Shown here: piece by piece, positions 1 to 47,332 of the stretch
Numbering within the stretch: position 1 is the stretch's first letter
Layout of the letters: each line of letters opens with the position of its first letter
IMG/VR virus record: IMGVR_UViG_3300025322_000047
Coordinates: 1-47,332 of that record
Length of the DNA stretch: 47,332 nucleotides
Source of the DNA: a virus
Strand: one strand, 5' to 3'
Notes under the pieces: generated by a model
What the model saw: only the letters and a program-made list of their open reading frames with translations
The model's database searches: none
Told to the model about the DNA's origin: nothing
Program-made: the position numbers and the translations under genes

Positions 1-13
1 CGCTCGTTCGCGC

Positions 14-355
14 ATGCGCAAGCGCCTCCCCCGCCGTATCGGGAAGCCCGGGGACTTACCCGAGTACCGTGATTTCGTCCGCTCCCTAACCTGCCTCGCT
101 ATCGGCATGAAGAACGCCGGGCCGTGCTCGAGCCTCATGGAGGCTCACCACGCCGGCCCCAAGAGCGACGACACAACCTGCATTCCCCTCTGCTCCGACC
201 ACCACAAGTTTCGTGGGTGGCATTCGAGCCAGGGCCCGTTCAGGGCGTGGGGGAAGGAACGCCGACGGATTTGGGCCGCTGCCCGCATCATCGAAACCAG
301 GGTTGGGTATTTCACAACCACCGGAGTCAATGTCCTTCCCCCGGTAGCCGCATGA
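14..355 (+). CDS. DUF968/Ref-like HNH nuclease
   Basis: The 113-residue protein carries an HNH-type core: EAHHAGPK with H45 and H46, then IPLCSDHH with C60, H63 and H64, then H70. This order matches the phage DUF968/Ref family of RecA-linked or recombination-associated HNH nucleases. The N-terminus is basic and has the PEYRDFVRSLTC segment common in that family. The window edge lies 13 bases upstream and the frame is open to the edge, so the true start may lie outside. It overlaps the next gene by 4 bases. The family call is good; the biochemical activity is inferred. Confidence 0.72.
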   Translation: MRKRLPRRIGKPGDLPEYRDFVRSLTCLAIGMKNAGPCSSLMEAHHAGPKSDDTTCIPLCSDHHKFRGWHSSQGPFRAWGKERRRIWAAARIIETRVGYFTTTGVNVLPPVAA

Positions 356-678
356 GCGACGCCAGCAACACCCCCCACGCCAAGCGTGAGCGCTACCGCC
401 TCCTCGTGCTCGAACATCGCTGCATCCAATGCACCAACCCCCTACCCCCGGACCACGGCCGGCGCGAGTGTCCCCGTTGTCTCTGGAAACGCTCCAAGGC
501 GAGAGCCGAGCTATCGGAGGCTGGCGAGCCCCTATCAATAGCCGAAAGACGCGTCCAGCGCGAGATAGCGAGCGGGGAGAGGTGTTCCTGTGGGCTTCTC
601 CATCCGTGCGCGGACCACCGTACGGTTACCCTGGATTGGCAGGCGAGTAGGCGTATCGGATCGAATACGGGCGCATGA
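352..678 (+). CDS. Zinc-ribbon hypothetical protein
   Basis: This 108-residue protein starts at an ATG that overlaps the stop of the HNH gene (ATGA). It has a clear zinc ribbon, CIQC at 24-27 and CPRC at 40-43, followed by a charged helical part and a Cys/His-rich stretch (CSCGLLHPC). It is probably a small nucleic-acid-binding phage protein of the early operon; I do not recognise a named family. A longer in-frame opening upstream is rejected because it would lie antiparallel in codon use to the HNH gene. Confidence 0.6.
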   Translation: MSDASNTPHAKRERYRLLVLEHRCIQCTNPLPPDHGRRECPRCLWKRSKARAELSEAGEPLSIAERRVQREIASGERCSCGLLHPCADHRTVTLDWQASRRIGSNTGA

Positions 679-854
679 GGCTCACACTCACAGGCCGGGA
701 GCTTGAATTCCTGGCTACCGAAGATGGGCCCGACATCGTACGTCAGGCGATGGAAATCGTAGCCGTCCACATGACGGATTGCGCGGAGTGCCAGAACGGC
801 GAGGGACCATGTGACGAAGCCGTGCGGTTAGTGGAGCGCGCCCAAACGCATTAG
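675..854 (+). CDS. Small hypothetical protein (59 aa)
   Basis: The ATG at 675 overlaps the upstream stop by 4 bases. The protein is acidic and helical, with three cysteines in DCAECQNGEGPC that could bind a metal or form a short zinc motif. It is the last gene of the rightward early run and faces the leftward group that starts at 2802. Function unknown. Support comes from coupling, high GC at third codon positions and the absence of a competing frame. Confidence 0.55.
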   Translation: MRLTLTGRELEFLATEDGPDIVRQAMEIVAVHMTDCAECQNGEGPCDEAVRLVERAQTH

Positions 855-871
855 CTCAAACGAGCAACGCG

Positions 872-1081
872 TTATGGGGTTTCTGGCACCATGCCCCTAT
901 AGGAGCAAGCTTCGCAGCGTGAGTAGACGGGGCGGAGGTCGTAATGCGTCCACCCTACGTGCTTGCGCGATCCAAATAGGCCGCAGGCAGGGCACGGTGG
1001 GGACGACACGTGCTTTGTGCAGTCTTCACAGACATACCCGTTCTCCGACGTGAATGCGACTTGGTGAGTCTCGGTTTCCAT
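872..1081 (-). CDS. Small zinc-ribbon protein
   Basis: The 69-residue leftward protein has three Cys pairs: CEDC near 18-21, CPAC near 30-33 and CEAC near the C-terminus. This suggests one or two treble-clef or ribbon zinc sites. It is the last gene of the leftward group 2802-872 and converges on the rightward gene ending at 854 with 17 bases between stops. Function unknown. Confidence 0.55.
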   Translation of the reverse strand: METETHQVAFTSENGYVCEDCTKHVSSPPCPACGLFGSRKHVGWTHYDLRPVYSRCEACSYRGMVPETP

Positions 1082-1099
1082 GGGCCCCGCGCCAGCTTT

Positions 1100-1351
1100 T
1101 CACACTGACGCGGGTTCTTCCTCTCCAGATACGACCTCGCCGAACGTGTTTGTCACTCTCCCCGAGTTGTGCCACCACGTTTCACCGTAAGAGCAATAAC
1201 GACAGTCGCGTTGCGAGATGCACAGTCCTGTCACGGCGGCGGCGCGGGCCGACCAGTTACACAGGCCCTTCTTGCTGCAGCGCGGGCAGAGAGACGGGCC
1301 ACGGTGCGGGTGTGGAATCCCGCGGCCTCGGTCGCGATTGTTGGCGGGCAT
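1100..1351 (-). CDS. Small Cys-rich hypothetical protein
   Basis: The 83-residue protein contains CPRC (22-25), a further Cys near 31 and a CRYC motif, so a zinc-binding fold is likely. It follows the 1352-1615 gene directly, the start abutting the upstream stop, as expected in a tight leftward operon. No family recognised. The opposite strand is also open but with poorer composition. Confidence 0.5.
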   Translation of the reverse strand: MPANNRDRGRGIPHPHRGPSLCPRCSKKGLCNWSARAAAVTGLCISQRDCRYCSYGETWWHNSGRVTNTFGEVVSGEEEPASV

Positions 1352-1615
1352 CTAGCGCCTCCTCCAAATCGCGTCCGGCTTGGCCTTCGTCCACTTCGCG
1401 GGCGATTCAGTGTTCAGTTCAACGGAGTCGACCTCGTCAACCTGACGGCCAACCAACGATGAAAACGTGTACCTGGCTTTCGTTCGCAACGCGTCCAATT
1501 GGTTCCCCAGAATCGACTCGTGTTCCATCTTCGGATCGACGGCGTTGGCCAAGATCTCCGCACGCGTCGCTACGTGGTGAAGAAATTGCGCGATCTCCAG
1601 TTCCTTCTTGGTCAC
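1352..1615 (-). CDS. Hypothetical protein (87 aa)
   Basis: The start is a GTG at 1615 that overlaps the stop of the gene before it (GTGA). The much longer upstream extension in this frame is arginine-rich shadow sequence and is rejected. The protein begins VTKKELEIAQF and reads as helical with many charged residues. Function unknown. The 4-base overlap and a sensible composition are the main support. Confidence 0.55.
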   Translation of the reverse strand: MTKKELEIAQFLHHVATRAEILANAVDPKMEHESILGNQLDALRTKARYTFSSLVGRQVDEVDSVELNTESPAKWTKAKPDAIWRRR

Positions 1616-1824
1616 GACCGGGCCCCTGGAAGCTGGTAGCCCGCTTGGGCCGCACAGGCGGCAGCGTCGGTCACGACGACGTACACCAAGAGGGAGATGC
1701 CCTCGGCGCTCAGCGTGCGTTCGTAGACGCGGGCGGAGAAGCCACGCCCGCGCAGCCAGTCGGCGATCTCGTTCGCCTTGCTGCGCTCCTTCTCCGACGT
1801 CCAAATCATGCGTCCAGTCGCCAC
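1612..1824 (-). CDS. Hypothetical protein (70 aa)
   Basis: This small alpha/beta-like protein (EKERSKANEIADWLRGRG, then SARVYERTLS, then a hydrophobic SLLVYVVV strand) lies between the 1828 and 1615 genes and is coupled to the latter by a GTGA overlap. The pattern of a helix, two strands and a helix recalls small phage proteins of unknown role. No motif allows a functional call. Confidence 0.55.
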   Translation of the reverse strand: MATGRMIWTSEKERSKANEIADWLRGRGFSARVYERTLSAEGISLLVYVVVTDAAACAAQAGYQLPGARS

Positions 1825-1827
1825 GGC

Positions 1828-2118
1828 TTAGACCTCCACCGAGACGTTGACGCCCAGCTTCTTGGCCAGCTTCTCCGCAGCGCGGACGGCCGTCGCTTCG
1901 GTCCCGTGCGTCGAGACGATATCCTTCGGTCCGTCACCCGTAGCCACCGCGAAACGGTGCTGCTTGGTGGCGCCCATGGGGCGGAAGCTGTAGACCACCA
2001 GCGGCCGGGGGCCGTCGTGGTCGTTGCGGTGGACGATGCACAGTCCACAGCATCCGTTGTTGCCGGTCCAGTCGCCCTTGCAGCCGACCGACTCAACCTG
2101 AATTTCGGTGTGCATCAT
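1828..2118 (-). CDS. Hypothetical Cys-containing protein (96 aa)
   Basis: I place the start at the ATG at 2118, which has a GGAG seven bases upstream; a second ATG follows at once. The protein has a GCKG...NNGCCGLCIVH cysteine cluster in its first third and a helical C-terminus (TEATAVRAAEKLAKKLG). The larger open frame reaching 2313 is arginine/glycine-rich shadow sequence. Function unknown. Confidence 0.55.
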   Translation of the reverse strand: MMHTEIQVESVGCKGDWTGNNGCCGLCIVHRNDHDGPRPLVVYSFRPMGATKQHRFAVATGDGPKDIVSTHGTEATAVRAAEKLAKKLGVNVSVEV

Positions 2119-2191
2119 GTGGATTCTCCGTCTTGTGGTGGGGTGGGAGTATTGTCCAAGGCCCGCCGTATCAGGTACGGGCCCCAGGGTG

Positions 2192-2443
2192 CTACCGGTA
2201 GCTCGAAGCCTTCTTGGCCCGAACCGGCGACCCATCGAGCCACTGCGCCACACCCCTGTGCCCCGAGCAAGCCCCACGGTGTTCCCCCGTAGCGTTCGAG
2301 TACGTCTTGCCATCGTTGCAGATGGCCACGTCCACCAACTTGACCTCAGCGGCCTTGGGCGCCGACTTGGCAGGCTGAGCTCCGAAGGCAGCGGCCGAAA
2401 CGCAGAGGATGGTGGAAGCGAGAATCAGGCGGATGGTCTTCAT
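2192..2443 (-). CDS. Exported DUF3761-like protein
   Basis: The first 22 residues form a clear Sec signal peptide (MKTIRLILAS then a hydrophobic core ending AAAFGA). The mature part has the DUF3761 pattern: ICNDGKTYS, then GACSGHRGVAQWL, with C42 and C59 placed to form a disulfide. AAGGA lies a few bases before the ATG. DUF3761 proteins are small exported proteins of unknown role found in bacteria and phages. Beside a second probable exported protein, it could alter the host envelope in the lysogen. Confidence 0.68.
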   Translation of the reverse strand: MKTIRLILASTILCVSAAAFGAQPAKSAPKAAEVKLVDVAICNDGKTYSNATGEHRGACSGHRGVAQWLDGSPVRAKKASSYR

Positions 2444-2469
2444 GGTGGGGTTCCTTTCAGGTTGGGGTT

Positions 2470-2802
2470 CTAGTACAGGTCACAAACAACGGGTTCCGGA
2501 GCACGGGGCGAGCCGTCACAGTCAACGTGGTCCCAGGAGACATCCACGCCACAGGTACGACCATCAGAGGTCCCGCACATAGCGAACCAGTAGCCGTCCT
2601 GGTCCCGCTCCACCCACGACGTCGGGGTCTCACAGGTGTGGGCAATCTCGAGAGCTGCCTGGTAGGTCCCTCCACGAGTCCCGCCCCCACCGTAGGTGAA
2701 GTCATCGAGAGTCGAGAGGTCCCCACCAAAGGCGGCAGCGATTCGAACCCAGAGAGCGATTGAAGTGAGCATAACCTCTAGCATAAGCACAAGCCATACC
2801 AA
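2470..2802 (-). CDS. Probable exported hypothetical protein
   Basis: The N-terminus is a strong hydrophobic stretch (WLVLMLEVMLTSIALWVRIAAAF) that looks like a signal peptide or anchor. The rest carries four or five cysteines and acidic, aromatic segments typical of a disulfide-stabilised exported domain. Starts are ambiguous: TTG 2802, ATG 2784 or ATG 2772. Repeat-motif sites lie on top of this start region, so its expression is probably governed by them. Function unknown. Confidence 0.5.
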   Translation of the reverse strand: MVWLVLMLEVMLTSIALWVRIAAAFGGDLSTLDDFTYGGGGTRGGTYQAALEIAHTCETPTSWVERDQDGYWFAMCGTSDGRTCGVDVSWDHVDCDGSPRAPEPVVCDLY

Positions 2803-2814
2803 CCTCTAGCATAG
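2771..2814 (-). promoter_or_regulatory. Two copies of the ATGCTAGAGGTTA motif
   Basis: On the minus strand TTATGCTAGAGGTTAT (2771-2786) and CTATGCTAGAGGTTGG (2799-2814) recur 28 bp apart in the same orientation, over the start region of the 2802 gene. TATGCT resembles a -10 hexamer, so these could be promoter elements or binding sites of an asymmetric-site repressor. Confidence 0.5.
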
Positions 2815-2866
2815 CCTAACCAAGCGATATCCCGACGTCACAACCCACGGTACTCTCAAGTATCTG

Positions 2867-2882
2867 ATAACCTCTAGTATAA
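2867..2882 (-). promoter_or_regulatory. Third copy of the repeated motif
   Basis: On the minus strand this reads TTATACTAGAGGTTAT. TATACT is a five-of-six match to a -10 box; no good -35 is visible at standard spacing. It keeps the orientation of the two copies at 2771-2814. Confidence 0.5.
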
Positions 2883-2930
2883 CTACCTGGAATCCCATGT
2901 CTCGAGAATTTGCGGCTACTATCAGGATTC

Positions 2931-2945
2931 CATGGTAGAGGTTAA
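2931..2945 (+). promoter_or_regulatory. Motif copy serving as RBS of the 2949 gene
   Basis: On the plus strand CATGGTAGAGGTTAA, in the opposite orientation to the three copies to its left. Its AGAGG lies seven bases before the ATG at 2949, so the site overlaps the ribosome-binding site; occupancy by a protein would block expression of the HTH operon. Confidence 0.5.
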
Positions 2946-2948
2946 GTG

Positions 2949-3086
2949 ATGGACGCCAAGCCGGCAGACAGAGCACGCCACGCCGCTTTAATCCGAAAGC
3001 CCGGCCCGGTCCGCAGGCTCACCGCGGCCGAGGTTCAAGCGTTACAGCACAAGCGCAATCTCGAGCGGTACCTCAAGGGGAAGTGA
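2949..3086 (+). CDS. Small basic protein (45 aa)
   Basis: The ATG at 2949 is preceded by AGAGG inside a repeat-motif copy. The protein is basic, beginning MDAKPADRARHAALIRKP, with a helical second half (TAAEVQALQHKRNLERYL). Its TGA overlaps the ATG at 3086 of the excisionase-like gene, so the two are coupled. It may be a cofactor or leader gene for that regulator. No family recognised. Confidence 0.5.
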   Translation: MDAKPADRARHAALIRKPGPVRRLTAAEVQALQHKRNLERYLKGK

Positions 3087-3295
3087 TGCCCTGGAACGGG
3101 GTGCACTGGACGAACGCCAAACCCCGTCAGTGGTACACGCCGAGGGATGTAGCCCGAGTCCTGCAGGTCCATATCAGGACCGTGCACATCTGGTGCAAGG
3201 CAGGGAAGCTCCGTTACACCCTGACGCCTGGTGGACGCTACCGCTTCACAGCCTCCGACGTCATGCTCTGGACGCGCACACGTAGCCGTCGCTAA
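3086..3295 (+). CDS. Excisionase/MerR-like HTH protein
   Basis: The 69-residue protein has a winged helix-turn-helix of the excisionase (HTH_17/MerR-N) type at about 16-60: YTPRDVARVLQVHIRTVHIW, then a GKLRYTLTPGGRYRF wing, then TASDV. Such proteins bend DNA for excision or act as repressors. A GTG at 3083 is an alternative start. The gene is flanked on both sides by copies of the repeated 13-bp motif, so it is a good candidate to bind them. The integrase is far away (41837), unusual for a classical xis. Confidence 0.7.
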   Translation: MPWNGVHWTNAKPRQWYTPRDVARVLQVHIRTVHIWCKAGKLRYTLTPGGRYRFTASDVMLWTRTRSRR

Positions 3296-3752
3296 CTCCG
3301 GTTCTGGCCGAAGTAGTACGGAGAGCTGATTACGGTTGCCCTGCGCTAGTCTGCCAACGGTGAGTTGCGCTCACGCTTGCCGGCGACGGCTCGGCAAGCC
3401 CCGCGCAACCCGCATTGCTCGCCCGGTATACCGAAGGGGGCGGCAAGGTCAGGCGACTTTTCGGAGGACACGATTGGTAAGGTACACCGAAACCCACACG
3501 CTGCGCTACGGGGGAAATCCAACCAACGGTAGAGGCTACGGGTATTCCCACTCTTCTCTCGTCCTTCCTACCTACTCACTCTCTGCCCCGCCAGTAAGGC
3601 ACATGTCCAATCAATACAGGGGGTATGCTTCGGTGAACGAAGGGGGTACACCCCCCAAGGTGAGGGGGAAGAAGGCGGGTAGATTCCTCCCTCTCCTAAA
3701 AATCAACGCCTATTACGGTTGACCTCTACCATGGGTGTGCTAGAGGTTGAGT
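3296..3752. other. Structured non-coding control region
   Basis: No convincing gene is seen in these 457 bases; the open frames are short, proline/arginine-rich and lack ribosome sites. Instead there are several perfect dyads. GTTGCGC (3364-3370) pairs with GCGCAAC (3403-3409) and encloses GCTTGCCG (3375-3382) with CGGCAAGC (3392-3399). CGGTATACCG at 3424-3433 is palindromic. CTTCG/CGAAG sits at 3628-3642, followed by GGGGG/CCCCC at 3642-3655. ATTACGGTTG occurs at both 3329 and 3712. It may be a small RNA, an origin or a regulatory hub. Confidence 0.5.
3719..3751. promoter_or_regulatory. Inverted pair of the repeated motif
   Basis: Two copies face each other: TTGACCTCTACCATGG (3719-3734) and GTGCTAGAGGTTGAG (3737-3751). 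The second supplies an AGAGG six bases before the GTG at 3753. A degenerate copy, CGGTAGAGGCTACG, lies near 3528-3541. Together with 2771-2945 these bracket the HTH gene. Confidence 0.5.
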
Positions 3753-3833
3753 GTGCCGAGTGAAGCTGAGTTGGTAGTTTGGGGTGCCGCGGTGCTGGTT
3801 CTTGCTGCGTGGTGGACGGGGTGGGTGCAGTGA
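3753..3833 (+). CDS. 26-aa hydrophobic peptide
   Basis: A GTG start lies six bases after AGAGG of the repeated motif. The peptide is almost entirely hydrophobic after residue 6 (AELVVWGAAVLVLAAWWTG), fitting one membrane-spanning helix. It overlaps the next gene by GTGA. It may be a leader peptide or a tiny membrane protein; the coupling and ribosome site support it being translated. Confidence 0.45.
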   Translation: MPSEAELVVWGAAVLVLAAWWTGWVQ

Positions 3834-4084
3834 CGACACTTGTAATCGCGTGGCCAAGGTCGGCGTTCTTTGAGCGGTACGGATATTCTAGCCAGAGCGC
3901 GAGACTGGTTGATGACCCGCGGGAACTCATGAGCTGGGAGGGGGAATGGCGTCATAGGGATGCTGGTAAACACTGCCGGCTTATTTTTCTCGGCCAGTTT
4001 TACAACCACCCGAGGTATGCCGAGCTCGCTGAAATGGCCAGGAGTCGCGGTCTGCTCCCCGCGTTTGATACGGTCGCGTCGTGA
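3830..4084 (+). CDS. Hypothetical protein (84 aa)
   Basis: The GTG at 3830 overlaps the preceding stop. The protein starts VTTLVIAWPRSAFFERYG and is rich in aromatic and charged residues; its C-terminus is a helix (YAELAEMARSRGLLPAFD). No family recognised. It opens a string of small rightward genes joined by 4-base overlaps (3830-4535). Confidence 0.55.
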   Translation: MTTLVIAWPRSAFFERYGYSSQSARLVDDPRELMSWEGEWRHRDAGKHCRLIFLGQFYNHPRYAELAEMARSRGLLPAFDTVAS

Positions 4085-4269
4085 GACCCCGTGGGTTCGC
4101 TGCTATGGACCCGGAGAAGGTCCGGGCTGCCGGGGCGAAGGGTGGTGGTCAGACCCATGCCCTAGGGAGGGCGTACGTTTGGACCCCAGCCAAGGCTCAG
4201 GCGGCCTCGAGGAAGGGTGTGCTGGCGAAGCGCAAGAAGAAGCTCGAGCGGGAGGCGGCGGGGAAATGA
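4081..4269 (+). CDS. KGG-motif small basic protein
   Basis: The 62-residue basic protein contains RAAGAKGGG at 13-21 and a second repeat-like AAASRKG-type segment, resembling the KGG repeats of YciG-like small stress proteins and related phage proteins. The C-terminus is lysine-rich (LAKRKKKLEREAAGK) and could bind nucleic acid. Translation is coupled to both neighbours through GTGA and ATGA overlaps. The KGG family role is not established. Confidence 0.5.
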   Translation: MRPRGFAAMDPEKVRAAGAKGGGQTHALGRAYVWTPAKAQAASRKGVLAKRKKKLEREAAGK

Positions 4270-4535
4270 AACGACGTACCTTCCTCGCTGGGGCTGCCCT
4301 TGCTCCGTTAGCGCCGAGAGATGTGGTGCCGGAATCCGGCTTCGACGCGACCCGTTTTTTCAACCCTGGTTCGGGGCGCGGGGCGACATATAGCTCGATG
4401 TGGCCACCGCCGCCTAGGTTCTATGGCCTCGGAATCGGGTACCTACTAGCGCAGCAGGCAGTGGACGCGGAACGTCTCGCCAATTTGACCGGGTTTGTAT
4501 TGAGGTCCAAGCCGCGACCACCCGAGAGGTCATAG
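4266..4535 (+). CDS. Tat-like leader protein with a portal-like motif
   Basis: The 89-residue protein begins KRRTFLAGAALAPL, which resembles a twin-arginine (RR-x-F-L) signal. Its second half has FYGLGIGYLLAQQA followed by a Leu/Asn-rich helix, strikingly like FYGIGIGSLLASSNELANAL in the portal protein encoded at 8558-10963. It may be a portal-derived fragment or a chance match to a membrane helix. Start chosen at the ATG overlapping the upstream stop. Function unknown. Confidence 0.45.
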   Translation: MKRRTFLAGAALAPLAPRDVVPESGFDATRFFNPGSGRGATYSSMWPPPPRFYGLGIGYLLAQQAVDAERLANLTGFVLRSKPRPPERS

Positions 4536-4537
4536 CC

Positions 4538-4702
4538 ATGGGGCCGAAGTTCGAATACGGCAAGGAGGGTCACTGCGATGCGTGCTGGGAGTGGTGTGAG
4601 CAGGACAAGAACACGGGCCTCTGTCCGACGTGCTGGCGCCATTGGAGGTGGTCGGCGAATCGGGAGCAGGGCGTCGAGACACCAGTGGAGCCGTCCAAGT
4701 GA
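4538..4702 (+). CDS. Small zinc-finger protein (54 aa)
   Basis: The protein has CDACWEWC at 13-20 and CPTC at 29-32, a compact zinc ribbon with several tryptophans around it. It starts two bases after the previous stop and overlaps the next gene by GTGA. Likely a small nucleic-acid or protein-binding module; no named family. Confidence 0.5.
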   Translation: MGPKFEYGKEGHCDACWEWCEQDKNTGLCPTCWRHWRWSANREQGVETPVEPSK

Positions 4703-4974
4703 ACCCCTCGCCTGGTCCGTGGAGGTGGGCCGGCTTGACGGGAGACCTCATGGCGGCCGACTACCGCGCCGTTCTTGCGCGCTGCGACTACCTTGAGCGC
4801 GACAACGCCACCCTCATCTCCCTTGCTCCTGAGATGAGAGAGGCCCTGCTGGGACTCGAATGGTCGGGAGCCGCTGATGGATGGACAACGTGCCCCGTGT
4901 GCGACGAAGAAAGGGACGACGGGAAGCACGCGGCTGACTGCAAGCTCGCTGCCCTACTGGACAAGCTCCGATGA
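4699..4974 (+). CDS. Hypothetical protein with C-terminal zinc motif
   Basis: The GTG at 4699 overlaps the preceding stop. A helical N-terminal half (YRAVLARCDYLERDNATL) is followed by CPVCDEERDDGKHAADC at about 65-81, then a helix. This CxxC...HxxxC module recurs in many small phage early proteins of unknown role. The alternative longer reading from 4630 is rejected because it overlaps the zinc-finger gene. Confidence 0.55.
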   Translation: MNPSPGPWRWAGLTGDLMAADYRAVLARCDYLERDNATLISLAPEMREALLGLEWSGAADGWTTCPVCDEERDDGKHAADCKLAALLDKLR

Positions 4975-5000
4975 CCTCGCGCCCGTGGTAGGCTGGGTTC

Positions 5001-5237
5001 GTGGCTGACGAACCCTGGTACGGCCCCTTCGAGACCGAGGCCGAGTACCTGAACCTCCCACCGGTCTTCGACCCCATCACCGGGACGATGAGAGGCTACG
5101 TTCCTCCCGCTCCGGAGCCGGTGAGCATGAGGGACCCGGCTCAGATGGGGCCAGCGCCGCCAATCGGACGAGACGAGCTTTCGCAGGGTCCCACCCCGAT
5201 GGCCAAGCCCAAGAAGAAGCGCCGAATCGTCCCCTAG
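5001..5237 (+). CDS. Proline-rich hypothetical protein
   Basis: A GTG start opens a 78-residue protein that is proline-rich in the middle (YVPPAPEPV, GPAPPIG) and ends in a basic tail (KPKKKRRIVP). It is probably largely disordered. It ends head-on against the leftward gene that stops at 5234, overlapping it by 4 bases. Function unknown. Confidence 0.5.
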   Translation: MADEPWYGPFETEAEYLNLPPVFDPITGTMRGYVPPAPEPVSMRDPAQMGPAPPIGRDELSQGPTPMAKPKKKRRIVP

Positions 5238-5497
5238 TCCATCGGCTTTCGCGGCGGACAATCCCGCACTACGGGAGCGTGGACGGCAACCCAGACCCGG
5301 GCGTACCCAGCCTTTCCGTATTCTCCCGTGTAGTCGTCGCAGAGGTTGTACAGAACGCCGCGGTCATCCACCGCCCACGTTGACGTCCCCGCGTACGAGC
5401 ACGATATCTCAATGCCGATGCCCATTGACGGGGGTCCGTGGCACGTCGAGGCTGCCTGGAACACGCCGACAAACTTCGGCCTGTCGTCGTTCGTCAT
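5234..5497 (-). CDS. Hypothetical protein (87 aa)
   Basis: Leftward gene coupled by an ATGA overlap to the HTH gene 5494-5688. The protein has aromatic, beta-rich character (STWAVDDRGVLYNLCDDY, then RVWVAVHAPVV) and three cysteines. It may act with the adjacent regulator, for example as a ligand sensor, but nothing in the sequence proves this. Confidence 0.5.
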   Translation of the reverse strand: MTNDDRPKFVGVFQAASTCHGPPSMGIGIEISCSYAGTSTWAVDDRGVLYNLCDDYTGEYGKAGYARVWVAVHAPVVRDCPPRKPMD

Positions 5498-5688
5498 GCT
5501 GCCGCCTTTCTAGTCGTTGCCCACCGTCTCCGCATCCTGGCCAGCGTTGATGGGCTGATTCCGAGCTCTACCGCTAGGAGGTACGCCGGCACCCCGGGCC
5601 GGTCTCGAGCTGCACGCTCGACGTGCTCCCTCACCACTACGGCTACCGTCTTCAGCCGGTCATCCTGACTTGGCATCTCGGTAACCAT
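5494..5688 (-). CDS. Small HTH regulator
   Basis: The 64-residue protein has a basic helix-turn-helix at about 32-57 (VPAYLLAVELGISPSTLARM then RRRW). It is transcribed away from the late operon and its start lies 22 bases from two tandem palindromes, so it probably binds them and controls both itself and the late genes beginning at 5746. It could be a resolvase-type or transposase-type HTH by shape; the operator context favours a regulator. Confidence 0.55.
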   Translation of the reverse strand: MVTEMPSQDDRLKTVAVVVREHVERAARDRPGVPAYLLAVELGISPSTLARMRRRWATTRKAAA

Positions 5689-5709
5689 CCTAGGGAGTCA
5701 CATTGAAGT

Positions 5710-5746
5710 TGTAAAGATGCTTTACACTCTGTAAGGTGTCTTTACA
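5710..5746. promoter_or_regulatory. Twin palindromic operators
   Basis: Two 17-bp dyads lie 20 bp apart centre to centre. TGTAAAGATGCTTTACA (5710-5726) is a perfect 7+7 palindrome with a 3-base centre. TGTAAGGTGTCTTTACA (5730-5746) matches at six of seven positions. About two helical turns of spacing puts both on the same face. The second covers the ribosome-binding region and first base of the ATG at 5746. They sit between divergent genes, the usual place of a repressor operator. Confidence 0.65.
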
Positions 5747-6156
5747 TGGGTCAACACCATAGGAACCCGGTGGCACAGGCAGCGGCGCGTGGGGAAATCC
5801 CCAGGTTCCCGCCTGGGGCGGAAATCTTCGGTTTCAACTTCGAGCCCGTCATTGAGCTCAACGCCGAGAAGATGAAGGAGGTCGTAGCTCTCCTAGATGC
5901 CGCGAAGGCGAGAGGGGAAGACCCGCGGCTGGCGGTGCCCAGCATCAACCCGACGGCGAACCCGGAGTTCTTCGACTACGTGGTCTACAACCGGCCCACG
6001 GTTGGGAGGCCATCGCCGCTGGCGATTCGGGAGGACCAAATCCCGACGGCTCAAATCAGGTGGTCGGAGCATCTTCGAATTCCCCTGACCGCCCTCAAGG
6101 AGCGGGCCTCGGCAGCGTTCGGGGGGGTAGGGGCCCAGGGGAAACAGCAGCAGTGA
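5746..6156 (+). CDS. First gene of the late operon, unknown
   Basis: A 136-residue protein starting inside the second operator. The segment FNFEPVIELNAEKMKEVVALLDAA looks like a structured alpha/beta part and the C-terminus is low complexity (GAQGKQQQ). It overlaps the next gene by GTGA and heads the packaging cluster. It could be a virion or packaging accessory protein. No family recognised. Confidence 0.55.
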   Translation: MGQHHRNPVAQAAARGEIPRFPPGAEIFGFNFEPVIELNAEKMKEVVALLDAAKARGEDPRLAVPSINPTANPEFFDYVVYNRPTVGRPSPLAIREDQIPTAQIRWSEHLRIPLTALKERASAAFGGVGAQGKQQQ

Positions 6157-6377
6157 ACGAAGCCGAGCGAATCGGGCTTGTTCGTATGCACCTTCGGGCG
6201 AACGGGACTGAATTCAAGATCATGGACTGCCAGTTGTGCGGTCAGAAGAACCGTGTAGACGCCGCCTTCGTACTCGGCGGCGGGCGCCGCCCGAAGTGCG
6301 GCAAGTGCCACGGGTTCATCCGAGGACCGCAGTGGGACTCGACCGAGGGAGGGCCGCCTCAGGGCGGACGGCAGTGA
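6153..6377 (+). CDS. Zinc-ribbon protein
   Basis: GTG start coupled to the upstream stop. The 74-residue protein has a classical four-cysteine ribbon, C26-x2-C29 and C49-x2-C52 (DCQLCG, KCGKCHG), as in many rubredoxin-like knuckles. It stands just before the terminase genes and may help in packaging or transcription. Function unproven. Confidence 0.55.
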   Translation: MNEAERIGLVRMHLRANGTEFKIMDCQLCGQKNRVDAAFVLGGGRRPKCGKCHGFIRGPQWDSTEGGPPQGGRQ

Positions 6378-6832
6378 GCGAGAAGGCTCTGGCTACTCTT
6401 CCGGACATCGCGCTTTCGAAGCGTGAGACGCCGGCCGACCGCCTTCAGGCCCGCTACGACAAGCTCCAGGAGAAGGACATCGCCATCGTCGAGGCCATGG
6501 ACCGCTTCGCCGAGCTTCCGATGGAGCAGGAGGAAGTGGAGCGCGACAAGATGCGCCTGCTTCTCGTCAACGGGACGCTCGAAGAACTCCGGGCCGCGGG
6601 CTGGAAGAACAAGAAGCAGCTCCGGTCTGCGATCTACGCAACCATGCCCAAGAAAGACTGGCCGGCAGCGATGCAGGCCGCTCACGAGCGGGTGATGGCT
6701 CGAGTCCGGAAGCAGGGCAAGTCGAAGGCCGGGAACGTGTTCAACCTGAACATGATTTCGATCCCCGCCCCCGTTCCTCAGAACGCCCAGGACGTCATCA
6801 TCGAGGTCGAAGCGAAGGAGCACGAGAAGTGA
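6374..6832 (+). CDS. Probable terminase small subunit
   Basis: The 152-residue, highly charged helical protein starts with a GTG overlapping the upstream stop and lies two genes before the large terminase. Position, size and a helical N-terminal region with a coiled-coil-like middle (RYDKLQEKDIAIVEAMDRF) fit a small terminase subunit that recognises the packaging site. The KNKKQLRSAIYATMP segment could be the DNA-binding helix pair. The assignment rests mainly on context. Confidence 0.5.
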   Translation: MSEKALATLPDIALSKRETPADRLQARYDKLQEKDIAIVEAMDRFAELPMEQEEVERDKMRLLLVNGTLEELRAAGWKNKKQLRSAIYATMPKKDWPAAMQAAHERVMARVRKQGKSKAGNVFNLNMISIPAPVPQNAQDVIIEVEAKEHEK

Positions 6833-7065
6833 CAGCTCCGTCCCTTCCTCCGGCCCTCAAGGAGAACAAGTCCGACGAGACCGAGGTGTTCGAGCTCGTG
6901 AACGCTCTGCGGAAAGTCGTCATCGCTCGCCGGGTCTACACGGTGGGTGGAGCTTCTGGCGAAATCACCATCGGCGCAGCGAATAACCTGGCCATCGAGT
7001 TTTTTCTGGACGACGGAACGTCCCTTGGTGTTCTCGCCTTCTCAGCCTTCACCGTGAACCCGTGA
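6829..7065 (+). CDS. Small hypothetical protein
   Basis: The 78-residue protein has a charged helix (ETEVFELVNALRKVV) followed by beta-strand segments (ITIGAANNLAIEFFL, LGVLAFSAFTV). It is coupled to the genes on both sides by GTGA overlaps. Lying between the two terminase genes, it could be a packaging accessory or a small virion protein. No family recognised. Confidence 0.5.
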   Translation: MTAPSLPPALKENKSDETEVFELVNALRKVVIARRVYTVGGASGEITIGAANNLAIEFFLDDGTSLGVLAFSAFTVNP

Positions 7066-8558
7066 CGGCTGTCGCAGTCGAAAAGGACGACGGGATATTT
7101 CGTGGACCCTTCCCGGGTCAGCAGACGAAGTTCTTCCAACGTACCGAGCGCGAGGTCTTTTACGGCGGGGCTGGTGGCGGTGGGAAGTCGATGTGCGGGA
7201 TGGGGAAGTTCGGCCAGCAGCTTGCCGTCGAACAGAAGCGATTCGCGAACGGTGACATCGTCACGTCGAAGGCGTGGGGCATCTACCTCCGTCGAACAAT
7301 GCCCGACTTGAAGCAGGCCATCGAAAGGTCGTTCCAGTTCTTTAAGGACATCGACCCCGAGGCTGACTACAACATCAACGATCACATCTGGACCATCCCG
7401 AGCTGCGGCAACGCTCACTTTCAGTTCGGGCACATGGAGAACGAGCGCTCGAAGTACAAGTACAAGTCGAGCGAGTACACGTACATTTTCCTCGATGAGC
7501 TGACCGAATACACGGAGACCATGTACGAGTACATGGACACCCGTCTCCGCACGACGGACCCGGCCCTCGAGCCGATGCTCCAGATTTGCTCGGGCTCGAA
7601 CCCCGACGGTCCCGGGCTTCTCTGGGTTCGTCGTCGGTTCATCGAGAACAAACAGCCCGAGGTGGTCTACCGGAAGGTGACCCGTCTCCGTGACGGTCGA
7701 ATCCGAAACTACGATTCGATCTTCATCCCCGCCAAGCTCGAAGACAACCCGGTTCTCTATCGCTCGGGCTCGTACGAAGCCTCTCTCATCAATAAACGAC
7801 CAGAAGTCCGCGAGGCAATCCTTCACGGCAATTGGTGGATCAACCCCGGCGCTTTCCTGGCGAACATCTGGAACTCGTCGGTCCACGTTGTTCCCAATCA
7901 CGACGTACCGAAGAACTCGAAGGTGGTCCGGTCGTGCGACCCGGCCCCGTCGGCTCCTACCTCGGTGACGTGGTGGTACGTGGACGCCGATGGCGGACTG
8001 ACGGGGATTCACAACCTATATCTGCGGAACCACGATGCCGCGATGACCGCGAACCGGATTCGCGAGGTCGAGATTCACTACGGATGGTGGGATGACGAGG
8101 CCAACTGCTCGACGCTCTATGGTCCGATGGACGAGGACGCCTTCAACAAGAACATGGCCGGTGGCCCGAGCTACGCGAAGATTCACCGCGACTGCGGAAT
8201 TCGCTGGAAGCGCTCACGCAAGGATAGGTTCAACGGTGCGTGTGAAATCGTCCGTCGTCTGAACGTCAGGCGCAAGTCCCTGCACCCCGGAGAGCCGGAG
8301 CGACCGGCCATCCGATGGATGGAGCGGTGCAAAGCCCCCATCGAGACGCTTCCTGTGTTGCAGGCCGATCCGAACGACGTGAACGACGTCGACACGAAGG
8401 GCGAGGACCACTGCTGGGACGATACGATGTACATGTGCCTCGATCGGGTTCTCCCGGCGCAGGCCGAGAAGGACGACGACGATAACGTGGTCGACATCAA
8501 CGACTACCGCGACCGCCGCGGTACCGGAACCCTTGGAATCCCGCCGGGAGGTTGGTAG
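7062..8558 (+). CDS. terL: Terminase large subunit
   Basis: The 498-residue protein has Walker A GGAGGGGKS at 35-43 (K42), Walker B YIFLDE at 141-146 with the catalytic acid, and coupling motif SGSNP at 177-181. The C-terminal RNase H-like nuclease begins near SCDPAPSAPTSVTWW (D293). It is the ATP-driven motor that packs and cuts phage DNA. The GTG start overlaps the upstream stop. Length and domain order are normal for TerL. Confidence 0.93.
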   Translation: MTAVAVEKDDGIFRGPFPGQQTKFFQRTEREVFYGGAGGGGKSMCGMGKFGQQLAVEQKRFANGDIVTSKAWGIYLRRTMPDLKQAIERSFQFFKDIDPEADYNINDHIWTIPSCGNAHFQFGHMENERSKYKYKSSEYTYIFLDELTEYTETMYEYMDTRLRTTDPALEPMLQICSGSNPDGPGLLWVRRRFIENKQPEVVYRKVTRLRDGRIRNYDSIFIPAKLEDNPVLYRSGSYEASLINKRPEVREAILHGNWWINPGAFLANIWNSSVHVVPNHDVPKNSKVVRSCDPAPSAPTSVTWWYVDADGGLTGIHNLYLRNHDAAMTANRIREVEIHYGWWDDEANCSTLYGPMDEDAFNKNMAGGPSYAKIHRDCGIRWKRSRKDRFNGACEIVRRLNVRRKSLHPGEPERPAIRWMERCKAPIETLPVLQADPNDVNDVDTKGEDHCWDDTMYMCLDRVLPAQAEKDDDDNVVDINDYRDRRGTGTLGIPPGGW

Positions 8559-10963
8559 TGGCCGAGACCGAAGACCCGTCCACCGTTGTGAGACTCGAAG
8601 ACGATCCGACTGAACAGGCCGGCGCTGACGACGATGGAGCGCTCGACAATCTGAACATCCTGCCCGTCCTGATGCGGAAGGCGCCGGAGTGGGTGTCGAG
8701 GCAGGCGAAGCTCGTCGTGTCGAACGCGAAGGACGACAACGAAAGTCGCGAAGAGTACATGAAGCGCTACGCCGAACAGCTCCTGTTGCTGGCGGGCATC
8801 GTCAAGGACTTGGGGTATCCGGCGCAGGGAGCGAAGGCTCCGCACATCGCGCTCATGACCAAGGCGCTACTGGGCCTCTGGGCCAGGGTATGGGATCAGG
8901 TCGTGCCGGCGAAGGGCGACGTGGTCAAGGGCAGGCCGCTCGGGGCGAAAGACCTCCGCCGAGCTCAGCGAGTGGAGCGCCACATGAATTGGCAGCTTCG
9001 CTACCGGATTCCGGAGTGGGCAAGCTCGCACGCCGTTTCGATCTTGAACTGGCTCATGCCCGGCTCGACGTTTCGACAGTACCGATGGGACCCGATTCTG
9101 CACACCCACGTCGTAGAACATCTGCCTATCGACGACGTCATCGTCGCGTATACGGAGATGGACCTTCATCCTCTGATGAAGAACGTCGGCCGTATCACGA
9201 TTGTGATGCGACTCTGGCGCTGGGAGGTCGAGGGCTACCAAAAGGAGAACTTTTTCTCGAACGTCGAGGCCATCTACCCGAAAGAGGGAGACGAGGAGTC
9301 GGGTTCGACTTCCGATGGAGCGGGAATTACTTCGACTCGTCCATCCGACGACGACAGTCCGGTGCGCAGGGCAGCGGACAAGGTTCAGGGTGTCGAGCGG
9401 CCGACGAAGCATGAGAAGGAAGGGCGCAGGGAATACTACGCCCAGCACACTCGGCTGAGGTTCCCGTCGAACCTGGGAATCCCGGGACTCGACGGGGAGT
9501 CCAAGCCGGTCACGTTCATCGTGGACCGCGAGACCCAGAAGCCCGTCCAGCTCGTCATTCGCGAGAAGCCCGACCCCATCGACCAGGCCCGCTTCGACGA
9601 AGAGCTCAAGGCCGCGAACATAGCAGCCCAGAACGCGACTCGGCCTCCCGTTCCCGGTGAGCCTACGATGGGCGAGCCACCTGTTCCGGGAGCTACCGAT
9701 GTCGCGCCACCGATTGAGGTGGAGCCTCCGAAAATCGTCGAACCGCGCCCGGTTCGGATGCAGACGGTCCATCGGATCATCCACTACCGCTTGTTCCCGA
9801 ACCCCAACGGGTTCTATGGAATCGGAATCGGGTCCTTGCTTGCCAGTTCGAACGAACTCGCGAACGCCCTCGCCGCTGAGTACCTGCTGTCGGCGAAGTT
9901 CTACAACATGTTCTGCGGCTTCCTCGCCCGCGACACGAAGCAAAAAGAGGGCGATATCCAGATGTCGATGGGGAAGTTCCTCCGCACCGACTTGGAGGCG
10001 GAAGTTCTCGACAAGGGAATCAAGGTCATGGAGGGACGCCCTCCCGCCGACGGCCTGATGAACATCGTCGAGAAGCTGGAAGAGAACGCGGAGGTCGCCG
10101 TAAATGCCGACGTCCTCTCCGGTGAGCGCGGAGCTTCGAACGAGACCGCCAAGGGGATGATGATTCGGAATTCGAACGCGATGGCGCTCATCTCCGTCAT
10201 CACCCGGCTCTACCTCGAGCCAATGAAGTACGAGGTGAAGCTCATCGCCGAGGGGAACTCGGTTCATCTCGACGAGGTCGAGTATTTCCCGTTCACGCAG
10301 GACATCCCCGGCAAGCCCGGGGAGCAGGAAATCATCCGGGAGAACATCGGGCGGAGTGACTACGTCGAGGACGTCCATCTGGAGTTCACCGCTGACGCCC
10401 GGATGATTTCGAAGCCCGAGCGAATCCAGGAAGCCAAGGACTCCATCACTCTCATCGCGTCGATTCCGCAGCTCGCTCAGAACGTGATGCTGATGGACTT
10501 CGCCGTCCGCCAATACTGGATCATGGCCGAGGTCCCTCAGTACATCTCAGCCATGGGGCCACCTCCGGCTCCACCTCCGCCTCCAACGCCCGAGGCACAG
10601 GAGATCGAAAACGCGGGCTTCTTCAACGAGAAGGACCACCCGGTCCTACCCGACGACAACCACGCCCTGCACATGCATAAGATCGAAGAACTCCGGCTCT
10701 CGCCCCTCTTCGAGAAGATGTCGTCGACTGGGAAACAGATGCTCGATCGACACGATAGGGCCCATGCCGGCGCCCTCTATCAGCAGCTCCAGGCGTTCCA
10801 AGAGGAAACGGGGGTACCGATACATGCAATGGCTGGAAGCGGAGGAGGCCCTGGAATGGGCGGAGGACCCGATAGCGGAGAAGTTCCGCCGCCGATGGGA
10901 GGGCAAGAAGGAGGAAGCAATGAAGCGCCTCCGAACAATGGCCCGCCAGGGGGACCTCAGTGA
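8558..10963 (+). CDS. Portal protein
   Basis: At 801 residues this is a large P22-type portal. The GTG at 8558 has GGGAGG six bases upstream. The core has the FYGIGIGSLLASSNELANAL helix typical of portals, then the GERGASNETAKGMM segment and long helices of wing and stem. The N-terminal 60 residues are acidic and a proline/glutamate linker (PPVPGEPTMGEPPVPG) precedes the core. The last 50 residues are Gly/Pro-rich and share DNA with the next gene. It forms the dodecameric DNA entry ring. Confidence 0.85.
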   Translation: MAETEDPSTVVRLEDDPTEQAGADDDGALDNLNILPVLMRKAPEWVSRQAKLVVSNAKDDNESREEYMKRYAEQLLLLAGIVKDLGYPAQGAKAPHIALMTKALLGLWARVWDQVVPAKGDVVKGRPLGAKDLRRAQRVERHMNWQLRYRIPEWASSHAVSILNWLMPGSTFRQYRWDPILHTHVVEHLPIDDVIVAYTEMDLHPLMKNVGRITIVMRLWRWEVEGYQKENFFSNVEAIYPKEGDEESGSTSDGAGITSTRPSDDDSPVRRAADKVQGVERPTKHEKEGRREYYAQHTRLRFPSNLGIPGLDGESKPVTFIVDRETQKPVQLVIREKPDPIDQARFDEELKAANIAAQNATRPPVPGEPTMGEPPVPGATDVAPPIEVEPPKIVEPRPVRMQTVHRIIHYRLFPNPNGFYGIGIGSLLASSNELANALAAEYLLSAKFYNMFCGFLARDTKQKEGDIQMSMGKFLRTDLEAEVLDKGIKVMEGRPPADGLMNIVEKLEENAEVAVNADVLSGERGASNETAKGMMIRNSNAMALISVITRLYLEPMKYEVKLIAEGNSVHLDEVEYFPFTQDIPGKPGEQEIIRENIGRSDYVEDVHLEFTADARMISKPERIQEAKDSITLIASIPQLAQNVMLMDFAVRQYWIMAEVPQYISAMGPPPAPPPPPTPEAQEIENAGFFNEKDHPVLPDDNHALHMHKIEELRLSPLFEKMSSTGKQMLDRHDRAHAGALYQQLQAFQEETGVPIHAMAGSGGGPGMGGGPDSGEVPPPMGGQEGGSNEAPPNNGPPGGPQ

Positions 10964-11039
10964 GATTCGCGGTGCTGAGGCGCGCATCGCGACCATCGAC
11001 GACGTGCTCAACGACTTGAGAGGCGAGGACAAAGAATGA
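10824..11039 (+). CDS. Small helical protein overlapping portal
   Basis: The 71-residue helical protein (WLEAEEALEW, then KKEEAMKRLRTMA, then IDDVLNDLRG) resembles small proteins commonly encoded just after phage portals. It overlaps the portal 3' end by 140 bases in another frame. An internal ATG at 10920 has a strong AAGGAGG ribosome site, giving a 39-residue alternative. I prefer the long form because the residues before 10920 read as a normal amphipathic helix. Role unknown, possibly assembly. Confidence 0.6.
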   Translation: MQWLEAEEALEWAEDPIAEKFRRRWEGKKEEAMKRLRTMARQGDLSEIRGAEARIATIDDVLNDLRGEDKE

Positions 11040-11266
11040 AGAACACAGACAGAATTCGTGCTGCGCACCTGGAGAAGTTCACGTCGCCGCACAGGTTCCC
11101 GCTGCCAGAGCCAAAGTTCCCGTACGACTGGTGTGCCGAGCAGGGCGAAGGCACGACGTCGTTGCGGTGGATGAGCGAGTCCGGCCCGGGGAGGGCTGAG
11201 CTTCCGACGTGGCTGATCGATCGACTTGTGGAGGCGCGGCAGCGGCAGAAGGGGCGGGAGACATGA
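11036..11266 (+). CDS. Hypothetical protein (76 aa)
   Basis: ATG overlapping the upstream stop by 4 bases. The protein has FTSPHRFPLPEPKFPYDW and a helical C-terminus (PTWLIDRLVEARQRQ). It sits between portal and GroES-like genes in the head module and is coupled to both neighbours. No family recognised. Confidence 0.55.
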   Translation: MKNTDRIRAAHLEKFTSPHRFPLPEPKFPYDWCAEQGEGTTSLRWMSESGPGRAELPTWLIDRLVEARQRQKGRET

Positions 11267-11853
11267 GCAAAGCGTTGAAGTTCTCGTCGATCGAAGCTCT
11301 GTACCTGGGACGTAACGCCAAGGCGTACTACGCCACGGAAAAGCTCCGTGTTCGCTGTGAGGAGGTCGGTATCAAGCCTCCCACCGGTCAGCCGCTCGAC
11401 AACAACGTCATCGTGTGGCGCCTTCCACCGCTCTCGCTGTCTTCCGGTGGAATCATCATGCCCGAGGATTCCCAGAACCCGCATACCAAGGGGATTCTGA
11501 TTGCCATGGGCCCGAGGGCCATGGACTACCTGGCCTCGAACGGCATCGAGGAAGGCGACATCGTCACCTGGGCCAGGTTTTCGGGCTGGGAGGCCCATGA
11601 CAAGACGTCGACCAAGAACCTAAAGACCGAGTTCTGCACGCTCAAGGACCGCGACATCCTGTGGTCCGACGACCTGAGGGTTGACCTTGCGTCAGGCAAG
11701 GCCAAGTACGTCCTGGATCAGGCGACCGGACGTCATTGCCTGCAGCGCAAGTTGCTATCGGGGAAGAAACAGAAGTTGCTCGCGCTGGCGGCGTCCACGA
11801 CGTCCCCGCATGAAGCCGAGACCGCCCGGCGTTTGGCGGCCGAACACAAGTAG
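11263..11853 (+). CDS. GroES-like co-chaperonin with DUF2786-like tail
   Basis: Residues 47-138 form a GroES (Cpn10) domain: DNNVIVWRLPP, then a mobile-loop-like LSSGGIIMPED, then GILIAMGP, GDIVTWARFSGWE and LKDRDILW. Phage GroES proteins such as T4 gp31 steer host GroEL to fold the capsid protein. Residues 169-196 (KQKLLALAAST, then PHEAETARRLAAEH) match the DUF2786 repeat pattern. The N-terminal 45 residues are an extra helical part. The start is the ATG overlapping the previous stop. The fusion is unusual. Confidence 0.75.
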   Translation: MSKALKFSSIEALYLGRNAKAYYATEKLRVRCEEVGIKPPTGQPLDNNVIVWRLPPLSLSSGGIIMPEDSQNPHTKGILIAMGPRAMDYLASNGIEEGDIVTWARFSGWEAHDKTSTKNLKTEFCTLKDRDILWSDDLRVDLASGKAKYVLDQATGRHCLQRKLLSGKKQKLLALAASTTSPHEAETARRLAAEHK

Positions 11854-11862
11854 GAGGAGCAG

Positions 11863-12807
11863 ATGGCATTTCGAGAAGGCGCAGAGGGAGAGTCGGACGA
11901 CAAGCCGACGCCCGAGAACACCCCGGAAGCAGACGAGACCAAGGTTCGCCTCGACGTCGCCGACGATGACGACGGTGACGACGACGACAAGACCCCCGAC
12001 GACAAGCCGCAGGCCGACGGACAGCCGCGCAAGAAAGACGGCACCTGGGCAGCGCGAAAGGCCGAGCGGGCGACAGATCGCAGGGCCGCAAAAGCCTGGG
12101 AAACCGAGAAACAGGACTACGACCGCCGACTTCGGCAGGTCCAGGAGAACAGCGACCGTACGGTGCGCCAACTCCGTGAGGACATGGAGCGACTGTCTAA
12201 GCAGACCCAGGGACAGGGGGCTCCACAGGACCGGTTCACGGCGGAGATTGTAGATATTCGCAAGCAACTCGCAGCGGAGCTCAAGCTTATAGAGACTGAC
12301 GATGCGCGCGGCTACGACCGATACAACGAGTTGCAAGAACGAAAGAACGAGCTCATCGCCGACCGCCGAATTGCGGCAGACCGGGAAGCCCAGAAGCAGA
12401 ACCAGCCCCAGCGCAGTCAGTACGACAACAGGGCGCCGTTCATCGAGTCCGAGTACCCGTGGGTCACTGAGCAGCGCTACGCGCCCATGGCTGTGAAGGC
12501 AGCCGCGTACAAGAACTACCTCGTCAATGTCGAGGGCCGTCCAGACACCCTGGACACCGACCGAGAGGCCCTGGCGCACATCCAGGCGAAGTTCGGGGCC
12601 GAGTTCGGCATGAGAGTCCCGGCCCCCCCAAGCCCGCGCACCAGGAGCCTCTATGGCGGTCCGCGGGTCTCGAGCGCGCCGTCGGGGAGGCGGGAGCTGC
12701 CGGCGGAGGTCGATCTCGGCCCGATGGGCATCGGTCACGGCCTGTCAGAGAAGACCCTGGCCAGGATTCTCCGTGAAGAGCTCGGAGGCAACGGGCGGGG
12801 GGAGTGA
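11863..12807 (+). CDS. Capsid scaffolding protein
   Basis: The 314-residue protein begins with a very acidic disordered part (DVADDDDGDDDDKTPDD), continues with a coiled coil (about 75-180, RRLRQVQENSDRTVRQL and following) and ends with a small basic/hydrophobic tail, the layout of tailed-phage scaffolds. It lies between portal/chaperone genes and the capsid genes, where scaffold is expected. A GGAGGAG ribosome site precedes the ATG. It would organise coat subunits into the procapsid and then leave. Confidence 0.8.
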   Translation: MAFREGAEGESDDKPTPENTPEADETKVRLDVADDDDGDDDDKTPDDKPQADGQPRKKDGTWAARKAERATDRRAAKAWETEKQDYDRRLRQVQENSDRTVRQLREDMERLSKQTQGQGAPQDRFTAEIVDIRKQLAAELKLIETDDARGYDRYNELQERKNELIADRRIAADREAQKQNQPQRSQYDNRAPFIESEYPWVTEQRYAPMAVKAAAYKNYLVNVEGRPDTLDTDREALAHIQAKFGAEFGMRVPAPPSPRTRSLYGGPRVSSAPSGRRELPAEVDLGPMGIGHGLSEKTLARILREELGGNGRGE

Positions 12808-12812
12808 AATAG

Positions 12813-12846
12813 TTGTTGCGCTTATTAGCGCTTCATGAGTTACAAT
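12813..12846 (+). promoter_or_regulatory. Candidate capsid-operon promoter with dyad
   Basis: TACAAT (12841-12846) is a good -10. Upstream, TTGCGC (12816-12821) lies 19 bases away, a poor -35 and long spacing. The palindrome GCGCTTATTAGCGC (12818-12831) covers the -35 region and may be an activator or repressor site. A start near 12853 would begin just before the three-hairpin leader. Confidence 0.45.
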
Positions 12847-12860
12847 AGGGGCATCTCACA

Positions 12861-12974
12861 CGGCCTGTGACCTTCGGGTCAAGTGGTGGCTGGAGATGAA
12901 GCGGCCTGCACCTTCGGGTGAGTGGTGGCTGAAACGGATGGCCTGGCGGGCTCCGCGGCTCGCAGTGGTGGCTC
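12861..12974 (+). ncRNA. Three-hairpin leader RNA
   Basis: Three modules follow each other: GGCCTG, then a hairpin, then AGTGGTGGCT. The stems are TGACC/GGTCA with a TTCG loop (12868-12881), CACC/GGTG with a TTCG loop (12909-12920) and GCGGGC/GCTCGC with a 6-base loop (12946-12963). Each hairpin directly abuts AGTGGTGGCT (12882, 12921, 12964). GGCC can pair with GGCT to close an outer stem around an asymmetric internal loop. Stems vary with compensation while flanks stay fixed, which points to conserved RNA structure. No U-tract follows, so not terminators. Confidence 0.65.
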
Positions 12975-12998
12975 TCGGTTTCGCGGGATGGAGTCCCA

Positions 12999-13469
12999 AT
13001 GCCACGTCCGACCAAGGCGAAGGCCCCCCGGCAGTCATCGGTCCAGCAGATGCTGGGCGTCGAAACCCTTTCCCGCATCGACCCCGATGAAGACTTCTCG
13101 GAGGTCGACGGTGATCCACGGAACGACTACGCGCTCGACGGCGAAGAGTCGGACCGCCATTACGTGTGGGTCCGCAACCACGCTGATGACATCGGCGAGT
13201 ACAAGAGCTGGTACGTCCCGTATCGCGTCGAGTACGCGACCAAAGACGGCGTGACTCCGAAGGCTTCGGCCGAGCTCACCCAGGACGAGCAGATCACCAA
13301 GCGTGGTCACGTCCTCATGAGCTGCGACAAGGCCCTGTGGCAGAAGCGCAACCGCTTCGACCACGCGCAGACCACGAAGACCAACGAGTTGATGTTCAAG
13401 CGCAAGCAACGAGACCTGGACCTCCGGCGCCCCGGCGCTCTCGAGGCCGAGCACGCGGAGATGAGGTAA
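12999..13469 (+). CDS. Head-associated hypothetical protein
   Basis: A GGATGGAG ribosome site precedes the ATG. The 156-residue charged protein has an acidic N-terminal part (IDPDEDFSEVDGDPRNDYAL) and a basic helical C-terminus. It is the first gene after the three-hairpin leader and three bases before the decoration-like gene, so it is probably a virion protein. No family recognised. Confidence 0.6.
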   Translation: MPRPTKAKAPRQSSVQQMLGVETLSRIDPDEDFSEVDGDPRNDYALDGEESDRHYVWVRNHADDIGEYKSWYVPYRVEYATKDGVTPKASAELTQDEQITKRGHVLMSCDKALWQKRNRFDHAQTTKTNELMFKRKQRDLDLRRPGALEAEHAEMR

Positions 13470-13472
13470 CCA

Positions 13473-14063
13473 ATGGCTAACGTTCTTCAGGGCGGCTTCA
13501 CTCCGCGCCGGACCCCGGCCGGGTGCAGCCCGAGACGGTACGAGGTGGCGTCGAGCTACGGCACGGCGCTTTTCCCGGGTGACGTGGTCACCCTCGTGAC
13601 CGCTGGAACCGTCGAGTCGGCAGCGGCAGGCGCCTCGGTGCTGATTCTCGGCGTCATAGCGCACGTCAGTTACGTGTCAGGAGGGGTGAGGCTATACGGC
13701 CCGTACATCCCGGCTACCACGGTCTACTCCCCGACGGCACGCGGCTCGGCGAATGCCAGCTACGTGTACGTGTGGGACGACCCGGCCATCGAGTACATCG
13801 CCGCGATGGACGTCGCCACCACGGCGGCCCTCAACTACGCGGGCGTCGGCTCGAACGTGGACCTCAAGGTCTCCGACGCAGGCTCGACGGTGTACGGGCG
13901 GTCGGCTCACAAGTTGGACGGCACGTACGTCGCGGGGATTGCTCAGTTCCGGATTCTGGAAATGCTGCGCGAGCCGGGGAATGACCTGACTGCGCAGTAT
14001 CAGCGAGTCGTCTGCATGATCAACGAGGGCGCTCACGCCTTCACTAGCACGGCGGGGCTCTAA
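13473..14063 (+). CDS. Probable capsid decoration/cement protein
   Basis: The 196-residue protein is rich in Gly, Ala, Val and Thr with predicted beta strands (DVVTLVTAGTV, SVLILGVIAHVSYVSG) as in trimeric head-decoration or cement proteins. It stands immediately before the major capsid gene, three bases after the previous stop. The function is inferred from position, size and composition. Confidence 0.55.
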   Translation: MANVLQGGFTPRRTPAGCSPRRYEVASSYGTALFPGDVVTLVTAGTVESAAAGASVLILGVIAHVSYVSGGVRLYGPYIPATTVYSPTARGSANASYVYVWDDPAIEYIAAMDVATTAALNYAGVGSNVDLKVSDAGSTVYGRSAHKLDGTYVAGIAQFRILEMLREPGNDLTAQYQRVVCMINEGAHAFTSTAGL

Positions 14064-14065
14064 CC

Positions 14066-14977
14066 ATGGCCGCAAGCGTACACAGTGGGAATATCCCGAG
14101 CGTCTGGCACAAGATGCTCGGGGAAGTCTGGATGGACGAGTCTGCAAAGAACGAGGCCATCTGGAAGCAGTACCTGGAAGAGAAAACCACCAACAAGAAG
14201 TACTTCGACGACGTCGAACTGGTGGAGCCTGGGCTGTGGTCGGAAACCGACGAAGGTGCCGATCTCGACCTTGACGACTACGCCGAAGGGATCAAGAAGC
14301 GCTACGAGCCGAAGAAGTTCTCGAAGCGTCTGATCATCCCCGAGGAGGTCAAGGAGGACTCCCAGTATCCGGAGGTGTACGACGCCGTCCGCATGCTGCA
14401 AAACACCTGTACCGTCTCCCAGGACTACGACGCGGTCCAGATTCTCAACGACGCCTTCACCGGGTCGCTGGCGGCTGGCCTGTCGGGCGATGGGGTGTCG
14501 GTCGCCTCGGCTTCGCACGTCATCCGTGGCGGCGCGACGGTGTCGAACATCCTCTCGCCGCCACTGTCTCCGTCGAACCCGGCGGTGCAGGCGATGTTGA
14601 TCGCGGCTGAGAAGATGCCAGGCACGAACGGGTACATCCGGTCGATCCGGCTGTCGAAGATGCTGGGCCCGACCAACCACAAGTGGCGGTTCAAGGAAAT
14701 CTTGAAATCCGAAATGCGCGACGACACGGCGAACCACGCCATCAACGCGCTCAAGGGCGAGCTCTCCTCGACCTACGTCTCGGTGCCCTTCATGAGCTCG
14801 CTGACCAACTTCTTCGGGAAGACGGACGTCAAGCGAGGCGCGATGTGGTTCTGGCGGCGCAAGCCCAGGTTCAAGGCGGGCAACGAAATCCGCAACGAGA
14901 CCGAGATTCACACGGGCTCGGCTCGCTGGGACAAGGGCGTTTCGAACTGGCGGACCTTCATCGGCAGCGCAGCGTAA
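14066..14977 (+). CDS. Major capsid protein
   Basis: The 303-residue protein follows scaffold and decoration genes and precedes the beta-helix proteins. It shows the mix of charged N-terminal helix (KNEAIWKQYLEEKTT), a central alpha/beta domain and the C-terminal KGVSNWRTFIGSAA end that resembles endings of phage coat proteins. An HK97-like fold is expected. It is probably the most abundant virion protein and the likely client of the GroES-like protein. Confidence 0.78.
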   Translation: MAASVHSGNIPSVWHKMLGEVWMDESAKNEAIWKQYLEEKTTNKKYFDDVELVEPGLWSETDEGADLDLDDYAEGIKKRYEPKKFSKRLIIPEEVKEDSQYPEVYDAVRMLQNTCTVSQDYDAVQILNDAFTGSLAAGLSGDGVSVASASHVIRGGATVSNILSPPLSPSNPAVQAMLIAAEKMPGTNGYIRSIRLSKMLGPTNHKWRFKEILKSEMRDDTANHAINALKGELSSTYVSVPFMSSLTNFFGKTDVKRGAMWFWRRKPRFKAGNEIRNETEIHTGSARWDKGVSNWRTFIGSAA

Positions 14978-14986
14978 GGAGCCACG

Positions 14987-15931
14987 ATGCTCACCAGCTT
15001 CAATCCCGACGGTCCTGCCGAAATCTTCCCGGGGTACGTTCTTGTACCCACGGGAGGTCTCGTTCACTACGTCCACGCCTCTGGCGCGGCGGGTCTCGAC
15101 CTTCTTCCGAACGGCATGCGAGACCCGTCGCCCGGTAGCTTCAACCTGTCGGTAGCTGCGGCGATGGCGAAGTGCCGGGCGAACCGGGGGGACAGAATTG
15201 TCTGTCTCCCGGGCCACACGGAGAATCTGGGTGTGGCCGCCTGGACCTGGGTGGCCGGCGTGGGCGTCATCGGCACTGGCGAGGGCGACAACCGGGCGGC
15301 GTTCACCTGGAACGCGGCTGGTTCGACCAACGTCATGTCGGCGGCCAACTGCTTCATCGACAACTGCAACCTCTACTGGGCTGGGGCGCATGCCGCCGGC
15401 TCGGCGCTGACGGTTGCGGCGCCGATGACGATGTCCGGGGACGGGTGCCGCATCTCGAACTGTGAGATCAAGGCCGGCTTCGACGCCAATCAGATCGTCA
15501 CTCAGGGCATCACCATCACGGGCGACCGCTGCAAGTGGCTCAACAACAGCCTGTTCGCGACCACGGCGGCTCCGGCCGGCGCGGCCTTCATGGACATCAA
15601 CGCGGCTGACGACTTCCAGATGGAGGACAGCACTTTCCTTGGTGCCTCCTCTGGTACCGGCGTCGGCCTGGTTCGGTTCGTGACCGCAGCGTCGCTAAAC
15701 ATCCGCTTGGCGCGAAATACGTACATCAACAAGCTGGCGGCGTCGACCTGTGCCGTCACTGGCTTGGCGAGCGTCACCGGGGTTTCGCGAGACGAGCACT
15801 TCGCGTACCTCGACACGACCAGCTTGACTGCATGGCTGACGTCGCCGGGTCTCGTGACCTGGCACCGTCCCACCGTCACCAATACGGCCGGCGAGACCGG
15901 TACTGAGGTCGTCGGAACGGTGTCGGCCTAA
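14987..15931 (+). CDS. Beta-helix virion protein
   Basis: The 314-residue Gly/Ala/Thr/Asn-rich protein has repeating strand-turn units such as CFIDNCNLYW, CRISNCEIKAG and CKWLNNSLFA, typical of right-handed parallel beta-helices. It follows the capsid gene and shares the pattern GDRIVCLPGHTENLG with GDTIVYLSGHVEDIG of the 16010 protein, so the two are paralogues. Likely a head fibre or decoration protein. It carries no catalytic motif. Confidence 0.6.
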   Translation: MLTSFNPDGPAEIFPGYVLVPTGGLVHYVHASGAAGLDLLPNGMRDPSPGSFNLSVAAAMAKCRANRGDRIVCLPGHTENLGVAAWTWVAGVGVIGTGEGDNRAAFTWNAAGSTNVMSAANCFIDNCNLYWAGAHAAGSALTVAAPMTMSGDGCRISNCEIKAGFDANQIVTQGITITGDRCKWLNNSLFATTAAPAGAAFMDINAADDFQMEDSTFLGASSGTGVGLVRFVTAASLNIRLARNTYINKLAASTCAVTGLASVTGVSRDEHFAYLDTTSLTAWLTSPGLVTWHRPTVTNTAGETGTEVVGTVSA

Positions 15932-15945
15932 GAAAACGATGCCCC

Positions 15946-15991
15946 TCCGGGGGGTGGGAGCGGTACGCTCCTCCCGCCTCCGCCCCCCGGA
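15946..15991 (+). terminator. Strong intergenic hairpin
   Basis: TCCGGGGGG (15946-15954) pairs perfectly with CCCCCCGGA (15983-15991). Inside, GGAGC (15957-15961) pairs with GCTCC (15967-15971). Only AAAACTC follows, so an intrinsic terminator is not certain; it may instead shield the abundant capsid mRNA or attenuate transcription into the next genes. Confidence 0.45.
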
Positions 15992-16009
15992 AAACTCTAG
16001 GAGCCCCGG

Positions 16010-16807
16010 TTGGCCATCACGTCTTACATCAACGGGGCCGGCGGAACGACGGGGTCGAAATACGCCGTTCTGCCCAAGGTCACCCGCTCGGGGTTTTTCT
16101 ACTTCATCGGCAACTCCGTCTCCGGGGCCTCGGACTCGAATACCGGACTCGAGCGGGGAAAGCCCCTGCTCACCACGGCCCAGGCGTACGCAAACGCCGC
16201 CGCAGGGGACACGATTGTCTACCTCTCGGGCCACGTCGAGGACATCGGAACGACCGTCGTCGTCGCCAAGGCCGGTCTCATCCTGGCCGGAGAGGGCGAA
16301 GGAGCGAGTCTCCCTCGCCTGACCTGTACGGCGTCGATCGCAATGCTCGACATCACCGCGGCAGGCGTGATCGTCGATAGCATCGTCTTCCCAGTCTCCG
16401 CAGCCGCTCCCACGGCCCGGATTCGCATCGCTTCGGCCGATGTGCGCCTGGCCAACCTTAGCTTCGACTGCGGGGCTTCAGACACGACCCGGGCTGTTTC
16501 GTACGTCACCGGGGCCAGCTCAGCGACCATCGATAGCTGTCGCTTCACGGCCACTGCCGCTACCCCAGCAAGCGCCATCGAGGTCATCAACGCCCTGGCC
16601 GGACTGACCATCGACAACTTGATTCTCGATGCGGGCTCGTTCGAGTGGTCCGCGGCGGCGTTCCTGGGAACCGAGGCGGTGACTCGCCTGGTCGCGACCC
16701 GGGTCTACCAGCTCGCCGGCTCCGACGTGACGTTCGCGACCGGGACCACGGGTCACTGGGAGGTTACCAACAACACCGGCAACAGCCGCTTGACGTGGAC
16801 CGTCTAG
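16010..16807 (+). CDS. Second beta-helix virion protein
   Basis: The start is a TTG with TAGGAG six bases upstream. The 265-residue protein is built of strand-turn units (AGVIVDSIVFPV, RLANLSFDCG, ATIDSCRFTATA) and is a paralogue of the 14987 protein, sharing GD-x-IV-x-L-x-GH-x-E near residue 67. It is probably a virion decoration or fibre protein. Its stop abuts the next start (TAG then ATG). Confidence 0.58.
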   Translation: MAITSYINGAGGTTGSKYAVLPKVTRSGFFYFIGNSVSGASDSNTGLERGKPLLTTAQAYANAAAGDTIVYLSGHVEDIGTTVVVAKAGLILAGEGEGASLPRLTCTASIAMLDITAAGVIVDSIVFPVSAAAPTARIRIASADVRLANLSFDCGASDTTRAVSYVTGASSATIDSCRFTATAATPASAIEVINALAGLTIDNLILDAGSFEWSAAAFLGTEAVTRLVATRVYQLAGSDVTFATGTTGHWEVTNNTGNSRLTWTV

Positions 16808-19228
16808 ATGGCGACGGACACGGGCTATGAGCGGGGGAATTACCTCCGTGTGTGTGACGTCTGCGGCCACAGGTTCCACTTCAAGGACCTGTCCCCGATC
16901 GGCGAGCTGAAGTTCGCCTGCCCTGACGACGCCCCGGGCCTGACTGCGCTCCAGATATCACGCTTCAACGCCAAGGCTCGCCCCCTCGTCGTCAAACCGA
17001 ACAAGTACGCCAAGGACTACGTCCAGGTCCCCACGTACCAGATGTCCGAAGGCGAGCTCTTCAACCACGTCATTCGAACGGCCCCCGCCGAGCTAGTTGA
17101 CGGGGAGGACAGCCCGGAAGCCGCCGCTTGGACCGCGCTCTACATGGCCAAGGTGTTGCTCGAGGAACGCCGGCCGACGATTTGGGAATGCGACGCCAAA
17201 TGCACCCTGGCCTACTGCGCGGCGTATCTCCTGAGCTTGCAGTACGGATCGTCCACGGGACCATCGGGAACGGCTGACAACCCTCGCTACGGCGGCATCT
17301 ACCTCGATACCACCTGGGACACCACGGTCACGCTGGTGGCCGGGATTGCCTTCGTCTACGCCTACCGGGCCACCGCGGTTCCTGGGTATCTCACGGCCGC
17401 GGAACGAATCGCCACGTTCGTTCGTCACGTCCAGAGTGGGGATTCTCAAACGACCGCGTACACCGTCTACCCGTCCGGCGGGGGCTCGTACCACATTGGC
17501 GGACTATCCAGGAACGTGGACGACGCCACCGGCCTGCTGTCGACGTCGTATGACGTTTCAGACGTGCTGGGCTGCTGGTTCTTGAGTCTCATGGTCACTG
17601 AGAAGGGCGGATCGACTCAATACGGCGACGCCGCTGCGACCTCGTTTCACTCCCGGGCCAATCGGGCGTCACTGTCGACGATGCTGTCGGAGCTCACTGC
17701 GTTCGGGGAGTCCGGGGCCAAGGATTCGGCTTCGTCCGGTGCCCTCGTGACAGGACTGTCGACCACCGCGCCGAGAGAGACCTACGTCGCGGCCACGAAC
17801 GGAGGAGCAGGTACTGCTACCTGGACGTCGCAGGCCAACGTGGCTTCGAGACCGCTCGGAATGGCAATCCGAGGGCTCTACGAGGCCGGCGGGAATACAG
17901 CCAAGGTCGCGGCGATAATGGCGTGGCTGGCGGCATTCACCACCAACTCGACCAACGCCACCCCGGCGTCCATGCATCCGGAGACAGTTCTTCAGGGTAT
18001 CACCGGGACCTACGACCCTGCCGTCTGCCCCGCCGACAATCTGAAAGCAGCAGCGCCGTTCACGGAGTCGACTGGAGCGAGGTACGACTGGGGCACGTTC
18101 GGCCTCTTGGCCCCGGTCCTCGCTGCGACAGGTGTCGATCTACGGGCCTCCAAGGACGCGCTGTCCAAGGTTCGTCGGTTTTCGACCAAGGACATCGCCG
18201 AGCGCTACCTGGGGCCCATCGGAGTCTCCGGCCTTTCGTTCCAGCCCTGGGCGGCGACGACGCCACTTAGCGGCCAGCGCTCGGTTACTGCCGCGTCGAT
18301 GGTGAGCCTGGCGTACCGAGAGCAGCCGGGCAGGTTTCCCATGCGACCTCCGATAGTAGAGGTCTGTCCGTGTACCGGCGATCCCGGGAACGTGACGCTG
18401 GAGGTCTCCGGGGGCTCTGTTCCACCGGACAGCGATGACATGCTGCTGTGGCTGGAGTCAGACGTGGAGACGGGAACGCCCGGCCCTGGCTTTATCTGGG
18501 GAGATCAATCCGGGAACGACAGGGACGCGTCCGTGCCCTCGGGGCTGGCTGGCGTAGTCAGCCCGACCATCGACCTGGGTAAGCTGGACGGCATGCCCGG
18601 AATCCGGTTTAGTGGGAACGCGTCCGACCTTGGCCCAGGCGGGGACATTGCGCTGCTGTCCTACGGCCCAGCAGGAGTTGGGAACGAGGACCCGCTAGTA
18701 GCCAGCGACCTCGCGCGCACGGTGTTCATCGTGGCCATGCCAGCATCTGCGCGGGGTGGAGAGCTGTTCGTCTGGAGCGGACGCGATCCAGGCGCGGCGT
18801 CTCCGCCCACGTACATCTGTGACATGAGGACAATCGCAGCGACGCAGTACGGATACACGGATTTTAATTTTGTGTTCGGGCCGGTCGATGGCGCGTTTGG
18901 GGCCACGATCGACTACTCGAATACGGCACATGTCTTCATGTACTACAACGACACCCCCAATCCCGCGTCCGAGGTCTATTGCAGGGTCGACAACGTCGAC
19001 AGGCCGATTGCCCCCAACACAGTCACTCCCCAGGGGGTGACTGTAAATGGGTATCAGGTAGGCGGCATGGCCGTTCTGTCCGGCGTGACGGGGGCCTTCA
19101 GATCGTTCGACGGCTGGATTTTTGAAGTCCTCGCCTACACAGGAAATCGAAGCACTGACACCGTCTTCATGGCGACCATGAACCTGTATCTCCACACTCG
19201 CTATCCGAGTCTTCCGATATGGGCATGA
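16808..19228 (+). CDS. Large mosaic virion protein, possible head fibre or spike
   Basis: The 806-residue protein has three parts. Residues 12-45 form a zinc-binding CDVCGHRFHF...CPDDAPG module like those in phage structural proteins. Residues about 90-470 look like an all-helical toroid (ALYMAKVLLEERRP, IAFVYAYRATAVPGYL). Residues about 530-806 look like a LamG/lectin-type beta sandwich (LLWLESDVETG, WGDQSGNDRDAS, FEVLAYTGN). It could bind or cut host polysaccharide; no catalytic residues are assigned. It sits between the capsid-linked and connector genes. Confidence 0.55.
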   Translation: MATDTGYERGNYLRVCDVCGHRFHFKDLSPIGELKFACPDDAPGLTALQISRFNAKARPLVVKPNKYAKDYVQVPTYQMSEGELFNHVIRTAPAELVDGEDSPEAAAWTALYMAKVLLEERRPTIWECDAKCTLAYCAAYLLSLQYGSSTGPSGTADNPRYGGIYLDTTWDTTVTLVAGIAFVYAYRATAVPGYLTAAERIATFVRHVQSGDSQTTAYTVYPSGGGSYHIGGLSRNVDDATGLLSTSYDVSDVLGCWFLSLMVTEKGGSTQYGDAAATSFHSRANRASLSTMLSELTAFGESGAKDSASSGALVTGLSTTAPRETYVAATNGGAGTATWTSQANVASRPLGMAIRGLYEAGGNTAKVAAIMAWLAAFTTNSTNATPASMHPETVLQGITGTYDPAVCPADNLKAAAPFTESTGARYDWGTFGLLAPVLAATGVDLRASKDALSKVRRFSTKDIAERYLGPIGVSGLSFQPWAATTPLSGQRSVTAASMVSLAYREQPGRFPMRPPIVEVCPCTGDPGNVTLEVSGGSVPPDSDDMLLWLESDVETGTPGPGFIWGDQSGNDRDASVPSGLAGVVSPTIDLGKLDGMPGIRFSGNASDLGPGGDIALLSYGPAGVGNEDPLVASDLARTVFIVAMPASARGGELFVWSGRDPGAASPPTYICDMRTIAATQYGYTDFNFVFGPVDGAFGATIDYSNTAHVFMYYNDTPNPASEVYCRVDNVDRPIAPNTVTPQGVTVNGYQVGGMAVLSGVTGAFRSFDGWIFEVLAYTGNRSTDTVFMATMNLYLHTRYPSLPIWA

Positions 19229-19229
19229 C

Positions 19230-19908
19230 ATGAGCACCACCTTCCAACTCAACGCCGACGGGATCACAAAGCACGCGCTCCAGCTCTGTGGACTACTGGC
19301 CCTCGGTAGGCAGCCTCAAAACGGCATACTGCAAGACGCGCGCGACCACTTCAGTGTGCTCCTGAAAACGCTCCAGGCCCGCGGCGTGACGCTGACCCAG
19401 GCCGTCCGCCGAACTCTCACGCTGACCTCAGGAACGCAGAGCTACGCCCTGGGCTCTGACGTCATCGACGTTGACTTCCCGACGACGGTGAAGGCTTCGG
19501 GCTCGGAAAGAGACCCACGTCGAGAAGATGGTCTACAGCGACTACCAGACCATCTCGAACAAGACGGTCACGGGAGTTCCGACGCGTGTATTCGTCGAGA
19601 AGCTGTCGTCGGTGTCGGTGTACTTCTGGGAGATTCCGAACGCGACCTACACCTGGAGCTACCGGGCCATCGTTCTACTGCCCGACATGGATGCCGGCTC
19701 TACCACTCCGGGACTGACGCAGAGGTGGCAGGGGGCGCTAACGTGGAGATTCGCCTACTGGTTGGCACACGCCTACAACCTCAATCCGCAGAAGCGACAA
19801 GAACTGAAGCTCGAGGCCGAGCAGCAGGAGGCATCTGTGCTGGGTCAGGAAAACCAGAGCGGTGATCTTTGTCTTTCGCTTCCCCCAACCCCATACGGGA
19901 GCTATTGA
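19230..19908 (+). CDS. P22 gp4-like head-tail connector, frameshifted
   Basis: Two frames together give one tail accessory factor. Frame 1 from the ATG at 19230 encodes the helical N-terminus through SYALGSDVIDVDFPTTVKAS. The rest, ETHVEKMVYSDYQTISNK through WEIPNATYTW to the stop at 19908, is in the +1 frame. A TGA at 19489 in the second frame limits the shift to about 19492-19527. Skipping one G in GGG near 19500 would restore one protein of about 226 residues. It would bind under the portal. Likely a sequence error or true mutation; programmed shifting is possible. Confidence 0.65.
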
Positions 19909-21494
19909 TGGCCGCACTGATTCGTGAGCTCGCTGTCTCCGGTTCCCGCAAGGCCGACGGGACCGCGAACGCTTCCGGTCGCGTGTTCCTGTACTCGCCG
20001 GGGACCACGACGGCTGCCGTTGGGTACACGTCGGACACGCTGGCCGAGGCGCACACGACTGTCAGCGGAGGAATTGCCCTCGACGCTGCTGGGCGGGTTT
20101 CGATCTGGATCAACGACCCTGTCGACGTCGTCATTCAGGACTCGTCCGGCTCCACGCTCCGCACGCTACTCGGCTACAACAAGGTTCGCGCCGAACAGGT
20201 CGAGGTCGAGCACGCCAGCTTCACGGGGGCGCTGACCGACCCTGTTACCGGAGCCGTGTCCCAAGCTTTGGGCGGGAAGGTGTTCCTTCAGACGCTGCTG
20301 ACTCGAATGGCGGCGTCGATTGGCGTCGACTTCAAGTACCTGGAGTCGAGTGGGGCAACGGCCCGACTAGTGTCGGACTTCCTTCGCGACGTTTGGATCA
20401 GCGTGAAGGATTTTGGGGCGCTGGGGAACGGGATCAACGACGACACCGCTGCGATCCAGACGGCCGTGAGCAGGGTGAAGGCGCTCGGCGGCGGCGTCGT
20501 CTACTTCCCGCCGGGGACGTACAAGACGTCATCTGCCATTCTGGCGTCGACCGGAAGCGGTGTTACGCTCAGAGGTGTCGGACGCGGTGTCACTATCGTT
20601 GCGCCGACGCACGCAACGGCGAACGCCTTCACGTTTACGGCAATGGCGTCGTCGGGCATTCATGAGATGTCGATTCTTCACACCCTGGGAAGCACCGGGG
20701 CCGCCGTCGCTATTGGCGGGGCGTCGCCGAACTTCAAGGCGAGCGGCATGTATATCCCCGCGGACGCCACGTACGTTGGATTCGCGTACGCGATGGACTT
20801 TTCTGGCGCGTCTGACTTCGACTTCATTCAGAACTGCCACCTGAACGCAGACACGGTCGCACTGAGGGAGAACTCTACTAGCAGTGCTAAGCCGCAGATC
20901 ATTCTCGGCTGTTCAATCGGCGCGTCCTCGGCTGCGCCTGTATCCCCGACGAGCGGCGTCGAGTTCAACGGCGGCAACGGCGACTACTACGTGTTTGGTA
21001 CCAGGATCATAGGCGCAACGAACAACGTGCTGTTCAACGGTGCGCTGACTGGCACCACCTTCCGGTTCTATGGGAACAGCATTGCCAGTGTCCTCGGGTC
21101 TACTTCGTTCAACCTGAGCGGTCTCGCGACCGACCCTGATCTCAGGCAGTCCGGGAATGGGGTAGACGGCACCACGACCAACGTAGCCAGCGGTGGTACA
21201 TTTACGCCGGCAAGAGGGGCAGGACCGCAGCAGCGATGCAGGGTAACGTCGGTCGGGGCCAACATCATAGTTGCCCCGCCTACGCCTACGCCAGCGACCG
21301 GGGCGTACGACGTCTACCTGGAACTGGATTTCTTCAATAACGGCGGCGCGGACACGACTGGATGGACGGTGAATGCGATCTATCACCTGTCGGCGGCTCC
21401 GTCAGTGACTAACCTTGAGCACACCTTCTACCGGCTGAAATGGGACCCGTCAGACTCGGTCTGGAGACAACAGTCGCGGGAGGTGTCGACGTGA
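19908..21494 (+). CDS. Tailspike with pectate-lyase-like beta-helix
   Basis: The ATG overlaps the connector stop. The 528-residue protein has an N-terminal virion-binding part, then the Pectate_lyase_3 entry motif KDFGALGNGINDDTAAIQ at about 179-196 and VVYFPPGTY, followed by beta-helix coils and a C-terminal beta domain. Such spikes bind and often cleave surface polysaccharide and decide host range. I see the fold but cannot assign active-site residues. Confidence 0.72.
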   Translation: MAALIRELAVSGSRKADGTANASGRVFLYSPGTTTAAVGYTSDTLAEAHTTVSGGIALDAAGRVSIWINDPVDVVIQDSSGSTLRTLLGYNKVRAEQVEVEHASFTGALTDPVTGAVSQALGGKVFLQTLLTRMAASIGVDFKYLESSGATARLVSDFLRDVWISVKDFGALGNGINDDTAAIQTAVSRVKALGGGVVYFPPGTYKTSSAILASTGSGVTLRGVGRGVTIVAPTHATANAFTFTAMASSGIHEMSILHTLGSTGAAVAIGGASPNFKASGMYIPADATYVGFAYAMDFSGASDFDFIQNCHLNADTVALRENSTSSAKPQIILGCSIGASSAAPVSPTSGVEFNGGNGDYYVFGTRIIGATNNVLFNGALTGTTFRFYGNSIASVLGSTSFNLSGLATDPDLRQSGNGVDGTTTNVASGGTFTPARGAGPQQRCRVTSVGANIIVAPPTPTPATGAYDVYLELDFFNNGGADTTGWTVNAIYHLSAAPSVTNLEHTFYRLKWDPSDSVWRQQSREVST

Positions 21495-21496
21495 GG

Positions 21497-21847
21497 CTAG
21501 TGCCGGTACGCAGCAAACGGAACGGCGACGTCGTCGAGGAGAATGTCTCCCGTGATGGCGTCGTCGCTTGCCATCGTGCCGCGAACGCGGTTCAGGAAGC
21601 CGGGCGCGGTCTCCATGTCGAGGAAGACTCGACCATCCGGCCTGATCTCCCCGCTTACCCGACTGCCGAAGCGACCGCATTGCCACGTTCCGTACAGTCT
21701 CGAGCGTTCGGCCGCGACCGTCATCTTCCCGTCGCAGTGAGGCGACTCCCAGTTCCCGATGGTCACGGTCCACGTCGTCGATTGGCCGTCGATGGGACGA
21801 GAGGCCAGGCACCCAGTAAGGACAAGCGCGAGAATCATGTATCGCAT
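21497..21847 (-). CDS. Antisense lipoprotein (moron candidate)
   Basis: The only leftward gene inside the late region. The 116-residue product begins MRYMILALVLTGC, a lipoprotein signal with lipobox LTGC (C13), then a short linker and a beta-rich domain (TTWTVTIGNWES, KMTVAAERSRLYGTW). A copy of the repeated motif lies 18 bases upstream of its ATG. Its position fits a lysogeny-expressed moron such as a superinfection-exclusion lipoprotein. Function inferred from location and export signal only. Confidence 0.6.
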   Translation of the reverse strand: MRYMILALVLTGCLASRPIDGQSTTWTVTIGNWESPHCDGKMTVAAERSRLYGTWQCGRFGSRVSGEIRPDGRVFLDMETAPGFLNRVRGTMASDDAITGDILLDDVAVPFAAYRH

Positions 21848-21862
21848 GTGCTGAGTGTGCGT

Positions 21863-21877
21863 GCGCTAGAGGTTAAG
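21863..21877 (+). promoter_or_regulatory. Distant copy of the repeated motif
   Basis: GCGCTAGAGGTTAAG lies upstream of the antisense lipoprotein gene, 19 kb from the cluster at 2771-3751. GCGCT and AGCGC flank the core as short inverted arms (21863-21880). It suggests that the lipoprotein shares control with the region around the HTH gene. Confidence 0.45.
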
Positions 21878-21908
21878 CGCCAGTCTGCGCGTTCGTTCAG
21901 GTAAGGAA

Positions 21909-23342
21909 ATGGCGCAGGGCAAGAGTCAGATCGATTTCTCCGGGGGCCAGAAGTCCTCGGACGATCCTCTCGCCGGGGCCATCCCTCAGTCCATCAACGT
22001 CCTCGTCGACAAGGCCGGGGCCATTCACGTTCGCCCGGGGATTAACACCTGGAGCGGCTTCGATGCCCCCCCTCTCTACGACGCGACGAAGCCTGTCGAT
22101 GGCATCACCGTGTGGAACGGGACCCCGGTCTACGTCACCAGCGACCGTCTCATCCACGCTCAGATTGGCGGAGCCGGGGTCGACCTCTCCGACGCTACCG
22201 CCACGACCAAGCTCGACAACTCCAGGCGCCCGGTCTTCGCCTCCGCTCGTACCAGGCTCATCATTGCCGGCGGTGGGGCCTTGCAGGAATGGGAGGGCGT
22301 TGGCTTTCCGCTGTCGGCTCGTCTCGGGGGAAGCTCCCCGAACGCCGTTCACGTCGTAGCCATCTCCCAGCGGCTCGTCGTGAACCCCCCAGACCTCTCG
22401 GGACAGATTCAGTGGTCCGACCCCGGAGAGCCCACGGGCCATGAAACCTGGCTTGGCGAGTTCAAGGAGCTGGAGTCGAACCCGGACCCGCTGCCAGCTC
22501 TCTACGAAGTGGCCGAAGAACTCGTTGGCGGTGGGACTGAAACCGTCCAGGTTCTTGCCCCCGCTCCCGAGGGAGAGGTCTTCACGTCGATCCGAACGTG
22601 GTCGAGCGGCTTCGGGGCCCCCTACAGCTTCGTAGCCAATGACGAGACGTTTGGGTTCCTGGACTCTCGGCGGAGAATCCAGCTCTCGAACGGACGCTCG
22701 TTCAACGACATCTCGAACAAGGGCATCACGAAATCCCTGCAAGAGCTGGCGACCATCTCCGACTGCTGGGCGTTCCGTATTCAGTTCGGGGGGTACAACC
22801 TTCTCGGCTGGAACTTCCCAACGGTCGGTCGTTGTTTCGTATGGGACCTCGACCGGCAGACCTGGGGGGAGTTTCGCGGCTATTCGAGCGGGGAATGGAC
22901 CGCCTGGTCGGCAACCGCCATGGCGCACTGGGCCGACGAGAACCTACATCTCGTTGGCTTGGCCGACGGGACCATCGGGAAGCTCGACAGCTCGGTAGTC
23001 ACCGACAACGGGGAGCAGATCGTAGCCGAGGTGTACTCGGGCTTCTCCGACGAGGGAACCGACGAATGGAAGCAGCACATCGTCACCAGGTTCTCGTTTC
23101 GCAGGGGGCTTGGCACGGTGGGCTCGAGCCCGGGACCAAGGTGCCAGCTCTTCTGGCGCGACACGCCAGGGGCATGGGAAGACCCCATCGAATTGGACCT
23201 AGGAAATGCCGATGATTTGCAGCCAGTTATTGAGGTTCGGTCGCTAGGGTCGTATCGTACTAGGCAGTGGAGATTGCGTATGTCGGATAACGTTCCCCTG
23301 ACCCTGGTTGGCGCAGTCACGACGTACGAGACGGAGGTCTGA
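21909..23342 (+). CDS. P22 gp10-like tail hub / DNA stabilisation protein
   Basis: The 477-residue protein has the P22 gp10-type layout: an N-terminal segment PQSINVLVDKAGAIHVRPG, then repeated beta blades (TVWNGTPVYVTSDRLI, LIIAGGGALQEWEG, AISQRLVVNPPDLSGQIQWS) and a C-terminal beta part. In P22 this protein forms the hub that seals the portal channel and holds DNA inside. AAGGAA precedes the ATG at 21909. Length agrees with the family. Confidence 0.75.
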   Translation: MAQGKSQIDFSGGQKSSDDPLAGAIPQSINVLVDKAGAIHVRPGINTWSGFDAPPLYDATKPVDGITVWNGTPVYVTSDRLIHAQIGGAGVDLSDATATTKLDNSRRPVFASARTRLIIAGGGALQEWEGVGFPLSARLGGSSPNAVHVVAISQRLVVNPPDLSGQIQWSDPGEPTGHETWLGEFKELESNPDPLPALYEVAEELVGGGTETVQVLAPAPEGEVFTSIRTWSSGFGAPYSFVANDETFGFLDSRRRIQLSNGRSFNDISNKGITKSLQELATISDCWAFRIQFGGYNLLGWNFPTVGRCFVWDLDRQTWGEFRGYSSGEWTAWSATAMAHWADENLHLVGLADGTIGKLDSSVVTDNGEQIVAEVYSGFSDEGTDEWKQHIVTRFSFRRGLGTVGSSPGPRCQLFWRDTPGAWEDPIELDLGNADDLQPVIEVRSLGSYRTRQWRLRMSDNVPLTLVGAVTTYETEV

Positions 23343-23343
23343 G

Positions 23344-23646
23344 ATGGCGAAGTGGTACGAGTACATCCCCGGCATCACCGCCTACGACAAGTTCATCAAC
23401 GAGGACTACACGGGCGCGGCTGTTAGCATGCTCGCCCCGGGGGCCGGGGTTGGGTACAACGCCTATACCGGCGCCCAGGACGAGCTCCGCAAGGGCTACC
23501 AGGACACGGTCGGCGGTCTTCGCGATGAAGCCGAGAAGCAAAAGCGGTTCCAGATGCAGGGACTGGACAAGGCGCTCAGCTTCTACCAGCCCGCCCAGCA
23601 GATGGTCCAAGCAGCCTACGGCTCGCCCTCCAACCTGAGGAAGTGA
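23344..23646 (+). CDS. Small virion/ejection-associated protein
   Basis: The 100-residue protein has a short hydrophobic centre (AAVSMLAPGAGVGYNAYTGA) and a helical, glutamine-rich C-terminus (GLRDEAEKQKRFQMQGL). It lies between the tail hub and the ejection-type proteins and overlaps the next start by one base. In P22-like phages this position often holds ejection proteins or their partners. Assignment by context. Confidence 0.5.
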   Translation: MAKWYEYIPGITAYDKFINEDYTGAAVSMLAPGAGVGYNAYTGAQDELRKGYQDTVGGLRDEAEKQKRFQMQGLDKALSFYQPAQQMVQAAYGSPSNLRK

Positions 23647-24458
23647 TGGCGAACTTCTACAATCCCAACCAGCAGCCGAAGTCGAACCTGGTTCAGCCGG
23701 GAGGGGGATTTACCACCGGAGCCCAAGCCGGAGGCTCGCTCAATCCGTACGAGCAAGCAACGTCGATGCCGAATCCCGCCGCTGGAACGCCGTTCTACAA
23801 GCCGCCGCAGAATCGCGACGCCAGCGGCTTTCTCCCGCAGAATACCAGCGGTCCGGCCGGGGTCGGTACGCCCACTCCGGGCGGCGAAGGTGTTCTGTCG
23901 GGGGCCGGGTACAACGAGGACTGGTACAAGACGTACGGGCAGGATTTGATGAAGGACCCGTCGGCGTCTGAGCAACTTTTCCAGGCCGGGATGTCGGCCT
24001 CCAATCCGTTCTACGACTACGCCGAGAAGATGTCGGCGAAGGGGATCAACGACGACGCCGCAGCTCGGGGGAACTTCAACTCGAGCTTCACCTTGAACCG
24101 TCTCGCCAATTCCAGGGACAGCATCCGTGGTGCGCAGGCGAAGGAGCTCGGGGACCGGGCTGGGCAATCCGACGCAGCTCGCGCGGGTCGCTACGACGCT
24201 TCCGGGCGGTTTGCCCGCGACGCCCAGGACTCGACCGAGAATCGCGTTCGGCAGGCGACGGGCGGGTACATGGACCTGGCCCGTGGACAGTCCGGTCTCG
24301 TGGACAACTTCTACGGCAAGGCTGGTGACATCTCAAACAAGGCCAACATGGCTGCGCTCGAAGCCGCGCTCAAGGAAGCGGGCCTGTCGGCCTCTGAGAT
24401 TCAGAACCTCATCAACAACGTCCTCCAGGCCGGTGGAGTGGCGTCGAAGTTCGCGTAA
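23646..24458 (+). CDS. Internal virion (ejection) protein
   Basis: The 270-residue protein has an N-terminal Asn/Pro/Gly-rich part and a helical C-terminal half with NDDAAARGNFNSSF, a motif seen in phage internal or tail-lumen proteins, followed by LARGQSGLVDNFYG and an Ala-rich helix. I start at the ATG at 23646; a GTG immediately before it is possible. It is the first of three consecutive helical proteins likely ejected with DNA. Confidence 0.55.
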   Translation: MANFYNPNQQPKSNLVQPGGGFTTGAQAGGSLNPYEQATSMPNPAAGTPFYKPPQNRDASGFLPQNTSGPAGVGTPTPGGEGVLSGAGYNEDWYKTYGQDLMKDPSASEQLFQAGMSASNPFYDYAEKMSAKGINDDAAARGNFNSSFTLNRLANSRDSIRGAQAKELGDRAGQSDAARAGRYDASGRFARDAQDSTENRVRQATGGYMDLARGQSGLVDNFYGKAGDISNKANMAALEAALKEAGLSASEIQNLINNVLQAGGVASKFA

Positions 24459-26038
24459 TGGGCAACTACCTCGATTATTCCTTGCCGGAAACGATCGACT
24501 TCTCGAAAGGGATCGAATCGTTCGGTGACGCCCTCACGGACGTCATGCGCCGCCGTCAACAGCGGCAGATGCACGAGAAGGAAATGGCACTGAAGCAGGC
24601 GCACGAGGACCGCCTGTACCAGCAGAACCAGGACAATCTCGCCTACCAGAACCGCATCATCTCTCAGCGTGAGAACCGCGACCAGCGCGACTTCTCACAG
24701 CGGCAGAACGTCTACAGGGCCACGCAGTCTGAACGGGCTCGCAAGGCCGCAAGCCCCCAGGAAGCGGAAGCCATCCTGGCCGACACCGCGCTTTACGATC
24801 CAGCGACGGGGAAGGAAACCGCTCGCGGCCGACTGACTCCGGGCGACATCCCCACCGTTGGGAAGAAGCCCAAAATGCCCCCGCCCCTCGGCTACGACGC
24901 CGAAGCGGCCATGGGAGTCGGACGGGTCGGGGCTGCCTCGATTCCAGGTGTTCCCATGCCTCCCGAGGTACGGGCTCGGATGGCAGGAATGGCGAAGACC
25001 GCCGAAAGCGACCTGGCCGGTCAGGAGCAGGCCCAGAAGCAGCACATACAGGACTTGGTCCGATTCGGCAATGCCGAGAAGGACGCCGAAGCTCGCCGGC
25101 CGTACACGATGTCCTTCGGGGACAAGGACCCTGGGGTCACGTTCGACTTCCAGACTCAACGACATGCCGCGAAGAGGGAAGCGGCGGATATGTTCCTGTC
25201 GTCGTTGCCTCCGAATATGTCCAGGGAAGACCTAGAGGTCGCCGCGTTTGTCGAGGCCGGCATTCAGTCTGGAACCATCGACCCCGCGAAGGCGGGCGAG
25301 GCGTTCCGGAAGGAACGTACGGACAGAATGCTGGAGGGCGGGAGAGGCACGAGAAACGAAGCGAACATCGCAGGCCGGGAGACGGTGGCAAAGATCAACG
25401 CCAGTCGGCCGCGGGCGTCATTCACCGTCGGCGCCGGGAACCTCGATATGCGGAAGTTCGAGCAGTTCCAGAAGGACGCAGAACGATTCGCAGCGCGATA
25501 CGGAGTCAAGGCAGACATCGTCGGCACGAAGCAGCTCGACGACGGGCTTGCTGGTATTTCCAGTGGAAATCAAGCGCTGGAGCAGGGCGTGGTCTTTCAG
25601 ATTAGCCGATCGATGCAAGGCGCCGGCCCGCTTACCAAGCAGGACATCGAGATCATTCGCGACAATATCTCCGGCAAGATTGGCTCCCTAGAAAGCGCGC
25701 TAGAGCGACTTGACACCGGGCACCTGGGGGAAAGTGAGAAGCGCGTTTTCTACGGCGCCATCGCGGCGCGACGTAAGGCGCTCGCCGCCCGCATGCAGTC
25801 AACCCGTGGGGAGGCCGACAAACACTTCCTGCGCGCGAGCTCGCCGTATCGTAGGTGGGTAGGGGACGACATGGTTGAGAGTGAGATTGACGCCATGTTC
25901 CCGGGCACCCAGTCGACGATCGATCCGGCCACGGCACCGCCATCCGCTCCTGGCAAGAAGAAGGGCCGCAAGGGGCCCCCGGAAGCCGCCGCCAAGAAGA
26001 AGGCGACTGACAAGTCCCTTGAAGACGCGATGAAGTGA
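24458..26038 (+). CDS. Internal virion (ejection) protein, coiled coil
   Basis: The 526-residue protein begins with 25 residues that may anchor it, then a long charged coiled coil (RRRQQRQMHEKEMALKQAH and following, about 30-100), then a Pro/Ala region and further helices. The C-terminus is Lys/Pro-rich. High Gln and Arg content and the place after the tail hub fit a DNA-ejection protein that forms a channel across the cell envelope. No lytic transglycosylase motif is visible. Confidence 0.6.
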   Translation: MGNYLDYSLPETIDFSKGIESFGDALTDVMRRRQQRQMHEKEMALKQAHEDRLYQQNQDNLAYQNRIISQRENRDQRDFSQRQNVYRATQSERARKAASPQEAEAILADTALYDPATGKETARGRLTPGDIPTVGKKPKMPPPLGYDAEAAMGVGRVGAASIPGVPMPPEVRARMAGMAKTAESDLAGQEQAQKQHIQDLVRFGNAEKDAEARRPYTMSFGDKDPGVTFDFQTQRHAAKREAADMFLSSLPPNMSREDLEVAAFVEAGIQSGTIDPAKAGEAFRKERTDRMLEGGRGTRNEANIAGRETVAKINASRPRASFTVGAGNLDMRKFEQFQKDAERFAARYGVKADIVGTKQLDDGLAGISSGNQALEQGVVFQISRSMQGAGPLTKQDIEIIRDNISGKIGSLESALERLDTGHLGESEKRVFYGAIAARRKALAARMQSTRGEADKHFLRASSPYRRWVGDDMVESEIDAMFPGTQSTIDPATAPPSAPGKKKGRKGPPEAAAKKKATDKSLEDAMK

Positions 26039-28080
26039 CGCCAGAAGAGAAAATAGCCCGTCTCAAGAAGGCCCTCCAGGAGCCGGAGGGGACGTACACC
26101 CACGCCCAGATTCGGGAGAAGATCGACTCCCTCGGTGGAGGTTCCATTGCGTCCAGGGCTCAGCCCATCACTTCGAGCTTCGGTAAGCCCCCAGAGGTCG
26201 CCGCCAAGCAGACCGCCATGGAGCGCCTGAAAGAAGGGGTGTCGACCATTGGCGAGGGGATTGGGGCCATCGGAACTGCGATCCGCCATCCGATCGACAC
26301 CTTCACCAACCCCGCCCGCGTGAGTCAGATGGCCCGCGGCGTGGACGACATGTTGACGTTCGGGTACGGGCAGAAACTGGCTGACAAGGCGAACCAGGCC
26401 CTGGGGCGAGAACCGTCCTTCGCACCATCCGCGGAGCAGATGGACGACGAGTCCCGTTTCAGGACCGGCGGGCAGCTCGTAGGCTCAGCTCTGCCGGGCG
26501 CAGCCAAGACGACAGGAAAACTGGGCGTCAAGGCCGCCGAGAAGGCCCTGGGGCGCGTTCCGGCGAAGGGAATGATACCAGGGGCGGGGATGGGGGCCGC
26601 GAAGGCAGTCGTGGGCTATGAGCTGTCTGCCCCCGTCATTGCCGCAGCACATGCCGATGCCGGCGGCCTTGAGGACCGGGTGAAAGCAGCCGAACGAGCC
26701 GCAAGCGACCCCCTGGGTCTCGCTATGTCCGTTACCGGCGGCGCAGTGGGCGGAGCCGGGAAGGGGAAGGCTGCCGCGATTCGGGACCCGAAGACCCGCA
26801 GCGGGCAAGTTCTGAAGGACTTCGAGCAAGCAGGTCCCGGGGCCAAGATTCGACCCTTCGGGGACGAGCCGGTAGCCGGGGGGCTGTATGAATCCCCCGC
26901 CCTGAAGAACCTACCTCACGGCAAGGAGGGGAAGAACCTCCTGGCCTCCCAGTCGGCCGAGAAAGTGGCAGGGGCGAACCAGGCTCGTCTCAAGGCCGCC
27001 AGGGCGCAGTGGGGAGATACGGTCGACCAAATTCTGACCGAGCACGGGGACGCCAGGCATCCCATGGCGAACGCCCACAAAGCCCTCGACGCGATGGAGG
27101 GAGAGAATACGATCAACGGCGTCGTCGGGGACGAAGGGGTTCATCGGGCCATCGGTAAGGTGCGGAAGATGCTGACCGTCGAAACCCCGGGCCAGCTCGA
27201 CCCGGAGGCGACGATTGCAAAGTTCAAGCAGGCCAACGGACTCCCCCCCACGGCCAGGCTCCCCGATCACATCATCCGCGACGTCCTGGGGAATCCAGGT
27301 CAAGCTGCAGTGATGACCCCGGGAACCCGGGAAGCCTCGGTGTCGGCTGGGGACCATGTGAAGGCGCGTAAGCTCGTACGCGCCCTCGCCGACCAAGCCC
27401 CCGATCCATCCGAGAAGCGGGTCTACAAGATGATCCTCGGTTCCATGGACAAGGACGCCATGGCGGTCGACCCCCGCATCGTCGAGCTCAACCGGAACTA
27501 CTCGGCAGCCCTCAAGCCCGCCGACGCAGCTTCCCGTATCACCTTCGGTAAGCGGACCAAGTCCGTGGGTGGTCCCGATGGGGAACTCACCGAATCCGAG
27601 CGGACCACCGGGACCCGTCGCCTGGGGAGCATCGGGGAAGACACCCAAATGGCCACGGTCCGCCGCGTCGGGGACCGGCTTTCCAGGGTCGGTCCCGAGT
27701 ACGAGCGGGAGGTTCGGTTGCTCCGGGCCAAGAACGCCCAGGAACAGCTCAGACCCGGCCAGAACGTCTCGACCCAGCTCGAAAAGGGATTGGCACAGGG
27801 ACGAGGACGGCTGCGGGCTACGTCCCTTGTCGCGGCTCTCGCCGGAAGGCCGCTGGCGTGGCTTGCCGGCGCTGGCATTGACGCGCTGGACAGCAACCAG
27901 CTTGGACGGCAAGTCCGCAAGACTCTGCCGGTTTCCGAGGCTGTCGGGAAGCGGTTCGATGGTAGACTTGGGAGCACGGTTGGGGCATCTGACGAGCTGT
28001 CCCGGGCCGCTCGAAAGCGCGGCAAGAAGAAGCGACAATCCGTGGGAGCGGAAATGAGCCAGGAGGGTGAGCGACTCTGA
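26035..28080 (+). CDS. Large internal virion (ejection) protein
   Basis: The 681-residue protein starts with a GTG overlapping the upstream stop. It contains Gly/Ala-rich hydrophobic segments (GVSTIGEGIGAIGTAIRHP at about 68-86, GMIPGAGMGAAKAVVGYEL near 183-201 and SVTGGAVGGAGKG) and long basic helices, the usual make-up of membrane-penetrating ejection proteins. The C-terminus has a short hydrophobic stretch (LVAALAGRPLAWLAGAGID) and a Lys/Arg-rich end. Confidence 0.62.
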   Translation: MTPEEKIARLKKALQEPEGTYTHAQIREKIDSLGGGSIASRAQPITSSFGKPPEVAAKQTAMERLKEGVSTIGEGIGAIGTAIRHPIDTFTNPARVSQMARGVDDMLTFGYGQKLADKANQALGREPSFAPSAEQMDDESRFRTGGQLVGSALPGAAKTTGKLGVKAAEKALGRVPAKGMIPGAGMGAAKAVVGYELSAPVIAAAHADAGGLEDRVKAAERAASDPLGLAMSVTGGAVGGAGKGKAAAIRDPKTRSGQVLKDFEQAGPGAKIRPFGDEPVAGGLYESPALKNLPHGKEGKNLLASQSAEKVAGANQARLKAARAQWGDTVDQILTEHGDARHPMANAHKALDAMEGENTINGVVGDEGVHRAIGKVRKMLTVETPGQLDPEATIAKFKQANGLPPTARLPDHIIRDVLGNPGQAAVMTPGTREASVSAGDHVKARKLVRALADQAPDPSEKRVYKMILGSMDKDAMAVDPRIVELNRNYSAALKPADAASRITFGKRTKSVGGPDGELTESERTTGTRRLGSIGEDTQMATVRRVGDRLSRVGPEYEREVRLLRAKNAQEQLRPGQNVSTQLEKGLAQGRGRLRATSLVAALAGRPLAWLAGAGIDALDSNQLGRQVRKTLPVSEAVGKRFDGRLGSTVGASDELSRAARKRGKKKRQSVGAEMSQEGERL

Positions 28081-28459
28081 AAGTCCGGAAATCGGCTGCC
28101 TTACGACGGTAGCCCCAGGTGCCGACTCGGACGTCTATCCGATTTTCAATTCGGCGGCGAACTTCAACGGTCTATCCCTGCGCGGTGAGCGAGTCTCACG
28201 CGTCCAGTTTGCGGTGGAGCACAGCCACGCCGCGACCCTTCGGGCGTACATGTCCACAAACGGGGGGACGAACTGGGATCAGGTCGAGGAGGACGAGGTC
28301 GTCGGCGTCCCGGCGGCCGGTGACATCGGTGGGCCCTGGAGCTTTCTTGTCGATACCTATCGAGACTTCAAACTCGACTGGGTGAATGGCGGGTCCGCTC
28401 AGACGTCCTGGCGGCCCACGGTAACGCTCATCATCGGCGACCACGCGAGCGCGACTTAG
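28067..28459 (+). CDS. Small virion protein, beta-rich
   Basis: The GTG at 28067 overlaps the ejection protein by 14 bases. The 130-residue product has beta-sandwich features (RVSRVQFAVEHSHAATLRAYMS, WSFLVDTYRDFKLDW) as in small carbohydrate-binding-like or fibre-associated phage domains. It is the first of four small genes leading to the histidine-ladder fibre. Function by context only. Confidence 0.5.
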   Translation: MSDSESPEIGCLTTVAPGADSDVYPIFNSAANFNGLSLRGERVSRVQFAVEHSHAATLRAYMSTNGGTNWDQVEEDEVVGVPAAGDIGGPWSFLVDTYRDFKLDWVNGGSAQTSWRPTVTLIIGDHASAT

Positions 28460-28461
28460 CC

Positions 28462-28929
28462 ATGGCGTTCACGGAGGTACCTGGCGGGACCGGCGGCGAT
28501 GTCGCTCAACTGACCCGTTCCGACGCAACGGCCGGGCTCACGGTCGGCGATACACCTCTTGATGGCGTGCCGATGATGGACCGTGAAAACAAGTCGTTCG
28601 CTTGGGGGGGCGCCCCGGTAGTCATCGCCACCATTCCGATCCCCACCGACCGCTCAGCACAAATGCTGTTGCGAATCCTGGACGTTGACGTGACCGCGGG
28701 TATTCGGTCGATCGCGATGCTGTTCATCGGCGCCAATAACGCCGCTGGCGTGGCCGCCGTCGTCGGTACGTCGATGTTCGTGAGCGTGAATGACGGCCTT
28801 ACCGTCTCCTATGCCGTGGCGGCGGTCGGCGCAACGGTCGAGGTAAGTGCGACGATCATTGCTGGCGGCGCCGGGGGGGACACCATTCGTACAACCGTGA
28901 GCTGGGAGATGTTGACCCATCAGCCATGA
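28462..28929 (+). CDS. Small hydrophobic beta-rich virion protein
   Basis: The 155-residue protein is rich in Val, Ala, Thr and Gly with alternating strands (MLLRILDVDVTAGIRSIAML, GLTVSYAVAAVGATVEVSA). It follows the previous stop by two bases. It could be part of the tail tip or fibre base. No family recognised. Confidence 0.5.
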   Translation: MAFTEVPGGTGGDVAQLTRSDATAGLTVGDTPLDGVPMMDRENKSFAWGGAPVVIATIPIPTDRSAQMLLRILDVDVTAGIRSIAMLFIGANNAAGVAAVVGTSMFVSVNDGLTVSYAVAAVGATVEVSATIIAGGAGGDTIRTTVSWEMLTHQP

Positions 28930-28969
28930 TGTTAATCCCCCTCGAACACGCCACCATGGAAGGTAGTTC

Positions 28970-29413
28970 ATGCCTGACCTACAGGTCGTAGTAGAGCAGC
29001 TTACTAGCGGCGGCGCTGCGGCTCCGTCAATGCTCATCCGTGTCGGCAAGACCGCACCCGTGTCCTTGCTGTCGACTGGCGTTCACGCGATCGATGCTCC
29101 CCTGATCGCTGGCAAGCTCGCGATGCTAATCGTGACCGAGTTCGTTGTGCAGCCGGGCCGCATCGGGACCGCTACCGGGCAGCTCCGATACAAGATCGGA
29201 AACAACGTCGCGCGAGACAACATGATCGTCACGCAGGCAGTGGTTGCGGCACCATTTAACGCAACGACATATCCGCTGCCGTACTCCCTCGCTGGCCCGA
29301 CGGCGGGAGGGCTGCCAGATATGTCGAGCGGACTGGAGCTTGAGATCGTCGAGGCGCTAGCGGGAGCGTCGGTACTCACCGGGAGACTCGGTCTACTGCT
29401 GATGTACGTGTGA
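28970..29413 (+). CDS. Small virion protein (147 aa)
   Basis: The ATG at 28970 has GGAAGGTAG upstream. The protein is hydrophobic and beta-rich (KLAMLIVTEFVVQPG, LTGRLGLLLMYV) and resembles the 28462 product in composition. Its end overlaps the start of the fibre gene by GTGA. Probably a tail-fibre accessory; no motif supports more. Confidence 0.5.
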   Translation: MPDLQVVVEQLTSGGAAAPSMLIRVGKTAPVSLLSTGVHAIDAPLIAGKLAMLIVTEFVVQPGRIGTATGQLRYKIGNNVARDNMIVTQAVVAAPFNATTYPLPYSLAGPTAGGLPDMSSGLELEIVEALAGASVLTGRLGLLLMYV

Positions 29414-30183
29414 ACATGCCACCGTCGACACCGCAGCTCAGCTACGACGAGGGCGGAGATGTGCCGCCGCGCACGGCGGCACCAGGGGGAGATATCGCGG
29501 CAGCGTGGCCGATTGGATCGCTGTTCCTGTCCGCGGTGGCGACGAATCCGGCAACGCTACTTGGATTCGGGGCGTGGTCGCCAGCCAGTGCGGGGCGCAT
29601 GCTCGTCGGCGTCGACCCCGGAGATCCGGACTTCGACACCACTGGCGAGACCGGCGGCGCCAAGACGGTCACGCTCACCGCGGCAGAGATGCCGGCGCAC
29701 ACGCACACACAGGACGCCCACGGCCACGGCGTCACCGACGGCGGCCACAATCACACGCAAGCAGCGCACGGGCACGGCGTGACAGACCCGACGCACAACC
29801 ACACACAGAACTCGCACAACCACACGCAGGATGCACACACGCACGTCCAGAACGCCCACAGTCACGGGATGGCCGAGGGTACGACGGACGGGTCTGGGAC
29901 GTTCGTGGATAGAAGTAATGCTGCGGCGGCCACGACTGCCACGACGGACGCAGCGACCGCCACCAATCAGAACGCCACGGCGACGAACCAGGCAGCGACC
30001 GCGACGAACAACGCCGCCAGCACCGGGCTCACCGTCAACGACGCCACCGCGGCGAACAACGCTGCGACGACCGGGGTCAGCGTGAACAGCGCAACGGCCA
30101 CGAATCAGAGCGCGGGCAGCGGCGGCGCACACAGCAACATGCCGCCGTACCTGGTCGTCTACATGTGGCAGAGGACGGCGTGA
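29410..30183 (+). CDS. Fibre tip with eight-step HxH ladder
   Basis: The 257-residue protein has a collar-type domain (about 34-95, ending AKTVTLTAAEMPAHTH). Eight HxH motifs begin at 97, 104, 113, 120, 129, 136, 143 and 150. After a loop, a Thr/Asn ladder (AATATN, NATATN and so on, about 171-230) returns, and the protein ends GAHSNMPPYLVVYMWQRTA as collar fibres do. In T4 gp37, HxH pairs from three chains bind iron in a needle-like tip. By analogy this is a receptor-binding needle with eight metal sites. GTG start; an ATG two codons later is possible. Confidence 0.72.
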   Translation: MNMPPSTPQLSYDEGGDVPPRTAAPGGDIAAAWPIGSLFLSAVATNPATLLGFGAWSPASAGRMLVGVDPGDPDFDTTGETGGAKTVTLTAAEMPAHTHTQDAHGHGVTDGGHNHTQAAHGHGVTDPTHNHTQNSHNHTQDAHTHVQNAHSHGMAEGTTDGSGTFVDRSNAAAATTATTDAATATNQNATATNQAATATNNAASTGLTVNDATAANNAATTGVSVNSATATNQSAGSGGAHSNMPPYLVVYMWQRTA

Positions 30184-30461
30184 ACGATGCTCCAGACCTC
30201 AGGATTAAACACAACTGGCTCGCCGTTGGCGGTTTCGTGCTCGCCGCCGCAGCTACCGCGTGGGGCGTCGCACAGTGGGCGGCTACAACGCCGAAGCGCG
30301 CTGAATTCGAACGCGTACAGTGGGACGTAACCGACGTGAAACTGAACATCGCGACGATGAAGGGCGACATCAAAGCGGTGCAGGACACGGGCACTCGAAC
30401 CGAGAAATCGATCGACAACATCAGCGTCAAAGTTGATCAACTTGTCCAACGGAGGCGGTAA
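30180..30461 (+). CDS. Single-TM coiled-coil lysis-region protein
   Basis: The GTG overlaps the fibre stop. The 93-residue protein has one membrane helix (WLAVGGFVLAAAATAWGVAQW, about 14-33) followed by a charged coiled coil (NIATMKGDIKAVQDTG, KVDQLVQRRR). This shape is common for holin-associated or antiholin-like proteins next to endolysins. Role inferred from topology and place. Confidence 0.6.
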   Translation: MNDAPDLRIKHNWLAVGGFVLAAAATAWGVAQWAATTPKRAEFERVQWDVTDVKLNIATMKGDIKAVQDTGTRTEKSIDNISVKVDQLVQRRR

Positions 30462-30729
30462 CGATGAGCGCGAATGGCGACCAGACGCAATCGACCTTGC
30501 CGACATCGCTCACGCCTACAGCAGCCTCGCAAGAGGCATCGGGGCACTTTGCGCGCTCTCGCCGGTACCTGAGCAAACTCCAGACCCGGATTTCCTCTGG
30601 CAACTCGGCCAGGCCGCCGAGCTGCACACCGCTGCAAGTAGAATCTTTGAACGAATCCTCACGGCCTACGGGCTAGAGAAAGGCAATCCACATGTGGTCA
30701 TTTCTTCGCAAGACGTTCACGACCCGTAA
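30433..30729 (+). CDS. Hypothetical protein in lysis region
   Basis: The start is uncertain (TTG at 30433 or 30442) and overlaps the previous gene by about 20-29 bases. From DEREWRPDAID on, the frame has normal high-GC codon use and a helical soluble sequence (AQAAELHTAASRIFERILTAYG-like). A GGAGG eight bases before an ATG at 30464 points to another frame, but that reading is Ser/Thr/Pro-rich and unlikely. Function unknown. Confidence 0.5.
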   Translation: MINLSNGGGNDEREWRPDAIDLADIAHAYSSLARGIGALCALSPVPEQTPDPDFLWQLGQAAELHTAASRIFERILTAYGLEKGNPHVVISSQDVHDP

Positions 30730-30970
30730 CGGAATTCTCGGCGCCATTGCTTCAGTGGTCGGCGCGGCTGGTGCGATCGTCGCTCTGCCGATCGCCCTAC
30801 CGGCCGCTCTGGTAGCAGCCGCGACCAAGGTTGTCGTGTACGGCACGACAGTCGGGGTCATCGCCGCGAAGGTGCTCCCCGGAAACGGGAAGAACGCTCC
30901 CAGCGCTGGCCCCGGCCAGGCGGTTGACCTGGAAATCCCCGCGGAGCTGCGCAAGCCCGGGGCGAAGTGA
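30692..30970 (+). CDS. Probable holin
   Basis: The 92-residue protein has a basic N-terminus (MWSFLRKTFTTRNG) and two hydrophobic helices (ILGAIASVVGAAGAIVAL and LVAAATKVVVYGTTVGVIAA, about 15-60), followed by a polar tail. Size, topology and its place directly before the endolysin, with a GTGA overlap, support a holin that opens the inner membrane. It overlaps the previous gene by 38 bases. Confidence 0.62.
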   Translation: MWSFLRKTFTTRNGILGAIASVVGAAGAIVALPIALPAALVAAATKVVVYGTTVGVIAAKVLPGNGKNAPSAGPGQAVDLEIPAELRKPGAK

Positions 30971-31518
30971 CCGACGCGGAGAAATTCCGCCTTTCGCTGC
31001 TTCTGCCCGACTTCCGTGCTCGCGTCGAGGGCATCGTCCAACGCATGGTCGCGCGCGGCTACGGTGAGCCGTACATCGGGTCAACTCGGCGGACGGTCAC
31101 GGAACAGACAGAGGCTTTGAAGCGCGGGACGACGGGCCGCAATCAGAAACTGTCGTGGCATCTCATCAACCGCGCCGTGGACTTCCGCTTTCGCCTACCT
31201 GACGACCAGCCCGACCCGACGACTAGCCGCGAAACGTTCTTCATGTCGCTCTATGAAGAGGCGACGGCAATCGGATGCCGTTCGCTCGCGTACACGCGCG
31301 ACAAACACGGCAAGCTGGCCAAGTACCTGATCAACGGCGGCAAGCTGTGGGACGCGGGACATGTCGAGTATCGCTACCCGTTCAAGACTCTCGTCGAGGC
31401 TTGCCGGGCCGAGGCGCCGCACTTGCTCGGGGAGCCGCCTGACGTCGACCCTGACGACGTGATACCGGAACCGCTGGCGCTTGGCGAACTGCCGCCTTCG
31501 CCGTTTCCAGACGCCTGA
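30967..31518 (+). CDS. M15-family endolysin (peptidase)
   Basis: The 183-residue protein has the zinc peptidase M15 signature SWHLINRAVD (S63, H65, D72) and a downstream GHVEY with H132 as the third ligand. This is the L-alanyl-D-glutamate or D,D-peptidase type of phage endolysin that cuts peptidoglycan cross-bridges. There is no signal peptide, so release through the holin is expected. GTG start overlaps the holin stop. The C-terminal 40 residues are acidic and Pro-rich, beyond the usual domain. Confidence 0.85.
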   Translation: MTDAEKFRLSLLLPDFRARVEGIVQRMVARGYGEPYIGSTRRTVTEQTEALKRGTTGRNQKLSWHLINRAVDFRFRLPDDQPDPTTSRETFFMSLYEEATAIGCRSLAYTRDKHGKLAKYLINGGKLWDAGHVEYRYPFKTLVEACRAEAPHLLGEPPDVDPDDVIPEPLALGELPPSPFPDA

Positions 31519-31609
31519 AAAACGCCGACGTTGCGCGATGGCCGTCGAAATCCTGACGCGCCCACTGAAGGAGTAGCGCGACGGCTTCGTCGAAGAGTGC
31601 GCGGGTCAC
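31382..31609 (-). CDS. Terminal gene of the leftward cluster
   Basis: GTG start at 31609 overlapping the stop of the next gene upstream. The first 40 residues read as a normal helix (VTRALFDEAVALLLQWARQD). The last part, inside the endolysin gene on the other strand, is Arg/Ala/Pro-rich and looks like antisense shadow, so the natural stop may have been lost or the end altered. Overlap with the endolysin is 137 bases. Function unknown. Confidence 0.4.
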   Translation of the reverse strand: MTRALFDEAVALLLQWARQDFDGHRATSAFFRRLETAKAAVRQAPAVPVSRRQGRRQAAPRASAAPRPGKPRRES

Positions 31610-31803
31610 GTCGTTGGCGCCCCTACTCCAGCATCGACGTTCTGGTTCCACTTGTCGACCGCCCTCCTGAGTCGGCCGCGCACCTTGGCTTTCTCGCCGT
31701 CTGACAGCAACCCATGGATGGCGAGAAACGCGATGCAGGTTTCAGCCCTGCGCGCGGCGGGCTCCTCGTCCCATTTCGGTATCACGTTGGCGGGGGACCT
31801 CAT
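31606..31803 (-). CDS. Small helical hypothetical protein
   Basis: The 65-residue protein (EPAARRAETCIAFLAIHGLL, then GEKAKVRGRLRRAVDKW) is helical and coupled by 4-base overlaps on both sides. No family recognised. Proteins of this kind fill the leftward early cluster. Confidence 0.55.
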   Translation of the reverse strand: MRSPANVIPKWDEEPAARRAETCIAFLAIHGLLSDGEKAKVRGRLRRAVDKWNQNVDAGVGAPTT

Positions 31804-32609
31804 GTCGTACCACCGGCAGCGTCCTCGACATCGACGCGCAGAATGGTCCCGCTGTCGTCCGGTGCTCCCAGTGGTAGGCCCAGGCTGATGCGACCTGGTG
31901 CGAGGCCCAGCGCCTTTCGAAGCTCGTCGGCCGTCACTCGGAGATGTCGGCGCGGCTCGGTCGGGACGGTACCACCAGCAGCGTCAACGGCGACAAGGGC
32001 GGCGCTCGCGGCCAGGCAGTCGCTGGCGCATGCCCTGTAGTCGCACAGCGCCTCGTGCAGCGCTGCCGCCGCGTCGCCAAGCGCGTCCCGTAGACCAGTC
32101 GCCCCTGTGGCGTCCTTCGGGGGTGCCGTACCAGCAGCATCATCATCCGCGGTAAGGGCCCTCACAGCGATGCAGTCGGTGTGCTCGCATTCCAGGTCGC
32201 CGCAGACGGGCTTGCCCAGCAGGTAACACGCGGCGAGAACCCCCGCCGCAAGCGCCTCGGTAGACTGCCCGCGGTTGATCACAACCGTCTTGCGGATGGA
32301 ATCGAGCGCAGCAGCGAGGTCAGCGCGTGCCTGGTCGCGCTGACCGACGAATTTCCGCTCGGACATGGCGGCCTCGTTCCATTCGTCGCGGTGGTATTGG
32401 CTTTCCACCTTCAAGCGCTCACATTCGAGTCCCGCCTGGTTCAGTTGGTCGACGGTGATTGCGAGACTACGCTCGGCGGACATCCTCATGCGCGTTTCGT
32501 CGCCAAGCGCTGCCAGGGCCTTGTTGAGTTGCCCCTCGACGGCGTCGAGTTCGCCGCATTGATTCAGGCACGCCTCGTTGCGGCAGTTCCATTGGTCTCG
32601 TCGGCTCAT
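31800..32609 (-). CDS. Coiled-coil hypothetical protein
   Basis: Start at the ATG at 32609 overlapping the stop of the 32606-32908 gene; a longer frame up to 32996 is shadow. The 269-residue protein begins MSRRDQWNCRNEACLNQCGEL, has a coiled coil at about 20-110 (EGQLNKALAALGDETRMRM and following) and an Ala/Asp-rich second half with several cysteines (CGDLECEHTDC). Could be a host-interaction or DNA-metabolism accessory. No motif identified. Confidence 0.55.
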   Translation of the reverse strand: MSRRDQWNCRNEACLNQCGELDAVEGQLNKALAALGDETRMRMSAERSLAITVDQLNQAGLECERLKVESQYHRDEWNEAAMSERKFVGQRDQARADLAAALDSIRKTVVINRGQSTEALAAGVLAACYLLGKPVCGDLECEHTDCIAVRALTADDDAAGTAPPKDATGATGLRDALGDAAAALHEALCDYRACASDCLAASAALVAVDAAGGTVPTEPRRHLRVTADELRKALGLAPGRISLGLPLGAPDDSGTILRVDVEDAAGGTT

Positions 32610-32908
32610 CGTGTCGACTCCCAGGCGATCAACATCCGCTGTAGTCTGGTCGCCAAGTCGTCGGCGGTACGCGCCACTCCGAGAACACGTTCGTGCATCT
32701 CGCGGACCTGCAGACGGAGCGTCGCGGCCTCGTTCGAGAAATCCCGCAGAAGCGACCGCACCTCTGCGCCATGCTCGTCGTCCCTTGCTTCGGTCGTCTT
32801 CGTCAGCAGGTCGCACACGTCGCTGTGCGGGCCGCCGTCGTTGCCGGGACAGGCGAGCTTCGACGAGATGCTCGTGAACCTGCAGGCGTGGTCGCGGGCG
32901 GTTCTCAT
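32606..32908 (-). CDS. Coiled-coil hypothetical protein (100 aa)
   Basis: ATG at 32908 overlapping the stop of the frameshifted gene 32905-33280. The protein has a Cys/His-bearing N-terminus (RTARDHACRF, KLACPGNDG) and a long helix (EVRSLLRDFSNEAATLRLQV). Its ATGA coupling to both neighbours argues that it is a separate gene although the frame is open far upstream. Function unknown. Confidence 0.5.
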   Translation of the reverse strand: MRTARDHACRFTSISSKLACPGNDGGPHSDVCDLLTKTTEARDDEHGAEVRSLLRDFSNEAATLRLQVREMHERVLGVARTADDLATRLQRMLIAWESTR

Positions 32909-33280
32909 TGTGTGTCCTTTTCCGTCCGCACGACAACTCCGTGGCCTTTGCACGTCGGACACAGTGCGAGAGGATGCGTCGAATTCGGCGAGCCACGCCA
33001 GGGCCAGCGTCTCAAACTCAACGTCCGTGTAGGTGCCGTTCGTGGACCCCCGCACGAGTCCCGCAACCTTCGCCAACTCGTCCTCTGCATCGCGGCGGTC
33101 AGCGAGAATGGCGCGCTGAAAGTCGACGTCACCAGCGGCGCGAGCTTCTTCGTTCAGCGCGGCCCCGTGCTCAGCGTCCCGGGCACGGATGGCGTCAACG
33201 CGTCGGCGCCACAACGACCCGCGTTCCGGGCTTTCCTGAACCGCGCGCATCTCGTCGGCGAACTCCTCGGGTGATTTCAT
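32905..33280 (-). CDS. Zinc-knuckle protein, apparent frameshift
   Basis: ATG at 33280 (ATGA overlap upstream) encodes MKSPEEFADEMRAVQ through ETLALAWLAEFDAS. The matching C-terminus, LALCPTCKGHGVVVRTEKD then a stop at 32905, lies in the +1 frame and carries a CxxCxGxG knuckle. Skipping one C in TCCTCTC near 32976 joins them. The stop then overlaps the next ATG (ATGA), the normal arrangement in this cluster, which supports the joined reading. Confidence 0.5.
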
Positions 33281-33621
33281 GATGTCGGCTCCCCTCCAGT
33301 GGGGTGAGATGCGTCGAAGGCACGGTCCGCGTGGTACTGCGCGACGTCGTTGTCGATGGCGGCATCGACGATGCGCGCCTCGATTACGCCGAGAGCCCAC
33401 TCCTCCAGCGTCGTCCCCGGCACCACGGTTGACGACGCGAACCGCTTGATGATGGCGACGGCAGCGCGCAGCCCGTCGCGTCGGGCCTCAGCCTCCCCGG
33501 TTTCTCGGTCGCGCTCGATAGCGACGGTGAGTTCGTCCTCGAGGCCAGCGAACCAAGCGATATTGGCATCGGTGAGAAACTCGTTCGCTACCTCTCTCGC
33601 TGGCCTACGGGGGGCGCTCAT
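33277..33621 (-). CDS. Helical hypothetical protein (114 aa)
   Basis: The protein has an N-terminal helix (REVANEFLTDANIAWFAGL), a charged middle (DRETGEAEARRDGLRAAVAI) and a C-terminal part ending HPTGGEPTS. It is coupled by ATGA overlaps to neighbours. No family recognised. Confidence 0.55.
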   Translation of the reverse strand: MSAPRRPAREVANEFLTDANIAWFAGLEDELTVAIERDRETGEAEARRDGLRAAVAIIKRFASSTVVPGTTLEEWALGVIEARIVDAAIDNDVAQYHADRAFDASHPTGGEPTS

Positions 33622-33839
33622 CGGGGCTCCTTGGGGGTGGCTGCGGGGGCGTTGATGGCTCGCATGTGCTTGAGCACGGGTCCGCCACGACCGGACAGGT
33701 AGCCCTCCAGCCGGTCAGCGCGTTCGCGAAGGGCGGTGGCAACGTCGGCAGGCTTCGGGTCCACGAAAGCCAGCTCGGCTTCGACCATGTCAGCCACTGC
33801 TCGCATCAGGTCAACTGTTGTGGTTTCCGGTGGCTTCAT
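33618..33839 (-). CDS. Hypothetical protein (73 aa)
   Basis: The true start is the ATG at 33839, which overlaps the stop of the next upstream gene; the 118 codons before it in the same frame are shadow. The product is a helical protein (TVDLMRAVADMVEAELAFV, VATALRERADRLEGYL). Function unknown. Confidence 0.55.
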   Translation of the reverse strand: MKPPETTTVDLMRAVADMVEAELAFVDPKPADVATALRERADRLEGYLSGRGGPVLKHMRAINAPAATPKEPR

Positions 33840-34099
33840 CGGGGCTCCCCTGGCTTGGGTTGCGGGCTCCCTGGGGGTGGAGCCAGAAACGCGCGGGCAC
33901 CAGTCACGAACTCGGCTCGTTTCCTCCACCATGCCGGGGCGGACAAGAGCTCGACGGTGTTGGCGCCGGGCTCGAGTACGTCTATGCCGACGCGCAGCAG
34001 CCCCTCGGCTTGCTCCAGCCGTGACGGGAGCGAGGCGGTCAACTGTAACGTCTTGCGCTCTCGCCGCGGGCGGCGCTTCCCCCGTCCCTCGGGCTTCAT
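33836..34099 (-). CDS. Basic hypothetical protein (87 aa)
   Basis: The N-terminus is strongly basic (KPEGRGKRRPRRERKTLQ) and may bind nucleic acid; a helical core follows (SRLEQAEGLLRVGIDVLEPG) and a Pro-rich end. Coupled by ATGA on both sides. No family recognised. Confidence 0.52.
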   Translation of the reverse strand: MKPEGRGKRRPRRERKTLQLTASLPSRLEQAEGLLRVGIDVLEPGANTVELLSAPAWWRKRAEFVTGARAFLAPPPGSPQPKPGEPR

Positions 34100-34308
34100 G
34101 GGCGCCTCGCGTACAGCGCCGTTTTCGCCTGGCAGTACCAGCAGCCTGCGAACGTCCTGTCACCAACGATTCCGTCGTCCATGCCGTCGCCACCGCACGG
34201 GCAGCGATCCGTCCCGTCGCCGTTTTTGTCCGTGCAGTCGCATCGAAACGAGTCCATGAGGTCTCGTGCGAGCTGGCGCAGGAGCTTCGCGCGGGAGGGC
34301 TTCGTCAC
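34096..34308 (-). CDS. Cys-rich small protein
   Basis: The 70-residue protein has a basic helix (SRAKLLRQLARDLMDSF) followed by CDCTDKNGDGTDRCPCGGDG and CWYC, six or more cysteines that resemble a zinc ribbon or a DnaJ-like knuckle. Coupled to both neighbours. Probably nucleic-acid-binding. Confidence 0.52.
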   Translation of the reverse strand: MTKPSRAKLLRQLARDLMDSFRCDCTDKNGDGTDRCPCGGDGMDDGIVGDRTFAGCWYCQAKTALYARRP

Positions 34309-34502
34309 GGTCTCCCCTTAGAGATGGTGACCGTCACGCGGACAGCGCGGTAGCCTCGGGCGCGCATCAGCTTCAGCATAACGTCCCACTGCAATTGCCA
34401 GCGATTCTCGTATTCGTTGAATGCGATCCACGCCTCGCGTCGAGTTGCGCCAGCCGTACCGCGCACCAGCTTCCCGTTGCGTGCTATGGCCCAAGCGGTC
34501 AC
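34305..34502 (-). CDS. Small hypothetical protein (65 aa)
   Basis: The GTG at 34502 overlaps the upstream stop. Sequence VTAWAIARNGKLVRG then TRREAWIAFNEY is a pattern common in small phage proteins: a short strand pair and a helix that start with a tryptophan-containing strand. The extension to 34568 is rejected because it overlaps the neighbouring gene. Function unknown. Confidence 0.55.
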   Translation of the reverse strand: MTAWAIARNGKLVRGTAGATRREAWIAFNEYENRWQLQWDVMLKLMRARGYRAVRVTVTISKGRP

Positions 34503-34720
34503 GGGCGCACCTTCGGGTGAATCGGGCATGGCGTGTCGGGGTCGTACTTCGGTCCGGCACATCGGCACTCAGTGGCCGCGTGGGACCAGTCGCCTTCTGC
34601 CCTTGGGCGGCAGCCCGACACCGGCGGCGGCTTCAAGTGCGCGTGGTGGTCCCATCGCTTGTCGCACGCCCGGCACACCGAAAGGCCGATGACCGCGTCG
34701 CGCTTCCAGTCGTGTTTCAC
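34499..34720 (-). CDS. Zinc-binding hypothetical protein (73 aa)
   Basis: The GTG at 34720 overlaps the stop at 34717. The product begins VKHDWKRDAVIGLSVCRACDKRWDHH and continues with a CRCAGPKYDPDTPCPIH segment, so two Cys/His clusters could bind zinc. The same frame is open to 35020, but the segment 34843-34721 reads better in another frame. Confidence 0.52.
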   Translation of the reverse strand: MKHDWKRDAVIGLSVCRACDKRWDHHAHLKPPPVSGCRPRAEGDWSHAATECRCAGPKYDPDTPCPIHPKVRP

Positions 34721-35020
34721 GGCTCCCGCCCTCCCCCAGTAGGCCCCGGCGCGACAATGTATGCATCCTCCCAGGAGAAATACGGGAGGTCGTGCGAGTA
34801 CAGCGACACCGCGACGGCAACCGTACCCGCGGGCAGCTCCATGGTTGCATCCGTCGCACATTGCGTTTCGTGTCATGGCGCCGCGCACCTGTTTGATCGT
34901 TTCGCCGTGGGCAATCGAGTACGCCTTCGACTCGGGAATCGTCCCGTCTTTAGTGACGCGAATTCCGTTGCTGCGCAGCCAGTGGCGGGCGCAGTCGTCG
35001 CAGCAGATTTCACGTTTCAT
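34717..35020 (-). CDS. Zinc-binding protein, apparent frameshift
   Basis: From the ATG at 35020 the frame encodes KREICCDDCARHW and on to NAMCDGCN, two CxxC pairs. The natural continuation, MELPAGTVAVAVSLYSHDLP and YFSWEDAYIVAPG to the stop at 34717, is in the +1 frame. Dropping one C from AACC near 34843 joins them into one protein of about 100 residues. Alternatively the second part is a separate 41-residue gene starting at 34842. The stop overlaps the next GTG. Confidence 0.48.
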
Positions 35021-35024
35021 GCGG

Positions 35025-35324
35025 CTACCCCTTCTCCCCGGCCCCAGCAGGCCCCGTGGGCTCGCGGGTGGAGCCGCGGTGCCCGGTCAGCGCGCGCTCG
35101 ATTCTCGCCCGAAGGTCGCGCGCTAGCTCAGGGTACGTTGCCTCACATGCATCGGCGTAGGCGTGGACCGCGACCAAGGTGAAGGGGTCGTGTATCCAGT
35201 CAAGAACGAAGTAATCGCAACGCTCATGCTTCTGGCCGAACTCGCTTCGTCCGTCGGTGCGCATAACGGTGAATTTCCCGTACAGACCGGGGACGGGATT
35301 CGTGGCGCCTGGTTCTCTCGGCAT
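35025..35324 (-). CDS. Hypothetical protein (99 aa)
   Basis: The product has an alpha/beta core (YGKFTVMRTDGRSEFGQ, CDYFVLDWIHDPFTLVAVHA, then a helix with ELARDLRARIERAL) and a Pro/Gly-rich tail. The DYFVLDWIHDP stretch recalls small phage proteins that follow cupin-like genes, but no named family can be given. Confidence 0.55.
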   Translation of the reverse strand: MPREPGATNPVPGLYGKFTVMRTDGRSEFGQKHERCDYFVLDWIHDPFTLVAVHAYADACEATYPELARDLRARIERALTGHRGSTREPTGPAGAGEKG

Positions 35325-35329
35325 GCTGG

Positions 35330-35986
35330 CTACCCCTCTCCTCTCTTAGGATCGCGACCGAGCCCGCCCAGGGCATCGCGGGCGCGCTGCAACACCGGAC
35401 CGATGACCGACCAGTCCATCTCATGCCCGAACGCCATCACGGGCGGCTGCGAGACGGGGTGGAGGATTCTCGCGCTCGCGTTCGACTGGTTGTGCTTCTC
35501 CACGACGGTGACAGCGACGCCAGTGAGCACGGGCGAACGATGGAAGCGGCCCGCGGGGAAGCGGTAGGTGTACCCGGGTTCAATGACGAACGCGGAACGG
35601 CTTGCGTGGAAGCGACCGGGCAACGGCTCCGTCGGGCCGTGGTAGGCGTTCTCTTTCGCGGCACGTGCGTGCGTCAGTTTCAGCATCGCCCAAGCTCCGT
35701 CGTCGGCATCCTCGGGGATAATTTCCTCATGACCAACGCCGCCGCACAGGACGTGCGACACGAGGTCGAAGCGGTGGTCATGGATGTCGCCGCTCACGTC
35801 CATCCCGGGCTTCAGCAGCTCGCGCGCCCACACGTGCAAGCGAACCTCGGGAGCCCGGTCTTCGACGACATAGCCTTGTAAGACGCCGATGCCGTGATGA
35901 CGCCACTGCATCGTTGGGAACAGTGCCAGCGCCATCGCCTTCATGGCCTCGTTGCTGCGATTCTTTTCGATCGTAGTCATCTGCAT
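35330..35986 (-). CDS. Cupin-like protein
   Basis: The 218-residue protein has IHDHRFDLVSHVLCGGVGHEE at about 68-88, with H69 and H71 and a later H86, and a second beta segment YTYRFPAGRFHRSPVLTGVAVTVVEKH. This HxH...strand pattern suits a cupin barrel of the cysteine-dioxygenase/carbohydrate-modifying type seen in some phages. Metal and substrate are unknown. The first 30 residues are a helical extension. Confidence 0.55.
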   Translation of the reverse strand: MQMTTIEKNRSNEAMKAMALALFPTMQWRHHGIGVLQGYVVEDRAPEVRLHVWARELLKPGMDVSGDIHDHRFDLVSHVLCGGVGHEEIIPEDADDGAWAMLKLTHARAAKENAYHGPTEPLPGRFHASRSAFVIEPGYTYRFPAGRFHRSPVLTGVAVTVVEKHNQSNASARILHPVSQPPVMAFGHEMDWSVIGPVLQRARDALGGLGRDPKRGEG

Positions 35987-36007
35987 TGATTCGTCTCCCT
36001 TTGGCGG

Positions 36008-36334
36008 CTACCCACGGTTCCCCTCCGCTGACGTGCGACCGAGCCACGCGTCGATAGCGTCGGCGAGGCCTGCAGCAGTCGACGGCGCGACCATGCACCA
36101 CCTGCCGATCAGCGTCGTTAGCTCCGCGTCATCCCGCATCGCGGGACGCTCGCGCCAGGCACGAAGGGCCGCACGAGCTTGGCGGCCGATACATGGCTCG
36201 TGCGGCCACGTGTCGTTTGTGTCGCAGAACTCGACCTCGCATTCGCACGTTCCGCACGCCTTTCCAAGGCTCACGCGGTCGAGCGCCACGCCCTCCACGA
36301 ACGCCAGAAGGGCTGATAGGGGGCTACTCGGCAT
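36008..36334 (-). CDS. Cys-containing hypothetical protein (108 aa)
   Basis: I choose the ATG at 36334, which overlaps the end of the 36324-36830 gene by 11 bases. The product has a helical start (PLSALLAFVEGVALDRV), CGTCECEVEFCDTND at about 27-41 and a helical C-terminus with a DAIDAWLG segment. A zinc site is likely. The open frame further upstream is Arg-rich shadow. Confidence 0.52.
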   Translation of the reverse strand: MPSSPLSALLAFVEGVALDRVSLGKACGTCECEVEFCDTNDTWPHEPCIGRQARAALRAWRERPAMRDDAELTTLIGRWCMVAPSTAAGLADAIDAWLGRTSAEGNRG

Positions 36335-36830
36335 GGCTCGTGGTCTCCGGGGCGGTGTACGGAGCCTTCGCGACGTCCCACGCCCACTCTGCAACCTGTT
36401 GCGGACTCGCCTGCAATGCGCCGTCACCGTCGTCTTCCACCACGAGGCCCATCGCCACGGCGTCGGCCGCATCCTCCGCCGTTAGGTTCCAGACGTAGTC
36501 CTGGAGCGAGTCGATCTCGCAGTCGAGTCCGCCAAGTAGAATCGAGCCGTCGAAGCGCTCGCGGAATCGCTCGGGCTTCGAGGCCTGCTCGATGTCATGT
36601 TCGGCGCGGCAAATGTGGTCACGCACGAAGTCTGAAACGGCATCGCACCCGACGTGGACGGCGTAAGTGTCGGCGTCGCCCTCGAGCACCATGAACGTCT
36701 TGACGTACGGCGCACCGACGGGAATCGGCAGGTCGCACTCGTAACATTTCCGCGCCTTTCGCGAGCGACTGACGCGCGTTTGGTTGAAGACGTCGGCTGG
36801 GTCGAAGTCGGTTGAGCACATGGCTACCAC
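36324..36830 (-). CDS. Zinc-finger protein (168 aa)
   Basis: Residues 29-32 (CYECDLPIPVGAPYVKTF) with a later HVGC form a treble-clef-like site resembling the LIM-like finger of phage proteins. The middle is acidic and helical, the C-terminus has QQVAEWAWDVAKAP. The ATG at 36830 overlaps the previous stop by 7 bases; ATG 36821 is an alternative. Function unknown. Confidence 0.55.
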   Translation of the reverse strand: MVAMCSTDFDPADVFNQTRVSRSRKARKCYECDLPIPVGAPYVKTFMVLEGDADTYAVHVGCDAVSDFVRDHICRAEHDIEQASKPERFRERFDGSILLGGLDCEIDSLQDYVWNLTAEDAADAVAMGLVVEDDGDGALQASPQQVAEWAWDVAKAPYTAPETTSHAE

Positions 36831-37984
36831 TCCCAGCTAGGACAGATGTCGAGGTCAGGATCATCGCTGGGCGGGTACTTCGCCGACGGTTCCAGGCGTC
36901 GGGGCTTGGCCTCTTGCTCGATGAGCAGCGAGCCGAACCCGTTGGCCGCGGTGTCCATCACCTTTCGGTCGGCGCGGTCGTGGCGTAGCTGGCAATCCCA
37001 GCAGCGACCTTGCTGACCCTTCGGCCCGTCGTGACGGCACGGGACGTGAACGGACTTCTTGTCGTGCGTCGGCCCGTTCCCGATGCTTACCGTTGGGGCG
37101 GGCGTCGGCGGGCGGCGTACAATCTTGCCGTCCACCTTGAGCCAGGGATAGTGTCCGATGTCTCCATTGAGCAGGTCGGCGACTCGATACCTGAGCAGGT
37201 CGCCGACGCGGCACCAGGTCTCGCCATCATGGGAAACCCACGCGCCGGGTGCGGGCGTCTCAGCTGGGGGGGTGTCCGTGGGGGCGTAGCCGAGGAAGGT
37301 GGACTGCGCTTCAATGCATTCCGACTCGCGCGCCCACGACGAGCCGTTGCCGTCAAGGTGGACGTGACGACCGCCGTTGTTGTCGTGGCGCTGGCCGCAC
37401 TCGGAGCCAGCCTCGAACACCGCAGTCACAACGTGCGAGGGTCGCCCATAGAAACTCCAGCGCTGACCCATCTCGACGTGGGTCGGTCTCTCTAGCTTTA
37501 CGGGGGCTGCTGGGAATGGAATCGCGGTGCATGCACACGCCAGCCTGCCGCACCTCGGGCAGCGAACGGCGGGCGGGGGTGGCTCAGCGGTCGAGTCCTT
37601 TGGCTGTTTCGTGGCGTAGTCCCATCCGACCGGCAAATACTCGATTCGCTCCCCTAGGGCATCGCAGCCGCCAGGCTTGAACGAATCGGCCTTCGGATAG
37701 TGAACCTCCGCCGGTCCCGTGAATACGCCATTCGCGTACCTGTCCCACGTCTCGCCGAGCTTCGCCTCAGGCCACGGCACATCCTCCCTGGGACCGCCGA
37801 GGTAGGTCATGTCAGCGAGACCGATGCTCGACTTGTCCACCCAGTCGACGGCGCCGTCGTCAAACTTCGTATCAACGCGCGTCCCCAGTCCGAACCCGGT
37901 CACCGTGAAGGCGTGAGCGTAGCCGCTGAATTTCCAGCGCTGACCAATCTCGTAAGCGGTCGGTCGTTCGATCTCCATGGTCAT
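36824..37984 (-). CDS. Duplicated-domain hypothetical protein
   Basis: The 386-residue protein contains two copies of one module: RPTAYEIGQRWKFSGYAHAF at about 7-26 and RPTHVEMGQRWSFYGRPSH near 167-185, each followed by beta strands and a TFLG or TYLG end. Between them is a CPRCGRLACAC zinc site. A third, weaker module may follow. The repeat looks like an SH3-like or phage surface-binding domain. Function unknown. Confidence 0.6.
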   Translation of the reverse strand: MTMEIERPTAYEIGQRWKFSGYAHAFTVTGFGLGTRVDTKFDDGAVDWVDKSSIGLADMTYLGGPREDVPWPEAKLGETWDRYANGVFTGPAEVHYPKADSFKPGGCDALGERIEYLPVGWDYATKQPKDSTAEPPPPAVRCPRCGRLACACTAIPFPAAPVKLERPTHVEMGQRWSFYGRPSHVVTAVFEAGSECGQRHDNNGGRHVHLDGNGSSWARESECIEAQSTFLGYAPTDTPPAETPAPGAWVSHDGETWCRVGDLLRYRVADLLNGDIGHYPWLKVDGKIVRRPPTPAPTVSIGNGPTHDKKSVHVPCRHDGPKGQQGRCWDCQLRHDRADRKVMDTAANGFGSLLIEQEAKPRRLEPSAKYPPSDDPDLDICPSWEW

Positions 37985-38277
37985 CCTCCTAGTCCAACAG
38001 CAGCAAGGGCTGACTCAACATCTCGAACCACGTACACGGGACAGCCTCCGGCAGCATCCCAACGCATGTGCCAGGATACCTGCTTGTCGTTCAGCCGGCC
38101 TCGAACGCCCTTTACCTCAAGCAGAGCGGTACGCCGAACCCCGCCGACGAGAGTGGCAACGAGTAAATCCGGCAACCCAGCGCTGAAATCAGAGCCATCC
38201 GGGTCGATGTACGCGACGAAGGCTCCGGCTTGACGAAGCGCGGAGACAATCATCGCGGAGTTGCGATCTGAATTCAC
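37981..38277 (-). CDS. VRR-NUC-like nuclease
   Basis: The 98-residue protein shows the PD-(D/E)xK layout: GLPDLLVA (D37), then ALLEVKGVRG (E54, K56), then NDKQVSWH (Q66). This is the VRR-NUC type found alone in phages, a Holliday-junction or structure-specific endonuclease, probably for replication or recombination intermediates. ATG overlaps the previous stop by 4 bases. Length is normal for stand-alone VRR-NUC proteins. Confidence 0.75.
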   Translation of the reverse strand: MNSDRNSAMIVSALRQAGAFVAYIDPDGSDFSAGLPDLLVATLVGGVRRTALLEVKGVRGRLNDKQVSWHMRWDAAGGCPVYVVRDVESALAAVGLGG

Positions 38278-38519
38278 TGCACTCCTCCCAGCGCTCCGCG
38301 TACCAGTAGGTCAGCCCGCTTGGCCAGCTCTTCCAGGAGAATGTAGTCGTAGTCGCTTAGGGTGGGCTCTGACTTGCGAGTCAGGAGGGCTACGATAGAC
38401 ACATAGCACCGACGGGACGCGGCCAGCGTTGGAAGCATCGGGTCGGCTCTGCGGGTGGCCTGCGCAACGATGGCCTCGGCTTCGCTGAGACGCATGAGCG
38501 CCATTCCGAGCAAGCTCAT
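38274..38519 (-). CDS. First gene of the leftward cluster
   Basis: The ATG at 38519 has AAAGGAG upstream. The 81-residue protein is helical (MALMRLSEAEAIVAQATRRA, then a CYVSIVALLTRKS helix). It heads the long leftward cluster and is divergent from the 38566 gene with 46 bases between starts, so the promoters for both must lie in that gap. Function unknown. Confidence 0.55.
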   Translation of the reverse strand: MSLLGMALMRLSEAEAIVAQATRRADPMLPTLAASRRCYVSIVALLTRKSEPTLSDYDYILLEELAKRADLLVRGALGGVQ

Positions 38520-38565
38520 ACCCACTCCTTTCTTCCTGCCGCGTGGACCGTGGTAGTTTTCATAC

Positions 38566-39072
38566 GTGCGACCGGAAGACTGGCCCGAGTTCGAGGACTC
38601 TCCGGAAGGACACCGGGTCGTGATGGACGCGCTGGCGGAGCCGATGGGGGACGGGATAACCGGGAAGCTGCTCCACGACTTTCTATGGAAGAAGAGGGCT
38701 CCACCCGACGACGTTCGCGCCGCGCTGGTGATGGCGTTCTTCCCCCGCCTGCGGCCCCAGTCGTTTCTTGGGTGGACATCGCCAGAAATAAATAGCACAA
38801 TACGCACGATGAGCGCCACAGAATTCGCACAGCCGATCGGACCGGGCCGTCCGAAGGCCCGCAAGAATCATAACCTGATTGCCGCCCTAGAAAGAAAGCG
38901 CACGACCCTCGTAGCGGAGGGGAAGCGGGTGAAGCGCTCCCCTGCCAGTATTCGCAGCTTCTGCTACCCGGAGAACGACCCCTCGTACCGGCCATGCCCT
39001 CGAAAGCTCGCCGACTACTGGAGGAAGACTTACGGGGTCCCGCTGTCTACCTGGCCACGAATCCAGGACTGA
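38566..39072 (+). CDS. Hypothetical protein (168 aa)
   Basis: GTG start. The first half has RPEDWPEFEDSPEGHRVVMD and KLLHDFLWKKRAPPDD; the second half is basic with CYPENDPSYRPCPRKLADYW. It heads the rightward early operon. The basic second half may bind nucleic acid. No family recognised. The gap 38520-38565 contains no clear -10/-35 pair. Confidence 0.55.
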   Translation: MRPEDWPEFEDSPEGHRVVMDALAEPMGDGITGKLLHDFLWKKRAPPDDVRAALVMAFFPRLRPQSFLGWTSPEINSTIRTMSATEFAQPIGPGRPKARKNHNLIAALERKRTTLVAEGKRVKRSPASIRSFCYPENDPSYRPCPRKLADYWRKTYGVPLSTWPRIQD

Positions 39073-39139
39073 AGAAAAACGCTCCAGGGCATTGACTTGC
39101 GTGCGTGTTGTGCGTAATGTGCGGTTTGAGGTGAGCGAC

Positions 39140-39277
39140 ATGAAAGCGCAGAACGAGAAGATTTCGCGGCTGACCGCCGCTGAGGACCGCCGCCACGGTG
39201 GCGACCCTAAGCGACTGGCCCTGCTCGAGGCTCGCCTTCGCCGCTTCTGGGTGGCTCTCCGACGGGGGAGGGCGTGA
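39140..39277 (+). CDS. Small basic protein (45 aa)
   Basis: The ATG at 39140 has GAGGTG six bases upstream; GTG 39131 is an alternative. The product is a basic helix-rich protein (EKISRLTAAEDRRHGG, LALLEARLRRFWVALRRG). A further tiny frame (13 codons, 39274-39315) could couple it to the next gene. Function unknown. Confidence 0.42.
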   Translation: MKAQNEKISRLTAAEDRRHGGDPKRLALLEARLRRFWVALRRGRA

Positions 39278-39314
39278 TGAGGTCCAAGGGAACGACACGG
39301 ATGGAGGTGCGCTA

Positions 39315-39899
39315 ATGGGAACGCTGACGAAACTGAATAAGCGAATCAAGGCACGAAATAGGGCATTCGCGAAGCTTTCCCCGGAACAGAAGCGCGTCAC
39401 CATCGCAAAGGATGTACTTGAACAGTTAGACGCTGGCCGTCTTACTCCTACGCAGGGGACATACCTTTCGCCGCGTACCAAGGTGTGCGCGCGGAGCGGA
39501 TCACAGCAGTTGGCCGAGTTGTTGCCTAGGATAGAAAAGTGCAACGTGTGCGGACTAGGCGCGCTGTTCGCGTGCGCAGTTGGGCGCGCGGACAAGATCA
39601 CCCTCAGTGAGGTCGGCGACTTCTTCGCCGCAAATGAATACCGAGACATCAGGGGCGGGGACGACATTCGGAAAGTTGACTTCAACGTCAAGGACTACCT
39701 CCTAGGATTCTTCAACAGCAATCAGCTGCGGGCGATAGAACACACCTTCGAGCAGTGGACCGACGGGGTCGGCGTCCTGATGAGGGGCGTACCAGTGCGC
39801 CGACGGATGGTTCTCATCATGGAGAACATCATCCGTAACGGCGGTACGTTCGAGGTCGGCGATGAGACCATGATGGCCGCGGTCACGGGCGCGCTATGA
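39315..39899 (+). CDS. Hypothetical phage protein with CxxC (194 aa)
   Basis: The ATG has GGAGGTG upstream. The product has a basic N-terminal helix, then CNVCGLGALFACAVGRAD at about 113-130 and a helical C-terminus with FNSNQLRAIEHTFEQW. This pattern recurs in phage early proteins of unknown role. It overlaps the next gene by ATGA. Confidence 0.58.
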   Translation: MGTLTKLNKRIKARNRAFAKLSPEQKRVTIAKDVLEQLDAGRLTPTQGTYLSPRTKVCARSGSQQLAELLPRIEKCNVCGLGALFACAVGRADKITLSEVGDFFAANEYRDIRGGDDIRKVDFNVKDYLLGFFNSNQLRAIEHTFEQWTDGVGVLMRGVPVRRRMVLIMENIIRNGGTFEVGDETMMAAVTGAL

Positions 39900-40126
39900 T
39901 CAGGGAGGCCACCCGCCGCGCCTTCGACGCCGAATCCCTCCGGCTAGCCGAAGAGACCGAGCTAACCGACACCGAGAAGCTACGACGGCTGATTTGGGAG
40001 GCGCTACTGGTGGACACGCCCATGCACCGTGAGCTGACCGATGAGCAGTGGGCGGAAGAGAGAAGCCGCAACATTCTGGTTGCGGTCAAGGACAACTTCG
40101 ATTTCGCAAGGAGGGTGATCCGATGA
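39896..40126 (+). CDS. Small acidic helical protein
   Basis: The 76-residue protein (TRRAFDAESLRLAEETEL, RELTDEQWAEERSRNILV) is highly charged and helical. It is coupled to both neighbours by ATGA overlaps and may be an accessory of the recombination-type protein downstream. No family recognised. Confidence 0.55.
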   Translation: MIREATRRAFDAESLRLAEETELTDTEKLRRLIWEALLVDTPMHRELTDEQWAEERSRNILVAVKDNFDFARRVIR

Positions 40127-41490
40127 CCGCATCAGAGGTAACGGCATTAGCACCACGCCCGACGGTGGCCATGAGTCTCGCGTCTGCCGCGATGTCGATC
40201 CAAGACATCGTCGCGCAGAAGCAGCTACTGGCCCAGTGCATGCGGGAGGTGATGAAGGCCGATGAACACTACGGCATCATCCCGGGCGCCAAGAAACCGT
40301 CGCTATGGAAACCGGGGGCGGACCTCATCGGCTTCCTGTTCCAGCTCGAAGCTGACTACGCAGATGAGGAGACCGTCCGCCGGGACGACTACATCTACTA
40401 CCGGCGGAAGTGCATCCTCACGCACATCCCGACGGGAAGGCGAGTCGGGGCTGGGGTTGGGTCGTGCAACTCACGTGAAGAGAAGTACGTCCGCGCCGCA
40501 CCAAGGAAGTGCCCCAACTGCTCGAAGGAAACCATCATCAAGGGGAAGGAGGAGTACGGCGGGGGGTGGCTGTGCTTCGTGAAGAAGGGCGGGTGTGGTG
40601 GGAAGTGGAAGGATGGAGACCAAGTCATCGAGGGACAGGACACGGGAATCGCCGACCCGTCGGACCTGGACAACACAATCCTCAAGATGGCGAACAAGCG
40701 AGCGCGCATCGACGCGATTCTCACCGCTACCGCCGCGTCGGACTTCTTCACCCAGGACGTAGAAGACCTGTCAGAGCGCGCCGCTCGGCTAGTGGTCCAC
40801 GACGCGAAGGAGGAGTACATCCCCCCGAAGGGTGGGGCCGACCCAAAAGGTGCGACTGGTGCGGTTCGCCCATCGACGGTGCCGGCGACTGCATCGGCTG
40901 GATCAACTGCCCAGGCTCCGGCGACGACAGTGACTAAGAAGCGCGTTGACTCTGGCGCCGCCGACGTCAAACACGACGGGGTGATGCTCTCCCCGGCCCA
41001 GCTCACGAAGATTCAGATTCTACGCAAGGAATGTGGCGGGAAGTGGTGTACCGACGAAGGGGACGACAGAACGGGGTGGCGGAAGGTTCTCGGGGTGTAC
41101 CGAGACCAAATCGGCGAGCGGATCAAGTCGTCTAGGGACCTCTCGAAGTATCAGGCCAGCCACTTGATCGAACGCATGGCCGCCTACGTCGAGCAACACA
41201 AGAACGTGGACCCCATCGACATCGGCCACATCCCCGATAAGTACCCAGACGCCGCGGCACTGGCGGACCTCAGGGGCAAAATCCAGGACCAGGACTTCGT
41301 GGAGCCCGAGTGGGTTGGGGACCTGTTCGGTGTCGATAACGCTGCGGCCCTGACGAAGAACCAGGCCGAGACTGCGCTGCAGCTCTTGCTAGAGCGCCAA
41401 AAGGGCCCCGTGGAGTACGACGTCATGCTCGAGCGGGCCATTCGGGCGGGTCTCGTCAACGACGTCATGAGCAGGGACGTGCGCGAATGA
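40123..41490 (+). CDS. Recombination-associated zinc protein
   Basis: The 455-residue protein has an N-terminal domain with HYGIIPGAKKPSLWKPGADL (49-68), a four-cysteine zinc ribbon (C130, C133, C151, C158) and the signature DNTILKMANKRARIDAIL then TATAASDFFTQDVED (183-214). This family is widespread in phages near recombination genes and is thought to be single-strand-annealing or recombination-linked; its biochemistry is not settled. The second half has a linker and a helical C-terminal domain. ATG overlaps the previous stop. Confidence 0.65.
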   Translation: MTASEVTALAPRPTVAMSLASAAMSIQDIVAQKQLLAQCMREVMKADEHYGIIPGAKKPSLWKPGADLIGFLFQLEADYADEETVRRDDYIYYRRKCILTHIPTGRRVGAGVGSCNSREEKYVRAAPRKCPNCSKETIIKGKEEYGGGWLCFVKKGGCGGKWKDGDQVIEGQDTGIADPSDLDNTILKMANKRARIDAILTATAASDFFTQDVEDLSERAARLVVHDAKEEYIPPKGGADPKGATGAVRPSTVPATASAGSTAQAPATTVTKKRVDSGAADVKHDGVMLSPAQLTKIQILRKECGGKWCTDEGDDRTGWRKVLGVYRDQIGERIKSSRDLSKYQASHLIERMAAYVEQHKNVDPIDIGHIPDKYPDAAALADLRGKIQDQDFVEPEWVGDLFGVDNAAALTKNQAETALQLLLERQKGPVEYDVMLERAIRAGLVNDVMSRDVRE

Positions 41491-41726
41491 ACGACCTGGA
41501 GCTGGCCAGGCACATCGCCATCCAGCACGGGGAGTCACCCCTCGACATCCTTGGGCCTCGGAAGCTGGCGAAATTCGTGCGGGTTCGCCGGGTCATCGCC
41601 ATCGTGCTCAGAACCATTAGAAGGCGTTCCTGGAGCGAGATAGCCGACGTGTTCGGACGGTCTAACCACACAAGCGCAATGAACCTCGTTCGCCCGAAAC
41701 ACAACAAACGGGCCTCCCGTCAATAG
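41487..41726 (+). CDS. DnaA domain IV-like DNA-binding protein
   Basis: The 79-residue protein matches the C-terminal DnaA domain: RKLAKFVRVRRVIAIVL, then SWSEIADVFGRSNHTSAMNLV (49-68), where NHTSAM corresponds to the DHTTV signature that contacts the DnaA box. It lacks any AAA+ part. It could recognise a phage origin or compete with host DnaA. Its ATG overlaps the preceding stop. Confidence 0.72.
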   Translation: MNDLELARHIAIQHGESPLDILGPRKLAKFVRVRRVIAIVLRTIRRRSWSEIADVFGRSNHTSAMNLVRPKHNKRASRQ

Positions 41727-41766
41727 CACCCCTCCAGATTCCGCTACCTCTACGACCGATTTCCAG

Positions 41767-41823
41767 CCCCCCAGTCAGTAGAACCCTGTATTGATACCCC
41801 CGTTCCTGGGACGGATTGGGGGG
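41767..41823 (+). promoter_or_regulatory. Inverted repeat before the integrase RBS
   Basis: CCCCCCAGTC (41767-41776) pairs with GATTGGGGGG (41814-41823), ten pairs with one G-U. The 3' arm ends two bases before the GGAAGG ribosome site of the integrase, so it may control integrase translation or end the upstream transcript. A weak ACCTCTAC copy of the repeated motif lies at 41746-41753. Confidence 0.4.
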
Positions 41824-41836
41824 TGGAAGGCTTTGG

Positions 41837-42889
41837 ATGGACCGGGAAAGGGTGGAGGCCGCGCTTGCGGTGCTCCAATCGGAGATTCATCGGTCGCCGC
41901 TGACACCGTCCGCCAGCGCAGTCACAGTGCGTGAATTGTGGGAAGCATGGAAATGCGCCCACGTAAATCTCGCAGCCCTGCCGACCGAAGAGTGGCGCTC
42001 GACGCATTTACTACTCGCGTTCGCCTCTCGCAGTGGAAGTGCCCTTGGCGCCGCTGACCTCGACGCCTATCGGGCTGCGCGTTCGCAGACGGTCACGAAG
42101 CGTGGACATCCTCCGACGGTGGCTACGATCAACCGGGAGCTAGTTCTGCTGCAGCGGGTGCTCAACTTTGGCGTCTCTCGCCGCATGATTCCGCTCAACC
42201 CCATCCACGGCTATCGCCTCGAGCGCGAGAACAACGCTGGGGAAGTGGTCGTTACTGAGCAGGGCATAGAGATCATCCTGCGACGCATCGGCCACGCAGC
42301 AGCGCGGGCGTGGACCATCGTGGCGTTCGAGTCAGGCATGCGGAGGTCAGAGGTGTGGAACCTCTGCTGGCGACAGCTCGACTGGAAAAGCGGTCTCATC
42401 GAAGTTCCCGGGACACACACGAAGAGCAAGCGCCCTCGGATCGTAGAGTTCCCCGCCCGCTCACAAGCCGAGCTCGCCGCACTCCCCCGTGTCATCGGGC
42501 AGCCGCGAGTGTTCGTCAACGTCGCCACCGGCCAGCCCTATCACGCCCGCTGGCTCTACAAGCTCTTCGTGCGCGCGGTACTCGGATCGGGCGTGGTCGG
42601 CATCAACGGCCGTCGACCAACCTGGCACGATCTTCGACGCAGCTACATCACGCTCATGCGCCGGCGAGGCGTCCAGGAGTCGGTAGTGATGTTGTTTTCT
42701 GGCCACTCCAGCCGCGACGTGTTCGACCGCTACAATATCGTCGTTCCCGACGAGTTGCGTCCAGCCATCGAGAAAAACGCAAGCGGTAGGGCGCGAGAAC
42801 TTGCGGCACTGCGTCCGAATCGACAAGGCCCGAAGCGAGCAGAGCAGAAAAATGTTGCGGACCAGTGCGTACCCATGAGACAGAAATAA
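41837..42889 (+). CDS. int: Tyrosine integrase
   Basis: The 350-residue protein has a core-binding N-terminal part (to about 130) and a tyrosine recombinase catalytic domain with R169 (SGMRRSEV), K196 (THTKSKRPR), H264 and R267 (WHDLRRSY), H290 (FSGHSS) and Y299 (FDRYN). All six catalytic residues are present, so it should be active. GTGGAAGG lies six bases before the ATG at 41837, chosen over a TTG at 41816. The attP-like tRNA half lies downstream. Confidence 0.92.
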   Translation: MDRERVEAALAVLQSEIHRSPLTPSASAVTVRELWEAWKCAHVNLAALPTEEWRSTHLLLAFASRSGSALGAADLDAYRAARSQTVTKRGHPPTVATINRELVLLQRVLNFGVSRRMIPLNPIHGYRLERENNAGEVVVTEQGIEIILRRIGHAAARAWTIVAFESGMRRSEVWNLCWRQLDWKSGLIEVPGTHTKSKRPRIVEFPARSQAELAALPRVIGQPRVFVNVATGQPYHARWLYKLFVRAVLGSGVVGINGRRPTWHDLRRSYITLMRRRGVQESVVMLFSGHSSRDVFDRYNIVVPDELRPAIEKNASGRARELAALRPNRQGPKRAEQKNVADQCVPMRQK

Positions 42890-42912
42890 TCAGCGGCCAA
42901 CCATGACGTGTT

Positions 42913-42993
42913 CCGAAAACGAAGCCCTTGTCCCTGCCCCCACCTGGTTGGTCGCTCTTCCGGCGCTGGTAGGGCGAGGGGCTTGGTTTTCGG
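42913..42993. terminator. Long inverted repeat between int and attP
   Basis: CCGAAAAC (42913-42920) pairs with GTTTTCGG (42986-42993), and AAGCCC (42922-42927) with GGGCTT (42979-42984), a 14-pair stem with one mismatch around a long loop. It may terminate integrase transcription or hold arm sites for the integrase or an excisionase. Confidence 0.4.
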
Positions 42994-43030
42994 AGCCGAT
43001 CCGGCGGAGGTGACGCATGGCCCATCAGGA

Positions 43031-43082
43031 CAACGGTTTCGTAAACCGTAGGTCCCCGGTTCAATCCCGGGAGCCGGCTCCA
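43031..43082 (+). other. attP: attP core: 3' half of tRNA-Thr(CGT)
   Basis: The bases form the anticodon arm ACGGT/ACCGT with loop TTCGTAA (anticodon CGT), variable loop AGGTC, T arm CCCGG-TTCAATC-CCGGG, the 3' acceptor strand AGCCGGC, T and CCA. No D arm or matching GCCGGCT 5' strand lies upstream, so this is only half a tRNA gene. Beside an integrase gene this is the classical attP core that rebuilds the host tRNA after integration. Confidence 0.85.
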
Positions 43083-43120
43083 GGTAGCGCGCTCCAGAAA
43101 CCCTCCCACCCGAGGGCCGC

Positions 43121-43396
43121 GTGACCGCCCGTCAGGTGCTGCTGAAGGCTGCGAAGTGGTTGGAGAGGCACCCTTGGTATCGGGGTCATACGTACGCGTA
43201 CGGCGCCAGTGGTGACATCGTCGCAGGATGCGCCTGGGGCGCCGTATGCCAGGTGGCTACACGTTATAGCGATCAAGAGCGTGCACGACGGAAGTTCAGA
43301 GCGTCCGTGGGCGTCGAACTCCCGACTTACAACGACGCCCCGGATCGTAGGAAATACCAGGTCATCGCCGCCATGCGGAGGGCGGCGCTGTCGTGA
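43121..43396 (+). CDS. DUF6197-like protein
   Basis: The 91-residue protein (VLLKAAKWLERHPWYRGHTY, then AGCAWGAVCQVATRYS) resembles the DUF6197 pattern of an N-terminal helix, a Trp-rich strand and a Cys/Ala/Gly segment. DUF6197 occurs in bacteria and phages with unknown role. GTG start, 38 bases after the attP core; it heads the post-attP run. Confidence 0.5.
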   Translation: MTARQVLLKAAKWLERHPWYRGHTYAYGASGDIVAGCAWGAVCQVATRYSDQERARRKFRASVGVELPTYNDAPDRRKYQVIAAMRRAALS

Positions 43397-43503
43397 CCCC
43401 ACAGGTCCACCGGCTCATCCGAGCTATCAAGGCTGTCCCACGTGAGTACGGGAGGGCCTTCCGAGCTGCACGGCGAGCGTATCGGGCGAGGCTGTGGCGA
43501 TGA
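43393..43503 (+). CDS. Small basic peptide (36 aa)
   Basis: GTG overlaps the previous stop and its TGA overlaps the ATG of the RNA ligase. The peptide (MTPQVHRLIRAIKAVP, then RAFRAARRAYRARLW) is an Arg-rich helix, possibly RNA-binding, or simply a coupling frame. Support rests on the double overlap. Confidence 0.4.
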   Translation: MTPQVHRLIRAIKAVPREYGRAFRAARRAYRARLWR

Positions 43504-44084
43504 GCGACGAGGCGCAGAAGGACTACGTCTTCGAGGCGTTCGATTCGATTCCAAGGCTCGTGAGATCGTGCTTCATCACAGAGAAGATCGACGGCACGAA
43601 CGCCCAGGTGTTCATCCCCGACGATCTATCGTGCATTCGGGCGGCGTCGCGAACGCGGTGGATCACTCCGGGAGACGACAACCACGGATTCGCCCGTTGG
43701 GTTGCCGACAACGCTGACGAGCTGATGAAGCTCGGCCCCGGTAGGCATTACGGGGAATGGTGGGGGGCCGGGATTCAGAGGCGGTACGGGCTGAGCGAGA
43801 AACGGTTCTCGCTGTTCAATTCGGGGCGCTGGAGCAACCAGGAAAGCGGTCGCCCATCGTGTTGTCACGTCGTCCCCGTTCTCTATAACGGAGAATTCTC
43901 GACGGCGGCCGTGGATGAGCAACTACGTCGCCTTGAGACCGAGGGGTCGGTTGCTTCCCCGGGATTCATGAAGCCAGAAGGCGTGGTGATCTACCTGACC
44001 GCCGCGCGAAAGCTGTTCAAGAAGACCATCGGAGACGACGGTCACAAGGGGGACGCGTTCCAGGCCCGCGAGGCTCGCCCGTGA
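43500..44084 (+). CDS. Rnl2-like RNA ligase
   Basis: The 194-residue protein has the nucleotidyltransferase motifs in order: EKIDGTNA with nucleophile K29 (motif I), GEWWGAGIQRRYG (85-97), FSLFN (103-107), PEGVVIY (159-165) and FKKTIGDD (173-180, motif V). This single-domain size is shorter than T4 Rnl2 because a C-terminal extension is missing. It seals nicks in RNA; the phage may use it to repair cut tRNA. The ATG overlaps the preceding stop. Confidence 0.85.
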   Translation: MSDEAQKDYVFEAFDSIPRLVRSCFITEKIDGTNAQVFIPDDLSCIRAASRTRWITPGDDNHGFARWVADNADELMKLGPGRHYGEWWGAGIQRRYGLSEKRFSLFNSGRWSNQESGRPSCCHVVPVLYNGEFSTAAVDEQLRRLETEGSVASPGFMKPEGVVIYLTAARKLFKKTIGDDGHKGDAFQAREARP

Positions 44085-44263
44085 AATCCCGCAAGCCCAT
44101 CACCTACGCCCACTTCATCGGCTACCCCAAGCGGCCTACCTGGGGACACGAAACGCTCATCCAGAGAGCCCTAAAAGCCTCCGTCATTGTGGCTCTCGCG
44201 GTGACGATTGCTCTGGTAGTTGGGGGCCTGGCGGCTGAAGCGACGGCAAGGGGGCTGTGGTGA
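44081..44263 (+). CDS. Small single-TM protein
   Basis: The 60-residue protein has a basic N-terminal part (KSRKPITYAHFIGYPKRP) and one membrane helix (SVIVALAVTIALVVGGLAAE, about 34-53). Its start overlaps the RNA ligase end. Role unknown, possibly membrane attachment or exclusion. Confidence 0.5.
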   Translation: MKSRKPITYAHFIGYPKRPTWGHETLIQRALKASVIVALAVTIALVVGGLAAEATARGLW

Positions 44264-44442
44264 CGCGGGATGAGCTTCTAGCCGAAGTGGAGAAGCGCCT
44301 GCGCGCGGCAATCACGTACGACTCGAGCGGGGCTCCCACGGAGCGCTACGGCACCGTAGAGAACGTTCTTCTCCTGTTCGATCGCTGGCACCTATTCGAC
44401 AGCAAGAGGGAGGCTCATGGCAAAGCCATGGACGAAACTTGA
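44260..44442 (+). CDS. Small hypothetical protein (60 aa)
   Basis: GTG overlaps the previous stop. The product (RDELLAEVEKRLRAAITY, then a VENVLLLFDRW segment) is a helical soluble protein. It overlaps the next gene by 26 bases. No family recognised. Confidence 0.5.
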   Translation: MTRDELLAEVEKRLRAAITYDSSGAPTERYGTVENVLLLFDRWHLFDSKREAHGKAMDET

Positions 44443-44725
44443 CGACACCCTCCCCGAGCTCCCGCGCCAACCCCAGAAGGGCGACCGAATCCGCGTCAAG
44501 GAAGCCAGTCACCACGAAGTACGCGAGGCGTGCAAGGCCGCGGGGTGGTTCGTGAACGTTGAGGCGATTCGCATCGTCACCCGCACCGACAAGTTCGGTC
44601 CCGGCGGCTCTCGTCGGCTCTTCGTAGAAGGCCCTCCATTTGCGTTCAACGAGCGGGACGTTGAAATAGCTTGGAACGACACGGAACGCAGGGAATTCCT
44701 GCGAGCAAACGGACACCGGGTATGA
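44417..44725 (+). CDS. Hypothetical protein (102 aa)
   Basis: The ATG at 44417 lies inside the previous gene with GGGAGG nearby (AGAGGGAGGCTC upstream). The product has a Pro-rich start, KGDRIRVKEASHHEVREA and a C-terminal alpha/beta part ending FLRANGHRV. It overlaps the next gene by ATGA. Function unknown. Confidence 0.55.
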   Translation: MAKPWTKLDDTLPELPRQPQKGDRIRVKEASHHEVREACKAAGWFVNVEAIRIVTRTDKFGPGGSRRLFVEGPPFAFNERDVEIAWNDTERREFLRANGHRV

Positions 44726-45360
44726 CGACGGTAGCCGCCCTCTATGTTGAAACGAACGGTTGTTACTACGGCCTGCCCGACGTCGACCCGTGGGACGAAG
44801 CCCGGGACGCTCGGTTGTACGCCGGACCGTGGCCGGTGGTAGCGCATCCGCCATGTGAGCGGTGGGGGCGGTATTGGAGCGGGGGCCCGTCGGCGAAGGT
44901 GCGGCGGATCAAAGGAGACGACGGCAATTGCTTTAAGCGCGCGCTGTGGGCCGTGCGATGTTTAGGTGGCGTTCTCGAGCATCCCGAGGCGTCTCACGCG
45001 TGGCGGGCGTTCGGCCTCATGGCGCCGCCGAAGACTGGCGGGTGGATCATCGCCGACAACTTCGGCGGCTGGACATGCTGCGTGGAGCAGGGGCACTACG
45101 GACACCCAGCCCGCAAGGCGACATGGCTCTACGCTCGCTCCGAGTTCGTTCCAGCGACGCCGATACGCTGGGGTCCCTCCAGCGGCCAGCGCCTAGACGA
45201 AGGCTTCCACTCAAAGGCCGAGCGCGACGCAGCCCGAGCGGCCGGCGTCGCCCCGCGCAAGCGACTGAGCAAGGCCGACAACCAGCGCACCCCGCCAGCA
45301 TTCCGCGACCTCCTGCTCTCTATCGCTCGTAGCGCCTCCAGGAACGCGGTGGCTGCATGA
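44722..45360 (+). CDS. Cytosine-methylase-like protein of unknown activity
   Basis: The 212-residue product has VVAHPPCERWGRYWSGG at about 36-52, then GGVLEHPEASHAWRAFGL and GHYGHPARKATWLYARSE. This order resembles a phage family often called C-5 methylase-like, with PPC replacing the PCQ loop. A complete SAM-binding N-terminal motif is not evident, so activity is uncertain. ATG overlaps the upstream stop; the frame upstream of 44722 is shadow. Confidence 0.55.
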   Translation: MTTVAALYVETNGCYYGLPDVDPWDEARDARLYAGPWPVVAHPPCERWGRYWSGGPSAKVRRIKGDDGNCFKRALWAVRCLGGVLEHPEASHAWRAFGLMAPPKTGGWIIADNFGGWTCCVEQGHYGHPARKATWLYARSEFVPATPIRWGPSSGQRLDEGFHSKAERDAARAAGVAPRKRLSKADNQRTPPAFRDLLLSIARSASRNAVAA

Positions 45361-45722
45361 GCGTAGCCGCAATCGTCGGCAGTCGGCGTGGGCTCAACTG
45401 GGATGACGTCACTCGCGAGCTCAAGCACCTAATGCTGAACTCTGACATTGGCACGGTGGTGTCCGGTGGGGCGTTGGGAGTTGATCGACTGGCCGAAACT
45501 ATTGCCCTAACGCACGGGAAGAAGACGCGAGCCATCTACCCCGACTGGGACAAATACGGGAAGTCGGCTGGCTACCGAAGGAACGTGCAAATCGTAGAGG
45601 CCGCGCACGTCCTCTATGCATTATGGGATGGGAAGAGCAAGGGCACGAAGCACACGATCGACATCGCCAAGGCGAAGAAAATACCCGTCAAGGTTTGGGT
45701 GGATGGAAGGTGGTTGCCGTGA
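45357..45722 (+). CDS. SLOG/DUF2493-like protein
   Basis: The 121-residue protein matches the YspA-like SLOG fold: VAAIVGSRRG (GSR at 8-10), then TVVSGGALGVDRLAETIA and YPDWDKYGKSAGYRRN, a Rossmann-like nucleotide or nucleotide-derivative binding pattern. Phage SLOG proteins (DUF2493) are common in early regions and may sense or make nucleotide signals. ATG overlaps the previous stop. Confidence 0.75.
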   Translation: MSVAAIVGSRRGLNWDDVTRELKHLMLNSDIGTVVSGGALGVDRLAETIALTHGKKTRAIYPDWDKYGKSAGYRRNVQIVEAAHVLYALWDGKSKGTKHTIDIAKAKKIPVKVWVDGRWLP

Positions 45723-45898
45723 CCCGCAAGCCGATAGACTGGGAACACCTAACCAGAGTCGTCCGCCTGTACGACAAGCGCGGTAGAGAGCTTGGAGCAG
45801 GGTCTGCGAAATCATGGCCACAACTCGAATGGGAACACTACCGAGCTGAATACGAGAAGCGCCTAGCCCGGGAATTGGGGCGGGAGAAGGCCGCGTGA
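45719..45898 (+). CDS. Small hypothetical protein (59 aa)
   Basis: GTG at 45719 overlaps the SLOG stop. The product (RKPIDWEHLTRVVRLYDKRG, then QLEWEHYRAEYEKRLARELG) is helical and charged. It lies between the SLOG and replication genes. The reading from 45623 upstream is shadow. Confidence 0.52.
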   Translation: MTRKPIDWEHLTRVVRLYDKRGRELGAGSAKSWPQLEWEHYRAEYEKRLARELGREKAA

Positions 45899-46506
45899 CC
45901 TGCCAGGCGTGCGGATTGCCAACGCGCGTATTCGATACCATGAACGTCGACAAGCTCCACGTGACCTACCGAAAGCACGAGTGCGATTGCGGTCTGTGGT
46001 GGGAAACCGAGGAACGGATAATTGGATCAATCCGGCCATTAGGCCCGATACCTGTCAATACCTCGAAGCCAGTATGTATTTCTTCTCCGGTTCTTCCTGG
46101 TATTTCTCCCCTCTCAGATCCTTCTACGAACGTAACAAAGAGTAGATCACGTGCCAGAAACAAGGCTGAACCCGCGCGGTTTTCGGAGTTCTGGGGGTTC
46201 TTCCCGCGTAAGGTAGCTCGGCTTGCTGCGGTCAGAATGTGGATCAGTAAGGAATTGGATCAACACGCTGACGCAATTATCGAATCGATCCAATTACAGC
46301 GAGATGCATTCGTTGCGCTGATGGACGAGGGGAAGCCCGATAAGGTTCCCCATGCCGCAACGTGGTTGAACGGGGAGCGTTGGAAGGACGTCGTTGATCG
46401 GCGGCCGCGTCTCCCAGGGCGTCCGTCGAACGGCGTCATCTCGACTCAGCAGGCCATGATCGATTCGGGGAAGAGATTTCTCGACCGGCATAAGGGGGTA
46501 GCGTGA
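45895..46506 (+). CDS. Replication initiator/organiser-like protein
   Basis: The 203-residue protein has an N-terminal zinc ribbon (C3, C6, C30, C32; NrdR-like RKHECDCGLWWETEE) and a C-terminal domain with FSEFWGFFPRK (96-106) and PHAATWLNGERWKD (152-165), the hallmarks of phage O-like replisome organiser C-termini. It probably recruits the helicase-loading protein encoded next. The zinc ribbon in place of the usual winged helix is unusual. GTG start overlaps the previous stop. Confidence 0.65.
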   Translation: MTCQACGLPTRVFDTMNVDKLHVTYRKHECDCGLWWETEERIIGSIRPLGPIPVNTSKPVCISSPVLPGISPLSDPSTNVTKSRSRARNKAEPARFSEFWGFFPRKVARLAAVRMWISKELDQHADAIIESIQLQRDAFVALMDEGKPDKVPHAATWLNGERWKDVVDRRPRLPGRPSNGVISTQQAMIDSGKRFLDRHKGVA

Positions 46507-47123
46507 ATCACGAAGATTTCGTTAGCGGGATGGCAATGCTCGCGACAACCCTCCCCCCGCGAAAGCCGCTAGAGGACGCCGCGTTGGAGGGTTACTGGGT
46601 TGGGCTGCAGGGCCTGACCCAGGAGCAGTTTAAGCGCGCGGTCACGCTGGCGATTGGGACGTGTAAGTTCATGCCCGCTCCCGTCGAGCTGCGCGAGCTC
46701 GTAACGCCACGCCGCGACCTCGCTCACGAGGGGGAGATTGCATGGTCCGCGGTTCGCTCGGCCGTCGACAGAATCGACTACACCGTCTCTGAAATCAGCT
46801 TCGGTCCCGTCGTGAACGCCTGCATTCGCCAGCTCGGGGGTTGGGATTCGCTCTGCGTCGCGAAGCTGACGGAGCTAGACGTGTGGAAGAAAAAGGAATT
46901 CCTGCGGCTCTACGAACTATTCGCCTCAAAGTCCGAGATTGGCGACGTGGGTCGGATGCTCGAAGGCCCAAGTGACGGCCAGGCGCACCCGCCACGCGTC
47001 GTTTCGATTGCCGGTATCCCATCGCAACCCCGGAGGGAGATCGAGGCCCCTGGGGCCGGGGAAGCGCGCAGGGCCATTGCCGACCACATTCGCCAGCTCG
47101 CCGAGACAACGGAGCAGACGTGA
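46503..47123 (+). CDS. Helicase-loader-like protein (DUF6475-type)
   Basis: The 206-residue protein has a helical N-terminus (LEGYWVGLQGLTQEQFKRAV, about 28-47) and a C-terminal domain with AWSAVRSAVDRIDYTV, FGPVVNACIRQLGGWDSLC and KKKEFLRLYELFA, matching the pattern of DUF6475 phage proteins and G39P-like helicase loaders. It sits just after the O-like gene, as P-like proteins do. GTG start overlaps the previous stop. Confidence 0.65.
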   Translation: MNHEDFVSGMAMLATTLPPRKPLEDAALEGYWVGLQGLTQEQFKRAVTLAIGTCKFMPAPVELRELVTPRRDLAHEGEIAWSAVRSAVDRIDYTVSEISFGPVVNACIRQLGGWDSLCVAKLTELDVWKKKEFLRLYELFASKSEIGDVGRMLEGPSDGQAHPPRVVSIAGIPSQPRREIEAPGAGEARRAIADHIRQLAETTEQT

Positions 47124-47323
47124 CCGCCCCTCAGCTATCCCGTATCGGGAAACCATCGGAAGCTCAAATCGTGAAGGCGGAGAGCCCCTATGGAATCGAA
47201 ACCTACAAGTGGTGGTGCCCGGTAGCCGTCGAGAGGTTCAAGGCTAGGGGCTGGCAGATTCGGGAGGTACGCGAGCCGGGCCATGAGCTGCGGTGTCAGG
47301 ACCACGCGGAGTGCGGGGCATGA
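47120..47323 (+). CDS. Hypothetical protein (67 aa)
   Basis: GTG overlaps the previous stop. The product has PSEAQIVKAESPYGIETYKW and a C-terminal EVREPGHELRCQDHAEC with a Cys/His cluster. Function unknown. Its stop overlaps a final ATG at 47320. Confidence 0.52.
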   Translation: MTAPQLSRIGKPSEAQIVKAESPYGIETYKWWCPVAVERFKARGWQIREVREPGHELRCQDHAECGA

Positions 47324-47332
47324 TCTACCCCC
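47320..47332 (+). CDS. Partial gene at the window end
   Basis: Only ATG ATC TAC CCC and one base are present, overlapping the previous stop (ATGA). If the contig is circular this start would run into position 1, but not in the frame of the HNH gene at 14; two fewer C bases in the joining C run would put them in frame. It may therefore be the true start of the HNH gene or of another gene. Confidence 0.35.

Follow-up and report, generated by a model that had tools for sequence, protein, structure and literature searches.

A tandem array of three RNA hairpin modules stands at the head of the capsid genes in the phage DNA analysed here (47,332 nucleotides, referred to as the window), and it represents a genuine RNA control element that had not been catalogued before. 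The array occupies the same intergenic gap in 12 further phage contigs, which makes 13 phages and 27 modules in total, and, at about even chances, it serves as a sequence-specific RNA-binding site, present in several copies where the capsid mRNA begins, and adjusts capsid expression post-transcriptionally. No Rfam 15 family matched at its gathering score in the window, the leader or six homologous loci (the best score of the leader, 8.3 bits against a cut-off of 90, is a chance match), and no published description of the array was found in a limited set of open-licence literature. The coordinates are collected in Table 1.

Table 1. Features of the array and its surroundings in the window.
Feature	Positions	Strand	Sequence or remark	Basis
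Upstream gene	11863-12807	+	Ends 54 bp before module 1	Scaffold-like by position only; conserved synteny
Predicted sigma70-like promoter	12813-12846	+	TTGTTG (12813-12818), 17 bp, TGAGTT (12836-12841); alternative -10 TACAAT (12841-12846)	Weak boxes
Inverted repeat	12818-12831		GCGCTtattAGCGC; inside promoter, possible operator	
Module 1	12862-12891	+	GGCC-UG-[UGACC UUCG GGUCA]-AGUGGU-GGCU	Sequence, RNAfold, shuffle test
Module 2	12903-12930	+	GGCC-UG-[CACC UUCG GGUG]-AGUGGU-GGCU	Sequence, RNAfold, shuffle test
Module 3	12940-12973	+	GGCC-UG-[GCGGGC...GCUCGC]-AGUGGU-GGCU	Sequence, RNAfold, shuffle test
Extended basal helix of module 3	12931-12982	+	GAAACGGAT (12931-12939) with CTCGGTTTC (12974-12982)	Predicted
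Shine-Dalgarno-like GGAG of the 12999 gene	12990-12993	+	Outside the modules	Sequence
12999 gene, first after the array	12999-13469	+	156 aa	Conserved in all 13 phages
Second capsid-operon gene (13473)	13473-14063	+	196 aa	Weak match to phrog_37556 (unknown function)
Major capsid protein	14066-14977	+	303 aa	tblastn to annotated major capsid proteins and alignments

A preliminary description of this DNA had placed the 3' elements of the modules at 12882, 12921 and 12964, behind stems of TGACC/GGTCA, CACC/GGTG and GCGGGC/GCTCGC two of them with TTCG tetraloops, and direct reading of the sequence gives exactly these starts and stems, TTCG closing the first two. The suggested pairing of GGCC with GGCT around each hairpin, leaving an asymmetric loop, is borne out by RNAfold, which predicts in every module a GGCC/GGCT lower helix, a 2x6 internal loop (UG/AGUGGU) and an upper hairpin. 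The lower helix usually has five pairs, C-GGCC with GGCU-G, the second of which is a G.U pair, and an extended basal helix, as in module 3, is also predicted in contigs L125, L129 and L013. The pattern GGCCTG-N(6-30)-AGTGGTGGCT occurs three times in the window against 0.00 expected from 100 dinucleotide shuffles, and no further copy lies outside the array in the whole 47,332-base record. The folding energy of the leader is unremarkable, being no better than that of shuffled GC-rich sequence (z = -0.55), and the case therefore rests on covariation and comparison, not on energy.

The related contigs are metagenomic and were collected along several routes. An exact-pattern scan of viral contigs returned 120 matches, nearly all of them due to chance; L013, L065 (recognised later) and L082 were accepted as real on the basis of hairpin and synteny, L082 and L013 having true hairpins ahead of 12999 homologues. 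Queries with the capsid and 12999 proteins yielded L125, L126, L127 (the same contig as L082), L129, L130, L283 and L286, the short pieces L288 and L289 came from a Myxococcales MAG, and L316, in which the array precedes 12999- and 13473-like genes, was added by a tandem class B pattern. Since stems were never a search criterion, and L125, L126, L129, L283, L130, L286, L288 and L289 were found via their proteins, the conservation of the flanks is not circular. No genome searched contains a second array.

Two classes of module can be distinguished. Class A comprises 18 modules from eight phages (the window, L125, L129, L283, L065, L127, L126 and L013) with the consensus GGCC-UG-stem-A[GC](N)NGU-GGC[U/C], the first module of L283 being the sole one with a divergent loop, and class B comprises nine modules from five phages (L130, L286, L288, L289 and L316) with the consensus [A/G]GCC-[U/G]-stem-G[U/C][A/C]C-GGUA. 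Class B thus keeps the architecture with new flanks in every copy, and both classes have in common a GCC/GG[U/C] lower helix, a 3' strand longer by three to four bases and, on top, a hairpin that is free to vary. The conserved parts are the flanks and the asymmetric loop; stem sequence, stem length (from two pairs with a GAAA loop in L283 up to ~11 in L129) and apical loop (UUCG, UCCC, GAAA, AAUGA and longer) vary. The long leaders of L130, L286 and L316 contain a third conserved element after the class B modules, ~[AG]CCGCA...GCGCGGTG, with CCGC/GCGG pairing. As to co-occurrence, one of the IMG samples 3300010371 and 3300020202 contains both L283 (class A) and L130 (class B), and the other holds two class A phages (L013 and L125) whose coats are only ~35% identical.

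Covariation was counted after trimming of the apical loops. In class A, 96.1% of cells are paired, against 21-68% in slid controls, and double-change cells number 28 against 8.5 in shuffles (0/500); the corresponding values for class B are 98.2% and 11 against 3.9. In 14 of 16 modules the 5' arm pairs with the 3' arm of the same module, compared with a mean of 2.7 and a maximum of 9 in 20,000 permutations. Furthermore, the base after GCC in class B covaries with the third base after the stem (U-A or G-C) in all nine modules (seven of seven, and two more in L316). Of the aligned rows, 16/17 in class A and 7/7 in class B preserve the lower-helix G.U pair; read from the opposite strand it would become A.C, which identifies the + strand RNA as the form that folds. 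Shuffles, arm permutations and the covariation in both classes rule out a chance origin of the array, and the earlier proposal that the leader contains three copies of an RNA structure under selection is upheld by the covariation within the window and across the 13 phages.

The leader had further been described as lying between a likely promoter and the capsid operon. The homologues support this, since the corresponding -35 position in the 12 other phages reads TTGACA, TTGACG, TTGACT or TTGAAA, whereas the window's own promoter is weak: both alternatives, TTGTTG-N17-TGAGTT and TTGCGC-N19-TACAAT, are poor, and a promoter scan of the window did not call a capsid-leader promoter. In 12 phages, 34-51 nt separate the -35 box from module 1, so that transcription is predicted to begin at the module or a few bases ahead of it; in the window, the predicted start falls ~10-15 nt upstream, and in L126 the first intact module is at the second array position. 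Inverted repeats of phage-specific sequence lie in or across the capsid promoters of the window, L065, L125, L013, L289 and L126, with a summed stem length of 73 against a maximum of 66 in 1000 shuffles. They are weak or absent in several phages and reach up to 13 bp in L126, where the -35 box sits in the loop; they possibly form a set of operators.

That the array stands before the capsid genes, as originally stated, is confirmed by tblastn, which identifies the gene at 14066-14977 as that of the major capsid protein. The product of the 12999 gene has no match to a known family and no recognisable RNA-binding fold; its predicted structure (mean pLDDT 74) has no PDB match, and against a viral library only uncharacterised phage proteins match (best E = 0.01). 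The 12999 proteins of the class B phages L130, L286, L288, L289 and L316 have in common a basic N-terminal motif that class A proteins do not have (for example, ARIIKRTKQGTQALAP in L288 and TRVIKRGKHGTTAIAP in L286), which is a candidate RNA-binding arm, and the N-terminus of the L013 protein is acidic. Elsewhere, the window encodes a GroES-like co-chaperonin with a DUF2786 tail among the head genes (11209-11853), a DnaA C-terminal-like HTH protein just under its Pfam cut-off (41487-41726), an RNA ligase (43494-44084) and a tyrosine integrase (41816-42889), in view of which the phage may be temperate.

Wherever the contig includes the leader, an array is present in each phage found whose capsid protein is 35% identical or more; homologues with the same genes and no paired modules, which the preliminary description had named as the observation that would speak against it, were not encountered in this range. 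Among relatives at ~25% capsid identity, the array is absent, as in MW202785 (coat ~25% identical), where the gene order is kept and the gap is 12 bp, and a generic scan upstream of the capsid gene in ~50 loci (capsid 23-28% identical) found no related shared-flank hairpin array. A different and unrelated repeated hairpin, CGGCCAAAAC...GTTTTGGCCGTT with variable loops, was seen upstream of the capsid region in L163 (~1112-1217). The coat gene of the Puniceispirillum phage HMO-2011 (L326, 14113-14352) has a TTGACA promoter-like site, and its coat leader of ~190 nt contains a long hairpin and is free of these modules. No further close relatives were found in 379 Myxococcota genomes; on Myxococcota chromosomes, module patterns occurred at control level and capsid relatives almost only in the one Myxococcales MAG, which gives no evidence on the host.

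With HMO-2011 and phiM6 as the root of a terminase tree, L013, a class A phage, branches outside all others (100/99), and class B forms a single clade (100/100) among class A lineages; the capsid and 13473 trees agree with this in outline. This nesting suggests that class A is probably the older form, and that class B arose by one switch that altered the flanks of every copy. Class A flanks are almost identical between phages with coats only ~35% identical. The coat of L013 is 35.1% identical to class A coats and 36.5% to class B coats, its RNA being class A, and the coat therefore does not track the RNA class.

As the lower helix and the loop are conserved, and stem and apical loop are free, recognition is expected at the base of the hairpin. 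In the binding-site reading that we favour, an internal promoter would start the transcript at or just before module 1, and each module would fold into a lower GCC/GGY helix, an asymmetric loop with three to four extra 3' bases and a free hairpin, as the covariation supports. The lower helix and the loop would form the recognition surface for a sequence-specific RNA-binding partner, with the hairpin only capping and holding it, which is suggested by the part that varies. Two to three tandem copies would permit multivalent binding, and the outcome would be control over the dosage of the high-copy capsid proteins, via mRNA stability or via translation of the 12999-13473-capsid cluster. The joint flank change in one phage clade would mean that the array followed a partner whose specificity changed. 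Partner, multivalency and effect are what we infer. Among the head genes the array has a middle position, ahead of the high-copy capsid proteins rather than of terminase or portal, and gene-specific dosage therefore fits better than processivity along the whole late operon. With the Shine-Dalgarno site placed beyond the modules, blocking ribosome access by simple occlusion would not be an obvious mechanism. The lack of a known RNA-binding fold in the 12999 protein also counts against this explanation.

If one of the operon's own products (the 12999 protein, the 13473 protein, the scaffold or the coat) were the partner, it would repress its own synthesis by binding the array, a form of autoregulation. 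In 13/13 phages these genes come directly after the array, and the basic N-terminus of the class B 12999 proteins sets them apart from those of class A. Nevertheless, we consider autoregulation improbable, as L013 combines a class A RNA with a coat equidistant from both classes and an acidic 12999 N-terminus, the 12999 protein has no RNA-binding fold, and the phylogeny gives the coat no support; the operon genes share roughly one tree, which singles out none of them. Another reading is a plain stabiliser, in which hairpins at the very 5' end protect the capsid mRNA from 5'-end-dependent decay and have no specific ligand. Capsid genes need high mRNA levels, and in most phages the predicted start coincides with module 1 or adjoins it; however, near-invariant flanks and loop, two to three copies and the joint change in class B would all be left unexplained, and we give this reading a small chance. 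It is very improbable that a small RNA of its own is released from the leader, whether to act like a packaging RNA or as a decoy for an RNA-binding protein of the host. The modules are self-contained and in tandem, so that trimming between them is conceivable; against this, no terminator lies between array and gene, the same gene always follows directly with its ribosome site close, and the linkers are not conserved as processing sites.

The partner could also be the host RNA polymerase, bound directly by the nascent array, which would then resist pausing and termination along the structural operon in the manner of put. The two or three bulged hairpins directly follow a promoter and head a long operon, and they resemble HK022 putL in position and in the bulged stem-loops (PMC9378689), and the flank class does not follow the coat protein, as a host-side partner would predict. 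Still, we regard a put-like antiterminator as unlikely: there are no strong terminators downstream (nine terminator-like sites against 13.3 in shuffles), the array precedes the capsid genes and not the start of the head operon, and put is not a tandem array of interchangeable constant-flank modules, nor was any sequence similarity to it found. Only a low probability is given to a variant in which the array, as an RNA that needs no protein, loads from the 5' end of the capsid transcript onto the RNA polymerase or some other core machine of the host. Such an element would have evolved independently of HK022 put, with interchangeable modules and two specificity classes that follow the host machinery and not the capsid proteins.

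Several other readings were rejected. An intrinsic terminator or attenuator is excluded, as there is no U-run and no terminator-like site in 12800-13000 on the + strand. A DNA-level element, either a bipartite protein site or an N4-type single-strand hairpin promoter, does not agree with constant blocks that are 8 to 33 nt apart with compensatory stems, and the conserved G.U pair favouring the + strand and the TTGAC-type promoter upstream also argue against it. The short open reading frame over the array (12896-13090) cannot be a conserved leader peptide because module lengths differ by non-multiples of three.

The array is a compact, conserved structured RNA of tailed DNA phages without an Rfam entry, at the location from which phages adjust the amounts of the proteins they make most of. 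Free stems, fixed hairpin bases and two orthogonal-looking classes give clean predictions for mutants and class swaps, and if the partner is found, the array may yield a new modular RNA-protein (or RNA-polymerase) pair with which to control gene expression.

Phage leader hairpins near a promoter are known from the lambda nut sites, where boxB is bound by N. Recognition of boxB lies in the stem and the apical loop, and boxA accompanies it, whereas the array conserves the base of the hairpin and leaves the apical loop free to vary. The coat operators of MS2 and PP7 are hairpins by structural genes whose recognition needs loop and bulge bases; the array likewise stands beside structural genes, which makes autoregulation plausible by analogy, but it has several copies and belongs to a different phage type. 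Type III toxin-antitoxin loci have a promoter, near-identical pseudoknot repeats of ~36-40 nt, a terminator and a toxin gene, and the order of promoter, tandem structured RNA repeats and protein gene is similar here. However, the repeats of the array share only their flanks and the hairpins differ, no terminator-like site precedes the gene, and the next gene is a conserved member of the capsid operon whose 12999 product has no known-family match. The likeness to put (putL and putR) of HK022 lies in a phage RNA directly past a promoter with bulged or non-canonical hairpins, and by its predicted start the array is indeed just downstream of a phage promoter. In PMC9378689, putL is placed just downstream of PL, with a length of ~70 nt and two bulged stem-loops, and its target is the beta' zinc-binding domain. 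put acts at the level of the nascent RNA, and the array may do likewise. put is, however, one ~70-nt fold of two adjacent stem-loops in early operons, whereas the array consists of two to three separate, interchangeable modules with linkers and constant flanks, placed before the capsid genes.
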